A stretch of 64,000 bases of DNA from Sphingomonas sp. (GTDB lineage Bacteria > Pseudomonadota > Alphaproteobacteria > Sphingomonadales > Sphingomonadaceae): the NCBI RefSeq assembly GCF_017304615.1, contig NZ_JAFKLZ010000002.1, positions 496,001-560,000 of the forward strand. Direction: 5' to 3'. The position numbers and the translations under genes are program-made. This document shows positions 1-64,000 of this stretch, piece after piece (the stretch's first letter is position 1; every line of letters starts with the position of its first letter). Below the pieces are notes generated by a model. It was not told the origin of the DNA. It ran no database searches and was given only the letters and a program-made list of their open reading frames with translations.

Positions 1-98
1 CGGACGACATCTTCACCCGCCTGATGGGCGACGTCGTCGAGCCGCGCCGCGAATTCATCCAGGAAAATGCGCTGAGCGTCGCGAACCTGGATGTGTGA
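1..98 (+). CDS. gyrB: DNA gyrase subunit B, 3' end (partial)
   Basis: Reading from base 3, the only open frame ends at the TGA at 96-98 and gives the last 31 residues of a type II topoisomerase B subunit. The conserved tail with [13 protein letters not shown] and then [10 protein letters not shown] is characteristic of GyrB. The start lies outside the window. GyrB is the ATPase subunit of gyrase, which introduces negative supercoils into DNA in the cytoplasm. It marks a chromosomal core-gene boundary; everything to the right looks accessory. ParE has a related tail but is less similar by memory. Confidence 0.85.
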
Positions 99-229
99 TC
101 TGACTGTTCTTAACGGACCCAAATAGGCTCCCCTTGGCCTCAATTAGACTGTTGTTGGACTCGATTAAGCTGGCGGGTCCCACTGGGACGCTCGTCTCCG
201 ACATTTTGGCACGACGCTTGTTGGCGACA
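99..229. other. gyrB-dsbA convergent intergenic region
   Basis: This 131-base gap separates two convergent genes. It holds a short inverted repeat, GTCCC-act-GGGAC near 177-189, without a clear T-run, so it is at best a weak terminator. No gene is seen. Confidence 0.4.
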
Positions 230-886
230 CTATCGGACTTGGGCGCGCGCGGCGACGATGGCCTTGGTAAACCCGGATTCGTCGAGTGCGCCGGTGACGA
301 GCAGCGGGCCTATCAGGTAAGCCGGCGTCCCAGCGACCTTCAACGACGCGGCATCCCGGCTGTTCCGCTCCAGTTGTGCGTCGATATCGTTCGCATGCGC
401 CCGAAGATCACGCTGCGTCATCGCCCAATTGCCGCCGGCTGCCTCCAAGTCTTCGCGCAGCACCATTTCGTCGATAACGCGCCGTTCCGCCATGAGCCGG
501 TCATGTAGCGCGGGGTAGATGCCTTGGCGGGCGGCAGCGATGGCGACACGGGCAGCGCGTTCCGACCGTAGGCCGAAGATCGGCCAATCGCGATATATTA
601 CGCGCGTGTGGCCATCCCGTGCGACGGCCGCATGAAACGCCGGGCTCGCCAGCTTGCATGCGGGACACTGATAGTCTGTGAACACCACTACGGAGAGCGT
701 TGGCGCGCCGACCGTCCAAGAGGGCGAGACTTCGTCCTCAAGCATCGCGCGCGCTATCGGATTTGCGCCGACATCGCGACCCACCGGGGCAACGTCTCTC
801 AGCAGCGCGCCAATGAACCACCCAACCAGGACAACGACCAGTAGTTGGGCGAACTCCTTGCGCGTTATCGACCTTTTCAGATGCAT
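230..886 (-). CDS. DsbA-family thiol oxidoreductase, membrane-anchored
   Basis: The 218-residue product has a basic N terminus followed by one hydrophobic segment (about residues 13-30), then a thioredoxin-like domain with a CPAC active site near residue 75 (TDYQCPACKLASP) and the cis-proline region VAGTPAYLIG near the end. This layout matches periplasmic DsbA/DsbG-like proteins of the thioredoxin_4 type, anchored or exported by the N-terminal segment. These catalyse disulfide formation or exchange in envelope proteins. It is convergent with gyrB and lies upstream of the sulfide module, on the same strand as the persulfide dioxygenase but separated by about 80 bases. A role with sulfur-species metabolism is possible but only inferred from position. 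Confidence 0.8.
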   Translation of the reverse strand: MHLKRSITRKEFAQLLVVVLVGWFIGALLRDVAPVGRDVGANPIARAMLEDEVSPSWTVGAPTLSVVVFTDYQCPACKLASPAFHAAVARDGHTRVIYRDWPIFGLRSERAARVAIAAARQGIYPALHDRLMAERRVIDEMVLREDLEAAGGNWAMTQRDLRAHANDIDAQLERNSRDAASLKVAGTPAYLIGPLLVTGALDESGFTKAIVAARAQVR

Positions 887-965
887 GCCTTTTCTAGCTT
901 CTGTCGCAAGCCCGCGCTAGTCACGACCATGTCTGACGAACCCAGTGTGGTAGAGATAGCCCCAC

Positions 966-1847
966 TCACATTTCGCTTTTCGGCCCTCTCCATTTCACCG
1001 GTATTCGCAGGTATGCGACGCCATTCGCCTCCGCCTCGGCGAAGTGGCCAGCCCGGATATTCACCTGGATCGATGGCAGCAATAATTTCGGAACGGACAG
1101 TCCGGCATCGCGACGCTCGCGCATGGCCACGAACTCATCTTCAGTGACGCCGTCATGGACGTGCACGCTCGAACGACGCTGCTCTCCCACAGTCGTCTCC
1201 CAGCGATATTCGTCACGCCCCGGCGCCTTGTAGTCGTGACATAGGAACAGCCTCGTCTGGTCTGGAAGCGATAGCAGGCGACGGATCGAACGATACAGCG
1301 TGCGCGCATCGCCTCCGGGGAAGTCGGCGCGCGCGGTGCCGTAGTCTGGCATGAACAACGTATCACCGACGAACGCAGAGTGTCCGATTAAATAGGCGAG
1401 GTCCGCCGGTGTGTGGCCAGGAACGTGCAGCGCTTCGACTTCCAAGCCGCCAATCGCGAAGCGCTCGCCGTCGTCGAATAGGCGGTCGAAGTCGGATCCA
1501 TCGGTGTTTAAGTCTGTCATCGCGAAAACCGGGCGAAAGAGACGCTGGACGTCGCGGATATGCGCGCCGATGCCGATCCAAGCCCCGGTATGCGCCTTGA
1601 TGAACGGCGCTGCCGACAGATGATCCGCGTGAGCATGCGTCTCCAGCACCATCTCGATCCGCCAGTCATGCTCTCGGGCAAAGGCGATGATCCGTTCCGC
1701 CGATCGGGTGTCGGCTATGCCGCTGGCGAGATCGAAGTCCAACACGGGGTCGATAATGGCTGCGGCGCGGGTGGCCGGATCGCCGACGAGGTAGCTTATC
1801 GTGTTGGTGGGCTCGTCGAAGAAGGCTTCGATAGCTGGCTGGGTCAT
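966..1847 (-). CDS. blh: Blh/ETHE1-type MBL-fold persulfide dioxygenase
   Basis: The 293-residue protein has the metallo-beta-lactamase signature THAHADHLSAA (about residues 90-100), then HVPGHTPADLAYLIG, VGDTLFMPDYGTARADFPGG and LFLCHDYKAPG, which supply the His/Asp ligands of the mononuclear iron site of ETHE1-like sulfur dioxygenases. The MPDYGTARADFPGG stretch is typical of Blh (beta-lactamase-like hydrolase), the partner of BigR. It oxidises glutathione persulfide to sulfite in the cytoplasm. It is divergent from the BigR-like regulator with a 73-base gap to the regulator's ATG. The operator at 1885-1901 lies in that gap, so sulfide-responsive derepression is expected from the known BigR system. 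Confidence 0.9.
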   Translation of the reverse strand: MTQPAIEAFFDEPTNTISYLVGDPATRAAAIIDPVLDFDLASGIADTRSAERIIAFAREHDWRIEMVLETHAHADHLSAAPFIKAHTGAWIGIGAHIRDVQRLFRPVFAMTDLNTDGSDFDRLFDDGERFAIGGLEVEALHVPGHTPADLAYLIGHSAFVGDTLFMPDYGTARADFPGGDARTLYRSIRRLLSLPDQTRLFLCHDYKAPGRDEYRWETTVGEQRRSSVHVHDGVTEDEFVAMRERRDAGLSVPKLLLPSIQVNIRAGHFAEAEANGVAYLRIPVKWRGPKSEM

Positions 1848-1884
1848 GATCGTCCTCCGCGAATGCCTTGACTATATATTAGCG

Positions 1885-1901
1885 ATTGCTATTTAAGCAA
1901 T
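1885..1901. promoter_or_regulatory. Probable BigR operator (inverted repeat)
   Basis: A perfect inverted repeat, ATTGCT-atttA-AGCAAT (6-base arms, 5-base spacer), lies in the A/T-rich gap between blh and bigR, directly after the AT-rich stretch ACTATATATT. BigR of Xylella and Agrobacterium is known to bind an AT-rich palindrome at this place. The operator overlaps an ATG at 1900, which argues against translation starting there. Confidence 0.7.
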
Positions 1902-1920
1902 GCCTTATGGAGTTTCTTGG

Positions 1921-2238
1921 ATGCTAAAGCCGCCGACGATGGACCTCGCGACCTTCGAGGCGAAGGCGGGGGAGGTCGCGGACACACTGAAAGCGATCGG
2001 CAACGCGCGCCGACTGATGCTGCTGTGCAAGCTAGTGGAGCATGGCGAGATGACCGTCAGCGACCTCGCCCGCGAGGTCGGCCTGTCTCAATCGGCCTGT
2101 TCGCAGCATCTCGCGAGAATGCGCGAAGAGGGCCTTATCGGCTTCCGGCGTCAAAGTCAGACGCTTTGGTATCGGATTGCCGATCCTCGCGTCGAAACAC
2201 TCCTCGCCACCCTTTACCAGCTTTACTGCAAGGATTGA
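1921..2238 (+). CDS. bigR: BigR-like ArsR-family sulfide/persulfide-sensing repressor
   Basis: The 105-residue winged-helix repressor has the ArsR helix-turn-helix in VSDLAREVGLSQSACSQHLARMREEGLIGFRR (given here in parts: recognition helix SQSACSQHLARMREEG). Two cysteines, Cys in LMLLCKLVEH and Cys near the end (LYQLYCKD), correspond to the thiol pair that BigR uses to sense persulfides. The ATG at 1921 is preferred because GGAG at 1909-1912 sits 8 bases upstream; the earlier in-frame ATG at 1900 overlaps the operator palindrome and lacks a ribosome binding site. The gene is divergent from blh and leads a three-gene plus-strand operon with the rhodanese and the TauE/SafE permease. Confidence 0.88.
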   Translation: MLKPPTMDLATFEAKAGEVADTLKAIGNARRLMLLCKLVEHGEMTVSDLAREVGLSQSACSQHLARMREEGLIGFRRQSQTLWYRIADPRVETLLATLYQLYCKD

Positions 2239-2242
2239 TGCG

Positions 2243-2761
2243 ATGACGATCAGAACCCTCACTCCCGCCGAGGCCCGCACAGCGATCGATGCCGGCGCAC
2301 GCCTCGTCGATATTCGCGGTGCCGACGAACATGCGCGGGAGCGCATCCCCGGTGCGATCAACCTGCCGCTCGAACGCATCTCCGCGCTACCCCGCGACGG
2401 GAGGACGGTAGTATTCCATTGCCGCTCCGGGATGCGCACAGCGGCCAACGCAATTCTACTCGACGAAGCTGTGGGCGATGTGCCCACCTTTATCCTCGAC
2501 GGCGGCATCGATGCGTGGCGCGACGCCGGGTTCGCGACGGTCGCCGATCGCTCCCAGCCGCTCGAGATCATGCGTCAGGTGCAGATCACGGCGGGTTCAC
2601 TGGTTCTAGCGGGTCTGCTGCTGGGCCTTTTCGTCGCGCCACCGTTCTTTGGACTATCCGCGTTTGTTGGCGCCGGGTTGGTATTCTCCGGAGTGACCGG
2701 CTGGTGCGGGATGGGCAGCCTGCTCCGGGTGATGCCGTGGAACCGGCGCGCGGCTGCGTGA
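2243..2761 (+). CDS. Rhodanese with C-terminal DUF2892-like membrane pair
   Basis: The 172-residue product starts with a rhodanese domain (residues 1-100) whose active-site loop reads CRSGMRT, matching the Cys-containing loop of single-domain sulfurtransferases. It ends with two hydrophobic segments (about residues 118-160), resembling DUF2892. It starts 4 bases after the bigR stop region. Such membrane-bound rhodaneses transfer sulfane sulfur, for example from glutathione persulfide to sulfite giving thiosulfate, which complements the persulfide dioxygenase encoded divergently. The in-frame ATG further upstream would overlap bigR by over 60 bases and is not used here. Confidence 0.85.
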   Translation: MTIRTLTPAEARTAIDAGARLVDIRGADEHARERIPGAINLPLERISALPRDGRTVVFHCRSGMRTAANAILLDEAVGDVPTFILDGGIDAWRDAGFATVADRSQPLEIMRQVQITAGSLVLAGLLLGLFVAPPFFGLSAFVGAGLVFSGVTGWCGMGSLLRVMPWNRRAAA

Positions 2762-2768
2762 GGCCGAC

Positions 2769-3548
2769 ATGGCGGTCATCACCATCATCGCGGCGCTTGC
2801 GTCGGGCTGTCTAATCGGCCTCGTTCTCGGCTTGGTCGGCGGCGGCGGGTCGATACTGGCCGTGCCACTCTTAATCTATGTGGTCGGCGTCGCCTCGCCG
2901 CACGCCGCGATTGGCACGGCTTCGGTCGCGGTGACCGCAAACGCGCTCGCTAGCCTGGTCGGCCACGCCCGGGCTGGCCGTGTGAAATGGCGATGCGCCG
3001 GTGTATTCGCGCTTTCGGGCGTGGCCGGTGCCGCCCTCGGTGCGGAACTCGGCAAGTCGATCGATGGAAAGCGCCTACTGGTATTTTTTGGTCTGCTGAT
3101 GATCGGGGTCGGGCTGTCAATGCTGCGCAAGCGGCGCGCCCTCGATGTGCCCGACGTTCGGCTGACCCGTGACAGCGCCGCGACGCTGCTGCCCCGGCTC
3201 CTGCCGATTGGTTTTGGCGTCGGGTTTGCCGCTGGCTTCTTCGGCATCGGGGGAGGGTTCCTGATCGTCCCAGGCTTGATCCTCGCTACGTCCATGCCGC
3301 TGTCCTATGCGGTAGGAACATCGCTCGTGATCGTCACCGCCCTGGGGCTGACCACCGCGACCTCTTATGCTGCGTCGGGCTTTGTGGACTGGACGATGAC
3401 GTCGCTGCTGATCATCGGCGGAGTGGCGGGAACTCTAGCAGGCATGTCGCTCGGCCGGTTGCTCAGCTCGCGGAAGGGAATGCTTGAGCGCGCGTTCGCC
3501 AGCGTCGTCATCGCGGTGGGGACCTACGTCACAGCTGCGTCACTTTGA
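2769..3548 (+). CDS. TauE/SafE-family sulfite/sulfur-anion exporter
   Basis: The 259-residue integral membrane protein has two homologous halves of hydrophobic helices, each opening with a glycine-rich motif (LGLVGGGGSILAVPLL near residue 20 and AGFFGIGGGFLIVPGL near residue 158), the hallmark of TauE/SafE (formerly DUF81). It starts 7 bases after the rhodanese stop, so the two are very probably co-transcribed and perhaps translationally coupled. In BigR operons this permease is thought to export sulfite or related anions made by sulfide oxidation; the substrate is inferred here from context. Confidence 0.88.
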   Translation: MAVITIIAALASGCLIGLVLGLVGGGGSILAVPLLIYVVGVASPHAAIGTASVAVTANALASLVGHARAGRVKWRCAGVFALSGVAGAALGAELGKSIDGKRLLVFFGLLMIGVGLSMLRKRRALDVPDVRLTRDSAATLLPRLLPIGFGVGFAAGFFGIGGGFLIVPGLILATSMPLSYAVGTSLVIVTALGLTTATSYAASGFVDWTMTSLLIIGGVAGTLAGMSLGRLLSSRKGMLERAFASVVIAVGTYVTAASL

Positions 3549-4013
3549 TCCGAGGCGCGTCATGTCCGACATCGGTGGTTCACCGTGTGTTTCGTGGGGT
3601 CTGCTACTGCGACTGCCAGTGTCTCTACACCAGCCTGCCGGCAGCGGCTGTCGGCGGAACTGCCCCAGAAGCTCGCCATGCGGCCCCGAATTGCTGATTT
3701 GCTCGCCCAATGCCAGCCACCCGCACATGACGGGTCCCGCGCGTCGGCGAAGCATCGACAAGTTGCTAGAGCAGCAAGAGCAACGTTGTCGCGACGTCCG
3801 TCTGGGCGTTGGCCGCCCCCGCTGAGCGCCTTTTGCCGCGCCGCTGGAGCCGGTGGGCTGTCGGGATGCCCAGCCGCGGAAGCGGCTGATCGATCGGCAC
3901 CTGGTCGATAGGTGCGCAGCCCTGTGGGCTTGCGGCGCCGGACGCGTCCGACGACACATCCCTACATCGACCGCCGCCTTGTGCGGCAGGGACCGATCTG
4001 CTTTGTCGTCGTC
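3549..4013. other. Region without a recognised gene
   Basis: About 465 bases after the sulfide operon. Open frames exist on both strands but their translations are Arg/Ser/Pro-rich shadows of no recognisable family. It might hold decayed sequence; I see no terminator with a clear T-run. Confidence 0.4.
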
Positions 4014-4217
4014 GTGATTGACCGCGTCCATGCCTTTATATCCCGCCTGTCGCCGGCTCCGGTCTGCGACATGTGCGTGGCCGAGAGGCTCGGCTTGGGG
4101 AGCACCCAGGCGGCGAACATCAAGGTTAGGGAAGTCGCCGGGAGCGCCGGTTTCGAGCGCCGCCGCGACATCTGCTCGCTCTGCCTCGGCGAGCGCCTGG
4201 TGACGCGAAGGCTCTAG
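4014..4217 (+). CDS. Small two-CxxC (zinc-ribbon-like) protein
   Basis: A GTG at 4014 opens a 67-residue frame beginning VIDRVHAFISRL, with two CxxC pairs (VCDMCVAERL near residue 18 and ICSLCLGERL near residue 55). That spacing suits one structural zinc site. The pattern IDRVHAF...CDxC...CSLC resembles, from memory, small hypothetical proteins common on sphingomonad accessory replicons, which is why the internal GTG is preferred to the longer frame from 3912. No convincing Shine-Dalgarno is seen. Function is unknown; a nucleic-acid-binding or regulatory role is only a guess. Confidence 0.55.
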   Translation: MIDRVHAFISRLSPAPVCDMCVAERLGLGSTQAANIKVREVAGSAGFERRRDICSLCLGERLVTRRL

Positions 4218-4275
4218 CGCCGACGCACCGCCGACCCTGTGGTCATCGACGGCGGGCAACGTCAATTCTTCCGCG

Positions 4276-4413
4276 ATGCATCCAATTGGAAGGTCCGACC
4301 GGCTGGAGACGGACTATCCGATCGCCTTCTATGTCGAGGCTGCGAGGTGGGTGCCGATGGACGAGATTGACTGGGACAACCTGCCGGAAAGGCTCAGACG
4401 AGCTCTTAACTGA
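4276..4413 (+). CDS. Small hypothetical protein (45 aa)
   Basis: A 45-residue frame with an acidic, amphipathic composition: MHPIGRSDRLETDYPIAF, then VEAARWVPMDEIDWDNLP and a basic end RLRRALN. It follows the zinc-ribbon protein by 58 bases and its 3' end overlaps the end of the convergent gene at 4406 by 8 bases. The composition looks like a folded small protein rather than a shadow of the opposite strand, most of which is non-coding here. Not recognised. Confidence 0.4.
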   Translation: MHPIGRSDRLETDYPIAFYVEAARWVPMDEIDWDNLPERLRRALN

Positions 4414-4924
4414 CGTCTCCGATCCCGACACGGACGTATATCCCGGCCTGCTCGGCAGTCACCGCCTGGACTTCGCGGTGCAGGATCGAACGCGCCCGCG
4501 CAAGTCCCCGGTCGATGGCGGCCCGCGGCCGGCGGGCGCCCCGGACGAGCAACCTGCCGTCCCAGCCAAAGCTGCAGCCATCCTTCGCGATGAGCAGCGC
4601 GGGTCCGCCGTTGACTGGCGCCCAGAGGCGGCAGCCAGGCCAGATCTTGGGGTGGTCGCCGATCGTTATCACCGTGAAGCCGCGCGGAGCGTCGCTGCCA
4701 CGCAGGTTGTCGAACACAAGCAGGATCGCGTCGCGGCAGACGGATGCCGCCATCTCTCCGAGGACCAGGTCCTGGGTGTCGCCGGGTGCGCGGTTGGCGC
4801 CCACCCACATCACGCTTTCGGTGTCTTCGGCTGGATGGGGCGGCTTCGCGAGCATTGCCTTGACCGCGAAGATGTGGGCGTTGCGATTGTCGATCCGGGG
4901 ATCGTGTGGCAGTGTGGCGATCAT
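4406..4924 (-). CDS. Hypothetical protein (172 aa)
   Basis: The ATG at 4922-4924 has a strong ribosome binding site (AAAGGAGAGAAC just before it), which decides the start over an in-frame ATG 21 bases further out. The product is soluble, with no signal peptide or membrane segment. Notable stretches are MWVGANRAPGDTQDLVLGE, FTVITIGDHPKIWPGCRLW and CSFGWDGRLLVRG. I do not recognise the family. It is preceded by a long leader with two hairpins and by another unrecognised minus-strand gene, giving the look of independently expressed accessory genes. Confidence 0.6.
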   Translation of the reverse strand: MIATLPHDPRIDNRNAHIFAVKAMLAKPPHPAEDTESVMWVGANRAPGDTQDLVLGEMAASVCRDAILLVFDNLRGSDAPRGFTVITIGDHPKIWPGCRLWAPVNGGPALLIAKDGCSFGWDGRLLVRGARRPRAAIDRGLARARSILHREVQAVTAEQAGIYVRVGIGDVS

Positions 4925-5052
4925 GTTCTCTCCTTTCGCGAGCACGCGCGCGGCTGTGCAGCGAGCGGTTTTCGGTGGCTCGGATTTTGTTTCGGGTTGA
5001 ATTGATGAGGGGAAAAAGCGCCGCCTGCGGGCGCCGCGTTAAGAGAATCTTA

Positions 5053-5074
5053 GGAGCTTGAGTGTGTAAGCTCC
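5053..5074 (-). terminator. Hairpin in the leader of the 4406-4924 gene
   Basis: Perfect 7-base stem GGAGCTT / AAGCTCC with an 8-base loop. On the minus strand it is followed by TAAGATTCTCTT, a weak U-rich tail. It could be a terminator for the upstream gene, an attenuator, or a leader structure that sequesters a GGAG. Confidence 0.4.
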
Positions 5075-5121
5075 GCTGGGGCGGTTGCCCGAAGCTGAAT
5101 ACCTTTTCCCCTCTAACTGCT

Positions 5122-5149
5122 GATTCACTTCAATAACTTCTGGTGAATC
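5122..5149. promoter_or_regulatory. Inverted repeat GATTCAC...GTGAATC
   Basis: Two perfect 7-base arms separated by 14 bases in the gap between the two unrecognised minus-strand genes. The spacing (arm centres 21 bases, two helical turns) fits a dimeric regulator site. No known binding protein is assigned. Confidence 0.35.
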
Positions 5150-5174
5150 GCGCGCGTGCGCGCAGAAAGGGTGA

Positions 5175-5195
5175 AGGGTCCGCGTGACGGACCCT
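5175..5195 (-). terminator. Probable terminator after the 5204-5755 gene
   Basis: Perfect 8-base G/C-rich stem AGGGTCCG / CGGACCCT with a 5-base loop, beginning 9 bases beyond the stop codon of the minus-strand gene. The following minus-strand sequence TTCACCCTTTCTG is only partly U-rich. Confidence 0.6.
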
Positions 5196-5203
5196 CCCTT
5201 CGC

Positions 5204-5755
5204 TCACTCCGCGTTCGCGAACACCTGGTTAATCGTGTGGATGTCGAGCACCGCGGGGAGCATCCCGATGGTGGAGACGACGGGGATGTGGCCCGGCTCG
5301 CGCGCCGCCCGCGCCGTCACGGCCTCCAGGGCGAGGTCGTAGCCGTGGTCGTGGTATTGTCCGGCCATCCCGCGGGCGACGAGACGGCCCTTCGAGCTTA
5401 CCTTGATCGTGATGCCGAGCTTGGCGAACACGATGACCGCCTGGCTGCGGCGGTCCCTCTTCCAGAGGCGGCCGTCCGGCAGGACCATCGTCTCGTTGAG
5501 TCCGTCGGTCACGACGACGTGATAGGTCACCGGACCGCGTAGAGGGTTCGCCGCGTCGAACGACGGGTAGACGATCTTCCAGTTCTTGCGCAGGCCGAAC
5601 TGCGCGAGTTCGTGCTGGTCTCGGTCGTTGGGGACCGGACCTCCTATGAACAGCGTATCGCACTCCGGGCGCGGCTTGCGCGTGGGTGTGCTCATCTCGT
5701 GGCTGATCGCGGTGACCATGTGGTTCATGGTTCTAAGGTCGAATGCGGTGTTCAT
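5204..5755 (-). CDS. Hypothetical protein (183 aa)
   Basis: The preferred ATG (5753-5755, MNTAFDLRTMNHM) follows AAAGGACAATC; an in-frame start 75 bases upstream would add an Arg/Ser-rich tail that looks untranslated. The protein is soluble, with stretches CDTLFIGGPVPNDRDQHEL, WKIVYPSFDAANPLRG and AVIVFAKLGITIKVSSKGR. The FIGGP/PVTYHVVVTDG pattern hints at a small alpha/beta fold, but I do not recognise the family. It has a long leader containing a GAAA-loop hairpin and a three-codon minigene, and it is followed by a strong stem-loop. Confidence 0.55.
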   Translation of the reverse strand: MNTAFDLRTMNHMVTAISHEMSTPTRKPRPECDTLFIGGPVPNDRDQHELAQFGLRKNWKIVYPSFDAANPLRGPVTYHVVVTDGLNETMVLPDGRLWKRDRRSQAVIVFAKLGITIKVSSKGRLVARGMAGQYHDHGYDLALEAVTARAAREPGHIPVVSTIGMLPAVLDIHTINQVFANAE

Positions 5756-6280
5756 GATTGTCCTTTCGGCGCGGAGGCGTCGGCGCTGTGGTGATGTGGA
5801 AATCTCGTCGCTGGCGCGGTCGGCGCGCACGGATGTTAAGTTGTCGATTGTGAGGTCGCTGGGGCGGCTGGCTCAGGGCTGCATCTCTTTTCCTCTCTCC
5901 TGATGGGATCGCTGAAACCGCTTTCGCGGTTCGACGGCGGCCGCTGCCGCCCCCCTGCGTAAAGGCGCTTGGGCACCCTGCGTGGCGCTCGCGCCCGCCA
6001 TTTTTTTTCAGAAACACTCTAAGAAATGCCGAATGATTCACGGATAGACACCGCAGATCGTGCGTGCGCACGAAGGCGCGCGCGGGTATTTCGCACGCCG
6101 ACCCTTCGCGAGACGTTGGCCGGTTCGACAGATCATGCCCGCGATGAACTGGAGGGACAGCTGCCAAAGGCTGCGAAGCTGGGACTCGTCTCCGGGGAGG
6201 ATCAGCGCTCTATCTCCACCACATAAGCGAGGAGCGTCGGCGAGAAGAGGGTATCCGCCCGGCCGCAGGCGTCGTAGGAC
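5756..6280. other. Long leader and gene-poor region
   Basis: On the minus strand this holds, in order, an eight-base A-run (T-run at 6001-6008), a hairpin AACCGC-GAAA-GCGGTT at 5916-5931, a strong purine-rich ribosome binding site (AGGAGAGAGGAAAAGAG) before the minigene ATG-CAG-CCC-TGA near 5876-5887, and then the leader of the 5204-5755 gene. Bases 6026-6226 hold an open frame on the plus strand (66 codons) that I do not trust as a gene. Confidence 0.4.
5916..5931 (-). promoter_or_regulatory. GAAA-tetraloop hairpin in leader
   Basis: Perfect 6-base stem AACCGC / GCGGTT closed by GAAA on the minus strand, just upstream of the purine-rich ribosome binding site and minigene. A stable leader structure; function unknown. 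Confidence 0.35.
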
Positions 6281-9200
6281 CTAAAGCTGGCGGCGACGCA
6301 TGAGCAGATAGGCCGCAGGAATGACCAGCATCGAGAGCAGCGGCGCCGTCAGCATGCCGCCGATCATCGGTGCGGCAATGCGGCTCATCACCTCCGAGCC
6401 CGTGCCGGTGCCAACCAGGATCGGCAGGAGTCCGGCGAGGATCACCGCGACCGTCATCGCTTTGGGGCGCACCCGCAGCAGCGCGCCTTCGCGGACCGCC
6501 GCTTTGACCTCATCGCCATCCGGTGCCGGCCCGCGATCGGCGAGTGCGTGCTTCAGGTAGATCAGCATCACCACTCCGAACTCGGCCGACACCCCGGCAA
6601 GCGCGATGAACCCGACCCCAGTCGCGACCGACTGGTTGTAGCCGAGCAGGTAGAGCAGCCAGACGCCTCCCGTCAGCGCGAACGGCAGCGTGCCCATCAC
6701 GAGTGCCGCCTCGTCGAGCCGCCGGAACGTCGCGTAGAGCAGCAGGAAGATGATCAGCAGCGTCGCGGGCACGACGATCTTCAGACGTTCGATGGCGCGT
6801 CGGAGGAACTCGAACTGGCCGGTGTAGCTGACGCTGATGCCAGGCGGCAGCTTCACCTTGGCGGCGATGGCCTGCTGGAGATTGCCGACGATCGTCGTCA
6901 GCGGAGCGCCGCGACCGTCGACGTAAATCCAGGTCACAGGTCGCCCGTTCTCGGTGCGTAGCATCGGCGGGCCGTCGCTGACGCTGATGTCGGCGACCGT
7001 GCCGAGCGTGACCTGCAGCAGTGACGGCGTCAGGACCGGTAGGTTGCGCAAGGCATCCACGCTGTCGCGGAGCTCTCGCGCGTAGCGCACGCTGATCGGA
7101 TAGCGCGCGAGCCCCTCGACCGTCTGACCGACCGTCTCGCCGCCGATCGCGCTCGACACAACCGACTGGACGTCGGCGATGTTGAGTCCGTAGCGCGCCG
7201 CCGCCGCCCGGTTGATGTTGACATCAATGTAGCGCCCGCCGGTGAGGCGCTCGGCGAGCGCCGAACTCACCCCGGGCACCGTCTTCGCGACCTGTTCGAT
7301 CTCGCGCGCCGTGGCGTCGATCTCGGCCAGATTCGAGCCCGCGACCTTAATGCCGATCGGACTCTTGATGCCCGTCGACAGCATGTCGATGCGGTTGCGG
7401 ATCGGGGGGATCCAGAAGTTGGCGAGCCCCGGCACCCTGACCGCGCGATCGAGCTCGTCGATCAGCTTCGCCTGGGTCATTCCGGGCCGCCACTGGTCGT
7501 TCGGCTTGAACCGGATGGTCGTCTCGAACATCTCGAGCGGCGCGGGATCGGTCGCGGTGTCGGCGCGGCCGGCCTTGCCGAACACGCTCTCGACCTCGGG
7601 CACGGTCTTGATCATTCGGTCGGTCAGTTGCAGCAGCTGTCCGGCCTTCGCGGTCGAGATGCCCGGCAGTGCCGAGGGCATGTAGAGCAGGTCGCCCTCG
7701 TTCATCTGCGGTATGAACTCGCCGCCGAGCTGGCTGATCGGCCAGATGCTGGTGGCGAACACCAGCCCGGCGATGACCAGCGCCTGCTTTGGCCGCGCCA
7801 GCACCCAGTCGAGTGCGGGGCGGTAGACGCGGGTGAGCGCGCGGTTGATCGGATTGGCGCCCTCCGAAGGGATGCGTCCGCGGATCAGGTATCCCATCAG
7901 CACCGGGATCAGGGTGATCGACAGGAGCGCGGCGCCCCCCATCGCATAGGTCTTGGTGAAGGCGAGCGGCGCGAACAGCCGTCCTTCCTGACCCTGCAGC
8001 GAGAAGATCGGCACGAACGAGAAGGTGATGATCAGCAGCGAGAGGAACAGCGCTGGCCCGACCTCGACCGCCGCGGCCGTGATGACGCGCCAGCGTTCCA
8101 GCTGCGACAGCGTCTCGTCCGGATGGTCGCGTGTCCAATGTTCCAGATGCTTGTGCGCGTTCTCGATCATCACCACCGCTGCATCGACCATCGCGCCGAT
8201 CGCGATCGCGATGCCGCCGAGTGACAGGATGTTGGCGTTCAGCCCCTGGACGCGCATCGCGATGAAGGCCGCCAGGATACCGAGTGGCAGCGTCAGGATC
8301 GCGACCAGCGCCGAGCGCGCGTGCCACAGGAACAGCGCGCAGACGAGCGCGACGACGATGAACTCCTCGATCAGCTTGCCGGTGAGGTTGTCGACCGCGC
8401 GGTCGATCAGCCCGGAACGGTCGTAGGTCGTCACCACCTCGACGCCCGGTGGCAGGCTTTTCTTGAGTTCGGCGAGCCTCGTCCGCACACCGTCGATGAT
8501 CTCGCGCGCGTTCTTGCCCTGCCGCATAACGATGACGCCGCCGGCGACCTCGCCCTCGCCGTTCAGTTCGGCGACGCCGCGCCGCATGTCGGGTCCGACC
8601 TGGACCGTCGCGACGTCGCCGAGCGTCACCGGCGTGCCGCCAACGGTCTTCAAGGGGATCGCTCGAAAGTCGTCGAGCGAGGCGAGATAGCCGGTCGAGC
8701 GGACGATGTATTCGGCCTCGGCCATCTCCAGCACCGAGCCGCCGCTTTCCTGATTGCCGCGCTTCAGCGCCTCGATCACCGCCTCATGTGTGATGCCGTA
8801 GGAGGCGAGCTTCTGGGGATCGAGGACGACCTGATACTGCTTGACCATCCCGCCGATGCTGGCGACCTCGGCGACGCCCGGCACCGTCTTCAGCTCGTAG
8901 CGCAGGAACCAGTCCTGGATGCTGCGCAGCTGGGCGAGGTCGTGACGCCCGCTGCGGTCGACCAGGGCATATTCGTAGATCCATCCCACCCCGGTCGCGT
9001 CGGGACCGAGCGACGCCTTTGCCCCATCGGGTAGCCGGCCCTGCACCTGACTCAGATATTCGAGCACGCGGCTTCGCGCCCAATAGAGGTCGGTGCCCTC
9101 GTCGAACAGCACATAGACGAAGCTGTCGCCGACGAACGAATAGCCGCGCACAACGCGGGCCCCCGGCACCGAGAGCATGGTGGTGGCGATCGGATAGGTG

Positions 9201-9394
9201 ACCTGGTCCTCGACGATGCGCGGCGCCTGCCCCGGATAGGTCGTGCGGATGATGACCTGCACGTCGGACAGGTCGGGCAGCGCGTCGACCGGGGTCGAGC
9301 GGAGCGCGCCGACGCCGATGACGACGAGCGTCAGTGCTGCCAGCAGGACGAGAATGCGTAGCCGGACCGACGCCTCGATGATCCGGGCGATCAC
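6281..9394 (-). CDS. cusA: CusA-type heavy-metal RND efflux permease
   Basis: This 1037-residue inner-membrane pump has the RND layout: N-terminal helix, periplasmic loop, helices TM2-6, a second large periplasmic loop and TM7-12. The three methionines that bind Cu(I)/Ag(I) in E. coli CusA are all in conserved context: [18 protein letters not shown] and [12 protein letters not shown]. The TM4 proton-relay region reads [17 protein letters not shown]. It is the last gene of a three-gene operon; its start overlaps the stop of the adaptor by 4 bases. It exports monovalent copper or silver from the periplasm/cytoplasm through the adaptor and outer-membrane factor. Confidence 0.93.
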
Positions 9395-10605
9395 TTGGCG
9401 TCGCCTGCGATGGGACGGGCCGCGATGCCGGTCAGGCTCGCCTCGCTGTCGAGCAGGAACTGGCCCGAGGCGACAACCTTCTCGCCAGCTGAAAGCCCGG
9501 CGAGGATCTCGGTCTGGCCGCCGGCCTCGCGGCCTATGCGCACTTCGGCTGGCCGGAATTTTCCCTTGCCGTCGGCGAGCATGACGAGCGTGCGCTTTCC
9601 GGTGCGGATAACCGCCTCGCTCGGCACGAGCAGCGCAGAACGGGACGTATCACCGAGATGCACGGTCGCGAACATGCCGGGACGCAGCCGACCGTCGCGG
9701 TTGGCGAGTTCGATCCGCACGGTCAGCGTCCGGCTGTCGGCCTGCGCGGTCGGCAGCACGGCGATGACGCGCCCGGTGAAGCGCTCGCCGGGGAATCCTG
9801 CGAGCTCGGCGTTTGCCGGCTGGCCGATGCGCACATCGGCGGCGCGGACTTCGGGCACGGCGGCATTGAGCCACACGGTGCCAAGTCCGTTGACCTGGGC
9901 GAGCGTCTGCCCGGCCGCGAGCGTCACGCCGGCACGCGCGTCGAGCGTGGTGATCACCCCGCTGATCGGGCTGCGGATGGTGGTCATGCCGCGCCCGCTT
10001 GTCGCGCCGCCGGGCGCGCCGAGCAGCCGGAGCCGCTGCCGCGCCGCCGCGATCAGCGCCGGATCCCCGGTCTTCGCCACCGCCGCGTATTCGCCTTGCG
10101 CACCGCCCCATTCGGGGACCAGCACGTCGGCGATCGGCGCCCCCGCGCGGATAACGTCGCCGGGCGCGCGGCCATAGACGCGCTGGATGAAACCGGCGGC
10201 GCGCGCCTGGATGACGGCGACGTCGCGCTGGTTGAAGTCGATCGACCCGGTGACCTCGAGCGAGCCGGCCAGCGCGCCGTTGGTCGCGGTCGCGAGCCGG
10301 ATGCCGAGGCTCTGCATAGACGACGGATCGATCCTGACACCCGAAGCGGCGGCCGGACCGCCGCTGTTATCGGCGTATTTCGGGACCGTCTTCATGCCCA
10401 TCGACGAGAGCGAATCCGGATTGTCGTAATGCTCCCCCGGAACCATCGGGTCATACCAATAGAGCGGCTTGCGGGCCGTCGGCACGCTGGCACCGGGCGC
10501 TGCGTCCTTCGATCCCGCCAGATAGAAGCCGCCCGCGCCCGCCGCGAGCGCGACGGCGGCGAAGGCGGCTGCAAGCTGCGAACGCTGAAGCGAGTTGAGG
10601 GTCAT
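9391..10605 (-). CDS. cusB: CusB-type periplasmic adaptor (MFP)
   Basis: The 404-residue adaptor has an N-terminal membrane anchor/signal (residues 13-32), then the methionine-bearing segment [13 protein letters not shown] and [12 protein letters not shown], which corresponds to the CusB metal-binding tail (YDPM...MGM). A hairpin/barrel-sandwich region follows ([20 protein letters not shown]) and a beta-barrel domain ([23 protein letters not shown]). It joins the RND pump to the outer-membrane channel and passes metal to the pump. It overlaps both neighbours by 4 bases (ATGA), indicating tight translational coupling. Confidence 0.92.
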
Positions 10606-11831
10606 CGGTCGGTATTCCCGAACAGGAGGTTGAGCCGGATGCCATCGGCGGCATCAGTTGCCTCGCGGCCGAGCGTCTCGAGGATCGCGTCGGCGAGCGC
10701 GCTATGCGCGTCGACTAGGTCGACCAGGCTGGCACGCCCTGCGGCATAGCTGGCCAGTTCCAGCGTCACCCGCTCCTGCGCGAGCGGCTGGAGCACGTCT
10801 CGCGCGCGCATCCATTGGTCGTGGTGCATGACGTGGTCGGCGAGGCCGGCCTCGAGGTCGGCAGTCAGCGCCCGTAGGGCGGCGTCTGCGTCGGCGCGTG
10901 CGCTGCCGGCATCGGCTGTGCGTGCGGCGATCAGTGGATCCTGCCGTCGCTTCTTGAATAGCGGAAGGCCGATCGTGACGCCCGCCGATACGTAGTCGCC
11001 GAAGCGGGGGTCGCGGCGCTGGTAGGAGAGGTCGACGCCGAGGTCCGGCCGGCGGTCGGCCTGCGCGAGCCGCAGGTCGGCGTCCGCCCGGCCGGCCTGC
11101 GCCGTCAGCAGGGCGAGCGAGGGATGCCGCTCCAGTCCCGCTCGGAGCCTTGCCGGATCGACGGTCAGGTCTGGAACCGCGCCGGCGATCTCGGGATCGG
11201 CTTCGCCGGTCCACCGCGTGAGGTCCGCCTTGGCGCGCGCGACCGCCGACACGAGCTCGTCGCGGCGGTCCTGCAGCCGGGCGAGCGCGGCGCGCCCCGC
11301 AAGCGTCTGCGCCGGACGGGCGTTGCCCGAAGCGACCGCGCTGGGCGTCGTCCGCACGATGCGGCCGAGCCTGGCGAGCACCTCGTCGAGCGCGACGAGC
11401 CGGCGTTCGGCATAGGCGAGGTTGATCCAGGCGATCGCGGTCTGCACCTCAACCGTGCGGATCTCGACGAGCGTCCCGGCGTCGGCGACCGCGATTTCTG
11501 CGTCGGCCCGGCCGCGCTGCGCCCGGCGCTTGGCGAGGTTGGGGATGTCCTGCGATACCCCGACCCTCGCCCAGGTGAAATTGTCGCGCGAGGGTTGGAA
11601 CGCCAGCGGCCCCGAGATCGGGAAGCTGTCGATCCCGAGCGCGAGCTTCGGATCGGGAAGCTGGCCGGCTGCGATCCGGGCGGAGCGCGTCGCGTCGGCG
11701 CTCAGCGCCTTGGCCTTCACCGATGGCGCGCCCGCCTTCGCCTTGGCCAGCGCGTCGTCGAACGTCAACGGACCGGCCAGCGCTGCCGAGGGTAGCGCCG
11801 CGCCGAGCAGTAGTATGCATAGTGCCTTCAT
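10602..11831 (-). CDS. cusC: CusC/TolC-family outer-membrane efflux protein
   Basis: The 409-residue product has a signal peptide (MKALCILLLGAALPSAALA) without a lipobox, then two OEP repeats rich in amphipathic helices (ALSADATRSARIAAGQLPDP, RLALLTAQAGRADADLR). TolC-family proteins form the outer-membrane tunnel for RND pumps. The ATG at 11831 is preferred over the GTG at 11834 because GGGAG lies 6 bases ahead of it. It heads the cus operon (C-B-A order) on the minus strand. No CopRS/CusRS-type regulator is nearby. Confidence 0.9.
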   Translation of the reverse strand: MKALCILLLGAALPSAALAGPLTFDDALAKAKAGAPSVKAKALSADATRSARIAAGQLPDPKLALGIDSFPISGPLAFQPSRDNFTWARVGVSQDIPNLAKRRAQRGRADAEIAVADAGTLVEIRTVEVQTAIAWINLAYAERRLVALDEVLARLGRIVRTTPSAVASGNARPAQTLAGRAALARLQDRRDELVSAVARAKADLTRWTGEADPEIAGAVPDLTVDPARLRAGLERHPSLALLTAQAGRADADLRLAQADRRPDLGVDLSYQRRDPRFGDYVSAGVTIGLPLFKKRRQDPLIAARTADAGSARADADAALRALTADLEAGLADHVMHHDQWMRARDVLQPLAQERVTLELASYAAGRASLVDLVDAHSALADAILETLGREATDAADGIRLNLLFGNTDR

Positions 11832-11929
11832 CACGGTCTCCCGGTGGATGGGAAGTGCACGGGCGTCCTCCGCGCGGAGGTGCGGGCGATGGATCGACCA
11901 CCGGCAGCACCCCCGCGTCGGCGGCCCGT

Positions 11930-12220
11930 TCAGCCTCTTGGGTCGGCGCGATCATTCGCGGACATGCCCATGCAGGCGGACGCCGGCGCTTGGGTGCCGC
12001 GCATCATCGGGCAGTCGCAACCTGCGGCCATCGGCCGGTCGCCATCGACCCACACACGGACCGGCGCTCGCGTGGGCGCGCGGGGACCGTAGGACGGTTG
12101 GGTTCGCCACTCGAAGTGGCGGGTCTGCGAAGCGGAGGTCGTGTCGGCGAAGGCCGGAATGGCCGAGGCGGACGAGGCGAGCGCGGCCGCCATCGCGGCG
12201 GCGCGGAGGTAGATGTTCAT
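11930..12220 (-). CDS. Small exported protein with Cys/Met-rich C-terminal motif
   Basis: The ATG at 12218-12220 follows AAGGAAATCACC and begins a signal peptide (MNIYLRAAAMAAALASSASAIPAFA). The mature part (about 70 residues) is short and ends with a cluster CDCPMMRG and CMGMS, with further Met and His. Such Cys/Met clusters are typical of periplasmic copper-binding proteins. It lies about 100 bases upstream of the cus operon on the same strand, so it may feed copper to CusB or buffer it. Not assigned to a family. Confidence 0.65.
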   Translation of the reverse strand: MNIYLRAAAMAAALASSASAIPAFADTTSASQTRHFEWRTQPSYGPRAPTRAPVRVWVDGDRPMAAGCDCPMMRGTQAPASACMGMSANDRADPRG

Positions 12221-12318
12221 GGTGATTTCCTTGGTTTTGACGCGGTGGGGCGTCGGACGGTCACCCCGCGGCGCGTGCTGGGCACGACGCGGCGGGGCGC
12301 ATTCCGGCGCCGTTCGGT

Positions 12319-12684
12319 TCAACCAAGGAGTGTGGGCGGCTCGGGTTCCGGTGCGGTCGATCTGCCTCGCAGCGCCGCTATGGGTGATGGACGATCCGTC
12401 CGCTTACTCGAGGCGGTAGGCGCGATCGCTGACATTCCGTCAGCGAGCATGAAGCTGACGCCCGAGGCCATCATCGCGATGCATCCACCCATGCCGCACT
12501 TGCACGGCTTGTGCTCGGCGTCCTTCGACATCTTGGCCATGCAGTCGGGCATCGCCGCCATGTCGGCCTGCGACATCTTCGCCATGCTCATCGCGGCCAT
12601 GGGCGGTGTCGCCGCCTGCACCGGCCGGCCGGCGAGACCGACGATCACTCCCAGCAGGAGAAGCAGGGTGGCGATGCGCTTCAC
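12319..12684 (-). CDS. Exported Met/Cys-rich small protein
   Basis: The 121-residue product begins with a signal peptide (MKRIATLLLLLGVIVGLAG...VQA). Residues 28-75 are extremely Met-rich (ATPPMAAMSMAKMSQADMAA, then CMAKMSKDAEHKPCKCGMGG), a composition seen in bacterial copper-handling proteins. A hydrophobic stretch IAMMASGVSFMLADGM follows, and the C-terminal tail is Pro/Arg-rich. It is the most upstream gene of the copper block, 98 bases before the other small exported gene. Copper or silver binding in the periplasm is inferred from composition and location. Confidence 0.7.
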   Translation of the reverse strand: MKRIATLLLLLGVIVGLAGRPVQAATPPMAAMSMAKMSQADMAAMPDCMAKMSKDAEHKPCKCGMGGCIAMMASGVSFMLADGMSAIAPTASSKRTDRPSPIAALRGRSTAPEPEPPTLLG

Positions 12685-12806
12685 GTCATCATCCTGTGGT
12701 GTTCGGTCAGGGCTGTCAATCGGACCCTGCTTAGTCGTTCGCGCGACGACCCCGGCCGGTTACAGGCATGATCGGGTCGCGGATGCTATTCGCAGGCGTT
12801 ATGATC

Positions 12807-13493
12807 TCAGCCCATCACTTCCTCAAGCAGGAGCAGGCCGAGGAAGCCGACGAAGAACATAGCGCTGATGAGGGGGCTGTCGGGCTTGGCGTGCGCCTCG
12901 ACCAGCAGCTCCTCGGTCACCAGTTGAGCAGCGCGATCAACCCGAAGCTGAGAAACCCGGCGATGACCGCGGGCGGGAAGCCTGCGATGGGCGTCGCCAG
13001 CAGCACGCCGGCCGGCAGAAGCAGCCCGAGGCCTGCGGTGGTGGCGACGATCCGGGCCTTAGAGCGAACCGTCTCCCCCAGTTCCTCGGTCACGGTCACG
13101 CCGAGGAACAGCACCTCGAGCGTCAGCGCGACCGTCAGGAGGATGCCGGCCTTGGCCCCCGCGATGAACGCCAGCCCGAGCACCAGTCCGTCGATCAGGA
13201 TGTCGGTGCCGACCGCGCCGAGCATGCCGAGCGGTCCTTCGAAGCGGCCCTCGAGCGACTTCAGCGACAGCATCGCCGCCACGCCGGCGGCGCCCCCGAT
13301 CAGCGTCGCGGCCGGCGATCCACCGTGGACGACCTGCGGCAGGATCTCGGCTGCAGCGGCGGCGAAGACCACCCCCGGCCGCGAGATGCTGGATCGCGCT
13401 CGACAGCTTCGGGCCCGGTGGTTGGAGCACCGCGACGACCGCCCCTATGAGGACCGCAAGTAGGGGAAATACGGTGTAGGTCAGTGCCAGCAT
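12807..13493 (-). pseudogene. ZIP-family metal transporter with two frameshifts
   Basis: Three successive frames join into one 228-residue membrane protein. The first runs MLALTYTVFPLLAVLIGAVV to SSAIQHLAAG, the second VVFAAAAAEILPQVVHG to GFLSFGLIALL, the third LVTEELLVEAHAKPDSPLI to LLLLEEVMG. An extra G in the G-run near 13370 breaks the first join and a missing base near 12919 breaks the second; the total length is a multiple of three. The glycine/alanine-rich helices and HAAAEILPQ-like region suit a ZIP divalent-metal permease. Either a recently inactivated gene or two sequencing errors. It is followed upstream by the CDF transporter at 13504, 10 bases away. Confidence 0.65.
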
Positions 13494-13503
13494 GCCGGAA
13501 CCG

Positions 13504-14169
13504 CTATTCGGTCACGATATTCGGCAGCGTGGAAGTCGCGCCGAGATCGCACTTTTCCCTCTCCGACCTCAGTTCCTCGTTCGCCTGCAGGAGGATCTGC
13601 AGTCCACCCGACACGCCAAGCGCAGCCATGATCGCTGCGACGGCGAGATCGGGCCACTGCGTGCCGGTGCCCAGCACCCCGGCGGCCGCCGCGACCACGG
13701 CGAGGTTGCCGATCGCGTCGTTGCGCGAGCAGATCCAGACCGAGCGCATGTTCGCGTCGCCCGTGCGGTAGCGGAACAACATCAGCGCGACGACGCCGTT
13801 GGCAGCGAGGGCCAAAATGCCGACGACGCCCATTGTCTCGCCCTGCGGCACTCGGGTCCCGAACGCGGCGATGACTGTCGTGACCAGCACGTAGAGCCCA
13901 AACGCGAGGATGGTCCCGCCCTTCAGCAGCGCGGCTCGCGATCGCCAGCGCAGCGCCAGACCGGCGACGCCGAGGCTGATCGCGTAGTTCGCTGCATCGC
14001 CGAGGAAGTCGAGCGCGTCTGCCTGGAGCGAGCGCGATCCGGACGCGATGCCGGCGAATATCTCGCCGGCGAACATCGCAAGGTTTATCCCGAGCGCGAT
14101 CCACAGCACGCGGCGCCAGCGTGGATCCGGACGGGAGGGAGCATCGGTCGGGCAACTGCTACAGACCAT
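13504..14169 (-). CDS. Cation diffusion facilitator (CDF) transporter
   Basis: The 221-residue protein has about six membrane helices and lacks the long cytoplasmic domain of most CDF proteins. It begins with MVCSSCPTD (a CxxC pair). The metal-site helices read SLQADALDFLGDAANYA (TM2; DxxxD) and CSRNDAIGNLAVV (TM5; DxxxN rather than the usual H/DxxxD), so the metal site is modified. CDF proteins exchange Zn/Co/Cd or similar for protons, usually exporting from the cytoplasm. A MerR-family operator sits 39 bases upstream, so metal induction through a CadR/ZntR-like activator is likely. Confidence 0.8.
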   Translation of the reverse strand: MVCSSCPTDAPSRPDPRWRRVLWIALGINLAMFAGEIFAGIASGSRSLQADALDFLGDAANYAISLGVAGLALRWRSRAALLKGGTILAFGLYVLVTTVIAAFGTRVPQGETMGVVGILALAANGVVALMLFRYRTGDANMRSVWICSRNDAIGNLAVVAAAAGVLGTGTQWPDLAVAAIMAALGVSGGLQILLQANEELRSEREKCDLGATSTLPNIVTE

Positions 14170-14207
14170 GGTGGTCGGCTCGTCTCGAAGTCATGTCGCC
14201 GCAATGC

Positions 14208-14228
14208 ACCCTGTAGCTGCTATAGGGT
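14208..14228 (-). promoter_or_regulatory. MerR-family (CadR/ZntR/PbrR-like) operator-promoter
   Basis: A 21-base dyad: ACCCTGTAG and CTATAGGGT around a CTG spacer, one mismatch between arms. On the minus strand a TTGACC (-35-like) overlaps its edge at 14226-14231. This arrangement closely matches known CadR/PbrR/ZntR operators. It drives the CDF gene. No MerR-family gene is present in the window. Confidence 0.8.
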
Positions 14229-14335
14229 CAAGTGCTATCTGGCTGGGCCAGACCGACCGGGTTGTCGGGGCGGAAACCCCACGATCGTTACCAGCGGAAC
14301 AGTTGTGGTTAGTGTGAGATGGCAGTGGAATGACG

Positions 14336-15694
14336 CTACGCACGCGGTTCGCCTATCGCCCGGATGATCGCATCCGCCGCGGCCTCCGCGCCGTGTTCCT
14401 CCGTCATGTCGCGGGCGATGCGTTCGGCGACGAAGCGATATGACGGCTCGCTTAGCAGGGTTTCGATCAGCTTAGCCGCCCGCGACAGCGTGAAGCGGCG
14501 CCGGTGCAACCGCAGCCCTGCCCCCAATCGCATGATGCGGTGTGCATGGTCGTGCTGATCGCCCATGTGGGGCACGATCAGTTGCGGCCTGCCGGCTCTA
14601 AGTGCCTGCCCCGTCGTTCCAACGCCGCCGTGATGGACGATGGCCGCCGAGCGCGAGAATAGGAGCGAGTGCGGAGCGTAGCCAATGCGTAGCACGTCGG
14701 CATGCACGCCGACCGGCTCGGTCCCGCCGACAAGCAGGATCGCCCGCATCCCCATATGCCGTGCGATTTGAGCCGCCGTTTCGTAGAAACTACCTGCCCC
14801 GTCGACCGCGAAGGTGCCGAGCGTGAAGATCAACGGCGGTGCGCCGGCGGCCAGGAATTCCTTCACCGTCGGTTCGAGCATCTCCGGAGCACCGCTTTCG
14901 CTGTCGAACAGCGGGAAGCCGACGATGCGAGTCGCGGCGGCGGCATCCGGGGGCAATTGGGCTAGCTGCGCCGAATAGCATCCCAGCCGCAGCCGCGCGT
15001 GCTTTGGAGGATCCAGCAGATTGCGAGCGCCGGCCGGCGGCAGGCCATGCTCTGCGCGGACGCGATCGATCCGGCGGCCGTAAAGGCGGTCGAGCAGCCA
15101 GCGGAGCGTCGCGTAGGCCGCCCGATTCCAGCGCGCGGAAACCGCGCCGACGGGGTGATGGAGCATCATCCAGAAATCCGGGGTGCGGGGGGCGTCGAAC
15201 GCCGACAGCATGGCCATCGGCTGGAGTATGACCGAAACCAGCGGCACGTCCCTCTTCTCGGCCACGATCGGCGCCGCGATGACGAAGATCGAGGCGACGA
15301 TTGCTGCGACGTCCGTTGACGCAGAGTCCAGCGCGGCGGCACATGTCGACAAGTCGCGAAGCAGCACCTGCTCGAGCATCACACGCTGGTTTCCCATGAT
15401 GCGGCGGACCGCGTCCTCATGGCTTAACCCCATGTGTTTCGCCGTCACCTCGAATCCGGGCAGGATGGAGACCGCGTCCAGCCCAGCACGGCGGCACTTT
15501 CCGACCTGATCGTCTGCCACGGCGAGGATCGGAACGAAGCCACGGCTCTGCAAGGCTTTCCCGATAGCGATGAACGGGTGAAGATCACCCTGGGTGCCGA
15601 CGGTCGCGAGGATGATTCGACGCGTTCCGCTTTGTGCACCGAACCCCGCTCTTGTCGGCTGGGTGCGGCTGGCAGCGGAGGATGGCGGGGCCAT
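14336..15694 (-). CDS. GT1-like glycosyltransferase (UDP-glycosyltransferase fold)
   Basis: The 452-residue soluble protein has the N-terminal acceptor domain start ILATVGTQGDLHPFIAIG and the C-terminal donor-binding signature IVHHGGVGTTGQALRAG followed by PQLIVPHMGDQ, as in macrolide/sterol/lipid glucosyltransferases (MGT/UGT type). The GTQGDLHP/HHGGVGTT pair is typical of enzymes that glycosylate lipophilic acceptors using a nucleotide sugar. It stands alone, with 166 bases to the CDF gene and about 500 bases of apparently non-coding DNA upstream. The acceptor is unknown. Confidence 0.85.
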   Translation of the reverse strand: MAPPSSAASRTQPTRAGFGAQSGTRRIILATVGTQGDLHPFIAIGKALQSRGFVPILAVADDQVGKCRRAGLDAVSILPGFEVTAKHMGLSHEDAVRRIMGNQRVMLEQVLLRDLSTCAAALDSASTDVAAIVASIFVIAAPIVAEKRDVPLVSVILQPMAMLSAFDAPRTPDFWMMLHHPVGAVSARWNRAAYATLRWLLDRLYGRRIDRVRAEHGLPPAGARNLLDPPKHARLRLGCYSAQLAQLPPDAAAATRIVGFPLFDSESGAPEMLEPTVKEFLAAGAPPLIFTLGTFAVDGAGSFYETAAQIARHMGMRAILLVGGTEPVGVHADVLRIGYAPHSLLFSRSAAIVHHGGVGTTGQALRAGRPQLIVPHMGDQHDHAHRIMRLGAGLRLHRRRFTLSRAAKLIETLLSEPSYRFVAERIARDMTEEHGAEAAADAIIRAIGEPRA

Positions 15695-16196
15695 TTTCTA
15701 AGGTGCCTCCGCGAAGCCAACGGAAGCAGGCTCACTGATGGAAACTGTGGAGGACGGCCGGATGATATTCGAGGATGGGGCGCCGTCCACCGTCGGGCCC
15801 CTCAAGCTCGCGAATGGCCCGTCTCGGTCCAGCAGCGGTGCAGGCAGAAGGTCGGGGAATCGGAGGCCGCGACGCCGCCGGCATCGGGATATGCGCGTTA
15901 GGATCTCGCGGCAGACAATCGGAGCCTTCCCCATTCGTATCCCATGACGCCGCCGCGTCAGGTTTCCGCATGCTGGAGCCGCCGGAAGGGTGAGAATAAC
16001 GGGTCCGGCGAGTTGCTCCCCGTGGAGCGGCAGGTGGAAATTCGGGCGCGCCGGCCGATCACGGCCTATCCCGTCGGGTTGAGGTCAGGGCGTGACGGCG
16101 CGAACTCCCGCCTTGGGAACGGTGGGCGTCACGCGAACTGCGGAGACCGCCCGCCGCCCACCGACCCCATCGATCCTACGACCCGACACCGGCTCT
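15695..16196. other. Region without a recognised gene
   Basis: About 500 bases upstream of the glycosyltransferase and downstream of the Nramp gene. Short frames exist on both strands (for example 15732-15971 minus) but none has a credible ribosome binding site plus family resemblance. It presumably holds the glycosyltransferase promoter and the Nramp terminator. Confidence 0.4.
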
Positions 16197-17501
16197 CTAC
16201 GCGTTCCAGGTCGCGAACATGCCGACCGCCGCCGCAGCCATCACCGCGGTCGCAATCCATCCGATGGCCCTGAGGACGGTCGGCAGTGGGAACTCCCCCA
16301 TCGCCTCGCGGTTCGAGGAGAGCAGCATCATCATGAACATGACCGGGGCGGCAACGACCCCGTTGATCACGGCGCTCCAGAACAGCGCCTTTATGGGATC
16401 GATGGGCGTGAAGTTGATGAGGCCGCCGATGACGGTGGCGGCGGCGATCGCGCCATAGAACCCCTTCGCCCTCGTCAAGGTGCGCGAGAGCCCGACGTGC
16501 CACCCGAAAGTCTCGCCAAGCGCGTAAGCCGCCGAACCGGCGAGGACCGGGAGCGCCAGCAGACCGGTGCCGATGATCCCGAGCGCGAATACGAGGAAGG
16601 CGAATTGTCCGGCGATTGGCCTGAGCGCCTCGGCTGCCTGCGCGGAAGTCTGGATGTCGGTCACATTGTGGGCGTGGAGTGTGGCTGCGGTCGTCAATAT
16701 GATGAACAATGCCACGAGATTGGAGAGGCCCATGCCGATCAGCGTGTCAAAACGGATGCGCTTGAGTTCAGTCGGCGCTTGCTCCGGCGCTTTCTCGAGC
16801 GGCCTTGCGCCCGTTGTTTCCTTGATCTCCTCGACCTCCGCCTCGGATTGCCAGAAGAACAGATACGGACTGATCGTCGTCCCCAGGATGGCGACGATCA
16901 CCGTCAAATATTTTGGGTCGGAGGACAGGGTCGGGACCACGAGCGCCTTGGCCACCGTGCCCCAGGGAATGTGCGAGACCAACGCGACGCCGACATAGGC
17001 GAACAGCGAGATGGTCAGCCATTTCAGCACCGACACATACCGCGAGTAGCGGACGAACACTTCCAACAGCAGTGAGACAACCGCGAACGCCGCGACATAC
17101 AGAAGCTGCGGCCCACCGATCAGGAGTTTGAGCGCGGCTGCCATCGCCCCCAGATCCGCGCCCAGGTTGATGGTGTTCGCGACGACCAACAGGAAGACGA
17201 GCGCGTATACGATGGGCGCTGGGTAGTGACGATAAAGGTTGCCAGCTATTCCGCGTCCCGTAACGCGGCCGATCCGCGCGCTGATTTCCTGGATCGCGCA
17301 CATCAGCGGCCAGCTGAACAGCATCACCCAGCCCAGGCCGTAGCCGAACTGGGCTCCTGCCTGGGAATAGGTCGCAATCCCGCTCGGGTCGTCGTCGGAA
17401 GCGCCGGTGATCAGTCCCGGACCCAAGACCTCCAGCAGCTTGGGTCGCGTGGGCCGTTTGATCGCATCGGGCGCGTCCGTCGCCGCTGCTTCGTCAACCA
17501 T
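16197..17501 (-). CDS. Nramp-family metal transporter with non-canonical metal site
   Basis: The 434-residue protein has 11-12 membrane helices with the Nramp fold. TM1 reads GPGLITGASDDDPSGIATYS (DPSG at residues 38-41 instead of DPGN), and TM6 reads LGTTISPYLFFWQ near residues 206-216, where classical Nramps have an MPH motif. The conserved Met that prefers transition metals is therefore replaced. Known studies of Nramp selectivity show that loss of this Met relaxes discrimination against Ca/Mg. The porin gene lies 60 bases upstream on the same strand, suggesting co-transcription. Confidence 0.85.
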   Translation of the reverse strand: MVDEAAATDAPDAIKRPTRPKLLEVLGPGLITGASDDDPSGIATYSQAGAQFGYGLGWVMLFSWPLMCAIQEISARIGRVTGRGIAGNLYRHYPAPIVYALVFLLVVANTINLGADLGAMAAALKLLIGGPQLLYVAAFAVVSLLLEVFVRYSRYVSVLKWLTISLFAYVGVALVSHIPWGTVAKALVVPTLSSDPKYLTVIVAILGTTISPYLFFWQSEAEVEEIKETTGARPLEKAPEQAPTELKRIRFDTLIGMGLSNLVALFIILTTAATLHAHNVTDIQTSAQAAEALRPIAGQFAFLVFALGIIGTGLLALPVLAGSAAYALGETFGWHVGLSRTLTRAKGFYGAIAAATVIGGLINFTPIDPIKALFWSAVINGVVAAPVMFMMMLLSSNREAMGEFPLPTVLRAIGWIATAVMAAAAVGMFATWNA

Positions 17502-17561
17502 GCTGTGCTCCGAGAATTAGCAAGACTTCAGGCGCCGGGGTGCGCCTCGATGTTCCTGGCT

Positions 17562-18875
17562 TCACGACGGTTTGTCCGAAGACTGGTCTGGCGGCTGCGG
17601 ACCGTCCGGGGGAACGGTCGGATCGCTGGATTGCGTGGCGGGTGCCTTGCGCGGATAGCCGGCCGTGAAGATGAGGCGCAGTCCAAACGCGAACCCACCA
17701 CGCGCGTCGGACCGGCCGGACGGACGGAAGATGTATTGGCTTTCGGGCTGGAGTGCCAAGCCGTCGCTCACCTTGAATTGATACGTCGCCTCGAGGCTGG
17801 TTTCCGCGCCGACAAGGGGCAAGCCCGCATTGTCGGCGCTCACGCTCGCGCGCGCCAAGGCGAAGCCGAGGCGATCGTCAGGTCGACGGGGCAAGGGCGC
17901 CTTGACCACGACGCCTGCCCCGAAATAGCTCCTGATCGGTTGCACGTTCCCGGCGGCGTAGCCGATACGAAGCCAGCCGCTGATCTTGTCCTGTCCGGGC
18001 AAGGGCCCTTCGATCGCCGCATAGATGCCGTGATCGAGCGCCGACGTTGTCGGTTGCGCGACTTGTGGCAGCGGGCGCGAGTATTGCCACGCGCCGAGCG
18101 CGATCCGTGCCTTGTCCGAAAGGTGATAATCGACCTGGGACGAGATGAGCGCGCCATCGCCGGGCCGCAACCGGACGGTCACGAACCGACGTGGGTCTGC
18201 CGGGTCGCCCGGCACGCCGTCGAAGACGGCCAACCGGAAGGTCCATGTCGCCGAGGGCGAGAACGCCGCCCTCACGCCGAAAGCGCTTACCGGGAAGATC
18301 GAGGGCCCGTTACGACCACTGCGCGCGACATCCGCGCCGATGCCGTGGGATGAATTCAGGAACAGGCTGGCCGTATCAAGCGAGTCGAAGTCGGCGTTGT
18401 AATCCAGGAGTCCCGCACGGAGCGCGAGCGTGCGATCGCCCGTGCCTAACGATTTTTGTAGCCAGGCCTCGAACAGCCGCGTGACCGGCGCGGTCTCGAT
18501 GTTGTCGGCGGTCTGGATATCGCCAAGGCGAGCGCTCAGACTGCCGCCATCGGCGCGAAACACTTGGCCATGGAGGCTCCAGCCTGTGAAACCAGCGCGG
18601 TCGCCGTTCAGCGTTGCGGATAGCTGTAGCTTGTTCAGACCCACGGTTCCGGGATCGCTGCCGCTCGTCACAATCCACAGATCAGCAGTATCCCGCACAG
18701 CGAGGGTCAGGGAGGGCGGTGCGTCTTGCGCCTTGGCGGTTGCGGGAAATGCGAACCCGACAGCGAAGGCAGCGACGCACGACCAGCTGGAGCAACCGAG
18801 CGAGCGCCAGTCGACAATACCCACGTCAACGCCGGGCCCGTCAAGCGCACGCCGCGAGGCCGGATTTAGGATCAA
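17562..18875 (-). CDS. OprB-family carbohydrate-selective porin
   Basis: The 437-residue product has an N-terminal export signal ending near AFPATAKAQ and a beta-barrel sequence with alternating aromatic/polar strands. Typical OprB stretches are SLTLAVRDTADLWIVTSG, LFEAWLQKSL, LFLNSSHGIGADVARSG and the final QPESQYIFRPSG and FGLRLIF. OprB porins form outer-membrane channels for sugars or related solutes. The C terminus carries an unusual Pro/Ser/Asp-rich tail (PATQSSDPTVPPDGPQPPDQ). It leads a probable two-gene operon with Nramp. A role in divalent-cation uptake is possible. Confidence 0.8.
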   Translation of the reverse strand: MILNPASRRALDGPGVDVGIVDWRSLGCSSWSCVAAFAVGFAFPATAKAQDAPPSLTLAVRDTADLWIVTSGSDPGTVGLNKLQLSATLNGDRAGFTGWSLHGQVFRADGGSLSARLGDIQTADNIETAPVTRLFEAWLQKSLGTGDRTLALRAGLLDYNADFDSLDTASLFLNSSHGIGADVARSGRNGPSIFPVSAFGVRAAFSPSATWTFRLAVFDGVPGDPADPRRFVTVRLRPGDGALISSQVDYHLSDKARIALGAWQYSRPLPQVAQPTTSALDHGIYAAIEGPLPGQDKISGWLRIGYAAGNVQPIRSYFGAGVVVKAPLPRRPDDRLGFALARASVSADNAGLPLVGAETSLEATYQFKVSDGLALQPESQYIFRPSGRSDARGGFAFGLRLIFTAGYPRKAPATQSSDPTVPPDGPQPPDQSSDKPS

Positions 18876-18881
18876 GGCCAG

Positions 18882-19070
18882 CTATTCCGGCTTGTGACGA
18901 AACAGGATGTCGCCGAACTCGTTGCGGACCTGGACTTCGGTTGCCTGGTGACGCACGCGTTCGACCGCGAAACGGCTCAGCGCATAGGCGGTCGCTTCCC
19001 TCAGGCTCTCACCGCGCGGGATCGACCCCAACTCGGTGGTGTCATTCAGCAGGACAATGGTGAACGGCAT
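18882..19070 (-). CDS. Small hypothetical protein (62 aa)
   Basis: The ATG at 19068-19070 begins MPFTIVLLNDTTELGSIPRG; a longer frame from 19148 adds an unlikely Arg/Pro-rich head. The protein is soluble, with a beta-start and then a helix SLREATAYALSRFAVERV and a basic end. It sits 6 bases upstream of the porin start on the same strand. Not recognised; possibly a small regulator or chaperone-like protein. Confidence 0.5.
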   Translation of the reverse strand: MPFTIVLLNDTTELGSIPRGESLREATAYALSRFAVERVRHQATEVQVRNEFGDILFRHKPE

Positions 19071-19214
19071 GGCAGCCTCGGAACACGCGACAGGGCGGCC
19101 ATACCGTTGCGCTGGCCGGAAGGCACTGAGCCAAGGCAAGGCGGGCACGGCGGCCCAGCCACGCCACGGTGTGGCGGCGGTGTGCGGCCAACATTATATT
19201 TTCCCAATGATCGC

Positions 19215-20514
19215 TCAGGAAGCATGGGTGGGGTCCTTAGCCGCCTCGTTGCGCCACGAATCTTTGCCGGCCACGTTCGTGCTCGCTTCCGGACCGCTTG
19301 CGTTCAACGCTCGCTCGCCGGCGAGCATATAGTCCCGGACGATCGGCACCGCGTCCCGCTTCCGCGTGAGCTGAAGCTGATGAACGCAATGCCCGTCGTG
19401 ACGAAACGCGCTGATCGATGCGGCGAGGTAGAACTGCCACATCCGAACGAACCGCTCGTCGTATAGAGCGACGATCGCCGCGCGATTGCGATTCACACGG
19501 TCGAGCCATGCTTCCAGCGTGTATGCGTAGTGAAGCCGCAGCACCTCGAGGTCGGTCAGCCACAAGTATGATCTCTCGATCTCCGGAACGATTTGGCTGA
19601 GCGCGGGGACGTAGCCACCGGGGAAGATGTATTTCGCGAGCCACGGATCGGTTGCGCCGGGTCCGTCGGCACGGCCGATCGTGTGGAGGAGCATGACCCC
19701 GTCCGGCGTGAGGAGGTCGCAGCACTTCCTGAAGAAGGTGCGGTAGTGGGGTGGGCCGACGTGCTCGAACATGCCGACGGACACGATGCGATCGAACCGG
19801 CCGGTGACGTTCCGATAGTCCATCAGTTCGAACTGCACGCGGTCCGCGACGCCAGCTGCCGCCGCGCGTGCGCGAGCGATTTTCAGCTGTTCCTCGGACA
19901 GCGTGATGCCGAGAACGTCCACATCGGCGACCTCGTGCAGGTAGAGCGCCATGCCACCCCACCCGCAGCCGATGTCCAGCACGCGCTGCCCAGGCTCCAG
20001 CGAAAGTTTCGCGGCGATATGCGCCTTCTTGTCGAATTGAGCTTGCTCGAGGGAGGTGTCGGCACGCTGGAAATAGGCGCAGCTATATTGACGATCCTGG
20101 TCGAGAAAGAGGTCGTAGAGCGACCCCGACAGATCATAGTGATGGGCGACGTTGCGCTTAGACCGCCGCTGCCAGTTCCAGACATCGAGCTTCGACCCGA
20201 TCCGTTGGGCGCGCCACAGCGCGACCCTTGTCGGATTGTCGGCATCCCATCGGGCGTTGTGGCCGATCAGATCGAGGAAGGACTGGATGTCGCCGTCCTC
20301 GATCACGAGGCGTCCGTCCATGTAGGCCTCGCCCGCCCCTTTCACCGGGTTCGCCGCGATCCGCCAGGGCGTGATGCGATCCACGAGACGGATGGTCACC
20401 GGCACAGTGACCGGGCTTGCGTTGCCGTAACGCCGCACGCGGCCCTTTGCTGTCGATGACCGAAAGCGGGCCGGATTTTATGAGCTTGGTCAACAGGCGA
20501 TCGAGCAAGAGCAA
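19215..20514 (-). pseudogene. cfa: Cyclopropane-fatty-acyl-phospholipid synthase, 5' frameshift
   Basis: The main frame (up to 20438) carries the SAM-binding motif VLDIGCGWGGMALYLHE, the RVQFELMDYRNV region and the typical ARYFFPGG-like AKYIFPGGYVP, and ends LAGERALNASG. The conserved N terminus (LLLDRLLTKLIKSGPLSVID) is in a second frame, from a TTG at 20514 preceded by AGGAA. An extra G in the aaaggg run near 20450 breaks the two; 1300 bases is one over a multiple of three. CFA synthase methylenates unsaturated phospholipid acyl chains at the inner membrane, giving acid/oxidative stress tolerance. A start at the GTG at 20438 would give a 407-residue protein lacking about 25 residues, possibly still active. 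Confidence 0.8.
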
Positions 20515-20566
20515 CGCAGATTCCTACACAAGAGATTGGGTGAGTTTTCGACGCCGCGCCGGCACG

Positions 20567-21493
20567 TCACAGCATGCGCTGGAGCGTCCGGTCGCGAAGG
20601 ATCAGCGCGTGATACAGCGCCCCCACGACGTGCAAGCCGATCAGGACGAGCAGTATGATGGCCGTCGTGGCATGCACGTCGCCCATCGAACGACCGAAAG
20701 CTGCGCCGGTCGGCACCAGCCGCGGAAGCGGGATCGCGCCGAACAGCGAGACGTCCCAGCCGCGCGCGTTCGCATTCGCCCAGCCCATGATGGGAAGCGC
20801 GATCAGCAGCAGATAGAGGCCGGCATGCGTGAGCCGGGACGTATGCGCCAGGATGACGGGAAGGTCGCTCGGGGCCGGCGGTGCCGGATGCAACATCCGC
20901 CAACCCAGGCGTGCCAACGCGATGACCAGAATCGTTGCGCCGATTGAAAGGTGCCATCCGACCAACCCGGTCGGACTGGTATTTCGCCCTATGTCCGGCA
21001 TCGTCCACGCGATGGCGAACTGTGCGACTATGAGGGCAACGACGGTCCAGTGGAACAGGCGCGCCGTTGCTGTGTAACGGTCGTCAGGCCGCGATGCCGC
21101 TGGTCGCGCCAGTGCAATGCCGGTCTCATCTCGCTTCCTGCTCATCGTAGATCCCTTTCTCAGCGGCAATCGAGCAGCCGGATCATTCTGGTCGGACGTC
21201 GTTCTCAGGGCTTCCGCCGTTCCGCCGCTTGTGTCGGCGATGATCGCATCGAGCTTTGCGCTGATTCTGTCGAAGCGTGCTCGTGACCGGGCGAGGACGA
21301 ACAGCGCATAGCAAATCGCGAGGACGGATAGCGCGATGCTCCCCGCAGACAGCTTGTGCGGATCCACCCCGGACAGCCCGGCGACGACTAGGCTTCCGCC
21401 AAGGATCGCAGCCATGATCGGGATCCAGACCGGCCGAAGCATTGCATGTCTTCGCTTACGGGACGGCCCCGGAAACTGGTTATCGTGGAACAC
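20567..21493 (-). CDS. Cytochrome b561-like protein with N-terminal 2-TM extension
   Basis: The C-terminal 192 residues (from the ATG at 21145, preceded by AAGGGATCTACG) form a four-helix di-haem cytochrome b561: YTATARLFHWTVVALIV, WHLSIGATILVIALAR, THAGLYLLLIALPIMGW and DVHATTAIILLVLIGLHVVGAL. The four histidine positions expected for two haems are present. The same frame continues upstream without a stop through a separate segment with two hydrophobic helices (IPIMAAILGGSLVVAGL and LSVLAICYALFVLARS) and a basic helix. This is either a true fusion or two genes read together. In bacteria, b561 proteins (CybB/SoxO) oxidise superoxide and reduce quinone. Next to a VIT transporter and upstream two-component system. 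Confidence 0.75.
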   Translation of the reverse strand: MFHDNQFPGPSRKRRHAMLRPVWIPIMAAILGGSLVVAGLSGVDPHKLSAGSIALSVLAICYALFVLARSRARFDRISAKLDAIIADTSGGTAEALRTTSDQNDPAARLPLRKGSTMSRKRDETGIALARPAASRPDDRYTATARLFHWTVVALIVAQFAIAWTMPDIGRNTSPTGLVGWHLSIGATILVIALARLGWRMLHPAPPAPSDLPVILAHTSRLTHAGLYLLLIALPIMGWANANARGWDVSLFGAIPLPRLVPTGAAFGRSMGDVHATTAIILLVLIGLHVVGALYHALILRDRTLQRML

Positions 21494-21523
21494 GTCGTTC
21501 TCGTCCTGCTCTTTCGGAGGATG

Positions 21524-22234
21524 CTAGCCCGCGGCGACATGAAAGATGCGTCCGACGCCTGCGGTCGTTGCCATCGCCAGTGAGCCGAACAGGACGACGC
21601 GCACGATCGCGGCGGCAAGCGGTGCGCCGCCAGCTTTGGCGCCGGCCGCACCCAAGAGTGCCAGCGCGAAGATCGCGACGGCGGAAATTGCCCAGATTGC
21701 GCTCGCCTCTGCGACGAGGAGGACAGTCAGAAGGGGGACGATCCCGCCAGTGACGAACGACGCCGCCGAAGCGATTGCCGCTTGGGCCGGCCGAGCGATG
21801 CTGTGATCGCTGATACCCAATTCGTCGCGAAGATGTGCCTCGAGCGCTCCGTTTTCGGACAGGGCGTCCGCGACCTGCTCGGCCAAGGGATGTGGCAAGC
21901 CGCGATCGACGTAGATCGCGACCAGCTCGCGCCGCTCATATTCCGGATCTGCGAGATGCTCGCGACGTTCGCGCTCGATGTCCGCGTTCTCCGAGTCCGC
22001 CTGGGAGCTGACCGACACGTATTCGCCGGCGGCCATCGCCATCGCGCCTGCCGCGATCCCGGCGACACCGGTGAGAATGATCTGGCCCGGTGCCGCAGCG
22101 GCCGCCGCCACGCCAACCATCAGGCTCGAGGTGGAGAGCAGGCCATCGTTTGCGCCGAGGACTGCAGCTCGCAACCATCCGATGCGCGTCAGGAAATGCG
22201 CCTCGCCATGAGCCGCCGAATGTGATGTGGGCAT
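21524..22234 (-). CDS. VIT1/CCC1-family iron/manganese transporter
   Basis: The 236-residue protein starts at the ATG at 22232-22234 and shows the VIT layout: first helix WLRAAVLGANDGLLSTSSL, second TGVAGIAAGAMAMAAGEYVS, a cytoplasmic metal-binding linker rich in Glu (ADIERERREHLADPEYERREL), then three helices ending FGSLAMATTAGVGRIFH. VIT proteins move Fe2+/Mn2+ out of the cytoplasm (into a vacuole in eukaryotes; efflux in bacteria). It lies between the histidine kinase and the b561 gene on the same strand, and a degenerate copy of its C-terminal end occurs at 50346-50533. Confidence 0.88.
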   Translation of the reverse strand: MPTSHSAAHGEAHFLTRIGWLRAAVLGANDGLLSTSSLMVGVAAAAAAPGQIILTGVAGIAAGAMAMAAGEYVSVSSQADSENADIERERREHLADPEYERRELVAIYVDRGLPHPLAEQVADALSENGALEAHLRDELGISDHSIARPAQAAIASAASFVTGGIVPLLTVLLVAEASAIWAISAVAIFALALLGAAGAKAGGAPLAAAIVRVVLFGSLAMATTAGVGRIFHVAAG

Positions 22235-22301
22235 ATCCAACTTTGAGCTTTCCTTCGAGAATGATGGGCGCAGGGCCGGCACTCCTGCGCTGGGCGTCGG
22301 G

Positions 22302-23651
22302 CTATCCCGATTGCCAAGCACCTGTGGACGGAAGGCGCACGGTGAATTTCGCACCGCCGCCCTGGGCATTCTCGACCGAGATCGTGCCGCCATGTGCTTC
22401 GACGAGCCGTTGGACGATCCCCAGACCGAGGCCGGCGCCGTCCGACGCACGCCGATCCCTTCGCCAGAATCGCTCGAACAGGTGCGGCATGTCCTCGGCC
22501 GCGATGCCGATGCCGTAGTCGCGAACCGAAAGCTGCGGTCCCGGGCCGGCCGTCACGTCAACCGGCGTCGTGCCCGGTGCGTGCTTGAGGGCGTTGTCGA
22601 TCAGGTTGCGATAGATGCGGAACACCGCTTCGGCATGACCGACCGTCTGCGTATCGCCCCTGCTTTCGAACCGAAGCTCGCGGTGCTCCGCAAACGCCTT
22701 GGGCGCCATGGCGGCCACGACCTCGCGTCCGACGTCGGCCAGGTCGAACGGATTGTGCCCCGCGCTGGCGAGCGCGTCGGCTTGGGCCAGGTCGAGCATC
22801 TGTTCGACGAGCCTGGTCAAGTATCGCGCGTCTGCCTGCAGATCATCCCGGACCTTGCCCGCGGGCAGCCGGTCGAGCGATAATTGCATGATGGACAGCG
22901 GGGTGCGCAACTCGTGCGCGGCGTTCGCGGTGAAGCCGCGCAGTATCGCCAGAGTTCGGTCCAGCCGCGCCAACGCGCGGTTCACGGCGCGCACGAGCGT
23001 GTTGACCTCGCGGGGCGCGAGCGGTTCGGAAAGCCGCATGACGGCGTTGCCGGGATCCAGCGCATCGACCTCGAGCTCGGCGCGCCGCAATGGCTGGAGC
23101 ACGCGACGGACCGCGAAGACGTTGAAGAGGAGGAGAAGGAGCGACAGCGGGATCAGCGGGAGAAGCACGTGCTGGACGATTTCGTTCACGATGACGGGGA
23201 TGTAGGGCCGGATGCCATCCGCCTCGAATTGCATTGCGAGCCACCGTCGCTTGCCCCCGTCGTCGACCGCGCGCACGCCTGAGATGCGATAGCCGCGGGG
23301 TGCCGTTTCTCGCCGCGTCCAATCCACCAATGGCGACGCACCGTCGCGCGGGGTTCCCGGCATCGTAGGCTGGAGTTCGGGGGCGTCTGGCTCGACATAG
23401 CGTGCCGACCATTGCATGGCGCCCGGCGGTCCGGCGTGGAGCTCCGCAGGCAGTGCCGCCCCGGCCCCTGCCTTCGACGCTTCCAGGGTCAGAAGCTCCT
23501 CGGCGAGCGCCTCGGGTTGGCGGCTGTAGGTCACCACGACGATAGCCACGTCGAGCCCGGCGAACAGCAGCGTGAAGAGCGCCAGCCGAGTCGCGATCTG
23601 GCGAAATAGCGTCGGCCCGCCGCCACGCGCGCTGGGGACCGGCTCAACCAT
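22302..23651 (-). CDS. Sensor histidine kinase (two-component)
   Basis: The preferred start at 23651 (MVEPVPSARG) overlaps the response-regulator stop by 8 bases. The 449-residue protein has an N-terminal membrane helix (LALFTLLFAGLDVAIVVV), a periplasmic sensor of about 110 residues, a second helix (LPLIPLSLLLLLFNVFAV), HAMP-like linker, the H box ANAAHELRTPLSIMQL, and a catalytic domain with N box IYRNLIDNALKHAP, G1 LSVRDYGIGI and G2 DGAGLGLGIVQRLV. It phosphorylates the adjacent OmpR-type regulator. The signal is unknown, but katG lies divergently upstream of the operon. Confidence 0.92.
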   Translation of the reverse strand: MVEPVPSARGGGPTLFRQIATRLALFTLLFAGLDVAIVVVTYSRQPEALAEELLTLEASKAGAGAALPAELHAGPPGAMQWSARYVEPDAPELQPTMPGTPRDGASPLVDWTRRETAPRGYRISGVRAVDDGGKRRWLAMQFEADGIRPYIPVIVNEIVQHVLLPLIPLSLLLLLFNVFAVRRVLQPLRRAELEVDALDPGNAVMRLSEPLAPREVNTLVRAVNRALARLDRTLAILRGFTANAAHELRTPLSIMQLSLDRLPAGKVRDDLQADARYLTRLVEQMLDLAQADALASAGHNPFDLADVGREVVAAMAPKAFAEHRELRFESRGDTQTVGHAEAVFRIYRNLIDNALKHAPGTTPVDVTAGPGPQLSVRDYGIGIAAEDMPHLFERFWRRDRRASDGAGLGLGIVQRLVEAHGGTISVENAQGGGAKFTVRLPSTGAWQSG

Positions 23652-24330
23652 CGGCGGGCGTCGGCGCGAAGAGCGCGTAACCCACACCGTGGACCGTGCG
23701 AACCCTTACGTCCGCGCCCGCTGCCGCCAGCCGTTTACGCAGCCGCGAGACTGACGCCTCCAGCGCATTGGGCGTCACCTCGGCATCCATGGAGTAGAGA
23801 GCGTTTTCCAGCGTCGGCTTGGCGACGACCATTCCCGCACGCCGAAGCAGCGCCTCGAGCAGATCGACTTCCCGCGGCGAGGCCTCGACTGGTCGGCCGG
23901 CGATGACAACCGACCGGACGGTCGAATCGAACAATACGTTTCCCGCGGCCAATTGGACACCGAGCGAGGCACCCGGACGGCGCAGCAAGGCGCGGCATCG
24001 CGCCGCCAGCTCGGGAATTTGGAACGGTTTGACCAGATAGTCGTCGGCGCCGGCATCGAGCCCGTTCACCCGGTCGTCGAGGCCACCCCGCGCCGTCAGA
24101 ACAAGGATCGGGACGGCATTTTTCTGCTGTCGCACGTTGCGGACCAAGTTGAGCCCGTCGCCGTCGGGCAAGCCCAGATCGAGCAGCATGAGGTCGTAGA
24201 CGGCGATTTTCAACGCCAGTTCCGCTCCTTCGATCGTTTCATACCAATCGACGGCGAAGCCTTGCCGATCCAGTCCCTCGCGGATCAAGCTGGCAAGCCT
24301 CGCATTGTCCTCAATGAGCAGCAGGCGCAT
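23644..24330 (-). CDS. OmpR/PhoB-family response regulator
   Basis: The 228-residue regulator has a receiver domain with the phospho-acceptor in YDLMLLDLGLPDGDG (near residue 51), the conserved Thr in ILVLTARGGLDDRV and Lys in YLVKPFQIPELAAR. The C-terminal winged helix includes LLEALLRRAGMVVAKPTL and VSRLRKRLAAAGADVRVRTVHGVGY-like (seen in parts). It probably binds the GTCAG direct repeats at 24688-24703 and 24744-24759, which flank the divergent katG. Confidence 0.93.
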   Translation of the reverse strand: MRLLLIEDNARLASLIREGLDRQGFAVDWYETIEGAELALKIAVYDLMLLDLGLPDGDGLNLVRNVRQQKNAVPILVLTARGGLDDRVNGLDAGADDYLVKPFQIPELAARCRALLRRPGASLGVQLAAGNVLFDSTVRSVVIAGRPVEASPREVDLLEALLRRAGMVVAKPTLENALYSMDAEVTPNALEASVSRLRKRLAAAGADVRVRTVHGVGYALFAPTPADG

Positions 24331-24332
24331 GG

Positions 24333-24635
24333 CTACCGTGGGTTCCAGTGGAGGGCCGCTTGTAGGCCATTGGCGGACGACTTGGGAGATCCGTGCAGGC
24401 GTTGATCGTCGAGGTCGGTGCGGCCGACGCCGAGCGAAGTCGTCGCGACGCCACTACCTATCCGCATCCGGAGCGGCTTGGGCGTCTCGTCACCGCCCCG
24501 CAACGCAAGGCCTCCGGTCGTCGCGTCGGGATGCGGCGTCTGCGACAACCCCCCGGCCACAACGCCACTGGCCGGCTCAAGAGGACCGTAGCCACCGTGG
24601 TGAAGATCGTTCGCGCCGCGAGGATAGTTAGGCAT
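24333..24635 (-). CDS. Small hypothetical protein upstream of response regulator
   Basis: The ATG at 24633-24635 is preceded by AAGGAAGCTG, a good ribosome binding site. The 100-residue product is Gly/Leu/Thr-rich with no signal or membrane segment (MPNYPRGANDLHHGGYGPLE, then TTGGLALRGGDETPKPLRMR). Its stop codon is 2 bases before the response-regulator start, so the two are coupled. Not recognised. Repeats at 24688-24759 lie just upstream, so it would be the first gene of the autoregulated operon. Confidence 0.45.
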   Translation of the reverse strand: MPNYPRGANDLHHGGYGPLEPASGVVAGGLSQTPHPDATTGGLALRGGDETPKPLRMRIGSGVATTSLGVGRTDLDDQRLHGSPKSSANGLQAALHWNPR

Positions 24636-24687
24636 CAGCTTCCTTCGAGGGCGTGATCGCACACCGCTGTCGCGCTGACAGCATTAT

Positions 24688-24703
24688 CTGACCAAAACCT
24701 GAC
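24688..24703 (-). promoter_or_regulatory. Direct repeat for response regulator (CTGAC, 11-base spacing)
   Basis: Two CTGAC half sites at 24688-24692 and 24699-24703, start-to-start 11 bases, as for OmpR/PhoB-family dimers on successive turns of the helix. A third CTGAC lies at 24675-24679. Read on the minus strand they are GTCAG repeats oriented toward the two-component operon. Confidence 0.65.
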
Positions 24704-24743
24704 GGTTGAGCGAGCCCAGTAAAAACAGGCGCTGCAGCGGTTC

Positions 24744-24759
24744 GTCAGGTTCGCGTCAG
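24744..24759 (+). promoter_or_regulatory. Direct repeat for response regulator (GTCAG, 11-base spacing)
   Basis: Two GTCAG half sites at 24744-24748 and 24755-24759, the same spacing as the pair at 24688-24703 but in the opposite orientation, facing katG. The two pairs together suggest one regulator controls both divergent transcripts. Confidence 0.65.
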
Positions 24760-25088
24760 AACTGAGGCCGATAGGACGGACGTCGCTGTTCGGGCGGCAG
24801 GGAGTTCTGCAATGGTCTTGCGCGAACGGCAGACGCCCGACGATGTGTTCATGCCGCAAGGAACACGGCAATCAGGCTGCGCTGGCGCCTCTCCCCGTTC
24901 GGGCGCCAGCCGCAGGCGTCGGTCGGCCTCTCACCCCCCGAGGCCGGCCGGCGCCTCTCACTCGCGAAATCCCTGCGGAGGCGGTCTTGGTCGCACCTAG
25001 AGCCAAGCCCCTGCGAACTGCGCGCCGGAACCGCTCGCAACGGTGCCAGCGCGTAGCAATCTGCCTCTACTCTACTGGAGATATCGAC
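24760..25088. other. katG upstream region
   Basis: About 330 bases between the response-regulator repeats and the katG start. Open in the katG frame from 24843 but Arg/Pro/Cys-rich without resemblance to a catalase domain, so taken as leader. No clear -35/-10 pair is called. Confidence 0.4.
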
Positions 25089-27302
25089 ATGCCAAGGGCT
25101 CGCTTGACCATCGCAATCCTCTGCTCGACCGCAGTCTTGGCGCTAGCCGTCACCAGCCCGGTCTCGGCCCAGGTCGAAGGCAAGACCAACCAGCAGTGGT
25201 TCCCCGACCTGCTGGATCTCAGCCCGCTCCGCCAGGATGCTGCGAAGTCAGATCCAATGGGCGGCGACTACGATTATCGGCGGCAGGTCGAGACGCTCGA
25301 TGTTGCGGCGTTGAAGAAGGACATCGGGAAGGTTCTGACGACGTCGCAGCCTTGGTGGCCGTCAGACTATGGCAACTATGGGCCGTTCTTCATTCGAATG
25401 GCGTGGCACAGCGCCGGGACCTATCGGCAGGCCGACGGCCGGGGTGGCGCCGGCGGGGCGCAACAGCGTTTCGAGCCGCTCAATAGCTGGCCCGACAATG
25501 TAAATCTCGACAAGGCGCGGCGCCTGCTTTGGCCGATAAAGCAGAAATACGGGTCGAAGATCAGCTGGTCTGATCTGATGGAGCTGACCGGGAACGTCTC
25601 CCTCGAGCAGATGGGATTCAAGACGCTCGGCTTCGCCTTCGGCCGTCGCGACGAGTGGGAGGCGGACCAGACCTACTGGGGTCCTGAGACGAAGATGCTG
25701 GCCGATCGGCGCCACACCGCGCCCGGCGTCATCAAGAAGCCGCTAGCCGCGTCGCAGATGGGACTCATCTATGTCAATCCGGAAGGCCCGAACGGGACGC
25801 CCGACCCGCTTGCCGCCGCGAAGGAAATTCGCGCCACCTTTGGCAACATGGGTATGAACGACGAGGAGACTGTCGCCCTGATCGCGGGTGGGCACACGTT
25901 CGGCAAGGCGCACGGCGCCCGCCCCAAGACGTGCGTCGGGGATGCGCCGAGCGCGGCCGGTATCGAGAAGCAGGGCCTGGGCTGGGAAAGCGGGTGCGGG
26001 ACGGGAACAGGGGCTGACGCGGTGGGCTCGGGACTGGAAGGCGCCTGGACCAGTCAGCCAGCCAAGTTCACCCACGAGTATCTGTCGAACCTGTTCGATA
26101 ACGACTGGGTGTTGACGAAGAGCCCGGCCGGGGCCAGCCAGTGGCGACCCAAGGTTCTGTCGGCAAGCACGATGACGCCAGATGCCACGGACCCGTCCAG
26201 GAAGCATCCGTTGATGATGTTCACCACCGATCTGGCGCTCAAGATGGACCCCACGTATCGGGCGATCGCATTGCGCTACAAGAACGATCCGACGGCGTTC
26301 GACAAGGCCTGGGCGGCGGCGTGGTTCAAGCTGATCCACCGCGATATGGGCCCGCGACGTTTCTATCTCGGCAACGAGATCCCGGCGCAGGAATTTTCCT
26401 GGCAGGATCCCCTCCCCGCAGCGCCCGGCAAGGTCATAGGCGACGCCGAGGTCAAGCGTATCAAGAGGATGGTCCTCGATTCGGGGGTCAGCGACGCGGC
26501 GCTCATCAGGACCGCTTGGGCCTCCGCCGCGAGCTACCGCAAGACCGACATGCGGGGTGGCGCGAACGGCGGGCGCGTGCGGCTCGAGCCGCAAATCCAC
26601 TGGCTCGCGAATTCTCCGCAAGAACTCGTGGCTGTGCTGCAACGGCTCGCGGTCATCCGACAGGACTTCAACCGCGACGGCGGGCCGGACGTGTCGCTCG
26701 CGGATTTGATCGTCCTCGCCGGCGACGCCGCGATCGAACATGCGGCCGCAGAACGCGGTTTCAAGGTCGATGTGCCGTTCGTCGCCGGGCGGGTAGATGC
26801 GACGCAAGAGCAGACCGACATCAGCGGATATACGGCGATGGAACCCACGGCCGACGGCTTCCGCAATTATTACGATCCAGCCGACAGGCTTTCACCGACC
26901 GATGCCTTGGTCGAGCGCGCTTATTTGCTCGACCTGTCGGTTCCGGAGATGACAGTGCTGGTCGGCGGAATGCGCGCGTTGAGCGCCAATTCGGGCAACT
27001 CGTCCGTCGGGGTGCTGACGACCCGGCCGGGCACGCTGAGCAACGACTTTTTCGTCAACCTGCTCGACATGCGGACCGTCTGGACGAAGTCGACGACAAG
27101 CCCGGCGCTCTACGAAGGCAGGGATCGCGCCTCGGGTCGGATGCGATGGACAGCGTCGCCCGTCGACTTGATCTTCGGGTCCAACTCCGAACTTCGCGCT
27201 GTTGCCGAGGTCTATGCCCAGGACGACGCCCAGCAGAAATTCGTGACGGACTTCGTCATCGCGTGGAACAAGGTCATGAACAATGATCTCCGACCCAGAT
27301 AG
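25089..27302 (+). CDS. katG: Catalase-peroxidase KatG with signal peptide (periplasmic)
   Basis: The ATG at 25089 has GGAG 8 bases upstream. The 737-residue product starts with a signal peptide ([20 protein letters not shown]...VSA, cleavage near residue 27) and then the full two-domain KatG. Distal haem residues Arg103, Trp106 and His107 lie in [14 protein letters not shown], the crosslink tyrosine in [10 protein letters not shown], the crosslink Met in [13 protein letters not shown] and the proximal His in [12 protein letters not shown]. The C-terminal domain ([11 protein letters not shown] onward) is the usual haem-less repeat. It removes H2O2, here in the periplasm, so it protects the envelope. 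Divergent from the two-component operon. Confidence 0.95.
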
Positions 27303-27379
27303 TCGAAGCCGTCCCCTCCCGAACCTTGCGCGCGCGTGACGGCCGCGGCTCCCGAGGTTGACGCAAGGCCAACCGACGC

Positions 27380-28081
27380 GTGACCTGGCGGCGCATGGCG
27401 CCCGCTCGCGCGTCGGACCGCAGCTGGGGAGTCGGCCGGTGGCTTGCACCGCCGCGCTTCCTGCTCTTCTTCGCGTGCGCTACGGGGGGCACCACGCTCT
27501 TTGCTCAGAGCGCCGATCTCCGACACGCGCTGCTCGGCGGCTTCGATCTCGGCTCAGTCGTGTTCCTCTGCTCGCTATGGCCGCTGTCGCGGATCCGTGC
27601 TGCCGCGGCCATGCGGCGGCAGGCGGCCGCCAACGATGCCAACCGGGCCGTGCTGCTGTTGCTCGCTGCACTCATAATGCTTGCCGTCCTCGGCGCGCTT
27701 GCAGTCGAGCTTGCGGCCAAGCAAGCTCACTCGTCGCCAGCGATCGGACTGATCATCGCCACGCTTCTGTGCAGCTGGCTCTTCACCAATTCTATCTTCG
27801 CGCTCCACTATGCGCACAGCTACTATCAGGTGGGACCTGACGGCGGCGATGCCGGCGGCATCGCGTTCCCCGGCGCGGCCGAGCCGTTCTTCTGGGAATT
27901 CGTGTATTTCGCGTTCTGCCTCGGCATGACATTCCAGACGTCGGACACCGACATAACGTCGACGCGCGTGCGCAAGGTCGCAACGCTCCACGCGATGATG
28001 GCCTTTATCTTCAGCATCGGCGTCATCGCCTTTACCATCAACGTGCTCGGCAGCAGTGGCACCGTTGCCGCGGCAAGCTAG
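27380..28081 (+). CDS. DUF1345-family membrane protein
   Basis: The 233-residue protein has about five hydrophobic helices and ends in MMAFIFSIGVIAFTINVLGS. The motif FFWEFVYFAFCLGMTFQTSDTDI is characteristic of DUF1345. The start may be the GTG at 27380 or the ATG at 27395. It lies 77 bases after katG on the same strand and is probably in the same transcript. DUF1345 function is not established; proximity to katG and PIMT suggests a stress role, by inference only. Confidence 0.8.
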   Translation: MTWRRMAPARASDRSWGVGRWLAPPRFLLFFACATGGTTLFAQSADLRHALLGGFDLGSVVFLCSLWPLSRIRAAAAMRRQAAANDANRAVLLLLAALIMLAVLGALAVELAAKQAHSSPAIGLIIATLLCSWLFTNSIFALHYAHSYYQVGPDGGDAGGIAFPGAAEPFFWEFVYFAFCLGMTFQTSDTDITSTRVRKVATLHAMMAFIFSIGVIAFTINVLGSSGTVAAAS

Positions 28082-28381
28082 CGGGGAGGAGCTTGGACCG
28101 CGCTAGCGTGTGCGTTGGCTCTGATCACCCGGATCGGCAAACTCTTCCCCTTGGCTACGGGGGCGTGGCTGTGGGGCCGCCGCGCCTAGCTTCTTCGGAT
28201 CCGATGCGCTGCTGACGAGGACCAACCGCAATGGTGGCGGGGCAGCACGACGATGCTGACCGACACGGTCGTCGCCCGCACTAACTTTCGATTCCGCGCG
28301 AGATTGACCTGCGGACAAACCATCTGGTGGCGTCCTGGCTTCGAGAGGAACGCGTCTGTTCTTGAAACTGCGGAGGTATCG

Positions 28382-29209
28382 TTGACGGCGCGTTTCGATG
28401 CGTTGCTCGCAAGGTTTATCGAGATGGGGCACGACCTGGGGATGGCGGCCGAGCTCGAAACAGGCTCGATGCCCTCCCACTCGGAAGGTTGGCCGCTCAG
28501 TCCAGGCTACGATGGGGAGACCCTCCTGGCGTGGGCGTGCGCCCAACCGACCTCGCCGTCCGAACGCCGGAGGCAGTTATTGCAGCTGATCTGGAACCGG
28601 TTGTCCGCCGATACGAGTTTGGACCATACGGATCTCAGGCGGGCGCTGGCGGCAATGGGGTCAGTGCCGAGGGAACGATTTGTCCCGATCGAGTTCGCGC
28701 CATTGGCGTATTTGCCGATGGCGGGCGACATCGGCCACGGGCAGTCGATCTCAAATCCGATCGTGGTTGCGGCAATGACGGCGGCGGCCGGCATTACAGC
28801 CGGCTCATCTGTGCTCGATGTAGGGACGGGCAGCGGATATCAGGCAGCCGTTCTTGCTGAACTCGCATCGTCGGTCGTCTCAATCGAGGTCATTTCGGAA
28901 CTCGCCGATTCAGCACGAACCAGATTGAGCGATTTGGGCTACGACCGAGTTCGCGTAGAGACCGGCGACGGAAGTTTGGGGAGCCCCTGCATGGCACCAT
29001 TCGATGCCATTGTCGTCGCCGCCGGCGCGGCGGCTGCGCCCCCGCCGTTGGTGGCGCAGCTAAAAATTGGCGGTCGACTTGTGATGCCGATCGGCTCGGT
29101 TGGTGCCGAGGAATTGATCGTGACAACCAGGTCAGCAGGCGATGTGACTATGGAGTCGTTGGGGCCCGTGCAATTCGTTCCGATGAGAGGGTCGTTCGGC
29201 CGACCGTAG
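28382..29209 (+). CDS. pcm: Protein-L-isoaspartate O-methyltransferase (PIMT), cytoplasmic type
   Basis: The TTG at 28382 is preferred because a strong ribosome binding site (GGAGGTATCG) lies directly before it; an in-frame ATG at 28253 would add 43 residues of no clear value. The 275-residue product contains an N-terminal extension of about 75 residues and a PCMT domain with RERFVPIEFAPLAYL, the SAM motif VLDVGTGSGYQAAVLAELA, IEVISELADSARTRL and [19 protein letters not shown]. It methylates isoaspartyl residues to start their repair. Unlike the second PIMT at 49464, it has no signal peptide. Confidence 0.85.
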   Translation: MTARFDALLARFIEMGHDLGMAAELETGSMPSHSEGWPLSPGYDGETLLAWACAQPTSPSERRRQLLQLIWNRLSADTSLDHTDLRRALAAMGSVPRERFVPIEFAPLAYLPMAGDIGHGQSISNPIVVAAMTAAAGITAGSSVLDVGTGSGYQAAVLAELASSVVSIEVISELADSARTRLSDLGYDRVRVETGDGSLGSPCMAPFDAIVVAAGAAAAPPPLVAQLKIGGRLVMPIGSVGAEELIVTTRSAGDVTMESLGPVQFVPMRGSFGRP

Positions 29210-29321
29210 ACGCTTCCCCTTTAACGTTTGCGCTGCCTTTGCTCGATGCTACCTTCGAGGGCGCTCCAAGAATTGGCCCAGTCCCGTTATGGCTGCGGCA
29301 TAACCATGGACAGTCTGCCCG

Positions 29322-29720
29322 CTATGGCGCTGGATCTGAAACTCCCACGACGGTGACGGACGCTATCGACGTTGCGCGATCGGTCCTGAGCAACGCCCGA
29401 AAGTAGGCCAGGTGGAACCGGCGGGCGATGAAGTCCCCCCACGGAGCGTCGGTGCTCGCCACGATGCGGCCTTCGGAGTCCCGGCCGACCAAATGGAGAT
29501 GGCCTCGAACCCGCCCGCGTTGCCCTTCCGCTCTCTTGACGTCGCCACCGACGACGAGGCCTTCGGTCTCGGCCCTCGCCCAGGTTCTCACGACGACAAC
29601 GGGCTGCCCCGGCACGAGCAGCATCTGGCCGCGGAAAGCGCGTTGCGACGCGCAGCCGCCGAACGACAGGCTCGCGGACGCGGCGCCGGCCAGCAAGCAT
29701 ATTCTCCATGATCTGCGCAT
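29322..29720 (-). CDS. Small lipoprotein
   Basis: The 132-residue product begins MRRSWRICLLAGAASASLSF followed by a lipobox GGC (LSFGGCAS) at about residue 23, so it should be acylated by Lgt, cleaved by LspA and carried to an envelope membrane. The mature part has repeated beta-type stretches (LLVPGQPVVVVRTWARAETEG, GRVRGHLHLVGRDSEGRI, FHLAYFRALL) and is unrelated to any family I recognise. It is divergent from the lgt-like gene 220 bases away, an intriguing pairing. Confidence 0.7.
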   Translation of the reverse strand: MRRSWRICLLAGAASASLSFGGCASQRAFRGQMLLVPGQPVVVVRTWARAETEGLVVGGDVKRAEGQRGRVRGHLHLVGRDSEGRIVASTDAPWGDFIARRFHLAYFRALLRTDRATSIASVTVVGVSDPAP

Positions 29721-29940
29721 AGCGGGTCCTTGGGACCGGCATCCGTGCCGGCCGGTCGATCTACCATCGCCGGACTGTCGTTAGAAGCGCAGGCCGCGTG
29801 AGCGAGCAAGGGGATAGTGCGCCCGCCGTCACCGACTTGAGCGTTCGGGTCGGGGGCCGTAATGCGACCCGGCAGCCCGTTGGCGTTTCTGAGCGCGATC
29901 CCGTGCCGCAACTGCCAATCCATCGCTCATGGAAGAACCT

Positions 29941-30792
29941 ATGCCGCCGTCAGGCAACCATCTGAACTTCGCGGACCTCCACCTGAACCCGATCGCGCTC
30001 TCTCTCGGGCCGCTGGACATCCGGTGGTATTCGATCGCCTACATTGCCGGAATCGCCGCGGGCGGGTGGTATCTGCTGCGCCTGCTCGCGCAGCCTGCCG
30101 CGCCCATGGTCCGTCGGCAGGTCGAGGACCTCGTGTTCTACGCGACGCTGGGCGTGATCCTCGGTGGGCGGTTGGGCTACGCCGTCTTCTACGATCCCGG
30201 GATGTTCATCCATCCACTCGCGCTTCTTCGGCTGTGGGACGGCGGGATGTCGTTCCACGGCGGTGCGCTCGGCGTCTCGCTCGGCATCGCCTTCTTCTCG
30301 AGGCGGCATGGCCTTAGCTGGCTCCGGGTGCACGACTATGTCGCATGCTGCGCGCCCCTGGGATTGCTCTTCGGGCGCCTCGCGAACTTTGTTAACGGCG
30401 AGCTGTGGGGAAAGCCTTCCGACGTGCCCTGGGCGATCGTCTTCCCCAGGTCGGGCGACGGTCTGGCACGTCATCCGAGCCAGCTCTACGAGGCCGGCCT
30501 CGAGGGCCTCGCGCTGTTCGCGCTCCTCGCCTTCCTGTTCTGGCGCACGGATGCCCGGCGCAGGCCGGGCGCCTTGGTGGGCGCGTTCCTGATCGGCTAC
30601 GGTCTGGCCCGCTTCACGGTCGAGTTCTTTCGCGAACCCGATGCGCAGCTTGTCCAGTTCGCCGCGCGGACCGGGCTGCACATGGGCCAGTGGCTGACCG
30701 TCCCGATGGTCGTCGCCGGGCTCTGGCTGATCGGCACGGCGGGACGACGGACCCCCGTCAGCGTCGCCTCGCCTGACGAACCCGGCGGCTGA
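29941..30792 (+). CDS. lgt: Prolipoprotein diacylglyceryl transferase
   Basis: The ATG at 29941 is preferred to that at 29929 because GGAAG lies 5-6 bases upstream. The 283-residue inner-membrane enzyme has about seven helices with the Lgt signatures [17 protein letters not shown] (essential His-Gly-Gly), [15 protein letters not shown] (conserved Arg and Asn) and [14 protein letters not shown]. It transfers diacylglycerol from phosphatidylglycerol to the lipobox Cys of lipoproteins. Core genomes encode lgt elsewhere, so this is probably a second copy; the adjacent lipoprotein supports a dedicated pairing. Confidence 0.9.
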
Positions 30793-30893
30793 CCGCAATC
30801 AACTGCGCCCGGGCAGGCGCGTTTCACCAAGCCGAAAGTCTCGGCCTAGGAGATGATGCTGACCGCGTTCCGACCGGTCTGGCCAGCCGCGAC

Positions 30894-31201
30894 TTAGTCC
30901 GACTTGTCGGGGGTTGATTGGTGGAGGGGAAGGCTGTCCTCGCCGGAGAACAATCGATCGAGCCGCAGACGCGTGGTCCGCCTGAACTCTTCCTTCGAGA
31001 TCGATCCGGGCCTCGAGAGCGCGAGGTCGTTCGCGATGGCGTTCTTGATGCGATCGACCGCCGCCTCGTCGAGCACCCCGGCGCGAACGAGCTCGGCGGA
31101 GAGTTGGAGGAGGCCGACCGCGGTCCCGTGGGCTCGAGGCCGACGAAACCGACGAGATCGTGGACCTGCTTGGTTCTCCGGCAAATCTCGGTGATCCGCA
31201 T
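30894..31201 (-). pseudogene. Small hypothetical protein with one frameshift
   Basis: The ATG at 31199-31201 begins MRITEICRRTKQVHDLVGFV. After GLEPTG the frame is lost; one base is missing near 31110, after which VGLLQLSAELVRAGVLDEAA and IKNAIANDLALSRP continue to the stop at 30894. Together these make about 102 residues of a helical protein. A 34-nt inverted copy of its start region lies at 32558-32591, on the other side of tnpB. The 308-base span is consistent with a 1-base deletion. The family is not recognised. Confidence 0.5.
31168..31201 (-). repeat. Inverted repeat arm flanking tnpB (right side)
   Basis: This 34-nt segment, read on the minus strand, matches 32558-32591 on the plus strand at 27 of 34 positions, including the uninterrupted GATTTGCCGGA. 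It contains the start of the frameshifted small protein. IS200/IS605-type elements do not have inverted repeat ends, so this is not a transposon end in the usual sense. Confidence 0.55.
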
Positions 31202-31229
31202 TGCGGCGCAATCCGTGCCAGATCTCGAG

Positions 31230-31248
31230 CATCGGGTTGATCCCGATG
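31230..31248 (-). promoter_or_regulatory. Hairpin at right end of tnpB element
   Basis: Perfect 7-base stem CATCGGG / CCCGATG with a 5-base loop, 56 bases downstream of the tnpB stop. Subterminal hairpins like this are where TnpA binds in related elements. Confidence 0.5.
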
Positions 31249-31298
31249 ACGAGGGTTCCGAGAGCACGCACGCCGTGACCGGCCACGTTGCGCTCCCC

Positions 31299-31316
31299 GA
31301 GGGATTAAACCCCCTC
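31299..31316 (-). promoter_or_regulatory. Hairpin overlapping tnpB stop codon
   Basis: Perfect 5-base stem GAGGG / CCCTC with an 8-base loop containing the TAA stop of tnpB (31305-31307). Part of the structured right end. Confidence 0.55.
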
Positions 31317-32468
31317 GCTTGCCTTCGCAAGGCCGCGCGCCAGGACGTTCCTGGCCGCGTTCCAGTCGCGGTCGAGGACTAGTCCGCAAGCGGTGCAGCT
31401 ATGTGTTCTGACGCTCAGCGTCTTTGGCACGCGCGCGCCGCAGCCCGAGCAGTCCTGCGACGTGTAGCGTGCGTTCACCTTGATCAGCCGACCTCCGGAT
31501 CGCTCCGCCTTGTAAGTCAGCAACTGGATGAGCTTGCCCATCCCGGTGTCATGGATCGAGCGGTTGAGGCCGCTCTTCGCTTTAACGTTGGCCCCCGGTT
31601 TTTCAACGCTACCCTTTGCGCTACGCACCATGTTCCGCAGCGCCAGATTTTCGACCACGATGGTTGAGTAGAAGCGTGCCGCGACGGCCGTGACCTTGTG
31701 CAGATGCGTCGCCCGGGCATTAGCGACCCGTTCGTTCAGTCGCGCGAGCCTCGCGCGCGCCTTCAGTCGCCGGCGCGAGCCGCGTCTGCAGCGCGCCAGG
31801 GCGCGCTGAGCACGTGTCATGGCGGCAGCATTGCGCCTGCCCGGCTGGGCATTCAGGAACTTAATGCCGTCGGACAGAGTGGCGAGGCTTTCCACGCCGG
31901 CGTCGATCCCGACCGCGCCGCCGGTGCCGGAGTGGGTCTCGATTACCGCGCCGGTCTCGATCGCGATGTTGAGGAACCAACGCCGCCCCTTGCGCGTCAG
32001 CGATGCCCGCTTCGGAACCGCGTCCAATGGCAGCGGGCGATGCATGTTGATCCGGATCGGGCGGTCGAACCCCTTGAGCGACAGTCGGTCACCCGTGATT
32101 CGGATCCCGCGCCACTCCGCCAAGCCGAAGGTGCGCCAGCGAGCGTAGGACCGGAACCTCGGAAATCCGGCGGTGCCGCCCTTCTTCACGCGCGCGAAGA
32201 AGCTCTGCATCGCCTTGTCTAGCTCGGCGAGCGTCCAGCGTCCCATGGTAACCGGACCGGCACCAGGGCCCAATGGATCATCGGACCTGATCGCCGTCAG
32301 TGACTTCATCTGGTCGAACTTGGTGATGGACTTGCCCGCCTTGCGCCAAGCACCGATCCGTTCCTCGAGCGCCGCGTTGTAGAGCTGCCGCTCCCGCTCG
32401 AGCGCCGCCTCCAGCAGACGGTGCTGGGCGCGCGTGGGGCGTATGAGGTAGGTCCAGGTCAGGATCAC
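31305..32468 (-). mobile_element. tnpB: Lone TnpB (OrfB) RNA-guided nuclease element, IS200/IS605-like
   Basis: The 387-residue protein has the N-terminal OrfB helix-turn-helix region, then the RuvC-like nuclease with the three acidic residues: Asp in GIDAGVESL (about 188), Glu in VVENLALRN (about 273) and Asp in DRDWNAARNVLARG (about 365). A zinc finger between the second and third has CSGCG and CTACG. All key residues are intact, so an active RNA-guided nuclease is possible. No tnpA (Y1 transposase) is present, so movement would need a helper. The frame starts with ATG at 32468 and has no frameshift. Its right end is structured. Confidence 0.85.
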
Positions 32469-32532
32469 ATCGGATCAATTGCGCCGACAGGGTTAACGAC
32501 TCATCCATCCCCGCGGGCCTTGAACCTGAAAC

Positions 32533-32555
32533 GTCGGAGCGGTTCTTACGCTGAC
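32533..32555 (+). promoter_or_regulatory. Possible left-end hairpin of tnpB element
   Basis: An imperfect hairpin GTCGGAGCG-gttctta-CGCTGAC 65 bases upstream of the tnpB start. It is a candidate left-end subterminal palindrome; unproven. Confidence 0.25.
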
Positions 32556-32557
32556 AG

Positions 32558-32591
32558 CTGCCGATCAACCCGATTTGCCGGAACACCAAGC
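32558..32591 (+). repeat. Inverted repeat arm flanking tnpB (left side)
   Basis: Matches 31168-31201 (minus) at 27 of 34 positions. Translated, it gives LPINPICRNTKLDC, similar to MRITEICRRTKQVH of the frameshifted small protein. It is likely a decayed copy of that gene's start, in inverted orientation. Confidence 0.5.
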
Positions 32592-32646
32592 TCGACTGCT
32601 TACACCTCTCAAACCACTTGATGCCGACCCACCACCAGCGTCTCGA

Positions 32647-35600
32647 TTACTTCCCGCCATTGGCGGACGCGGTATCGGCTGGCCGCGCCGCGGTGGCACT
32701 TCTTGCGGCAGACCTCGTCAACGCGACGATGCACGCGGGCAGGAATAGCAGGACCAGCGGCACCGCCGCCGTGAGCCCGAAGATGATCGCGGTCGCCAGC
32801 GGCCGCTGGAGTCCGGCGCCGCGCGAGATGCCCACCGCTAGCGGCGCCAGGGTGAGCACCGCGATCAGTGCCGACATCAGGATCGGCCGCAGGCGCTTCT
32901 CTCCCGCCTCGCGAAGCGACGTCAGATCCGCCAGCTGTCCCGGCGGCAGTTCCGCCAGGAAGAAGATGACGAGCTCGGTCACCATGCCGACGACCATCGT
33001 CAGGCCCATCAGTGCCGATATGTCGAGCTCAATGCCGGTGATCCACAGACCGCACAGCACCGCCGCCGCCGAGAGCAGGACGGTGGCGATCGCCGAGGCC
33101 GTCCAGACGATGTTCTCGAACAGGAGGGTGAGGAGAAGCGCGGTTAGGAGCAGGGCGGCGAGAAACACGACCGTGAGGTCGGCGAAGCTCTGCTGCTGCT
33201 GCGCGTAGAGTCCGCCATAGTCCACGCGCACCGAGGCGGGCAGATTCAGCCTGGCGACCGCCGCGCGCACGTCCTTCATGCCTGAGCCGAGGTCTCGCCC
33301 CTCGAGCCTCGCCGTGACCGCGATGAACGGGGCCAGATCCTCCCTCGTGATCTGTTGCTGGCCCGGCGTGACGGAGACCGTGGCGACCTGTCCGACGCGA
33401 ACGAGATGCCCGTCCGGGGCGACGAGCGGCAGCGCCGCCACATCGACCGCACGTGAGCGAAGACCCGTTGGCGCCCTGACCCGGACGGTGACGAGCTGCT
33501 CGCCGATGCGGAGCCTCGTCGCCGCCGACCCCGCGACCAGCGCCTCGACCTGGGTCGAGACGGCGTCGGGATCCAGTCCCTGCTGAAGGGCCGCCGCCGG
33601 GTCCACCTTGATGGTCAGCGCGTCGCCGGCGACGCGAAGGCCGTCGACGACTTCGACGATGCCGGTGATCTTCCCGATCGTCTCGCCGACGCGCTTGGCC
33701 GAGTCGGCGAGGACTTTGGGATCGTCCCCGAAGAGCTTCACCTCGATCGGCTGGGGCACGGCCGTCAGGTCGCCGATCAGGTCCTCCATCAGCTGCGCCG
33801 TCTCGATCTGGAGACCGGGAACCTTCGCTTCGGCCTGCTGTCGGATGTCGGCCATGACGGCGTCGATCGAGCGCCTGGAACCGCCCTTGAGGCGAATGAA
33901 GAAGTCGCCCTCGTCGGCCTCGGTCAGGCCGCCGCCGAGCTGCACGCCGGTGCGCCGCGAGTAGCTGGCGACCTCGGGCGTCGCGACGATGATCTGCTCG
34001 ACCTGTTGGAGCAGTCGGTCGGTATCGGTCAGCGCCGCGCCGGGCTGCGCCTTGTAGTCGAGGATGAAGCCACCTTCGTCCATCGCCGGCATGAATCCAG
34101 ACGGGACGTGGTTCCAGGCCGCATACCCAAGCACCGCCATGCCCAGCCCCAGCAGCGCCGCGAACAGGCGCGGCCGCGCCAGCGCGCGGTCGGTCGCCTT
34201 TCCGTTCCACCGCTCGAGCCGTTTGAGGAAGTTGCCGGCGCGATCAGCCGCCTCGACGTCCTTGTCGCGCACCCACCGCTCCGCGATCAGTGGGAGCAGG
34301 AACCGGGCGAACAGCAGCGACAGGCCGAGGGCTCCGACCATCGTGAGCGCGAGCGCCTTGAAGAATCCGCCGGTGACGCCACTCACGAACGCTAGGGGCG
34401 TAAACACCACGATCGTCGCGGCGGTCGATCCGAACAGCGGTTTCGACATCTCGCGCGCAGCTTCGGGGACCGACCCGGCTCGCTCCTGGAGCCGCCGCAT
34501 GATGTGCTCGAGCATGACCACCGCGTCGTCGACCACCAGGCCGACCGCCGCGGCCATCCCGCCCAGCGTCATCATGTTGAAGCTCATGCCGAGCGCGAAG
34601 AGGATGAGGCAGGTGGAGGCGAGCACGGCGGGCAGCATGACGCCGGTGATCAGCATGAGCCTTCCCGAGCGCAGGAACAGGAACAGCACCAGGCCCGCGA
34701 GGACGGCTCCGATCAGGATGGCGTCGCGCACGGCGTTGGCCGCCCCGGTCACGAGCTCCGACTGGTCGTAGAAGGGCGTGACGGTAACGCTGGGCGGAAG
34801 CCCCAGCGTCTTCAATCGCGCGTCCACGTCCTTGACGATGCGCACCGTGTCACCGGTGAGCGACTGTCGGATGTTGACGAGCACGGCTTCCTGCCCACCC
34901 GATGTCACCTTCGTGTAGCTCGGCTCGACGGACGGTTGGATCGTGGCGATCTGGCCGAGAGTGACCAGGCCGGCACCGCCCGTGGTTCCGCCCTTCACCG
35001 GCGTCGCCGCGAGATCGGCGATGGACGCGAGCCGGTTCTCGCTCAGGACGAGGTAGAGGCGGTGGCGGTCCTCGAGCTTGCCGACGCCCTTGACTGCGTT
35101 GCTCTTGCCGAGCGACGTGGCGATCGCATCCAGCGAGAGTCCGAGCGCCTGCGCCTTGCCGGGATCGACATCGACCGCCAGCTCGCGGGGTGCCCCGCCG
35201 AGGATGTCCACGCCGGCGACGCTCTGGACCGCCGTCAGCGCCGGCCGCACCTGCAGCTCCGCGATCTGACGCAGCGCGTTTTGGTCTAGCGTCTTCGAGG
35301 TGAGCGCGACGCCGATGACCGGGAAGATGGTCGGATCCGACCGCCTGACCTCGAACTTGGTGCCCGGCGGAAGATTGGGCAGCGTGGTCGCGAGCGCCGT
35401 CTGCGTCGCGAGGGTCGCCGCCACCATGTCCTGGGTCCATGGGAAGTCGACCGCCACCTCTGCCGAGCCGCGACTGGTCGTCGAGCGCACGCGCGTGACG
35501 CCCGGGACGGCGCGGAGCGCGATCTCGATCGGCCGGGTGATCTCGGCGGCCATCTGCTGAGCATCGCGGTCGCCCGCGTCCACCGCGACCACGACGCGCG

Positions 35601-35721
35601 GGAAGTCGATGTGCGGGAAGAGGCTGACCGGCATCCGCGTCGCGGCGAACACGCCGCCGACGATGACGAGGACGGCAGCCAGCCAGAGGGCGCGGGCGTG
35701 CCGCTGGAGCGCGTCTTTCAT
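32647..35721 (-). CDS. RND efflux permease (proton-driven, HAE1/MdtB-like)
   Basis: This 1024-residue inner-membrane pump shows the RND layout: PFPxIxFPR-like SLFPHIDFPRVVVAV after TM1, TM4 with GMAAAVGLVVDDAVVMLEHI (the Asp-Asp pair that carries protons), and a second half with FMPAMDEGGFILDYKA. It lacks the CusA-type methionine triad, so it is not a copper pump; it most resembles pumps for drugs, dyes or organic acids. Its start overlaps the adaptor stop by 4 bases. It is the last gene of a six-gene operon that includes its own two-component system. Confidence 0.9.
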   Translation of the reverse strand: MKDALQRHARALWLAAVLVIVGGVFAATRMPVSLFPHIDFPRVVVAVDAGDRDAQQMAAEITRPIEIALRAVPGVTRVRSTTSRGSAEVAVDFPWTQDMVAATLATQTALATTLPNLPPGTKFEVRRSDPTIFPVIGVALTSKTLDQNALRQIAELQVRPALTAVQSVAGVDILGGAPRELAVDVDPGKAQALGLSLDAIATSLGKSNAVKGVGKLEDRHRLYLVLSENRLASIADLAATPVKGGTTGGAGLVTLGQIATIQPSVEPSYTKVTSGGQEAVLVNIRQSLTGDTVRIVKDVDARLKTLGLPPSVTVTPFYDQSELVTGAANAVRDAILIGAVLAGLVLFLFLRSGRLMLITGVMLPAVLASTCLILFALGMSFNMMTLGGMAAAVGLVVDDAVVMLEHIMRRLQERAGSVPEAAREMSKPLFGSTAATIVVFTPLAFVSGVTGGFFKALALTMVGALGLSLLFARFLLPLIAERWVRDKDVEAADRAGNFLKRLERWNGKATDRALARPRLFAALLGLGMAVLGYAAWNHVPSGFMPAMDEGGFILDYKAQPGAALTDTDRLLQQVEQIIVATPEVASYSRRTGVQLGGGLTEADEGDFFIRLKGGSRRSIDAVMADIRQQAEAKVPGLQIETAQLMEDLIGDLTAVPQPIEVKLFGDDPKVLADSAKRVGETIGKITGIVEVVDGLRVAGDALTIKVDPAAALQQGLDPDAVSTQVEALVAGSAATRLRIGEQLVTVRVRAPTGLRSRAVDVAALPLVAPDGHLVRVGQVATVSVTPGQQQITREDLAPFIAVTARLEGRDLGSGMKDVRAAVARLNLPASVRVDYGGLYAQQQQSFADLTVVFLAALLLTALLLTLLFENIVWTASAIATVLLSAAAVLCGLWITGIELDISALMGLTMVVGMVTELVIFFLAELPPGQLADLTSLREAGEKRLRPILMSALIAVLTLAPLAVGISRGAGLQRPLATAIIFGLTAAVPLVLLFLPACIVALTRSAARSATAARPADTASANGGK

Positions 35722-36749
35722 CGCGTCCGCACCTTCATCCCGTCCTCGAGGGCTGTTCCCCCCTCCACGACGACGCGGTCGCCCGCCCGCAAGCCCTGCG
35801 TGATCGTGACGCGGTCGCCGCTGGACGGCGCCACGGTGACATTGCGCCGGTGCGCGACCCCTCCCGCCACCGCGAACACGTATGGCTGTCCGGCATCGTC
35901 CAGCAGCGCGGCGTAGGGGACGGAGATGCCCGCCGAGGTGTCGGGGAGCTCGACCGTCGCCGTGAGAGCCTCACCCGCGACGATGCCGCTGCCTGCGGGC
36001 AGCCGGGCGTAGAGCGATGCCAGCCTGGTTTGCGCGTCGACCGCGACGCTGACCGATTCGACAAGCGCGTCGATCGGCGGCCGGCTTCCCACGCCGGCGA
36101 TGTGCAGGCGCATCCCGGGCCGAACCGAGCGCGCACCGTCGGGGTCAATGCCGAACTTCACCCGCACGTCACCTGTCCTGGTGACGGAGGCGACTGCGGC
36201 TCCCGGCTGGAGAAGGTCCCCGATGACGACCGGGACCGCGTCCACGATGCCCGCGGCGGGTGCCCGAAGGGTGAGACCGCCGGTGCGGTCGGAGAAGCTC
36301 GCCTTCAGGGCGTTCGCGGAAGCCGCAGCCGCGCGCGCGGCTTCGACATCGGCGTCGCTGGACAGCCCATCGCTTCTAAGCCGGAGGGCACGCGCGAGCG
36401 CCTTGTCCGCCGCCGCGGCGTCACTGGCGGCCTTCGCCGCGTCGGCGCGGGTGACAGCCGAGGGCGCCAGGCGGACAACCGTCTGGCCCGCACGGACCGC
36501 CGTGCCCGGCGGCGCGTCGATCGCGACTACCTTCGACTCTGCCGGCGCCGCCAGGGACATCTTGCCGGCGGGGCCCGGCTCGGCGGCGCCGTAGACCGTG
36601 AGCTGCCGCGGAGCCGCCCCCTGCGTGGCGGGCGCTAGCTTGACGAGGGCCACGGGCTGCGCGGCGGTGTCGCCCGCGTCGCCGGATCCCGAGCAGGCGC
36701 CCAGCAGCAGCAGAGGGGCGAGAATAGACCATCGGTTCATTGCGTCCAT
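35718..36749 (-). CDS. RND periplasmic adaptor, lipoprotein type
   Basis: The 343-residue adaptor starts MDAMNRWSILAPLLLLGAC, with a lipobox LGAC near residue 19, so it is anchored by lipid rather than a helix. It has the barrel-sandwich domain (AAPAESKVVAIDAPPGTAVRAG-like), a short helical hairpin (DADVEAARAAAASANALK) and a barrel domain VKFGIDPDGARSVRPG. AGGGAAGC-type (AAGGGAAGC) sequence lies just before the ATG. It overlaps the outer-membrane factor stop by 13 bases and the pump start by 4. It links the inner and outer membrane parts. Confidence 0.88.
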   Translation of the reverse strand: MDAMNRWSILAPLLLLGACSGSGDAGDTAAQPVALVKLAPATQGAAPRQLTVYGAAEPGPAGKMSLAAPAESKVVAIDAPPGTAVRAGQTVVRLAPSAVTRADAAKAASDAAAADKALARALRLRSDGLSSDADVEAARAAAASANALKASFSDRTGGLTLRAPAAGIVDAVPVVIGDLLQPGAAVASVTRTGDVRVKFGIDPDGARSVRPGMRLHIAGVGSRPPIDALVESVSVAVDAQTRLASLYARLPAGSGIVAGEALTATVELPDTSAGISVPYAALLDDAGQPYVFAVAGGVAHRRNVTVAPSSGDRVTITQGLRAGDRVVVEGGTALEDGMKVRTR

Positions 36750-38077
36750 GCTTCCCTTGGCGTTCCGGTTAGTAGCTCGAGCGCGATCATCTGCTCGGCG
36801 ATCGCCTGCTCGCTCTGGGCGAGCAGTATCTGCTTGTCGCGGAGCACCTGCTCGGCGGACTCCGCGGTGGCGGCGGCCAGGTCACCCCGCCGGGCGGCCC
36901 GGCGGCTGGCGTCCGCGTAGCGCTGCGCCGACGGCAGATCCCGCAGTGCCGAGTTCCGCTGGCGCCGCGCTAGCTCGATTCCCGCGACTGCTGCTGCGAT
37001 ATCCGACCGCGTCTGGAACAGGCGCGCTTCGTATTCGGCCTTGAGCGCCTCGCGCGTCGCCTTCTCCACCGCGATGCCGCCACGGTTCCGGTTCCACAGC
37101 GGCAGCGTGAAGTCGATCGACGGACCCACGATAAGGTTGCCTGCGGTGTCTCGATTGGAGGTCAACGTGAGATTCAGCGTCGGGAACTGATCCAGGATCG
37201 CCTTGCGAAGCGCTGCCTCCTGCGACTGGTAGCCCGCCAGCAGCGCCGCGATGTCGTAACGGTTGACGCGGGCGAGAGCGAACAGACGATCGCCGTCGAG
37301 CGGCGTGTCGACCGTGATGGGCGGGGCGAGCGCGAGCGGATACGTCGGCGGAAGGCCGAGGAGGCGGCTGAGCGCGAAGCGCGCCGTGCCGAGGTCGGTT
37401 TCCGCGGTCCTCGCCTTGGACTCCGCGTCGGCCAGCGCGGTGGCCGCCGCCTGGACCTGTCCGCCCGCGATGTCACCGCGACCGGCGGCACGCAGCGTGC
37501 GGTCGAGCAGCGATCGAGCGCTGTCGCGCGTCGCGTTCGCCAGCGCCACGTTCGGCCCCAGCAGCACGGTCCGCGCGGCCTGCAGACGGGCCTGCCCCGC
37601 GGCCTGCCATTCGTTCCAGGCCAGATCGAGCCGGACCTGCGCGGCAGCCGACCGCGCCTGCGCGATGCGGGCGCCCCTGGTCCTGAGTGAATTGATGTCG
37701 AGACCCAGCGCGCTCAGCAGGTCGAGCATCGTGTCGGGACCGCTCAGGACCTTGCTGACGCCGAGGTTGAGCGTGGGATCCGGCATCAGCCGGGCCGCGA
37801 ACACCTGCGCCTCCGAGACGCCGGCCCGTGTGCGGAGCGCCTTGAGGTCGGGGTTCGCGATCACCGCCAGGATCGCCACGGCGTTGGCGTCCAGTGGACG
37901 GCTGAGATCGATCGCTACCGGCGTGAGGTAGGGGCGGTCGATCTCCGACGATGCGCGCGACAGCGCAGCCGCGTCGGGTCCGGCCAGCAGGCCGGGACTG
38001 CTCGACAGCGGTGCCGGCGCGTAGCTCTGGCAAGCGGACAGCAGCAGCGCCGCCGCGACGGTGACATGTCTCTTCAT
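36737..38077 (-). CDS. TolC-family outer-membrane factor, lipoprotein type
   Basis: The ATG at 38075-38077 overlaps the kinase stop (ATGA). The 446-residue product starts MKRHVTVAAALLLSAC with a lipobox LLSACQS, so it is a lipidated outer-membrane channel like OprM. Two OEP repeats are visible, and conserved stretches include LKALRTRAGVSEAQVFAARL, LNLTLTSNRDTAGNLIVG and IDFTLPLWNRNRGG. It is the exit duct of this RND system. An internal helix-rich C terminus includes EQAIAEQMIALELLTG. Confidence 0.88.
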   Translation of the reverse strand: MKRHVTVAAALLLSACQSYAPAPLSSSPGLLAGPDAAALSRASSEIDRPYLTPVAIDLSRPLDANAVAILAVIANPDLKALRTRAGVSEAQVFAARLMPDPTLNLGVSKVLSGPDTMLDLLSALGLDINSLRTRGARIAQARSAAAQVRLDLAWNEWQAAGQARLQAARTVLLGPNVALANATRDSARSLLDRTLRAAGRGDIAGGQVQAAATALADAESKARTAETDLGTARFALSRLLGLPPTYPLALAPPITVDTPLDGDRLFALARVNRYDIAALLAGYQSQEAALRKAILDQFPTLNLTLTSNRDTAGNLIVGPSIDFTLPLWNRNRGGIAVEKATREALKAEYEARLFQTRSDIAAAVAGIELARRQRNSALRDLPSAQRYADASRRAARRGDLAAATAESAEQVLRDKQILLAQSEQAIAEQMIALELLTGTPREAWTQ

Positions 38078-39393
38078 TGCAATCTCGGCAGCTCGATGGT
38101 CACGCATAGGCCCGGAGCGGAGTCGCCGATCCGCACCTCGCCGCCGTGCGATCGCGCGACGGCACCGACGAGGCTCAGTCCTAGCCCGTTTCCCGGCGTC
38201 GACCGGCTCGCTTCGCCTCGGAAGAAGCGTCGCAGGATCTTGGCTCGGTCCTCCGCGGGCACGCCCGGCCCGTCGTCACTGACCGAAAGCAGCACATTGG
38301 TCTGGTCGGCGTAGAGCCTTAGGTCGACCGCTGTGCCCGATGGGGTGTGGATGCGGGCGTTGTCGAGAAGGTTGGCGATGGCCTGGGCGAGCAGCTCTCG
38401 GTCGCCGAGCACCCGAACGTTGGGACTGATGATCCATTCGAGCGACCTGCCGCTGTCGGCCATGGCCGGCAGGAATGTCTCCGCGACGTCTTCCGTGAGC
38501 AGCGATAGGTCGACCGGCTGGAACTGCCGTTCGATGCCCCCGCCCTCGACCTCCGCGATGCGCAGGATCGATGCGAACAGGCGCATCAGCTCGTCTCCCA
38601 GTTCGATCGACTTCTGCGCCGCGCCATCGACGTGTCCCACTAGCTCGAGCTGCCCGCGTAGTCGTAGCAGCGGCGTCCTGAGATCGTGCGCGACATCGCT
38701 GGAGACCTGCCGCAGGTTCTCCATCAGGCCGGCGATGCGGTCCAGCATGGCGTTGAGTGCCGACGCCACCGAATCGAACTCGTCGCCGTTGCCGCCGACC
38801 GGCATCCGCTGCGCCAGGTCGCCGGCCATGATGTCGTTCGCGGTTGCGGTGATAGCGTCCAGTCTCCGGCGAAGGTAGCGGCCGAGGAGCAGCGCCCCAA
38901 CTAGCCCGATTGCCAGCATCGCCACGAAGACCGCCCCGAAGAGCGTGAGGATCGTCGCGTCGATCGCCTCGACCGACTCGGAATCGACCGCGACCACCAG
39001 CCTTGTCCCGTCCGCTAGCACCCTGGTGTCGGCGCGCGCGACGTCGGGGCCTTCCTTGGGGTCGTTGAACATGATCATGCTGAACCCGGGCGCCGGCATC
39101 GCGGTGTCTAGCGTGCCGGCCACCCGGCTCCCGCCTGGATCGAACAGGGCATACATGAATCCGCCGGTCGCTCTGGTGCCCCTGCGCTCTGCGAGCTCGC
39201 TTCGCAGTTCCGGTCCGCCGCCTTCGCGCAGGAGGTCGGCGACCTCGGCCGATATCGCCTGGTCGCGCTGCTGGCGGAACTCCGCGTCCGCGGCGAAGTA
39301 GACGGCGACGCCCAGCAGCAGCACCGCGCCTATGAAGGCGCATGCGTAGGTGAAGGCGATGCGGTAGGCGGCGCTCGACCGCAGACTACCCAT
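38074..39393 (-). CDS. Sensor histidine kinase (two-component)
   Basis: The 439-residue kinase has a first membrane helix (IAFTYACAFIGAVLLLGVAV), a periplasmic domain of about 130 residues, a second helix (LFGAVFVAMLAIGLVGALLL), HAMP linker (TANDIMAGDLAQRMP), the H box VAHDLRTPLLRLRGQLE and a catalytic domain with N box IANLLDNARIHTPSG, G1 LSVSDDGPGVP and G2 PGNGLGLSLVGAV. It overlaps the regulator by 8 bases and the outer-membrane factor by 4. It very likely controls the RND operon. Confidence 0.92.
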   Translation of the reverse strand: MGSLRSSAAYRIAFTYACAFIGAVLLLGVAVYFAADAEFRQQRDQAISAEVADLLREGGGPELRSELAERRGTRATGGFMYALFDPGGSRVAGTLDTAMPAPGFSMIMFNDPKEGPDVARADTRVLADGTRLVVAVDSESVEAIDATILTLFGAVFVAMLAIGLVGALLLGRYLRRRLDAITATANDIMAGDLAQRMPVGGNGDEFDSVASALNAMLDRIAGLMENLRQVSSDVAHDLRTPLLRLRGQLELVGHVDGAAQKSIELGDELMRLFASILRIAEVEGGGIERQFQPVDLSLLTEDVAETFLPAMADSGRSLEWIISPNVRVLGDRELLAQAIANLLDNARIHTPSGTAVDLRLYADQTNVLLSVSDDGPGVPAEDRAKILRRFFRGEASRSTPGNGLGLSLVGAVARSHGGEVRIGDSAPGLCVTIELPRLQ

Positions 39394-40063
39394 CCGCGCG
39401 CATCCGGTAGCCCGCGCCGCGCACCGTCTCGATCGGGTCGTCCAGCGATCCGACGCGCAGCTTCGATCGCAGCCTGCTGAGGTGCGTCTCGACGATGTTG
39501 GTCTGGGGGTCGAAATGGAAGCCCCAGACGTTCTCGAGGAACATCGTTCGCGTCACCACGCGGCCGGCGTTGCGCATCAGCTGGTCGAGGAGCGCGAACT
39601 CCCGCGGCTGGAGGTGGACCACGTGGCCTGCGCGCGTGACCTCGCGGCGCAGCAGGTCGATCGCGATGTCGCCCACCTCGATCCGGGTGGGGACGTCGGA
39701 GATGGGCGGTCGGCGCATGAGCGCGTTGAGCCGCGCCACCAGTTCGGCGAGCGCGAACGGCTTGACGAGATAGTCGTCGGCACCGGCGTCGAGGCCGTCC
39801 ACGCGGTCGGCGATGCCTCCCTTGGCGGTCAGCACCATGACGGGCGTGCGCACCCCGACGCTGCGCAGGCGGCGGAGCACGTCGAGACCGTCGGCGCCGG
39901 GCATCATCCGGTCGAGAACGATGGCGTCGAAGGTCTCGGTGGTGCCGAGATGCAGCGCGTCCTCCCCATTGCCGACATGCGTGACGACATGACCGAGCTC
40001 GATCAGGCCGCGTTCGATGAACGCGGCTGCCTCGGCATCGTCTTCGGCGAGGAGCACGCGCAA
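39386..40063 (-). CDS. OmpR/PhoB-family response regulator
   Basis: The 225-residue regulator has a receiver domain with Asp in FDAIVLDRMMPGADG (near residue 51), Thr in VMVLTAKGGIADRV and Lys in YLVKPFALAELVAR, then a winged-helix output domain (LQPREFALLDQLMRNAGRVV, THLSRLRSKLRVGSL). It lies between the PepSY gene and the kinase, with 3 bases and an 8-base overlap. It is the regulator of the following efflux genes. Confidence 0.93.
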   Translation of the reverse strand: MRVLLAEDDAEAAAFIERGLIELGHVVTHVGNGEDALHLGTTETFDAIVLDRMMPGADGLDVLRRLRSVGVRTPVMVLTAKGGIADRVDGLDAGADDYLVKPFALAELVARLNALMRRPPISDVPTRIEVGDIAIDLLRREVTRAGHVVHLQPREFALLDQLMRNAGRVVTRTMFLENVWGFHFDPQTNIVETHLSRLRSKLRVGSLDDPIETVRGAGYRMRADG

Positions 40064-40066
40064 CGT

Positions 40067-40357
40067 TCAGTCCTTCCCGCCGGGGGCTTCGAACGAATCC
40101 TCGACGATCTTGCCGTTCATCGCGTTGACGCCGATCTCGTGGATCCGCTTGCCCTGCGCGATGTCGAACGAATAGCGCCAGCCGCCCTTCTCGAACTCGT
40201 ATTCGGCGTCCTTTATGCGGCCGGGTGCGCGCTTCAGCGCGATCGCACGCGCCGATGCCATCGACAGCTTGGGCTTCGGAGCCTTGCCGGCGGCGACCGC
40301 GGCGCCACCCGACAGCGCCAATGCGGCGCCGGCGGTGGCCAAGAGAAGGGCCTTCAT
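40067..40357 (-). CDS. PepSY-domain periplasmic protein
   Basis: The 96-residue product has a signal peptide (MKALLLATAGAALALSGGAAVAA) followed by one PepSY repeat (SMASARAIALKRAPGRIKDA, then WRYSFDIAQGKRIHEIGVNA and NGKIVEDS). Single-PepSY exported proteins often precede OmpR-type two-component genes and probably inhibit or modulate the sensor in the periplasm. It is the first gene of the minus-strand operon. Confidence 0.88.
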   Translation of the reverse strand: MKALLLATAGAALALSGGAAVAAGKAPKPKLSMASARAIALKRAPGRIKDAEYEFEKGGWRYSFDIAQGKRIHEIGVNAMNGKIVEDSFEAPGGKD

Positions 40358-40667
40358 CGTTCGAACTCCTTGACTGGCGGTCCAGATCGACCGCGCCGCC
40401 TCGATGGCACACCATAGATTGGCTCACGGTTGAGCGTCACTTTAGATTTCCCAATGTTCATTAACGGAATCGATGACGATCATCCGCGCCACCCTCGCGC
40501 CTTCTTGGAGCGCACTCGGTCGGCGCGTCGCGGCCGCCCCTCGGCGCCACTGCGGTTGCGTCAACCGGCGGCGTCACAGCGTCGACGTCGGCAGCCCGTT
40601 CACGGGATGCCCGGCACCTGTCCACGACCAGCGCTGCTGGCGGGCTGTTTTGGAGGCGCGTGTTGTG
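40358..40667. other. Divergent promoter region
   Basis: About 310 bases between pepSY (minus) and mlaA (plus). One of three exact TTCCCAATG 9-mers lies here at 40448-40456. No gene is called; a longer mlaA frame from 40473 adds an Arg-rich head that looks untranslated. Confidence 0.4.
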
Positions 40668-41633
40668 ATGATTCCGGTATTGGCGGCCGCGATGTTGTTG
40701 GCCGGCGGCGATCTCGCGGAGCGGCAGGGTCGAGGGGAGACCTTCTTCTCGTCGGCCGACCAGCAGGCGACCGGCGTCCAGCCTGTCCCGCCGGGTCCCG
40801 CCTCGATGCCTGTCAGTTCGCTTCCCGGCGCGGCACCTCCCGCCGCAACCGAGTCCAGACCGGCGCCCACCGCGGATCAATCGGCCTCGAGCCAAGACGA
40901 CATCATCGTGACCGGGCGTCTCCACGGCCCCGACGACCCGCTCAGGGGCGTCAACGCCCAGACGTTTGCCGCGACCCAGGCCATCGACAAGGCGGTCGTG
41001 GGACCTGTCGCGATCGCCTATGAGCGGAACGTGCCGGACCCGATCCGCAGCGGCATCCGCAACTTTTTCAACAACCTCCACGAGCCCGTGGTCTTCTTCA
41101 ACTATATGCTGCAGCTGAAGCCCGGCAAGGCCGCCGAGACCGCGGGGCGCTTTCTCATCAACAGCACGATCGGTGGCGCCGGACTCGTCGACATGGCGAA
41201 GCGCAAGCCCTTCCGGCTTCCGCGCCGCAAGAACAGCTTCTCCGACACGCTGGGCTTCTACGGGGTGAGGCCGGGCCCGTTCTTCTTCCTGCCGCTGATC
41301 GGTCCCACGACGCTCCGCGACCTGATCGGTGGAACCGTCGATCGCCTCGCCGTCCCCTTCTATCTCGGCAGCCCGTTCAACAAGCCGGCGTTCAACGCGG
41401 TCACCGGGACGTTGCGCCTGCTCGACCGCCGCGCCGAGTTCGACGAGCAGCTTGGCAAGATCAGGGCATCCAACGATCCCTACGCGGCGTCGCGCGACTT
41501 CTATCTGCACCGGCGGCAGGCCGAGATCGACAATCTCCACGGGCGACGCAAGGCCGCTCGCCCCGCGGCCGGCGGCGGCGGGGCCGTGGCGCCCGATCCT
41601 TCGGCCGCGCCCACGGGTGCGCCGCCGAAGTGA
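40668..41633 (+). CDS. mlaA: MlaA/VacJ-family phospholipid-transport protein
   Basis: Starting at the ATG at 40668, the 321-residue product begins with a hydrophobic segment MIPVLAAAMLLAGG but has no lipobox Cys, unlike the usual lipoprotein MlaA. The MlaA core is clear: DPIRSGIRNFFNNLHEPVVF, LINSTIGGAGLVDMAKRK, FSDTLGFYGVRPGPFFFLPL and GPTTLRDLIGGTVDR. The Mla system removes misplaced phospholipids from the outer leaflet of the outer membrane. No mlaB-F genes are nearby. A proline/alanine-rich linker precedes the domain and the end is basic. Confidence 0.85.
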   Translation: MIPVLAAAMLLAGGDLAERQGRGETFFSSADQQATGVQPVPPGPASMPVSSLPGAAPPAATESRPAPTADQSASSQDDIIVTGRLHGPDDPLRGVNAQTFAATQAIDKAVVGPVAIAYERNVPDPIRSGIRNFFNNLHEPVVFFNYMLQLKPGKAAETAGRFLINSTIGGAGLVDMAKRKPFRLPRRKNSFSDTLGFYGVRPGPFFFLPLIGPTTLRDLIGGTVDRLAVPFYLGSPFNKPAFNAVTGTLRLLDRRAEFDEQLGKIRASNDPYAASRDFYLHRRQAEIDNLHGRRKAARPAAGGGGAVAPDPSAAPTGAPPK

Positions 41634-41637
41634 GGTC

Positions 41638-42789
41638 TCAGGCTGCAAGCGGCTGGCGCGACAGCAGCCCCTCGTAGCTGCCGAACAGTTCGTCGAAGTG
41701 ACGGTCCATCGAGCGGGGCGTCCTGCGCGGCGCGCCGGCGACATAGGAAGCGGCGAGGATCGCGTCGCGCAGCGAGGCTCCGTCGGCGGACCGGTAGCGG
41801 CGGTCGGCCGCACCGCTGGCGTGGTCGGACGCGCCGCCCGCGTCGGGCACGATCAAAGGAAGACCGCTGGCCTTGGCCTCGGCTGCCGCCATGCAGAAGG
41901 TCTCGGCCTCGCAGCCGTGGACCAGCGCGTCCGAGCTGGCCATGATCGCCGCGAGCGACCCCCGTTCGCGCACCTGTCCGCCGAGGACGACCTGCGGAGC
42001 GCGGGCGGCCCGCGATTCCAACCGTCCCCGCTGGCGTCCTTCACCGATCAGCAGAAGTCCCACCGGACGCTCGGTGGCCGAGGCCACCACGGCGTCGATG
42101 ACCATTCCCCATCTCTTCTCCGGTGCGAGCCGTCCCACGCCGAGCAGCAGCAGCGCGTTAGGGCCCAGCCCGCATTGGGCGAGCATCCGCCTGCGAAGGC
42201 CTTCGTCGCGATGGCTTGGTGAGAAGACCCCTGGCTCGACGCCCATCGGATTGGTGACGACCTTGGTGAGACCGCCGGCGGTGAGGCGCCGGCTCAGGTC
42301 GGCGCTCGCGGCGACCACGAGGTCGTAGGAGGAATCCAGCCGGCGCAGATGCTGCCAGTAGCGGTCGAAGCCCCTGTCGATCGTGCGGATGCTCGCGAAC
42401 CGGCGGAACCACCGGTAGGCGTAGGCCGACAGCGGGTCGGCATGCATGATGAGCGATCGACGCGCGGAGCCCTGCCACCGCGCCACCATCGAGGCGCTGC
42501 TCCAGGGCGACGAGACCTCCACCACGTCCGGCCGCCATTCGTCCAGCGCGCGGTGGAGAGAGCGTTCGTCGCCGAAGTAGCGGTAGCGGCGGTCGAACAT
42601 CAGGCGGGGCGCCGGAATGGTCGCGACGATCGCGTTCGTGTCCCGGACCACGACCTCGTTTGTGGCGCCGGGCGCCAGGATGATCATCTCGTGCCCGGCG
42701 GCGCTCGCGACGGCCAGCTTGCGTTCGATGTAGGTGCGGACCCCTCCACCGTGGGGCGTGTAGAACGCGCATACGTCGACTATCCTCAT
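41638..42789 (-). CDS. GT4-family glycosyltransferase
   Basis: The 383-residue product starts MRIVDVCAFYTPHGGGVRTYIERK, the N-terminal GT-B signature, and ends with the donor-site part LLLLGVGRLAPEKRWGMVID, then HGCEAETFCMAAAEAKASGLPLIVPD, as in GT4 enzymes. The start at 42789 has only a weak ribosome binding site; an alternative ATG lies at 42810. It uses a nucleotide sugar and probably acts on envelope lipids or polysaccharide. It is convergent with mlaA (4 bases apart) and divergent from the sigma factor. Confidence 0.85.
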   Translation of the reverse strand: MRIVDVCAFYTPHGGGVRTYIERKLAVASAAGHEMIILAPGATNEVVVRDTNAIVATIPAPRLMFDRRYRYFGDERSLHRALDEWRPDVVEVSSPWSSASMVARWQGSARRSLIMHADPLSAYAYRWFRRFASIRTIDRGFDRYWQHLRRLDSSYDLVVAASADLSRRLTAGGLTKVVTNPMGVEPGVFSPSHRDEGLRRRMLAQCGLGPNALLLLGVGRLAPEKRWGMVIDAVVASATERPVGLLLIGEGRQRGRLESRAARAPQVVLGGQVRERGSLAAIMASSDALVHGCEAETFCMAAAEAKASGLPLIVPDAGGASDHASGAADRRYRSADGASLRDAILAASYVAGAPRRTPRSMDRHFDELFGSYEGLLSRQPLAA

Positions 42790-42808
42790 GCCGGTGTGAC
42801 GCCATCGC

Positions 42809-43420
42809 ATGGCCGATCCGCAGTCGCCCGGCGTGATCCGTGCGGGTTGCCCGCTGGCGGCGGTTGCGGCATGCCGCGGCCGGATGGAGCCCGCCGCCTC
42901 GACTTCCCCCTCAGGTCTCGTCCTGCTGTTCGCCGAACTGCGCGCCGAGCTGGTGCGGTTCCTCGCGGCCCGCACCGGTAGCCCGGCCGACGCCGAGGAT
43001 CTCGCGCAGGAACTGTGGCTGCGCATCCAGAGCGTGCAGCCCGGACCGATAGGCAACGGCCGCGCGTATCTCTACCGGGCCGCCCAGAACCTCGTCCTCG
43101 ACCAGGTGCGCGAGCGGCGCAGACGCGAGGCCCGCGAGGCGCATTGGCACGCCGCGGCCGCCTCGAGCGCGGACGGCGAGGTCATCGATTCCGGTCCGGA
43201 CGCGTTGGACGCGATGATCGAGCGCGAGCGCGACGTGGCGCTTGCACGTGCGATCGAAGGGCTTCCGGAGGGTGCCGGCCGCGTCTTCAGGCTGCACAAG
43301 CTCGAGGGGCTGTCGCATTCCGACATCGCGGCGAGGCTTGGCATAAGCAGGAGCGGGGTCGAGAAGCACATCGCGGTCGCCATGGCGCACCTGCGGAGAG
43401 CGATGGGGACTGAGGTATGA
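42809..43420 (+). CDS. ECF sigma factor, FecI-like
   Basis: The 203-residue product has sigma region 2 (DAEDLAQELWLRIQSV, GRAYLYRAAQNLVLDQVRER) and region 4 with helix-turn-helix DIAARLGISRSGVEKHIAVAMAHLRR. These match FecI-type ECF factors. With the following FecR-like and TonB receptor it makes a cell-surface signalling unit in which ligand binding at the outer membrane activates the sigma factor. The start is divergent from the GT4 gene by 19 bases. A region of about 40 residues precedes region 2. Confidence 0.9.
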   Translation: MADPQSPGVIRAGCPLAAVAACRGRMEPAASTSPSGLVLLFAELRAELVRFLAARTGSPADAEDLAQELWLRIQSVQPGPIGNGRAYLYRAAQNLVLDQVRERRRREAREAHWHAAAASSADGEVIDSGPDALDAMIERERDVALARAIEGLPEGAGRVFRLHKLEGLSHSDIAARLGISRSGVEKHIAVAMAHLRRAMGTEV

Positions 43421-43484
43421 CTCCCGCGCGGCGTCCTACTGTCGAACAGGGGAAGTCGGGCCTCGGCCCGGCGCGGTGCAGACG

Positions 43485-44432
43485 ATGAACGACGACATCC
43501 ACGAGATGGCCGCGGTCTGGCTTCAGGCTCAGGCCCGCGACGACATGGACTGGCAGGCCTTCACCTCGTGGCTGGAGGCCGACCCGCGTCATCGGGAGGC
43601 GTTTGACGACGTCGCCCTGCTCGACGAGCGGGTCGACGGGCTGCGCGACGAATTCGCGCGCGACCACGCCGCCAACGACCTCGACGGTGACGTGGACGGT
43701 GTCGCGGTGCACGGACGGGGCCGGTTGTGGCGCTGGGGCGGCGCGGCCGCGGCGGCCGGAATCATCCTGGCGGTCGGCGGCGCATGGTTGTCGAGACCCG
43801 TCGTCGAACCTGTGACCTACGCGGCCGCGACGGGCGTCAACCGGAACGTTGCCGTCGCCGATGGACTGTCCGCCACGGTGTCGGGAGGTAGCCGTCTCAC
43901 CGTGCGGGGCGCGGGGCGCCTGTCGCTGCAGGGGAGCGCGTTCTTCGACGTCCGCCACGACCCATCGCGCGCCGTCGTGGTCGACGTGTCCGGATACGAG
44001 ATCCGCGACGTGGGCACGCGGTTCGAGGTCGCGAGCGATGGCGTGTCCGTCCGGGTCGCCGTCACCCAGGGCGCCGTGTCGCTGCGCGCGCCGGGCTCGG
44101 CCAGCCCCGTCCGTGTCGATGCGGGTTACGCGGCGACCGGGGGTGCGGACGGCCAGGTCCACCTCGTCAGGACAGACGTCACTGCCGTCGGGGGCTGGCG
44201 CTCGGGCCGCTTCATCTATGACCGCGTCCCGCTGTCGCTGGTCGCGGCCGACATCTCGCGCTTCACGGGGGAGCCGGTGCGGACGGATTCAACGGTGGGC
44301 GGGCAGACCTTCTCCGGCGTGTTGGCTCGGGGCAGCCGCGATTCTATGGTCGAGTCTCTTCGGCAGCTCGCCGGCGTTCGAACACGAAGGGAGGGGGATG
44401 CGATACTTCTGGGCCCCGATCCTCGCAGGTAG
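43485..44432 (+). CDS. FecR-family anti-sigma factor
   Basis: The 315-residue product (ATG at 43485; a GTG at 43476 is also possible) has an N-terminal DUF4880 segment (AAVWLQAQARDDMDWQAFTSWL), one membrane helix (WGGAAAAAGIILAVGGAWL near residue 80), then the periplasmic FecR domain (VADGLSATVSGGSRLTVRGAG, FFDVRHDPSRAVVVDVSGYE) and a C-terminal secretin-like part (SLVAADISRFTGEPVRTDST). It holds the sigma factor until the receptor signals. It overlaps the receptor gene by 35 bases, so translation is coupled. Confidence 0.9.
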   Translation: MNDDIHEMAAVWLQAQARDDMDWQAFTSWLEADPRHREAFDDVALLDERVDGLRDEFARDHAANDLDGDVDGVAVHGRGRLWRWGGAAAAAGIILAVGGAWLSRPVVEPVTYAAATGVNRNVAVADGLSATVSGGSRLTVRGAGRLSLQGSAFFDVRHDPSRAVVVDVSGYEIRDVGTRFEVASDGVSVRVAVTQGAVSLRAPGSASPVRVDAGYAATGGADGQVHLVRTDVTAVGGWRSGRFIYDRVPLSLVAADISRFTGEPVRTDSTVGGQTFSGVLARGSRDSMVESLRQLAGVRTRREGDAILLGPDPRR

Positions 44433-46737
44433 TGCCGCATTGCATGCGGTCCCCGCCACGGCCCGGGATCGCGACCGACCCCAGAACGTAAGCACCGCCC
44501 CCGGCAACCTGAGCGATGCGCTGAGCTCGCTGGCGATCCAGACCGGCATATCGCTGGGCTACGCGGTCCCCATCCCTGCCAGGAAGGTGAAGGCGGTCCG
44601 TGGCCGCATGGCGCCGGAGCGTGCGCTCGATCGGCTTCTGCGGGGAACGGGGATCCGCGCCGTGCGCATCGGGCCTACGACCTTCCGGATCGTCCTCGAC
44701 GCCCGCGCGCCGGTCGCGCGCCCTGCCCCGCGTTCGTCGCCAGACCCTGACCGGCCGGCGCCGGACATCGTCATAACCGGCCGCAAGCTGCCCGAACTGC
44801 TGTCGCGCACGGCTGCGCCGATCGCGGTTTATGTGCCGTCCGACGGCGGCCTGCCCGGCGCGGTGACGGGGGAGGCGGATGCGGGTCGCGCCATCGACGG
44901 CCTGCTGGTGGCAGGACGGGGAGCCGGAGCGGATCGCGCATTCATCCGAGGTTTGGCGGACAGTCCGTTCAACGGGTTCAGCCAGGGCACGGTGAGCGTG
45001 CAGTTGGACGAGGGACGGATCACATACGATGCGCCCGAGCCCGGGCTGCGGCTGGTCGATGTGGCGCGCGTCGAGGTGCTCAAGGGTCCACAGGGACCGC
45101 TCTATGGGACAGGAGCGCTGGGCGGCGTGTATCGCGTCGTCACGAACCGGCCGGTGCTCGGCGAGTATCAGGGAAGCGCGACCTTCTCGGTCTCCGATGT
45201 CGGCGCCGGCGGACTCGGCGGATCGGCCGAGGCCACGGTCAACGCCCCGCTGCTGCCCGACCTCGCGGCGCTGCGCGTCACCGCCTATTCGTCGCTCGAG
45301 GGCGGATGGATCGACCAGGGGGCGTTCGGCGGGCGATCGAACCAGACCCGCGTCATGGGTGGCCGCGCGTCGCTCCGGGTCGTGCCGGCGGACGACTGGA
45401 CGGTGGATGTGACGATCGCCGGTCAACGGCTCGACGCGCGCAACGGCGGCTACGTATACCGCATCGCGGAGGACCTGGCGCGCGACGGCCCGCCCGAACC
45501 GCGCTACACCGCGTTCAGGCTGGCGCAGGCCCGGGTCGCGGGCACCCTTGGCGGCGTGGAGATCGTGGCGGCGACGAGCCAGAGCTGGCAGGATCAGGAG
45601 GATCGCTACGACCTGTCATCGTCGCAGAACGCCTTGCAGCTTCCAGGAGCCCGCATGTGGCGGGACCGGCGGGCGTATCGGGTGTTCGACCAGGAGCTCC
45701 GGCTCTCGTCTCTGCCGGGAAGCCGCCTCTCGTGGACCGCCGGTGCCTCCTACCTGTCGGCCTCGACGCGGGCGACGGGCCAGGTCGAATTCGCTGACGG
45801 CGCCCGCCTGCCCTACTTCGCCCTTCATCGCGGCGTCGCCGAGACCGCCGTGTTCGCCGACGGGACCTATCCGGTGCTGCCCAGGCTGAACGTGTCGGCT
45901 GGCTTCCGCCTCTTCCGCTCTTCCACCGACGACGAGAGGCAGGAACCCTCCACACCGGGCAGCGCCGCGCGTACCTTGACGGGTTTTACGCCGAACCTGT
46001 CGGCGTCCTACGACCTCGGGGAGACGGGCATCGTGTATCTTCGGCTGGCCAGCGCATTCCGTCCCGGTGGCCTCGACCCCGGCAACGCGCAGACCGGACG
46101 CTACCGGGCGGACGAGGTCCGCAGTCTCGACATTGGGACGAAGATCAGGTCGGCCGGCGGTCGCGTCGCGTTGGACGCCAGCCTCTACGTGGTGCGCTGG
46201 AGCGACGTCCAGTCGGACTATCTTGAGCCCGATGGGCTGATCGCCACGCGGAACGCCGGGGATGCGAACGTTACCGGCGTCGAGCTGACCGCGACGTATC
46301 GACCGGACTCGCGGCTCGAGTTCTCGGCCGGTGTGACCGCGCAGCGCGCCAGGCTCACCCGCGCCGTTGGAGGCGCGGACCTTCCGAAGGATCGCCGCCT
46401 TCCCCTGGCACCCGACCTCGCCTTCAGGCTTTCGGGCGCGCGGTCGTTCGACCTCGGCGGGGTCACCCTGAAACCCTCCTTCGCCATCAACGTCGTCGGG
46501 GCGACACGGTTGAGCTTCGACGACGGGCTCGATCGACGCATGCCGGCATACGTCGACGCGCACGCGGGCGCGATGGTCGACCTGAAGGATCTGGTCGTCC
46601 GCCTCGATGTCGCGAACATCCTCGGCCTGCGCGCGGATACCTACGCCTACGGCAATCCGTTCACCGTTCGCGCCTTGCCGCAATACACGCCGCTTCGGCC
46701 ACGAACGATGACGGTCGCCGTGACCCACGACTTTTAG
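44398..46737 (+). CDS. TonB-dependent receptor with N-terminal signalling (STN) domain
   Basis: The ATG at 44398 has a GAGGGGG ribosome binding site directly before it. The 779-residue product has an export signal (MRYFWAPILAGSAALHAVPA), a STN/secretin domain (VSTAPGNLSDALSSLAIQTG, residues 30-90), a TonB-plug region (DIVITGRKLPELLS onward, VARVEVLKGPQGPLYGTGAL) and a 22-strand barrel ending VTHDF. STN domains contact FecR, so this receptor signals its own ligand to the sigma factor. Ligand unknown; the plug TonB box is near DIVITGR. Confidence 0.92.
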   Translation: MRYFWAPILAGSAALHAVPATARDRDRPQNVSTAPGNLSDALSSLAIQTGISLGYAVPIPARKVKAVRGRMAPERALDRLLRGTGIRAVRIGPTTFRIVLDARAPVARPAPRSSPDPDRPAPDIVITGRKLPELLSRTAAPIAVYVPSDGGLPGAVTGEADAGRAIDGLLVAGRGAGADRAFIRGLADSPFNGFSQGTVSVQLDEGRITYDAPEPGLRLVDVARVEVLKGPQGPLYGTGALGGVYRVVTNRPVLGEYQGSATFSVSDVGAGGLGGSAEATVNAPLLPDLAALRVTAYSSLEGGWIDQGAFGGRSNQTRVMGGRASLRVVPADDWTVDVTIAGQRLDARNGGYVYRIAEDLARDGPPEPRYTAFRLAQARVAGTLGGVEIVAATSQSWQDQEDRYDLSSSQNALQLPGARMWRDRRAYRVFDQELRLSSLPGSRLSWTAGASYLSASTRATGQVEFADGARLPYFALHRGVAETAVFADGTYPVLPRLNVSAGFRLFRSSTDDERQEPSTPGSAARTLTGFTPNLSASYDLGETGIVYLRLASAFRPGGLDPGNAQTGRYRADEVRSLDIGTKIRSAGGRVALDASLYVVRWSDVQSDYLEPDGLIATRNAGDANVTGVELTATYRPDSRLEFSAGVTAQRARLTRAVGGADLPKDRRLPLAPDLAFRLSGARSFDLGGVTLKPSFAINVVGATRLSFDDGLDRRMPAYVDAHAGAMVDLKDLVVRLDVANILGLRADTYAYGNPFTVRALPQYTPLRPRTMTVAVTHDF

Positions 46738-46839
46738 ACCATGGCCACCTGCGGGCTGAGGTCGAGCCGCGCGGCGGCGTCTGACCGGTAACGACCGGTT
46801 GTCGCGGCTGCGGCCGCGCCATTCAGACAAGGGAATCAC

Positions 46840-47790
46840 ATGGCTTCTTCCCCCGCCTGCGTCCAGGCAGCGCAACGGCTACCAGGCGACGGGCGTCAGT
46901 TCACGATCGACCTCGACCCCGCGACGCGCTCGTGGCAGCGGGCGATGTCGTATGCCGGCCTCGCCATCACGCTCGCGACGCTCGCGGGAGTCGCGATGAT
47001 CGCGGGAAGGCTCGGCAACGGTAGCGGCCTGCCTCGCCTGTCGAGCTCACCGGTCTTCTGGATGGCCCTCGTCGCGGCCTTCCTTATGATGCCCGTCAGC
47101 GAGTGGCTGGTCCTGCGGCGGCTCTGGGGGCTGCGGGCCGGCGCGATCGTGCCGCTCATGCGAAAGCAGGCGGTCAACGAATTGCTGCTAGGGTATTCCG
47201 GCGACGCTCAGTTCTACCTGTGGGCTCGTCGCAACGTGGATCCCGGCAATGCGCCGTTCGCCACCCTGCGGGACATGGCGATCCTGTCGGGCTTCACCGG
47301 CAACGTCGCCACGCTGGCGCTGATGGGCGTGACCTGGATGTGGATTCCCGGGATCATCACCGGATCGATCGCGCGCGGCGCGGCATGGGCCGTGCTGACC
47401 ATCGTCTGCGCGGCCATCGCGCTCGCGCTCGCGCAGGGACGCCTGTTCGCCTTCAGCCTCTCGCGTCGGCAGATCGGCTTGGTGCTGGCGGTCCATCTAA
47501 TACGCGTGGTTGCGCTGCTCGGATTGAGCGCCGTCCTGTGGAGTTGCGCGGTTCCCGGGCTCGCCTTCGGCTCGCTGCTGGGCCTCGCCACGATCCGCAT
47601 GATGATCTCCCGGCTACCGTTCGTCCCTGGCAAGGATGCCCTGTTCGCTGGGGCGGTGCTCGCACTTGGCTCCCACGGCACGGTGCTGCCAGGCGCCCTC
47701 GCCCTGATCGCCGGGATCTTGCTGGGGCTGAACGCCGTCGTCGGCGCTGTCGCGGGCATGCGCGAGATCGCGTCGGGGGCGCGGCGATGA
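46840..47790 (+). CDS. Multi-pass membrane protein, LPG-synthase-TM-like
   Basis: The 316-residue product has about eight hydrophobic helices, including SYAGLAITLATLAGVAMIAG, VFWMALVAAFLMMPVSEWLV, LAVHLIRVVALLGLSAVLWS and ALALIAGILLGLNAVVGAV. It resembles the transmembrane domains of lysylphosphatidylglycerol synthases but lacks the catalytic domain; this is a weak resemblance. Its stop overlaps the next gene's ATG by 4 bases (ATGA), so both are co-expressed. It follows the TonB receptor by about 100 bases. A flippase- or polysaccharide-related role is possible; not assigned. Confidence 0.6.
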   Translation: MASSPACVQAAQRLPGDGRQFTIDLDPATRSWQRAMSYAGLAITLATLAGVAMIAGRLGNGSGLPRLSSSPVFWMALVAAFLMMPVSEWLVLRRLWGLRAGAIVPLMRKQAVNELLLGYSGDAQFYLWARRNVDPGNAPFATLRDMAILSGFTGNVATLALMGVTWMWIPGIITGSIARGAAWAVLTIVCAAIALALAQGRLFAFSLSRRQIGLVLAVHLIRVVALLGLSAVLWSCAVPGLAFGSLLGLATIRMMISRLPFVPGKDALFAGAVLALGSHGTVLPGALALIAGILLGLNAVVGAVAGMREIASGARR

Positions 47791-48302
47791 TCGCGACCCT
47801 GCTCGCTTTCGGGCTCGCCGTCGCGAACCGCACCGTCCTGCCCTCGCCTGATCTCGGCAAGGCCAACGCCGCTTGCCGACCGGGGGAGACGGGCCCCGCG
47901 TTCCGCGTCCAGGTGGTGGGCCTGCATGATCGCGCCGGGCTGCTGAAGCTCGAGCTATATCCCGCGAACGACCAGGACTTTCTGGCGGACGACACGGTGC
48001 TGATCGCCGCCGGCAAGGTGTTCCGCCGCGTGGAGGTGCGGACACCGCAGAACGGCCCTGCGGTGCTGTGCATCAGGGCGCCCGGCCCGGGACGATATGC
48101 GCTCAGCCTGCTCCACGACAGGGACGGCAACCACCGCTTCAACATCTCGAGCGACGGCGTGGGTTTCGCCGGCAACCCGCGGCTGGGGTGGGGCAAACCC
48201 AAGGCCGCCACCGCCAGCACGACGGTCGCCCAAGGCATCACCGTCGTGCGTATCGTCGTGAACTACCGGCACGGCCTTTCCTTCCGGCCGGACGGGCAGT
48301 GA
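47787..48302 (+). CDS. DUF2141 exported protein
   Basis: The 171-residue product starts with a signal peptide (MIATLLAFGLAVA...) and then a beta-rich domain with RVQVVGLHDRAGLLKLELYP, RVEVRTPQNGPAVLCI, GRYALSLLHDRDGNHRFN and the DUF2141 hallmark GFAGNPRLGWGKPKA. It is an uncharacterised periplasmic domain common in proteobacteria and bacteroidetes. It overlaps the preceding membrane protein by 4 bases. Confidence 0.82.
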   Translation: MIATLLAFGLAVANRTVLPSPDLGKANAACRPGETGPAFRVQVVGLHDRAGLLKLELYPANDQDFLADDTVLIAAGKVFRRVEVRTPQNGPAVLCIRAPGPGRYALSLLHDRDGNHRFNISSDGVGFAGNPRLGWGKPKAATASTTVAQGITVVRIVVNYRHGLSFRPDGQ

Positions 48303-48451
48303 TTCCCTTCTTGCGTGAGGACGGCGGGCAACCGGGGATGTGCACTCCGGGCTGCCCAGGCGTTTCATTGAAACTTCCCAATGTGCCGCGTCGGCGCTGG
48401 CGATGGCCGGTCGTCTGGCGCAGACCGCGCCGCAGCACGAAGGAGAATACC
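48303..48451. promoter_or_regulatory. Intergenic region with hairpin and shared 9-mer
   Basis: A GTTTC-att-GAAAC inverted repeat lies at 48362-48374 and is followed directly by TTCCCAATG (48375-48383), a 9-mer also found at 19201-19209 and 40448-40456. This may be a promoter or operator for the propeller gene. Confidence 0.35.
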
Positions 48452-49456
48452 ATGCGCGCAGCTATCTTCGCCGTCCTCGCCGCTGGGATCGCCGGTCTCG
48501 CGTCGGCGGCGACCCCCGTCCCGCATTACAAGGTGGTCGATACCATCGCGGGACCGGACGGTTCCTGGGACTATGCGAGCGTCGATCCGCAGACGGGGCG
48601 CCTGTTCGTCGCGCGCGGAGACGGCGTGACGATGTTCAATCTCAAGGAGGGGATCACGACGTCGTGGAAGGGCGTCGCACGCGCGCATGCCGTCGTTCCC
48701 TTGCGAGACGGACGCATCCTGGTCACGAGCGGAAACGACGCGACGGTCAGGTGGTTCGACGTCAAGTCCGGCCAGCAGACCGGAAGCGTGGCGGTGGGCA
48801 GGAAGCCGGACGCCGCGATAGCCGACATGATCCATCATCGCGTCCTGGTGATGAATTCGGCCGACGGCACCGTGTCGGTCGTTGACGCGGACGCCATGCG
48901 CGTCACGCGGACGATCAAGCTCAAGCCTGGCCTCGAATACGCCGCGCTCGATGGCACGACCCTGTTCGTCAACGACGAGGATTCGAACGAGATCGAGGTG
49001 ACCGACCTCGCGGCCAACCGGCCTATAGCTCCGATCGCTCTGAACGGTTGCGAGGGGCCGACCGGCATCGCCTATGACGCGCAGCACGACACCCTGATAG
49101 CCGCATGCGCGAACGGCAAGGCGGCGATCGTCGACGCGAAGTCGCGCCGATTGGTGAAGCTGATCGACATCGGCCGGGGACCGGACGCGGTGATCATGGA
49201 TTACCGCCGCCGCCTTGCGTTCATTCCCTGTGGTCGGGACGGCGTGCTCGAGATCCTGTCGCTGGATGCGCCCGGCGGGGTCGCCCGCGTCGGGCGAGTG
49301 ACGACCGAGGTCGGCGCGCGGACCGGCGCCCTCGACCCCGCCACCGGCACGATCTACCTGCCGACGGCGAGGTTCTCGGCTCCAGCGTCACCCGCCGCGC
49401 GGCCGTCGGCGGTGCCGGGGAGCTTCCACGTCCTGGTCGTGCGTCCGGCTGACTGA
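48452..49456 (+). CDS. Exported YncE-like beta-propeller protein
   Basis: The ATG at 48452 follows AAGGAGAATACC. The 334-residue product has a signal peptide (MRAAIFAVLAAGIAGLASA) and repeated WD/NHL/YVTN-like blades: GPDGSWDYASVDPQTGRLFV, NDATVRWFDVKSGQQTG, HHRVLVMNSADGTVSVVDA, DEDSNEIEVTDLAANRP and RRLAFIPCGRDGVLEIL. It is a seven-bladed YncE/PQQ-like propeller, of unknown ligand, probably periplasmic. The next gene starts 7 bases later, so both are one transcript. Confidence 0.85.
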   Translation: MRAAIFAVLAAGIAGLASAATPVPHYKVVDTIAGPDGSWDYASVDPQTGRLFVARGDGVTMFNLKEGITTSWKGVARAHAVVPLRDGRILVTSGNDATVRWFDVKSGQQTGSVAVGRKPDAAIADMIHHRVLVMNSADGTVSVVDADAMRVTRTIKLKPGLEYAALDGTTLFVNDEDSNEIEVTDLAANRPIAPIALNGCEGPTGIAYDAQHDTLIAACANGKAAIVDAKSRRLVKLIDIGRGPDAVIMDYRRRLAFIPCGRDGVLEILSLDAPGGVARVGRVTTEVGARTGALDPATGTIYLPTARFSAPASPAARPSAVPGSFHVLVVRPAD

Positions 49457-49463
49457 CGCGATC

Positions 49464-50336
49464 GTGAAGTTTCGCCAGCTGGTCACCGCGATCCTGCTCG
49501 CGACCACCGTCTCCAGCGGTCCGGCGGTCGCACGGTCCATGGAACAGCGTCGCGCGGCGCTGGTCGTCACGATTCGGCGGCAGGTCCGCGCGGAGACGCT
49601 CAAGGCCGACGACGCGCAGCTCTCGCGGGCCCTTGGCGCCCTCGCGGCGGTGCCGCGCGAGGAGTTCGTCCCGCCCGAATACCGCCGCTATGCCTATGAA
49701 TCGCAGATGTCTCTCCCAATCGGATACGACCAGACCATCTCCGACCCCTACGTGGTCGCCCTGATGACGGCCGCGGCGAACCTTCCCGACGACGCCAACG
49801 TCCTCGATGTGGGCACGGGGTCGGGATACCAGGCGGCCGTCCTTGCGAAGATCGCGCGTCGGGTGACGTCGATCGAGATCGTCGAGCCGCTCGCGACGTC
49901 GGCGCGAGAGCGGCTGGCCCGCCTGGGCTACGGGAACGTGGAGGTGCGTGCGGGCGACGGCTACGCGGGGGCGCCCGACCGCGCGCCGTTCGACGCGATC
50001 ATCGTCGCCGCCGGAAGCGACAAGGTGCCGCAGGCGCTGGTCGATCAGCTGCGGGTCGGCGGTCGCATCGTGATGCCGGTCGGGGCGACCTGGGCCAGCG
50101 AGCAGATCCTCGTCATGACGAAGACCGGGCCCACCACGCTCGACACCTGCTCGCTCGGCTGGGCCATGTTCGTGCCGTTGACGGGCAGGGGGCAGCGGCC
50201 CCCATGGGCGCGTGGGATGCTCAATCAGGACATCAGGCTGTGCTACGGGGATGCCGTGGTTTCGCCTGTGTTCGTTCGCAAGCTACCCCAGCCCGAAAAG
50301 GTTCGCAGCAGACGGCGAAAGGGGATCGCCGAATGA
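49464..50336 (+). CDS. pcm: Exported protein-L-isoaspartate O-methyltransferase
   Basis: Starting at GTG 49464, the 290-residue product has a signal peptide (MKFRQLVTAILLATTVSSGP...VA) before a complete PCMT domain: VPREEFVPPEYRRYAYESQM, LPIGYDQTISDPYVVALM, the SAM loop VLDVGTGSGYQAAVLAKIA, IEIVEPLATSARERLARLG and PFDAIIVAAGSDKVPQALV. A cysteine-containing tail with Arg-rich end follows. If exported, it needs SAM in the periplasm, which is unusual. It is 7 bases after the propeller protein. Confidence 0.85.
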   Translation: MKFRQLVTAILLATTVSSGPAVARSMEQRRAALVVTIRRQVRAETLKADDAQLSRALGALAAVPREEFVPPEYRRYAYESQMSLPIGYDQTISDPYVVALMTAAANLPDDANVLDVGTGSGYQAAVLAKIARRVTSIEIVEPLATSARERLARLGYGNVEVRAGDGYAGAPDRAPFDAIIVAAGSDKVPQALVDQLRVGGRIVMPVGATWASEQILVMTKTGPTTLDTCSLGWAMFVPLTGRGQRPPWARGMLNQDIRLCYGDAVVSPVFVRKLPQPEKVRSRRRKGIAE

Positions 50337-50345
50337 ACGGGTCGC

Positions 50346-50533
50346 CGTGCCCGCACCATACATCGCGGTCGGAGTCACTACGATGTCGCTCCTGCTCCTG
50401 ATCTTTCCAAGAGTCATCGGAGCGCAGGCTGGTGGCGCTCCTCCGTTCAAGGCCGCCGTCCGCGTGCTGTTCTGGGGGGCTGGCGATGGCCGTGACGGCG
50501 CTCGCCGGAAAGCTGGCGGGCGCCACGCCGTGA
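50346..50533 (+). pseudogene. Remnant of VIT1/CCC1-family transporter (C-terminal end)
   Basis: Two frames together give VGVTTMSLLLLIFPRVIGAQ, then AGGAPPFKAAVRVLFWG, then (after a small deletion in the G-run near 50475) LAMAVTALAGKLAGATP and a stop at 50531. These match the last 60 residues of VIT proteins, as in the intact copy at 21524-22234 (AGAKAGGAPLAAAIVRVVLFGSLAMATTAGVG). No start or upstream domains remain. Not functional. Confidence 0.75.
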
Positions 50534-50605
50534 GTGGCGCCGCGTCCGTCGACGTTTCGCGGCTTCCGGGCGGAAGCCACATCGGCTGAATAGAGGATGA
50601 CGAGA

Positions 50606-51196
50606 ATGAGCGAACCCCCTTCCGATCAGCGCTACGACTCCACGACCATCTCCTTGCATTGGGTTACCGCGATCCTTGTGGTAGTCCTCTGGATCATCGG
50701 CCAGACCGCCGACTGGATCCCGAACGGTCCCGTCAACACGCGCTACTGGTCGGTGCATGTCGTGCTCGGCTTCGCGCTAGCTGCGGTCATCGGCTGGCGG
50801 ATGGCGTGGCGCGGTTCGAGAGGCCGTCGCCTACCACCCGCCGATACGGGCACGCTCCATGCATTCGCCAAGGCGACGCACTTTTCGCTATACGCGTTGC
50901 TTCTGACCACGCTGACCCTTGGCGTCGTCAACGCATTCGTTCGGGGCTACAACCTGTTCGACCTCGCCCACCTCCCCCAGATCGGCGATCGCGCTTGGCG
51001 CAAGCCCATCACGGGCTGGCACGGTTTGGCGGCCAACATATTGCTGGGTCTGGCATTGTTCCATGCGGCTGCGGCCTTGGTCCATCACTACGTCTGGCGG
51101 GACGGCCTGTTGCGCCGCATGCTGCCTAGTGTCGACGGGATTGCAGACCCACGGGCGGAAGGCTCAGCTGCCACGATTGCCGACAAGCGCCCTTAG
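50606..51196 (+). CDS. Cytochrome b561-type protein
   Basis: The ATG at 50606 has GGATGAC about 8 bases upstream. The 196-residue product has four helices with the di-haem His positions: STTISLHWVTAILVVVLWII, YWSVHVVLGFALAAVIGWRM, HFSLYALLLTTLTLGVVNA and HGLAANILLGLALFHAAAAL. It is a paralogue of the b561 at 20567. It follows the VIT remnant, as the first copy adjoins the intact VIT gene, so the pair looks duplicated. Probable quinone-linked electron carrier, possibly superoxide oxidase. Confidence 0.88.
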   Translation: MSEPPSDQRYDSTTISLHWVTAILVVVLWIIGQTADWIPNGPVNTRYWSVHVVLGFALAAVIGWRMAWRGSRGRRLPPADTGTLHAFAKATHFSLYALLLTTLTLGVVNAFVRGYNLFDLAHLPQIGDRAWRKPITGWHGLAANILLGLALFHAAAALVHHYVWRDGLLRRMLPSVDGIADPRAEGSAATIADKRP

Positions 51197-51271
51197 GCCA
51201 GAACTGGTCTTCGGCGGACGCCCGAACGAGGGCGGGCAATGATAACGGGAATGAGGCGCCCGGGACGCAAT

Positions 51272-53809
51272 TCACAAGCTGATCTTAATCCCGCCCTCTA
51301 AACTCAAGTTGTAGTATTCGCGCTGGATCGGCCGATTGCCCGCCCCCTCGTAAAATCGCAGCGGCGCGTTAGTCAGATTTTTCGCGTTGGCGTAGAGCGA
51401 CACGCGCGGCGTGACCTTGTAACTCCCGTTGAAGTCGAGCGTGAAGCGCTTGTCCTGAAAGATGTCGGTTGCGCGGCTCCCGCCCACCCCGAACAGGACC
51501 GCCGATTCATACTGGCCTGACAACCGCATCTGCAGCCCGTATTTTTCGAAGAACAACGCACCGTTGGCCGTGTATTTGAACGTGCCCGGCAGGGCGACGG
51601 TGGCCTCGCCATCGCGAATCCGAGCCGAACTATCGACATAGCTGCCATTCGCTTCGACGCCGAACCCCGACAACAGGCCGGGCAGGCCCGAGAATTTATA
51701 GTCGAGCGCCGCCTCGATTCCCCGCGCCCGCGCACCCGATACGTTCGAATACGTGCTGATCGTGGCGATGCCCGTAATCCCGGGATAGGTCCCGCGCAGC
51801 GTCCGCGCGACGATATAGTTGCGGAACTCCTTGTCGAACACGCCGACCGACAGGACGCCGTTGCCCGGGAGATAGTATTCAAGAGACAGATCGAAATTGT
51901 TGCCGGTGATCGGCCGCAAGTTCGGATTGCCGGTGCTGACCGTTCCACCCCCGACATCGACGCTCAACGACTGGATCGTCTGAAAGAAGCCCGGCCGGGC
52001 AATGCCGGTCGACCAAGTGCCGCGTGCCACCAGATCCGGCGCCAGCGAATATCGTAGCTGCACGGTCGGAAACAGGTTTGTGTAGGTCTTGGACCGCGAG
52101 GCCGGCGTCGAGATGTCGGCCCCGTTCGCGTCAGTCACCGTTCGCGTCCCGCGATAGACTGCGCGCGTTTGCTCCACGCGCAATCCGGCAAGGATGCCCA
52201 AGTCGCCGAATGTCGCTTTATACTGCCCGTAGCCGGAGATTACGTCCTCGTTATCGTCAAACAACGGTGGCGCGGCTCCGGGCTGGCCGCCGCCGCTGGC
52301 ATTTGCCGCGAGAAATGTCTCGATCTTGGTGGGGTCGAGCAGCGCGCCGATCGCATAGCGGCCGTAGAAGTCGTTTACGGTCTGGTCGGTCGAGAAGTCG
52401 CCAAGCCCCTTCGGTGTGCCGGTATAGACGAACGTCGTCCCGAGCGGCGTAGCGACCTTGTGCCGGAACCGCACTTTGACGCCGACCTTGAATTCGTCGT
52501 CGGTCCCCAAATTCAGCGGGACGGCCAGATTGGCCGCGGCCGACCACTCGCGATCGCGATCCGATTCGGGCGCGTTGCCGATCTTTTTCAGTGTGTAGTT
52601 CGCCGAATCGGTGATGCTCGCCCCCGAGACGACCCGGAATGCCGGATAGTCGGGATCGGTGGTGTTGTCGTAGGCGAGGGTCAGGCCCGCCGGCCCGTCG
52701 AAGGTCGTGTTATAGTCGTAATGCTTGCGGTAGCTGGCCTGCGAGAAGGCGGCGAACCAGTCGAACCTGGCCCCGACGAATTTATGGTCGCCGCCCAACT
52801 GCGCGACGATATTGCGGTGCGTTTCGTCATAGTGCCGCAGTGTCTTCACGGTCGAGGCATCGGGTGCGATGAAGCCGTTGGAATTGGCCGGATCTGGAAC
52901 AACTGTGTCTAGCCCGTCGATCTCCAGCCGGTTGCGCTGTGCACTCTCGTTATAGCCTGCCATGCTGGTGCGAAAATAGACGCGACTTTCGTCGTCCGGC
53001 GTGAAGTCGAGCTCACCGCTATAGCCGAAGCGCTTGCGATTATATGCATATTTGCGCAGCTCGAGCCCTGCGAACGCCTTGTCGGGCGTGGTGGGCTGGT
53101 TATCGGCATAGGCAGCCTCGATGTCGTCGAACGAGCGCCGGTCGTTGTAGAGGAACTGGGTCAGCACGAACGACAAGACCGGCTTGCCCTGCGCATTGGT
53201 GCCGCCGAGCGGACCGCCCAGCACGATTTCGTCCCGATACAAGCCGGTCTTCTGGCGCGTCTCCAGACCGCCACCGAACGTCGCCTCCACGAACAGTTTG
53301 TTTCGCCCGATCGCGGTGCGCGGGCTGAGCTCGATCGAGCCGCCCAACCCCTCGGCATCGTGGTCTGGCATGCCGGTCTTGGTCACTACGATCCGGTCGA
53401 TCGCGCCGATAGGCACCGTGTCGAATTCGACCGCGCGGCCGGTCGCGTTGAAATAGGTTCCGCCCGGCTGCGTGTTGAGTAGCACCACGCCGCCGAAGGT
53501 CGCGCCGTTCAGATTTCCGTCGAGCCCGCGAATGTTCACGAACCGTCCCTCGCCCGTGTCGATCGACAGGGCGACACCAGGGATCCGGCTCAACGCTTCG
53601 GCGGCGTTGACGTCGGGATATTTGGCGATGGTTTCGGCAGGCTGGATGTTGACGAGGTTCGGCGCCTGTTTCTGTTCGTTGCGTGCGCTGTCGGCGCGGC
53701 GGGCCGTGACGACGATGTCTGAGGACGGGCGTGGAGCGGTCTGGGCAGTAGCAATCCCGGCCCAAAACGAGATCGGCATGGCCGTCGCCGACAATAACGC
53801 GCTGCGCAT
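51272..53809 (-). CDS. TonB-dependent receptor, TonB-Xanth-Caul type
   Basis: The 845-residue product has a signal peptide (MRSALLSATAMPISFWAGIATAQ), TonB box-like DIVVTARRADSARNEQ, plug domain (ALSRIPGVALSIDTGEGRFV and NIRGLDGNLNGATFGGV, SIELSPRTAIGRNK) and a barrel ending YYNLSLEGGIKISL. The NIRGLDxxxNxxxxGG pattern matches the large receptors of Xanthomonas/Caulobacter/sphingomonads that import complex carbohydrates or their metal chelates. The substrate is unknown. It stands alone; an AT-rich upstream region (tattgtataaattc near 53900) may be its promoter. Confidence 0.9.
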   Translation of the reverse strand: MRSALLSATAMPISFWAGIATAQTAPRPSSDIVVTARRADSARNEQKQAPNLVNIQPAETIAKYPDVNAAEALSRIPGVALSIDTGEGRFVNIRGLDGNLNGATFGGVVLLNTQPGGTYFNATGRAVEFDTVPIGAIDRIVVTKTGMPDHDAEGLGGSIELSPRTAIGRNKLFVEATFGGGLETRQKTGLYRDEIVLGGPLGGTNAQGKPVLSFVLTQFLYNDRRSFDDIEAAYADNQPTTPDKAFAGLELRKYAYNRKRFGYSGELDFTPDDESRVYFRTSMAGYNESAQRNRLEIDGLDTVVPDPANSNGFIAPDASTVKTLRHYDETHRNIVAQLGGDHKFVGARFDWFAAFSQASYRKHYDYNTTFDGPAGLTLAYDNTTDPDYPAFRVVSGASITDSANYTLKKIGNAPESDRDREWSAAANLAVPLNLGTDDEFKVGVKVRFRHKVATPLGTTFVYTGTPKGLGDFSTDQTVNDFYGRYAIGALLDPTKIETFLAANASGGGQPGAAPPLFDDNEDVISGYGQYKATFGDLGILAGLRVEQTRAVYRGTRTVTDANGADISTPASRSKTYTNLFPTVQLRYSLAPDLVARGTWSTGIARPGFFQTIQSLSVDVGGGTVSTGNPNLRPITGNNFDLSLEYYLPGNGVLSVGVFDKEFRNYIVARTLRGTYPGITGIATISTYSNVSGARARGIEAALDYKFSGLPGLLSGFGVEANGSYVDSSARIRDGEATVALPGTFKYTANGALFFEKYGLQMRLSGQYESAVLFGVGGSRATDIFQDKRFTLDFNGSYKVTPRVSLYANAKNLTNAPLRFYEGAGNRPIQREYYNLSLEGGIKISL

Positions 53810-54387
53810 GGCTTATCCGCCTTTGAGAGTGGCGGCGCCGTTCGCCGCGCTTTCTCCTGTTGCGGCGGGCGATGACGTTTGTGTGTCAGCGTGCGATGGT
53901 TGGGATATTGTATAAATTCAAAACCGCAGTCACGATTCATGTTCAGTGGAGTGCCCACGGCGAACAAGCCATCCCTCTAGCATCGCCATCTTTGGGCGGA
54001 CCGTGTCGCCCCCCCTCGATCGATGGGAGTTGGCCGCAACAGGTGTGCTCCCCGTCACCCGAGGTCAGGGCGCGGGGAGCACTTTGCAGGACGAGACTGG
54101 CGAGGCGGACTGGAGGAAGCCGCACCATTCTCGCACTGGCGCCTCCGGCGCTGGCGCGGTCGGGGGGAGCGACGCGAGCGCAGGGGGTATCGTCGCAAGC
54201 GAGCCATATCGCGTCGCTGGGTGCGAGGTATCAACGCGCTCATCTCTTCGCGAAGCCTGTGAGTCCGCCAAGGCTATGCATCGCAGGTGACACTTCTGTT
54301 ACAAAGCCGTCGCCGCGCGGAGATTGGGATAATTTAATGCTGACCATACACGACTGCGGTTAGATTGCCGGTCGGCGTCCCACCACC
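53810..54387. other. Region without a recognised gene
   Basis: About 580 bases. It contains the likely promoter of the TonB receptor (TATACAAT on the minus strand near 53903-53910) and otherwise G/C-rich sequence with only short Arg-rich frames. No repeat or RNA gene recognised. Confidence 0.4.
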
Positions 54388-55173
54388 GTGACCAACAACC
54401 TCGATCCGACGCCTGGAGCGCCGCCCACTGGCCGTCCTCGCAGGCTCCTCGTGGCGATCCACGACGTGGCACCGCTGCACGCCGCGGCGATCGAGGAACT
54501 GAGGTGCGCGTTGATAGAGATCGGGGCTAGCGAGGTCGCCATGCTGGTTGTGCCCGACTTCTGGGGCGAATCCCCCATTCTCCCGGGCTCCGCGTTCGCG
54601 GCACGCCTGCGGGACTGGGCGGACGAGGGCGTCGAGATGTTCCTGCATGGCTACCGCCATCGCGACGACTGCCGGCATCCGCGATGGATCGACAGGGTGA
54701 AGGCCCGTGGCATGACGGCTGGCGAGGGCGAGTTCCTCGGGCTGACGGCTCGCGAGGCGCGGCGGCGCATCGCGGACGGTCGCTCCTTGGTAGAGGATGT
54801 GACGGGCAAGGCGATCAGCGGCTTCGTCGCGCCGGCGTGGCTCTACGGGCCCGGCGCACTCGCCGCACTGTCCGATACAGGGGTCGGGATGGTCGAGGAC
54901 CATTGGCGGGTGTGGGATCCGGCGTTGGACCAGACGCTGGCGCGGTCGCCCGTCATCACCTGGGCCACCCGGACTCCCGTCCGGATGGCGTCCTCCCTCG
55001 CCGTCGCGGGACTGGCGCGGCGCGTCCCGCTTCCGCGGGTGGTGCGCGTCGCCGTCCACCCTGGCGACGTAACCAGTCGCGTGGTGTTGCGCAGCATCAC
55101 CACTACGGTCGCGAGGCTCGCGCGGAGCCATGCCGTGAGCCGCTATCACGACCTGATCGCGGACGCCGCGTGA
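54388..55173 (+). CDS. DUF2334-family polysaccharide-deacetylase-like protein
   Basis: The 261-residue product (GTG start) has RRLLVAIHDVAPLHAAAIEE with the Asp of a carbohydrate-esterase-4-like metal site, EMFLHGYRHRDD with two His and later GFVAPAWLYGPGAL and RVAVHPGDVTS, which matches DUF2334. These are NodB-fold deacetylases without signal peptide here. The substrate is unknown, perhaps a glycan or glycolipid; the GT4 enzyme at 41638 is a possible partner by gene class only. Confidence 0.82.
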   Translation: MTNNLDPTPGAPPTGRPRRLLVAIHDVAPLHAAAIEELRCALIEIGASEVAMLVVPDFWGESPILPGSAFAARLRDWADEGVEMFLHGYRHRDDCRHPRWIDRVKARGMTAGEGEFLGLTAREARRRIADGRSLVEDVTGKAISGFVAPAWLYGPGALAALSDTGVGMVEDHWRVWDPALDQTLARSPVITWATRTPVRMASSLAVAGLARRVPLPRVVRVAVHPGDVTSRVVLRSITTTVARLARSHAVSRYHDLIADAA

Positions 55174-55474
55174 TGCCGGACGCAGGTCAGCAGCGGCGGC
55201 GCCACCGTGTCGAGTTGGGCATCACCCTGGCCCCGCAGGAGGGACGTAACAGAGTCGAGGAATTCGGCCGGAAGGAAAGGGCCTAGCCGCTCCGACCTCC
55301 CGTGCTGGATGCCCGGCGCGCGAGTATCATGCGTCGGGCGCGGTGCCGGTCTGCCGGGTTTGTGCCACCGGGGACCGGCATCGCAATGCCCTCTGGAAGC
55401 TGCATGGCTCTGGGCTTACGGGACCCTGCACCGTCTCGTTTTTCAGAAGAACAACCTTGTCACTCTTCCGCCGA
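55174..55474. other. Region upstream of the ClC gene
   Basis: About 300 bases with no clear gene. The ClC frame is open from 55343, but the first 44 codons are Cys/Arg/Pro-rich and are not conserved in chloride channels, so they are taken as leader. Confidence 0.35.
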
Positions 55475-57205
55475 ATGATCCTGCCTTGGGCGTGGGCCCG
55501 TCGCCGCGTTCGTGCGAGCGAGTGGGCATTCATCGCCCTTTCGGTGCTGGTCGGGGCGGGAGCGGGACTCGCGAGCATCCTGCTCGGTGCGGTCGCGCGG
55601 ACCCTGCAGCACTGGCTGTTCGCGCTCCCGAGCGACGTTCGGCTGAGCGCCATGCCCGGCCTTACGGTCTGGGCGCTGCTCGCGCTTCCGCTTGGCGGGG
55701 TGGCGTTGGCCGCCTTCTCCTGGCTGGTGCGGTCTCGTCGGCGACGGCTGGTCGACGCGGTCGAGGCGAACGCGTTGCACGGCGGGCGCATGTCGATAAC
55801 AGACAGTCTGGTCATCTCCGGGCAGACCGTCCTCTCGAACGGCTTCGGCGCGTCGGTTGGTCTGGAGGCCGCCTACGCGCAGATGGGCGGCGCCATCGCA
55901 TCCCTCGCCGGCGGTGCTCTGCGTCTGCGTCGGGCCGACCTGCGCAATCTGGTCGGCGCCGGGGCCGGCGCGGCCATCGCGGCGGCATTCGGGGCACCGC
56001 TGGCTGGCGCCTTCTACGCTTTCGAGATCGTGATCGGCGCCTACACGCCGTCCGCCATCGCCCCGGTCGTGGCCGCCACACTCACCGCGGTGTTCGTGTC
56101 ACAGGCGTTCGGCGTGCAGCCCTACGTGATAAACGCCGCCGCGGGCGGCGTGACCGAGACCCATCACTATCTGATCTACGCCGGGCTGGGCGCGATCTGC
56201 GCCGCGCTTGGCATAGGGCTGATGCGCGCCGTGGCGCTGGTTGAGCAGGCGACCCGTCGCATACCCGTGCCGGGCTGGAGCCGGCCGGTGATCGGCGGCG
56301 CGCTGCTCGCATGCATCGCCGTCTGGTCGCCGCAGGTGCTGTCGTCGGGCCACGGCGCGCTTCACGTCGACCTCGCCGAGGGCGCGACACTCGGATTCAT
56401 CGCGACCATCCTGATCGCCAAGTCGGTCGCGTCGGTCGTGTCGCTGGGGTTCGGGTTCAGGGGCGGGCTGTTCTTCGCCTCGCTCTTCCTCGGCACGCTG
56501 GTCGGCCATCTCTTCGCCGGCATCTTGACCGCGGCCACCGGTGTCGCGGCCGTCGATGCGCACAATGCCGCGTTGGTTGGGATGGCCGCGCTCGCCGTCG
56601 CCATCGTCGGTGGACCCATGACGATGGCAATGCTCGTGCTGGAGGCGACCCACGACTTCGCGCTGACCGGAGCGGTGCTGGCGGCGTCGCTCGTCTCCTC
56701 GACGATCGTCCGGGAGACGTTCGGATACAGCTTCTCGACCTGGCGACTGCATCTCCGCGGTGAGACCATCAAGAGCGCCCGTGACGTCGGATGGGTGAAG
56801 ACGCTGACCGCAGGTCGGATGATGCGCCGCGAGACCCGCGCGACGCCGGCCACGTTGACGGTCGCCGAGTTCCGGCATCGCTTCTCGCTGGGGGCGACGA
56901 GCCGCGTGGTGATTGTGGACGAGGCCGGCCGGTATGCCGGCATCTGCCAGACCCCGACCGCCTACGCGGACGGGGTCGACCCATCGGCCTCCATCGGCAG
57001 CTTGGCCGTGAACCGCGACGCAGCGCTGGCCCCTGACATGGACATCTCTGCGGTGATGACCCGCTTCGATGCGTCGGGCACCGACGAACTGGCGGTGTTG
57101 GACGGCGACCGCAGGGTGCTCGGCATCCTATCGGAGTCGTTCGTGCGCCGCCGCTATGCCGAGGAGCTGGAGAAGGCGCAGCGAGAGTTGTTCGGCGAGG
57201 CCTAG
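55475..57205 (+). CDS. ClC-family chloride channel/transporter with CBS domains
   Basis: From the ATG at 55475 (MILPWAWARRR) the product is 576 residues; longer starts (55457 TTG, 55343) are possible. It has about ten membrane helices with the ClC selectivity-filter pattern, although altered: SNGFGASVGLEAAYAQMGG (Glu gate in GLE), AFGAPLAGAFYAFE and GFGFRGGLFFASLFLGTLVG. Two C-terminal CBS-like repeats follow (about residues 430-570). ClC proteins pass Cl- or exchange Cl-/H+. The DUF2334 gene lies about 300 bases upstream. Confidence 0.85.
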   Translation: MILPWAWARRRVRASEWAFIALSVLVGAGAGLASILLGAVARTLQHWLFALPSDVRLSAMPGLTVWALLALPLGGVALAAFSWLVRSRRRRLVDAVEANALHGGRMSITDSLVISGQTVLSNGFGASVGLEAAYAQMGGAIASLAGGALRLRRADLRNLVGAGAGAAIAAAFGAPLAGAFYAFEIVIGAYTPSAIAPVVAATLTAVFVSQAFGVQPYVINAAAGGVTETHHYLIYAGLGAICAALGIGLMRAVALVEQATRRIPVPGWSRPVIGGALLACIAVWSPQVLSSGHGALHVDLAEGATLGFIATILIAKSVASVVSLGFGFRGGLFFASLFLGTLVGHLFAGILTAATGVAAVDAHNAALVGMAALAVAIVGGPMTMAMLVLEATHDFALTGAVLAASLVSSTIVRETFGYSFSTWRLHLRGETIKSARDVGWVKTLTAGRMMRRETRATPATLTVAEFRHRFSLGATSRVVIVDEAGRYAGICQTPTAYADGVDPSASIGSLAVNRDAALAPDMDISAVMTRFDASGTDELAVLDGDRRVLGILSESFVRRRYAEELEKAQRELFGEA

Positions 57206-57266
57206 AGCGGCGCGACCTCGCGGGTTGACCCCGCGGCGCCTCGGTGGCGGCCTGCTTAAGATACGC

Positions 57267-58241
57267 ATGGGCGCCTTCGTCAGCGCTGTGCGATGCGAGC
57301 GTGGAACCGCGGACGTTGCCGCTGCTTTAGCTGACATGGAAAATCGAAATAGTCAGGCCGTCCGCGGTGACCAAGCCGCGCGACTGCGGATAGGCCTGAC
57401 CTACCTGTGGCGACACGGTCGCTTGCCCGACCTTTCGAATCCCACCCTGTTCACAGAGCTCGTTCAGCTTCGCAAATTACGCGACCGCAACCCCCGCATG
57501 CCCGCAATGGCCGACAAGGTGGCGGCCAAGGCGCTAGTCGCCTCCCAGCTGGGCCGCGACTGGATCATTCCCATGCTGTGGTCCGGTGATGAATTGCCCG
57601 CCAATTCGCCTTGGGATCGGCCGGTGGTCGTCAAGTCCCGGCATGGCTGCAATCAGAACGCGTTCGTCCGCGCGGGCGCCAGCGACTGGCGGCAGGCGAT
57701 GGCAGCATCAGCCAGGTGGATGCGGCGCGACTACGGCTGGTGGCTCGACGAGTGGCTCTACAGCCAAATTCCGCGCGGGCTGCTCATCGAGCCAATGATC
57801 GGCTCAGGCGAGGACCTCCCGCTCGATTACAAGATCTTCGTGTTCGGTGGTCGGGCGACCCACGTCCAGGTCCACATCGACCGAGAGCACCGCCACCGGT
57901 GGATATTGCATGACAGGGATTGGCGCCCGTTGGCCAACGACGCGTCAGCTGTGCGCCAGCCGGCCGCGCTCTCCGACATGTTGAGCGCGGCCGAGACGCT
58001 GGCCGAGGGCTTCGATTTCGTCCGTGTCGATTTCTATCAACCGGAACGCCAGCCTCTCTTTGGCGAGATCAGCTTCTATCCCGGGTCGGGGCTCGACCCG
58101 TTCGACCCGCCGACGCTCGACGCCGAGATGGGCGAGCTATGGCTCCGCGCAGCGGCTCGGCCTATCGCAGATCGTCCTTCCGCGGGAAGGATCGGCCGTC
58201 GAGCGGCTTTCGAATGTGACGCGATCGCTGTGTTGCGTTAG
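57267..58241 (+). CDS. TupA-like ATP-grasp protein
   Basis: The ATG at 57267 gives 324 residues (alternative ATG 57336). It has PVVVKSRHGCNQNAFVRAG, YSQIPRGLLIEPMIGSG, PLDYKIFVFGGRATHVQVHI and FDFVRVDFYQPERQPLFGEIS and FYPGSGLDPF, which are the ATP-binding and metal-binding parts of TupA-like ATP-grasp enzymes. Such enzymes join a carboxylate to an amine or amino sugar in teichuronopeptide or capsule synthesis. The partner substrates are unknown. 61 bases after the ClC gene. Confidence 0.85.
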   Translation: MGAFVSAVRCERGTADVAAALADMENRNSQAVRGDQAARLRIGLTYLWRHGRLPDLSNPTLFTELVQLRKLRDRNPRMPAMADKVAAKALVASQLGRDWIIPMLWSGDELPANSPWDRPVVVKSRHGCNQNAFVRAGASDWRQAMAASARWMRRDYGWWLDEWLYSQIPRGLLIEPMIGSGEDLPLDYKIFVFGGRATHVQVHIDREHRHRWILHDRDWRPLANDASAVRQPAALSDMLSAAETLAEGFDFVRVDFYQPERQPLFGEISFYPGSGLDPFDPPTLDAEMGELWLRAAARPIADRPSAGRIGRRAAFECDAIAVLR

Positions 58242-58543
58242 CTCTGCGTCTTAGGTTGACGACGTGCCAAACGTCATGTCGCTCGACACATCTGGCTCCA
58301 GCTTCGTAAGCTGTAGCTGCCAAGCCTATTCCGGACAGTCGGCGGGCAACCGCGGCCTCGGTGACGTTCGGCATTCTCCATAGCATGCACGTCACGCGAA
58401 CCTAGGCTCCGGCGATCCCCACAGCGACCCTGGCCGCGAAGGCCCTTGGTGGTGCCGGTTTGCGGGGATGACTGGCCCGGAGGTCCGTGCTCAGGTCTGT
58501 GCGCCGATCGCTATGTGGGTGAAGTGCGCGGCTCTCGGATTGT
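58242..58543. other. Region with gene remnant
   Basis: About 300 bases between the TupA-like gene and the RcnR-like regulator. It contains the 58-bp direct repeat described at 58401-58459 and no intact gene. Confidence 0.5.
58401..58459 (-). repeat. Direct repeat copy A (3'-end remnant of isopropylmalate-DH-like gene)
   Basis: These 59 bases match 62613-62670 with about five mismatches and one indel. Read on the minus strand they encode, apart from a 1-base shift, the C-terminal FAARVAVGIA-type end and TAG stop of the dehydrogenase-like gene at 62614. Beyond the repeat the two regions are unrelated. The repeats bracket the regulator and ABC module. Confidence 0.7.
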
Positions 58544-58822
58544 TCAAGTCAGATAGGCATGGACGATGGCTACCAATTCCTCGGCGGCCTGGGTGCGCGG
58601 ATCGTCGCGCGATGCGTCGGGATCGAGCATGTGCTCGCGAATATGGTCTTCGATCACCTCGGCGATGAACCCGTCGAGCGCCCCACGGCATGAAGTGGCC
58701 TGCTGGAGAACGCGCGCGCATTCGGTGTCGGCCTCGACCGCGCGCTCGATTGCCTCAAGCTGGCCGCGCAGCCGCTTGAGCCGGTTGAGCAGCTTCTGTT
58801 TCTCTTTCATGACGTGGCTCAT
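58544..58822 (-). CDS. rcnR: RcnR/CsoR-family metal-sensing repressor
   Basis: The 92-residue all-helical repressor has the CsoR/RcnR fold and the ligand set His3, Cys35, His60 and His64 (MSHV, TECAR, EDHIREHM), the same positions used by E. coli RcnR for Ni(II)/Co(II). FrmR-type aldehyde sensors have a Glu at position 64 and Pro2, both absent. It is therefore likely a Ni/Co sensor. The operator-like repeat is 27 bases upstream of its start. The divergent ABC genes begin 485 bases away. No rcnA-type exporter lies nearby. Confidence 0.85.
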   Translation of the reverse strand: MSHVMKEKQKLLNRLKRLRGQLEAIERAVEADTECARVLQQATSCRGALDGFIAEVIEDHIREHMLDPDASRDDPRTQAAEELVAIVHAYLT

Positions 58823-58848
58823 AGTTCCACTTCCATACCCTCTTGATA

Positions 58849-58869
58849 ATATAGCCCCCTAAGGTATAT
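58849..58869 (-). promoter_or_regulatory. Candidate RcnR/CsoR-type operator
   Basis: ATATA and TATAT arms at 58849-58853 and 58865-58869 bracket the G/C tract GCCCCCTAAGG. CsoR/RcnR operators typically consist of a short G tract with AT-rich inverted flanks. It lies just upstream of the repressor start, suggesting autoregulation. Confidence 0.55.
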
Positions 58870-59307
58870 CGGGCCCTCTGTTGAGTCGCCTACAGCAAGC
58901 CGGCCGTGCCGCGTGGGCGGCGGCGAACGCTTAGCACAGGAACGAGAGTGAACAGCCGATCCAGCCCCTGTCCGGCGATGGCGACAGTCGAGGCCCGTCT
59001 TCGACGCTCGCCATTGTCGATAACGACCGGGTCCTCAAAAGGCCGTTGTTCGAGGGTTTGCCTAGGGGCTGACTAGCGGGCGGCGACTTTCAGGACTCGG
59101 TGCAACGAGTCGTGAAAACGGAAAAGCCGCTATGATCCCGATCCCGCCTGCGATTGCCCGCGCTGAGATTCGCTGGTCTGAGATTGTCGTCCCGGCTGTA
59201 TGGCGCCGGCTTTCTTTCATGTCGCTTCCGGCGAGGCAAAGGGCGATGAGCGCACCTGCCGCCGCTACGCCATGCCACGGTCCGCAGCCAACTTCACGCG
59301 GTGAGGG
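58870..59307. other. Gene-poor divergent region
   Basis: About 440 bases between the RcnR-like gene and the ABC permease. A short frame ending ...RLQQAGRAAWAAANA before 58935 is seen but cannot be tied to a family. It should contain the permease promoter. Confidence 0.35.
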
Positions 59308-61053
59308 ATGAGCGCAGACAAGCAGCCCTCGCGCGCATTGCCGCCCTTCTCGCGCATGCTACGCCTGACCCAGCCCAATCGGGCCGACGGCATCGCGTTC
59401 GTCATTCTCGCCGCGCTGGCGTTGCTGGTGTTACGTGGCGCTGAGGGCGCGGTTGAACCGCTTGCCAGACTCCACCTCGAACCCGTGTCGCTCGACCCCG
59501 TCTATCTGCCCTATTACGCTCTTCGCACCGTGATCCGCATGTTCGCAGCGCTTGTCGCCTCGACTGCCTTTACGCTGGTGGTGGCGACGCTGGCCGCGCG
59601 GAGCCGCCGGGCGGGGCAGATCATCGTGCCCGCGCTCGACATCCTGCAATCTGTGCCGATCCTGGGGTTTCTGACCTTCACCGTCACCTTCTTCATGGGA
59701 TTGTTCCCCGGCAATATCCTCGGCGTCGAATGCGCGGCGGTGTTCGCGATCTTCACCAGTCAGGCGTGGAACATGGCGTTCAGCTTCTACCAGTCGCTGC
59801 GCTCAGTCCCAACCGACCTGGAGGAAGTGAGCCGGGGCTTTGCGTTGTCGCCGATCCGCAGCTTCCTGAGACTCGACTTGCCGTTCGCGACGCCTGCGTT
59901 GGTGTGGAATGCGATGATGTCGATGTCGGGCGGCTGGTTCTTCGTCGTCGCTTCGGAGGCAATCACGGTCGGCAACACCACAGTAACGCTGCCTGGGATC
60001 GGCTCGTGGCTGGCGCTTGCCATCGAGCAGCAGGACTTCCAGGCGATTGGCGAAGCCGTTGCAATGATGGCGGCCGTCATCCTGATTTACGATCAACTCT
60101 TCTTCCGTCCAATCCTGGCTTGGGCCGACCGCTTCCGGTTCGAGCAGACGGCGAGCAACGAGCGCCCGAGCTCCTGGGCCTACGACCTGATGCGCCGCAC
60201 GCGATTGCTACCGCTCCTGTTCGCTCCGGTCACGGGGATCGGGCGGCTGTTGCTTGCCCTGGATCCCGGACCAAGAACTTTGCGCTCACCGCGGGTCGCC
60301 AAGCCTAATCCGTTCATCGAGCGGGCGTGGCAGTTGACCGTGCTGGTTGCCGTCGTCGCAGCCTTCTGGTGGTCGGCGCGCTATCTGTTCACAACGCTCG
60401 GCATCGGCGATGTCGGCGAGGCGTTCGGGCTTGCCTGCCTGACGATGCTCCGGGTGATCGTGCTGATCGCGCTCGCCAGTCTGGTGTGGGTGCCGATCGG
60501 GGTCTGGGTTGGGCTTCACCCGGTCTGGGCGGAGCGGTTGCAGCCGGTGGCGCAGTTCCTCGCAGCCTTCCCGGCCAACGTCATGTTCCCGTTCGCGGTG
60601 ATCGTGATCGTCCGCTGGAATCTAAGTCCGGACATCTGGCTCTCGCCGCTGATGATCCTCGGCACTCAGTGGTATATTTTGTTCAACGTCATCGCCGGCG
60701 CGAGCGCGATCCCGAACGACCTGCGCGAGGCCGCTGGCATGTTTGGCGTGCGCGGGTTGCAATGGTGGCGGCAGGTGGTGTTGCCGGGAATTTTTCCGTT
60801 CTACGTAACCGGCGCGCTGACCGCGAGCGGTGGATCGTGGAACGCCTCAATCGTTGCCGAAGCGGTTTCATGGGGCAATCAACGGCTGGAGGCGCACGGC
60901 CTGGGCACCTACATCGCCAAGGCGACGGCTGCCGGAGATTATCCGCGTGTCGCGCTCGGCATCGCGGTGATGTCTCTGTTCGTGCTCAGTTTCAACCGGC
61001 TCGTGTGGCGGCCGATGTATGCCTTCGCCGAACGCCGCCTCCGCCTCGCCTGA
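59308..61053 (+). CDS. Two-domain ABC transporter permease (NitT/TauT-like)
   Basis: The 581-residue product has two BPD_transp_1-type domains in one chain, each with several helices and an EAA-like loop: the first has VPTDLEEVSRGFALSP and the second IPNDLREAAGMFGVRG. The linker is about residues 285-340. Fused permeases of this type are found in an uncharacterised NitT/TauT-like branch. No substrate-binding protein is encoded within the window. It starts at ATG 59308 and is followed 21 bases later by the ATPase. Confidence 0.85.
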   Translation: MSADKQPSRALPPFSRMLRLTQPNRADGIAFVILAALALLVLRGAEGAVEPLARLHLEPVSLDPVYLPYYALRTVIRMFAALVASTAFTLVVATLAARSRRAGQIIVPALDILQSVPILGFLTFTVTFFMGLFPGNILGVECAAVFAIFTSQAWNMAFSFYQSLRSVPTDLEEVSRGFALSPIRSFLRLDLPFATPALVWNAMMSMSGGWFFVVASEAITVGNTTVTLPGIGSWLALAIEQQDFQAIGEAVAMMAAVILIYDQLFFRPILAWADRFRFEQTASNERPSSWAYDLMRRTRLLPLLFAPVTGIGRLLLALDPGPRTLRSPRVAKPNPFIERAWQLTVLVAVVAAFWWSARYLFTTLGIGDVGEAFGLACLTMLRVIVLIALASLVWVPIGVWVGLHPVWAERLQPVAQFLAAFPANVMFPFAVIVIVRWNLSPDIWLSPLMILGTQWYILFNVIAGASAIPNDLREAAGMFGVRGLQWWRQVVLPGIFPFYVTGALTASGGSWNASIVAEAVSWGNQRLEAHGLGTYIAKATAAGDYPRVALGIAVMSLFVLSFNRLVWRPMYAFAERRLRLA

Positions 61054-61074
61054 CCCTTGCTTCGGAGCCCTGCC

Positions 61075-62376
61075 ATGGTCGCATTCCTGCCCCGTCCGCT
61101 CGTCGATGTTGATGCGCTGCGTCACTATTATGGGGTAGCGCCCGGTGGCCACTTGGTATTGGACGACGTAAACCTGACGCTCAGGGAAAACGAGATCGTC
61201 GGCCTGCTAGGGCGGTCAGGATCCGGCAAGTCGACCTTGTTGCGTTCGATCGCGGGGCTCATCGAACCCCGGGAGGGTAGGGTGGTTTTCCAGCCCGACG
61301 ACGCTGGCCGCGCGCCCACCGTCAGCATGGTGTTCCAGACGTTCGCGCTGTTCCCTTGGCTCACCGTGCTCCAGAATGTCGAGCTTGGCCTGGAAGCGAA
61401 GAGGGTGCCGGTCGACGAGCGCCGCACGCGTGCACTCGCGGCGATCGACCTCATCGGGCTCGACGGTTTCGAGAACGCCTATCCCAAGGAGCTGTCGGGT
61501 GGCATGCGCCAGCGCGTCGGCTTGGCACGCGCGCTAGTCGTCAATCCCTCGCTCCTGCTGATGGACGAGCCCTTCTCCGCGCTCGACGTGCTTACCGCCG
61601 AGACGCTTCGCACCGACCTTCTCGATCTGTGGTCGGAAGGACGGATGCCGATCAAGTCGATCCTGATCGTCACGCACAATATCGAGGAGGCCGTGCTGAT
61701 GTGCGACCGCATTCTCGTCTTCTCGTCCAATCCGGGCCGCGTGGCGGCTGAAATCAAGGTCGACCTGCCGCAACCGCGCAACCGGCTCGATCCGCCGTTC
61801 CGCGCGCTGGTAGATGCCATCTATGCGCGAATGACGGCGCGCGCGCCCGCCACGCCGACGCGCGACGGACTGTTCCCGGGCACGGGCATCGCGATGGTGC
61901 TGCCGCGCGTCTCGACCAACAGCCTTGCCGGCTTGATGGAGGAGGTGGACGGCACGCCCTTCGAGGGGCGCGCCGGCTTGGCCGAACTCGCGGACTCGCT
62001 TCAGTTGGAAGTCGATGATCTGTTTCCGATGGCCGAGACCCTGCAACTGCTGCGCTTCGCCGAGTTGCAGGGGGCAGACCTCGTCCTAACGCCCGCCGCG
62101 CGCCACTATGCACAGGCAGATGTCGATCAGCGCAAGGCGCTGTTCGCCCAGGCGCTCGTCGCGCATGTCCCTATTGCCCAGCATATCCGCCGGATCCTCG
62201 ACGAGCGGATCAGCCACACCGCGCCGGCACGCCGCTTCCGCGATGAACTGGAAGATCATATGTCATCTGATTACGCTGAGGAGACCCTGCGGACGGTCAC
62301 GCTCTGGGGGCGCTATGGGGAGATCTTCGCCTATGACGAGGGCAGCGACCAGTTCAGTCTCGAAGATCCCGAATGA
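61075..62376 (+). CDS. ABC transporter ATP-binding protein with AAA-associated C-terminal domain
   Basis: The ATG at 61075 has GGAG 7 bases upstream. The 433-residue product has Walker A GRSGSGKSTLLR, the ABC signature ELSGGMRQRVGLARAL, Walker B LLLMDEPFSALD and the switch His in IVTHNIEEAV. After residue 250, an additional domain of about 180 residues (GTPFEGRAGLAELADSLQLE, FPMAETLQLLRFAEL, HVPIAQHIRRILDER) is the AAA-associated domain of nitrate/sulfonate-type ATPases. It energises the permease. Its stop overlaps the microprotein start (ATGA). Confidence 0.9.
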   Translation: MVAFLPRPLVDVDALRHYYGVAPGGHLVLDDVNLTLRENEIVGLLGRSGSGKSTLLRSIAGLIEPREGRVVFQPDDAGRAPTVSMVFQTFALFPWLTVLQNVELGLEAKRVPVDERRTRALAAIDLIGLDGFENAYPKELSGGMRQRVGLARALVVNPSLLLMDEPFSALDVLTAETLRTDLLDLWSEGRMPIKSILIVTHNIEEAVLMCDRILVFSSNPGRVAAEIKVDLPQPRNRLDPPFRALVDAIYARMTARAPATPTRDGLFPGTGIAMVLPRVSTNSLAGLMEEVDGTPFEGRAGLAELADSLQLEVDDLFPMAETLQLLRFAELQGADLVLTPAARHYAQADVDQRKALFAQALVAHVPIAQHIRRILDERISHTAPARRFRDELEDHMSSDYAEETLRTVTLWGRYGEIFAYDEGSDQFSLEDPE

Positions 62377-62492
62377 TCGTCGGTCTCTTCCTCTTTTTTG
62401 CGGCCGGGGCCACATGGGTGCTGCTGGTCCTGCGACTGTTCAAGCGTTATCCCCATCGGCGCCGGCGCGGACGTCCGCCGCGGGACCGATAG
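62373..62492 (+). CDS. 39-residue single-pass membrane microprotein
   Basis: The ATG at 62373-62375 overlaps the ATPase stop codon by 4 bases (ATGA). The product has one hydrophobic helix (MIVGLFLFFAAGATWVLLVL) and a highly basic tail (RLFKRYPHRRRRGRPPRDR). It is too short to be found by size-filtered prediction. The overlap indicates translational coupling with the ABC system, so it may be a small accessory subunit. Confidence 0.6.
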   Translation: MIVGLFLFFAAGATWVLLVLRLFKRYPHRRRRGRPPRDR

Positions 62493-62612
62493 GCGCAAGG
62501 GCGTTCCTGGATCGACGGCACCAGTGGGGCTCGCCATCGAGAAGGAGCAGGGGGACCCATGACGGTCGTCCGGTAATGGCCCGACATCTCCTGATCATGA
62601 TCACCGCGGCGG

Positions 62613-62670
62613 CCTAGGCTCGGGCGATTCCCACCGCGACCCTGGCCGCGAAGGCTTCGGTCGTGCCGGT
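62613..62670 (-). repeat. Direct repeat copy B (3' end of dehydrogenase-like gene)
   Basis: Covers the last 19 codons of the gene at 62614. It matches 58401-58459 (about 88-90 percent). See the copy A entry. Confidence 0.7.
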
Positions 62671-63678
62671 GCCGCCGACATCCGGCGTGCGCGCCTCGAC
62701 ATCCTCGAGAGCGATGTCGACCGCGTGCTCGATCTGCCTCGCCGCCTCGACCAGGCGTGGATCGCCGTCGCGTCGGCCGCGCCAGTCGAGCAGCATAGCA
62801 GCCGACACGATGAGCGAGACCGGATTGGCGATGCCGCGCTCGGCGATGTCGGGCGCCGAGCCATGCTGCGCTTGGGCGACGCAGATCTCGTCACCGACGT
62901 TGATCGCCCCGCCCAGGCCGATCCCACCGGCCAGTTCGGACGCCTCGTCCGACAGGATGTCGCCGAACATGTTGGTCGTCACGATCACGTCGAAGCGCGC
63001 GGCGTCGCGGACGAGCAGCGCCGCGGCCGCGTCGACTATGACCTCGTCGAGCGTCACCTCGGGAAAGTCCGCCGCGACCGCGCGAACTTCGCGGAGGAAC
63101 AGTCCGTCGCTCATCTTGAGCACGTTCGCCTTGTGCACCGCTGTCACGCGTTGTCGACGGGAGCGGGCGAGGTCGAACGCGGTTCGCGCAACCTTGCGGC
63201 ATGCACCGGCGGTGATCTTGCGCACTGACAGCGCGGTGTCGGGGTCGGGCATGAATTCGGGAATGCCGGCGTGCATGTTACGGTCGGCGTAGAATCCTTC
63301 GGTCGCCTCGCGCACGATAACCAGATCGAAGGGTCGGGCAATTCGGGCAAGGCCAGGGCGACTGCGGCAGGGCCGGATGTTCGAGTTCAGCGCGAAGCGC
63401 GTCCGCAGCGCCGCGGACGGGTTGATCCCGCCCCGTTCCGGCGCCGGATAGTCATAGTGCGACACGGGCCCGAGGATGACGCCGTCGACCTGAGGCACGC
63501 GCTCGAGCACGGCGTCGGGTAGGGTCGTGCCGTCTGTGGCCAGGCTAGCCAGTCCGATCTGCGCTATCTCGATTTCGAGACCCAGCGATAGCCGCGCGTC
63601 CGCCGCGCGCAGCACAGTCAGCGCCGCGCTGCTGATCTCGCGTCCGATACCGTCGCCGGGAAGGACGAGGATCCTCAT
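62614..63678 (-). CDS. Isocitrate/isopropylmalate dehydrogenase-family protein
   Basis: The 354-residue product has the family signatures ILVLPGDGIGREISSAAL at the N terminus and NMFGDILSDEASELAGGIGL near residue 230 with the substrate/Mg ligands, plus REATEGFYADRN and VTAVHKANVLKMSDGLF. These fit 3-isopropylmalate/tartrate/homoisocitrate-type dehydrogenases that oxidatively decarboxylate a 2-hydroxy acid using NAD(P). The exact substrate cannot be assigned. It is upstream (minus strand) of nothing else here; a TonB receptor stop lies 34 bases away on the same strand. Confidence 0.88.
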   Translation of the reverse strand: MRILVLPGDGIGREISSAALTVLRAADARLSLGLEIEIAQIGLASLATDGTTLPDAVLERVPQVDGVILGPVSHYDYPAPERGGINPSAALRTRFALNSNIRPCRSRPGLARIARPFDLVIVREATEGFYADRNMHAGIPEFMPDPDTALSVRKITAGACRKVARTAFDLARSRRQRVTAVHKANVLKMSDGLFLREVRAVAADFPEVTLDEVIVDAAAALLVRDAARFDVIVTTNMFGDILSDEASELAGGIGLGGAINVGDEICVAQAQHGSAPDIAERGIANPVSLIVSAAMLLDWRGRRDGDPRLVEAARQIEHAVDIALEDVEARTPDVGGTGTTEAFAARVAVGIARA

Positions 63679-63712
63679 CCCTTGTCTTCGCTCGACGACG
63701 GCGCCCGGCCGC

Positions 63713-64000
63713 TCAGAATTTCGCCTTCACCGTGGCGTAGAATGCCCGGCCGATGACGTCGTAGGTGGCCGCGTCGGTGGTCAGGGGGGAGGCGCTGATG
63801 AAGGGTGGTGCCTTGTCCGTCAGGTTGTTTACCCCGAAACCAAGCGTGAACCGCTTGTCGACGTTGAACTCGAAGTTGAAGTCGAGATAGTTGTAGGCCT
63901 TGATCCCGGGTGTGGTCGAGGCCGGATTGGCCACGAGGTCCGAATGGATCATGCTGGAGATGTGGCGCCACAGGAGCGTGGCCCTGAAGGCATCGCCCAG
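63713..64000 (-). CDS. TonB-dependent receptor, C-terminal end (partial)
   Basis: The frame is open to the window edge and reads LGDAFRATLLWRHISSMIHS, then YNYLDFNFEFNVDKRFTLGF and GVNNLTDKAPPFI, ending FYATVKAKF, a typical TonB receptor barrel end (FGVNNLTDK is the common penultimate strand). The N terminus lies outside the window. Confidence 0.85.
   Translation of the reverse strand: MGDAFRATLLWRHISSMIHSDLVANPASTTPGIKAYNYLDFNFEFNVDKRFTLGFGVNNLTDKAPPFISASPLTTDAATYDVIGRAFYATVKAKF

What the first reader, a model, noticed from the sequence alone, without database searches (positions are those of the whole stretch)
24633..25089. Two inverted pairs of 11-bp-spaced GTCAG repeats between a two-component operon and an exported katG
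Two CTGAC sites (24688-24703) and two GTCAG sites (24744-24759) each repeat every 11 bases, the spacing of OmpR/PhoB-family dimers, and face away from each other toward the regulator operon and katG. This predicts one regulon linking an unassigned kinase to periplasmic peroxide defence.
Basis: partly seen in the sequence, partly recalled or inferred. Interest (0 to 1): 0.75.

Follow-up and report, generated by a model that had tools for sequence, protein, structure and literature searches.

The report
Operator pair of an envelope-stress regulon
The two repeat pairs look like the switch by which one sensor system turns on itself and, facing away, an exported peroxide-destroying enzyme; the same DNA switch recurs next to related sensor genes in other sphingomonads, so this looks like a real defence circuit, though binding and the signal remain untested.

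Summary
Comparative tests support the regulon idea. All 21 assembled regulatory gaps from 20 of 22 ortholog loci carry the pair; all 20 half-site columns are invariant. Spacing 6 gives 62 matches there, other spacings at most 5. A signature search of 397 family genomes gave 9 hits, all beside a response-regulator gene. An A lies 11 bases after the site in 63 of 63 distinct regulatory sites, 4 of 11 controls, fitting a -10 element and -35-overlapping operators. The usual locus is rubrerythrin <-sites-> PepSY-b561-regulator-kinase -site-> VIT. This genome lacks the first three at E <= 0.001 but kept both operators; katG sits at the rubrerythrin promoter. A diverged relative has the site before exported katG, VIT, b561-regulator-kinase and a metal-efflux gene. 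Binding by this regulator and the signal are inferred. Apparently an undescribed regulon of a known kind.

The parts
24744..24759 (+). operator GTCAGGTTCGCGTCAG facing katG
   Evidence: counterpart at the rubrerythrin promoter in orthologs
24771..24771 (+). A 11 bases after the operator; predicted A(-11) of the katG -10 element, start site near 24782 (inferred)
   Evidence: A at this place in 63 of 63 distinct regulatory sites against 4 of 11 control sites
24688..24703 (-). operator GTCAGGTTTTGGTCAG facing the regulator operon
   Evidence: counterpart at the PepSY-b561-regulator-kinase promoter in orthologs
24676..24676 (-). A 11 bases after the operator; predicted A(-11) of the regulator operon -10 element, start site near 24665 (inferred)
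24333..24635 (-). small ORF (100 aa) with an AAGGAAG ribosome-site-like stretch, at the place where orthologs have PepSY; coding status uncertain
   Evidence: no Pfam family, no homolog in the held loci
23644..24330 (-). OmpR/PhoB-family response regulator, PmrA/QseB-like; proposed binder of the operators
   Evidence: Pfam, NCBIfam best hits below cut-off, best solved relatives BasR/PmrA
22302..23687 (-). sensor histidine kinase, two hydrophobic segments, periplasmic stretch about residues 57-168 (start codon uncertain)
21524..22270 (-). VIT-family (Fe/Mn transporter-like) membrane protein, start uncertain
   Evidence: Pfam VIT1; site between kinase and VIT in 17 of 18 ortholog loci that show that region, none here
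20567..21445 (-). cytochrome b561 (PF01292) frame; start uncertain
   Evidence: NCBIfam NF008566 below cut-off
25089..27302 (+). catalase-peroxidase KatG with an N-terminal signal peptide by eye (...PVSA|QVEG)
   Evidence: NF011635 and TIGR00198 above cut-off

Best explanation
The repeats are two operators of the response regulator encoded beside them. A dimer of the phosphorylated regulator binds each GTCAG-N6-GTCAG, one half-site per subunit on one face of the helix, at about -38 to -23, stands in for the -35 contact and recruits RNA polymerase to the -10 element 11 bases downstream. The left operator drives the regulator-kinase-VIT-b561 operon (self-activation), the right one drives exported KatG. 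It is a reduced form of a Sphingomonadaceae regulon whose usual outputs are exported rubrerythrin, PepSY, cytochrome b561 and VIT: envelope iron and oxidant handling. Shown by sequence: sites, spacing, conservation, linkage, fixed distance to the A. Inferred: binding by this regulator, phosphorylation dependence, activation rather than repression, operon structure, and the signal (iron or another metal, peroxide, or a redox state of the membrane).
For: Exact sites. Divergent pair in all 21 assembled gaps from 20 of 22 ortholog loci; 20 of 20 half-site columns invariant, among 32 invariant of 221. GTCAG (read on either strand) at period 11 is the only 5-mer/period combination (periods 6-30) present in all 16 gaps compared. 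Spacing control: 62 matches at N6 against at most 5 at any other N0-N20 in the 22 loci; 1 match at N6 in 57 loci of distant kinases. Signature search: 9 of 397 family genomes, no backward-control match, all 9 beside a regulator gene, 8 of them orthologs of this one, own included. Diverged lineage with sites before exported katG, VIT, b561-regulator-kinase and a CzcB-like adaptor. A at +27 in 63 of 63 distinct regulatory sites, including 13 of 13 signature-search sites not in the first set, against 4 of 11 controls. This genome lacks rubrerythrin, PepSY and the first b561 at E <= 0.001 while two control genomes have them, yet both operators remain.
Against: No binding or expression data. One signature hit (L157) is at a different regulator (46% identical), so several regulators may share the motif. 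In most orthologs the sites are about 1 kb upstream of the regulator gene, before PepSY: only 3 of 31 500-base regulator-upstream segments held one. Single sites do not separate kinase-bearing genomes (6-16 matches) cleanly from kinase-negative ones (0-11), and the backward control reaches 7. Two katG genes with a possible export signal, L119 and L121, have no site although L121's genome (G068) carries the kinase; a further G068 katG about 8 kb from its regulator has none nearby either. The katG leader would be about 307 bases, which is long. The sensor fold search gave no match at E <= 0.001.
Confidence: 0.83

Rival explanations
1. The operators belong to a related but different OmpR-family regulator (or are shared by several) that uses the same motif, and the neighbouring regulator is at most one of the users.
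For: A regulator only 46% identical has the same divergent pair (L157); regulators at 50-53% have the same sites; kinase-negative genomes hold 0-11 exact single matches.
Against: The pair is adjacent to a regulator gene in 9 of 9 signature hits, 8 of them orthologs; none of the 8 kinase-negative genomes shows a close divergent pair.
Confidence: 0.12
2. A statement about the signal, compatible with the best explanation: the regulon answers primarily to a metal (iron, manganese, copper, zinc) and KatG or rubrerythrin are secondary protection.
For: A site lies between kinase and VIT in 17 of 18 ortholog loci showing that region; a CzcB/RND adaptor follows a site in L148 and L150; best regulator and kinase family hits are PmrA and CzcS/CopS-like, below curated cut-offs.
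Against: The genes conserved beside the divergent pair are redox or ferritin-like proteins (rubrerythrin, b561); no metal site was shown in the sensor domain, whose model is weak (mean pLDDT 64).
Confidence: 0.45
3. katG is a passenger: loss of rubrerythrin left katG downstream of the old promoter and its expression from there has no selective meaning.
For: L031 has the order rubrerythrin-katG under one site, and the window looks like the same with rubrerythrin lost; katG is next to the operon in 1 of 22 ortholog loci.
Against: Operator and the fixed A are kept on the katG side; the 24 bases after the site agree with rubrerythrin promoters at 10-15 places, with the other promoters compared at 4-12, so the ranges overlap; in L148 an exported katG has its own site, while in L149 the site between VIT and exported katG faces VIT.
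Confidence: 0.15
4. Chance repeats.
For: Within the window alone, 2 of 100 shuffles reach two matches.
Against: Conservation, spacing control, signature search and invariant A.
Confidence: 0.01

Closest known systems
BqsRS of Pseudomonas aeruginosa (operator TTAAG(N)6TTAAG, ferrous iron)
   Same: Pair of pentamers separated by 6 bases; one pentamer serves both regulator and RNA polymerase (passages of PMC4682146 seen by term search)
   Different: Pentamer GTCAG instead of TTAAG; few exact sites instead of hundreds of predicted ones; rubrerythrin, KatG and b561 beside the sites
PmrAB/BasRS
   Same: Best NCBIfam hit and best solved relatives of the regulator; PmrA's -35-overlapping mode is recalled
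   Different: 197.3 bits against a curated cut-off of 330; operator and targets of PmrA (recalled) differ
UzcRS of Caulobacter crescentus (uranium/zinc/copper)
   Same: Alphaproteobacterial metal-responsive two-component system (named in passages of PMC11870441 and PMC10133563); any similarity of the motif is only recalled
   Different: Not compared by sequence here
MbfA of Bradyrhizobium (iron export)
   Same: Iron export protecting against iron and H2O2 (start of abstract of PMC4902296 seen in a listing); its ferritin-plus-VIT make-up is recalled
   Different: Here rubrerythrin and VIT are separate genes, each near a site of the same type, and rubrerythrin carries an export signal by eye

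Membership tests
OmpR/PhoB-family response regulator | receiver domain plus winged-helix Trans_reg_C domain | tested here: met
   PF00072 and PF00486 above cut-off
OmpR/PhoB-family response regulator | binding to direct repeats about 11 bp apart | not testable with these tools
   repeats with 11-bp period present and conserved; binding needs an experiment
PmrA/BasR | NCBIfam equivalog NF007928 cut-off 330 bits | tested here: not met
   197.3 bits
heavy-metal regulators CzcR/SilR/CopR | TIGR01387 cut-off 279.2 bits | tested here: not met
   159.3 bits
BqsR | TTAAG(N)6TTAAG operator | tested here: not met
   operator is GTCAG(N)6GTCAG; BqsR motif from PMC4682146
UzcRS | orthology to the Caulobacter proteins and their operator | not tested
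   no Caulobacter sequence was compared
catalase-peroxidase KatG | NF011635 and TIGR00198 above curated cut-offs | tested here: met
   1131.7 against 981 and 1000.1 against 770.25 bits
GTCAG regulon described here | divergent GTCAG-N6-GTCAG pair beside the regulator operon with A at +27 | tested here: met
GTCAG regulon described here | rubrerythrin and PepSY-b561 at the sites | tested here: not met
   no match in this genome at E <= 0.001, matches in both control genomes
cytochrome b561 CybB type (window 20567-21445) | NF008566 cut-off 170 bits | tested here: not met
   66.1 bits; PF01292 met

The most novel reading that the evidence does not exclude
A dedicated two-component regulon for oxidant and iron defence of the cell envelope in Sphingomonadaceae, with a self-contained operator code (GTCAG-N6-GTCAG-N11-A) and a new type of periplasmic sensor, that swaps output enzymes (rubrerythrin, KatG, b561, VIT, metal efflux) around fixed operators; possibly the b561/PepSY membrane redox proteins feed back on the sensor.
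Probability: 0.45. Interest if true: 0.7.

Novelty: new member of a known kind. Interest (0 to 1): 0.55.

Why it matters
It turns a bare motif into a predicted regulon with base-level predictions (operators, -10 position, start sites, targets) for an unassigned kinase found at 65% identity or more in 9 of 101 sampled genomes of the genus. It ties exported KatG, rubrerythrin, cytochrome b561 and VIT transporters into one envelope circuit that a reporter can test, and shows operators outliving genes they stand beside in relatives.

Tried and rejected
Rejected: chance. A wide regulon at the exact motif in this strain is not supported: seven of the eight other exact sites appear to lie in or at the end of genes. 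One-mismatch sites were not examined genome-wide; in the window they are at chance level (6 found, 4.3 expected). Led nowhere: sensor-domain model (mean pLDDT 64) and PDB fold search (no match at E <= 0.001; best, a CitA domain, E 0.1); homologs of the small ORF 24333-24635 in held loci. The sigma-70-like promoter scan found none in 24600-25100, but shuffles also give about none, so it says little.

Literature: searches showed nothing on this system in what was listed (3 of 4, 2 of 2, 20 of 127, 6 of 42, 6 of 16 papers, and 0 found for the motif strings). 'Undescribed' rests on these searches of an open-access library only; most subscription papers are missing.

Limits of the counts: the gap range (31-61) was chosen from known loci, so narrower pairs such as L046 (28) are missed, and some hits are probably the same species as loci (3 of its 16 non-own sites repeat sequences already counted). 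In one search regulatory sites were classed by hand from their places before the A was looked for; L032 (site identical to L033's third) and L002-L009 were left out, and the further sites were not read. One control with A, L037:2750, lies beside a kinase fragment and may be real. The 'window' column is wrong (a protein row was read in its place) and was not used.

Full report
Observation. The window holds exactly two GTCAG-N6-GTCAG matches, at 24688-24703 on the minus strand and 24744-24759 on the plus strand. They point away from each other, 40 bases apart, toward an OmpR-type regulator/kinase/VIT/b561 gene row and toward katG. Within the window the excess is modest (0.14 expected; 2 of 100 shuffles reach two); the genome has ten exact matches. 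The eight others all overlap mechanical ORFs; I judge seven to lie in or at the end of genes and one to be intergenic.

Orthologs. The kinase has relatives at 65-78% identity in 22 loci of named records (L031-L052): mostly Sphingomonas, two Novosphingobium, one Sphingomonadales MAG, and two records filed under Thioclava and Mesorhizobium. It is found at 65% or more in 9 of 101 sampled genomes of the genus, own included. A look at the 500 bases before the regulator gene found a site in only 3 of 31 segments, because in orthologs PepSY and b561 genes lie between; the sites are about 1 kb upstream. In 20 of the 22 loci both sides of the regulatory gap are assembled (21 gaps, since L048 has two; 15 distinct sequences). 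Not counted are L032, cut inside the regulator, and L045, where a deletion removed one side and one site is left. All 21 gaps carry the divergent pair. In the alignment of the 15 distinct gaps all 20 half-site bases are invariant, 20 of the 32 invariant columns out of 221. Without presetting the motif, GTCAG (on either strand) at period 11 is the only 5-mer and period (6 to 30) found in all 16 gaps compared, window included. In the 22 loci (255 kb) spacing 6 gives 62 matches and every other spacing from 0 to 20 gives 5 or fewer; 57 loci of distant kinases (614 kb) give one at spacing 6.

The usual locus is: rubrerythrin with an export signal by eye <- [site, site] -> PepSY_2 protein, cytochrome b561, regulator, kinase, then a third site before a second b561 and/or a VIT-family gene. 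The third site is present in 17 of the 18 ortholog loci where a VIT gene lies downstream of the kinase; L031 is the miss, and the window, where kinase and VIT are adjacent, is another. In L031 rubrerythrin and katG (84% identical to the window's katG) lie in a row behind the left site. In the window genome rubrerythrin, PepSY and that b561 are not found at E <= 0.001, while two relatives searched in the same calls have each. So both operators have been kept while the genes next to them changed. In the 24 bases after the site the window's katG promoter agrees with rubrerythrin promoters at 10-15 places and with the other promoters compared at 4-12: suggestive, not proof.

Unbiased search. The divergent signature alone (no protein) was sought in 397 genomes of the family: 9 have it, none has the reversed control. 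All 9 lie directly beside a response-regulator gene: 8 at orthologs of this system (own included), 1 (L157) at a regulator 46% identical with a PAP2 and a PepSY_TM gene on the other side. In a sample of 385 genomes of the class only the window's own genome has it. Of the 9 kinase-bearing genomes, 8 show a close divergent pair (in G098 on another contig than the kinase); G062 has the deleted form with one site. None of the 8 kinase-negative genomes shows such a pair. Single matches alone discriminate poorly: 6-16 in the eight kinase-bearing genomes, 5-8 in three with the second lineage, 0-11 in the kinase-negative ones, against 0-7 for the backward control.

Second lineage. Regulators 50-53% identical with kinases 36-39% identical carry the same sites. 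In G096 (L148) four sites stand before an exported katG, a VIT gene, b561-regulator-kinase, and a CzcB-like RND adaptor. In G010 one site lies between VIT and exported katG, facing VIT (L149), and two flank its regulator-kinase pair (L162). In G021 sites precede the regulator and a CzcB-like adaptor (L150). Of the 30 katG loci taken (the window's own, L120 and L122) have a site within the held flanks and 27 do not. The 27 include L119 and L121, which may be exported, and 25 whose N-termini look cytosolic by eye. A further katG of G068, about 8 kb from its regulator on the same contig, has no site nearby (L151); its N-terminus was not read.

Promoter geometry. When sites are aligned, base +27 (11 bases after the second GTCAG) is A in 63 of 63 distinct regulatory sites: 41 of 41 at ortholog loci and window, 9 of 9 in the second lineage, 16 of 16 found by the signature search, of which 13 are not in the first set. 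Of 11 control sites 4 have A. The A was not used to choose sites, and A makes up 18% of bases around them. The sites are related by descent, so this is not 63 independent draws, but it spans rubrerythrin, PepSY, VIT/b561, katG, regulator and efflux promoters. The natural reading is the A at -11 of a -10 element. It places the operator at about -38 to -23, overlapping -35, comparable to BqsR promoters, where one pentamer serves both regulator and polymerase (passages of PMC4682146). Predicted starts are near 24782 (+) and 24665 (-). A sigma-70-like promoter scan found none here, as in shuffles.

What it does. The regulator's best family and solved relatives are PmrA/BasR, but none of the 25 families shown for it reaches its curated cut-off. 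The kinase has two hydrophobic segments and a periplasmic stretch of about 110 residues with many invariant residues among the 14 orthologs aligned. Its predicted fold is too uncertain to name. The neighbours of the sites (rubrerythrin or KatG, b561, PepSY, VIT, in relatives metal efflux) point to iron or metal plus oxidant stress in the envelope. I hold the self-regulating operator reading at about 0.83 and a metal rather than peroxide signal at about even odds. That some b561 proteins act as superoxide oxidases is recalled, not from a call.

Novelty. No paper in the searched library holds the six motif strings tried, and the listed results for the gene combination (2 of 2, 6 of 16, titles and abstract starts) are on other subjects. 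The library lacks most subscription papers, so 'apparently undescribed' is the limit of the claim. The kind of system, an OmpR-family regulator acting through tandem repeats over -35, is well known; the operator, the regulon and its turnover of outputs appear new.

Noticed in passing
window 24333-24635 (-): Small ORF with a ribosome-site-like stretch sits where orthologs have PepSY, but has no Pfam family and no homolog in the held loci; coding status open.
   Followed up: partly
[not shown]
   Followed up: no
L048 and genome G002: Several copies of the operator-regulator locus in one genome (two in L048; three divergent pairs in G002); suggests duplication or spread on mobile DNA.
   Followed up: no
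L157 1501-1587: Same divergent operator pair at a regulator only 46% identical, facing a PAP2-family and a PepSY_TM gene: perhaps a further regulon with the same DNA code.
   Followed up: partly
window 20567-21490 (-): The b561 frame carries more than 100 extra N-terminal residues that look like a separate small membrane protein; an internal start before the b561 domain is likely.
   Followed up: no
window 24675-24679 (-): A third GTCAG on the regulator side, whose A is the +27 base, so the half-site sequence overlaps the predicted -10 element.
   Followed up: no
G000 C1:248241-250334: A second katG (55% identical to the window's) elsewhere in this genome, so the exported KatG is not the only catalase-peroxidase.
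   Followed up: no
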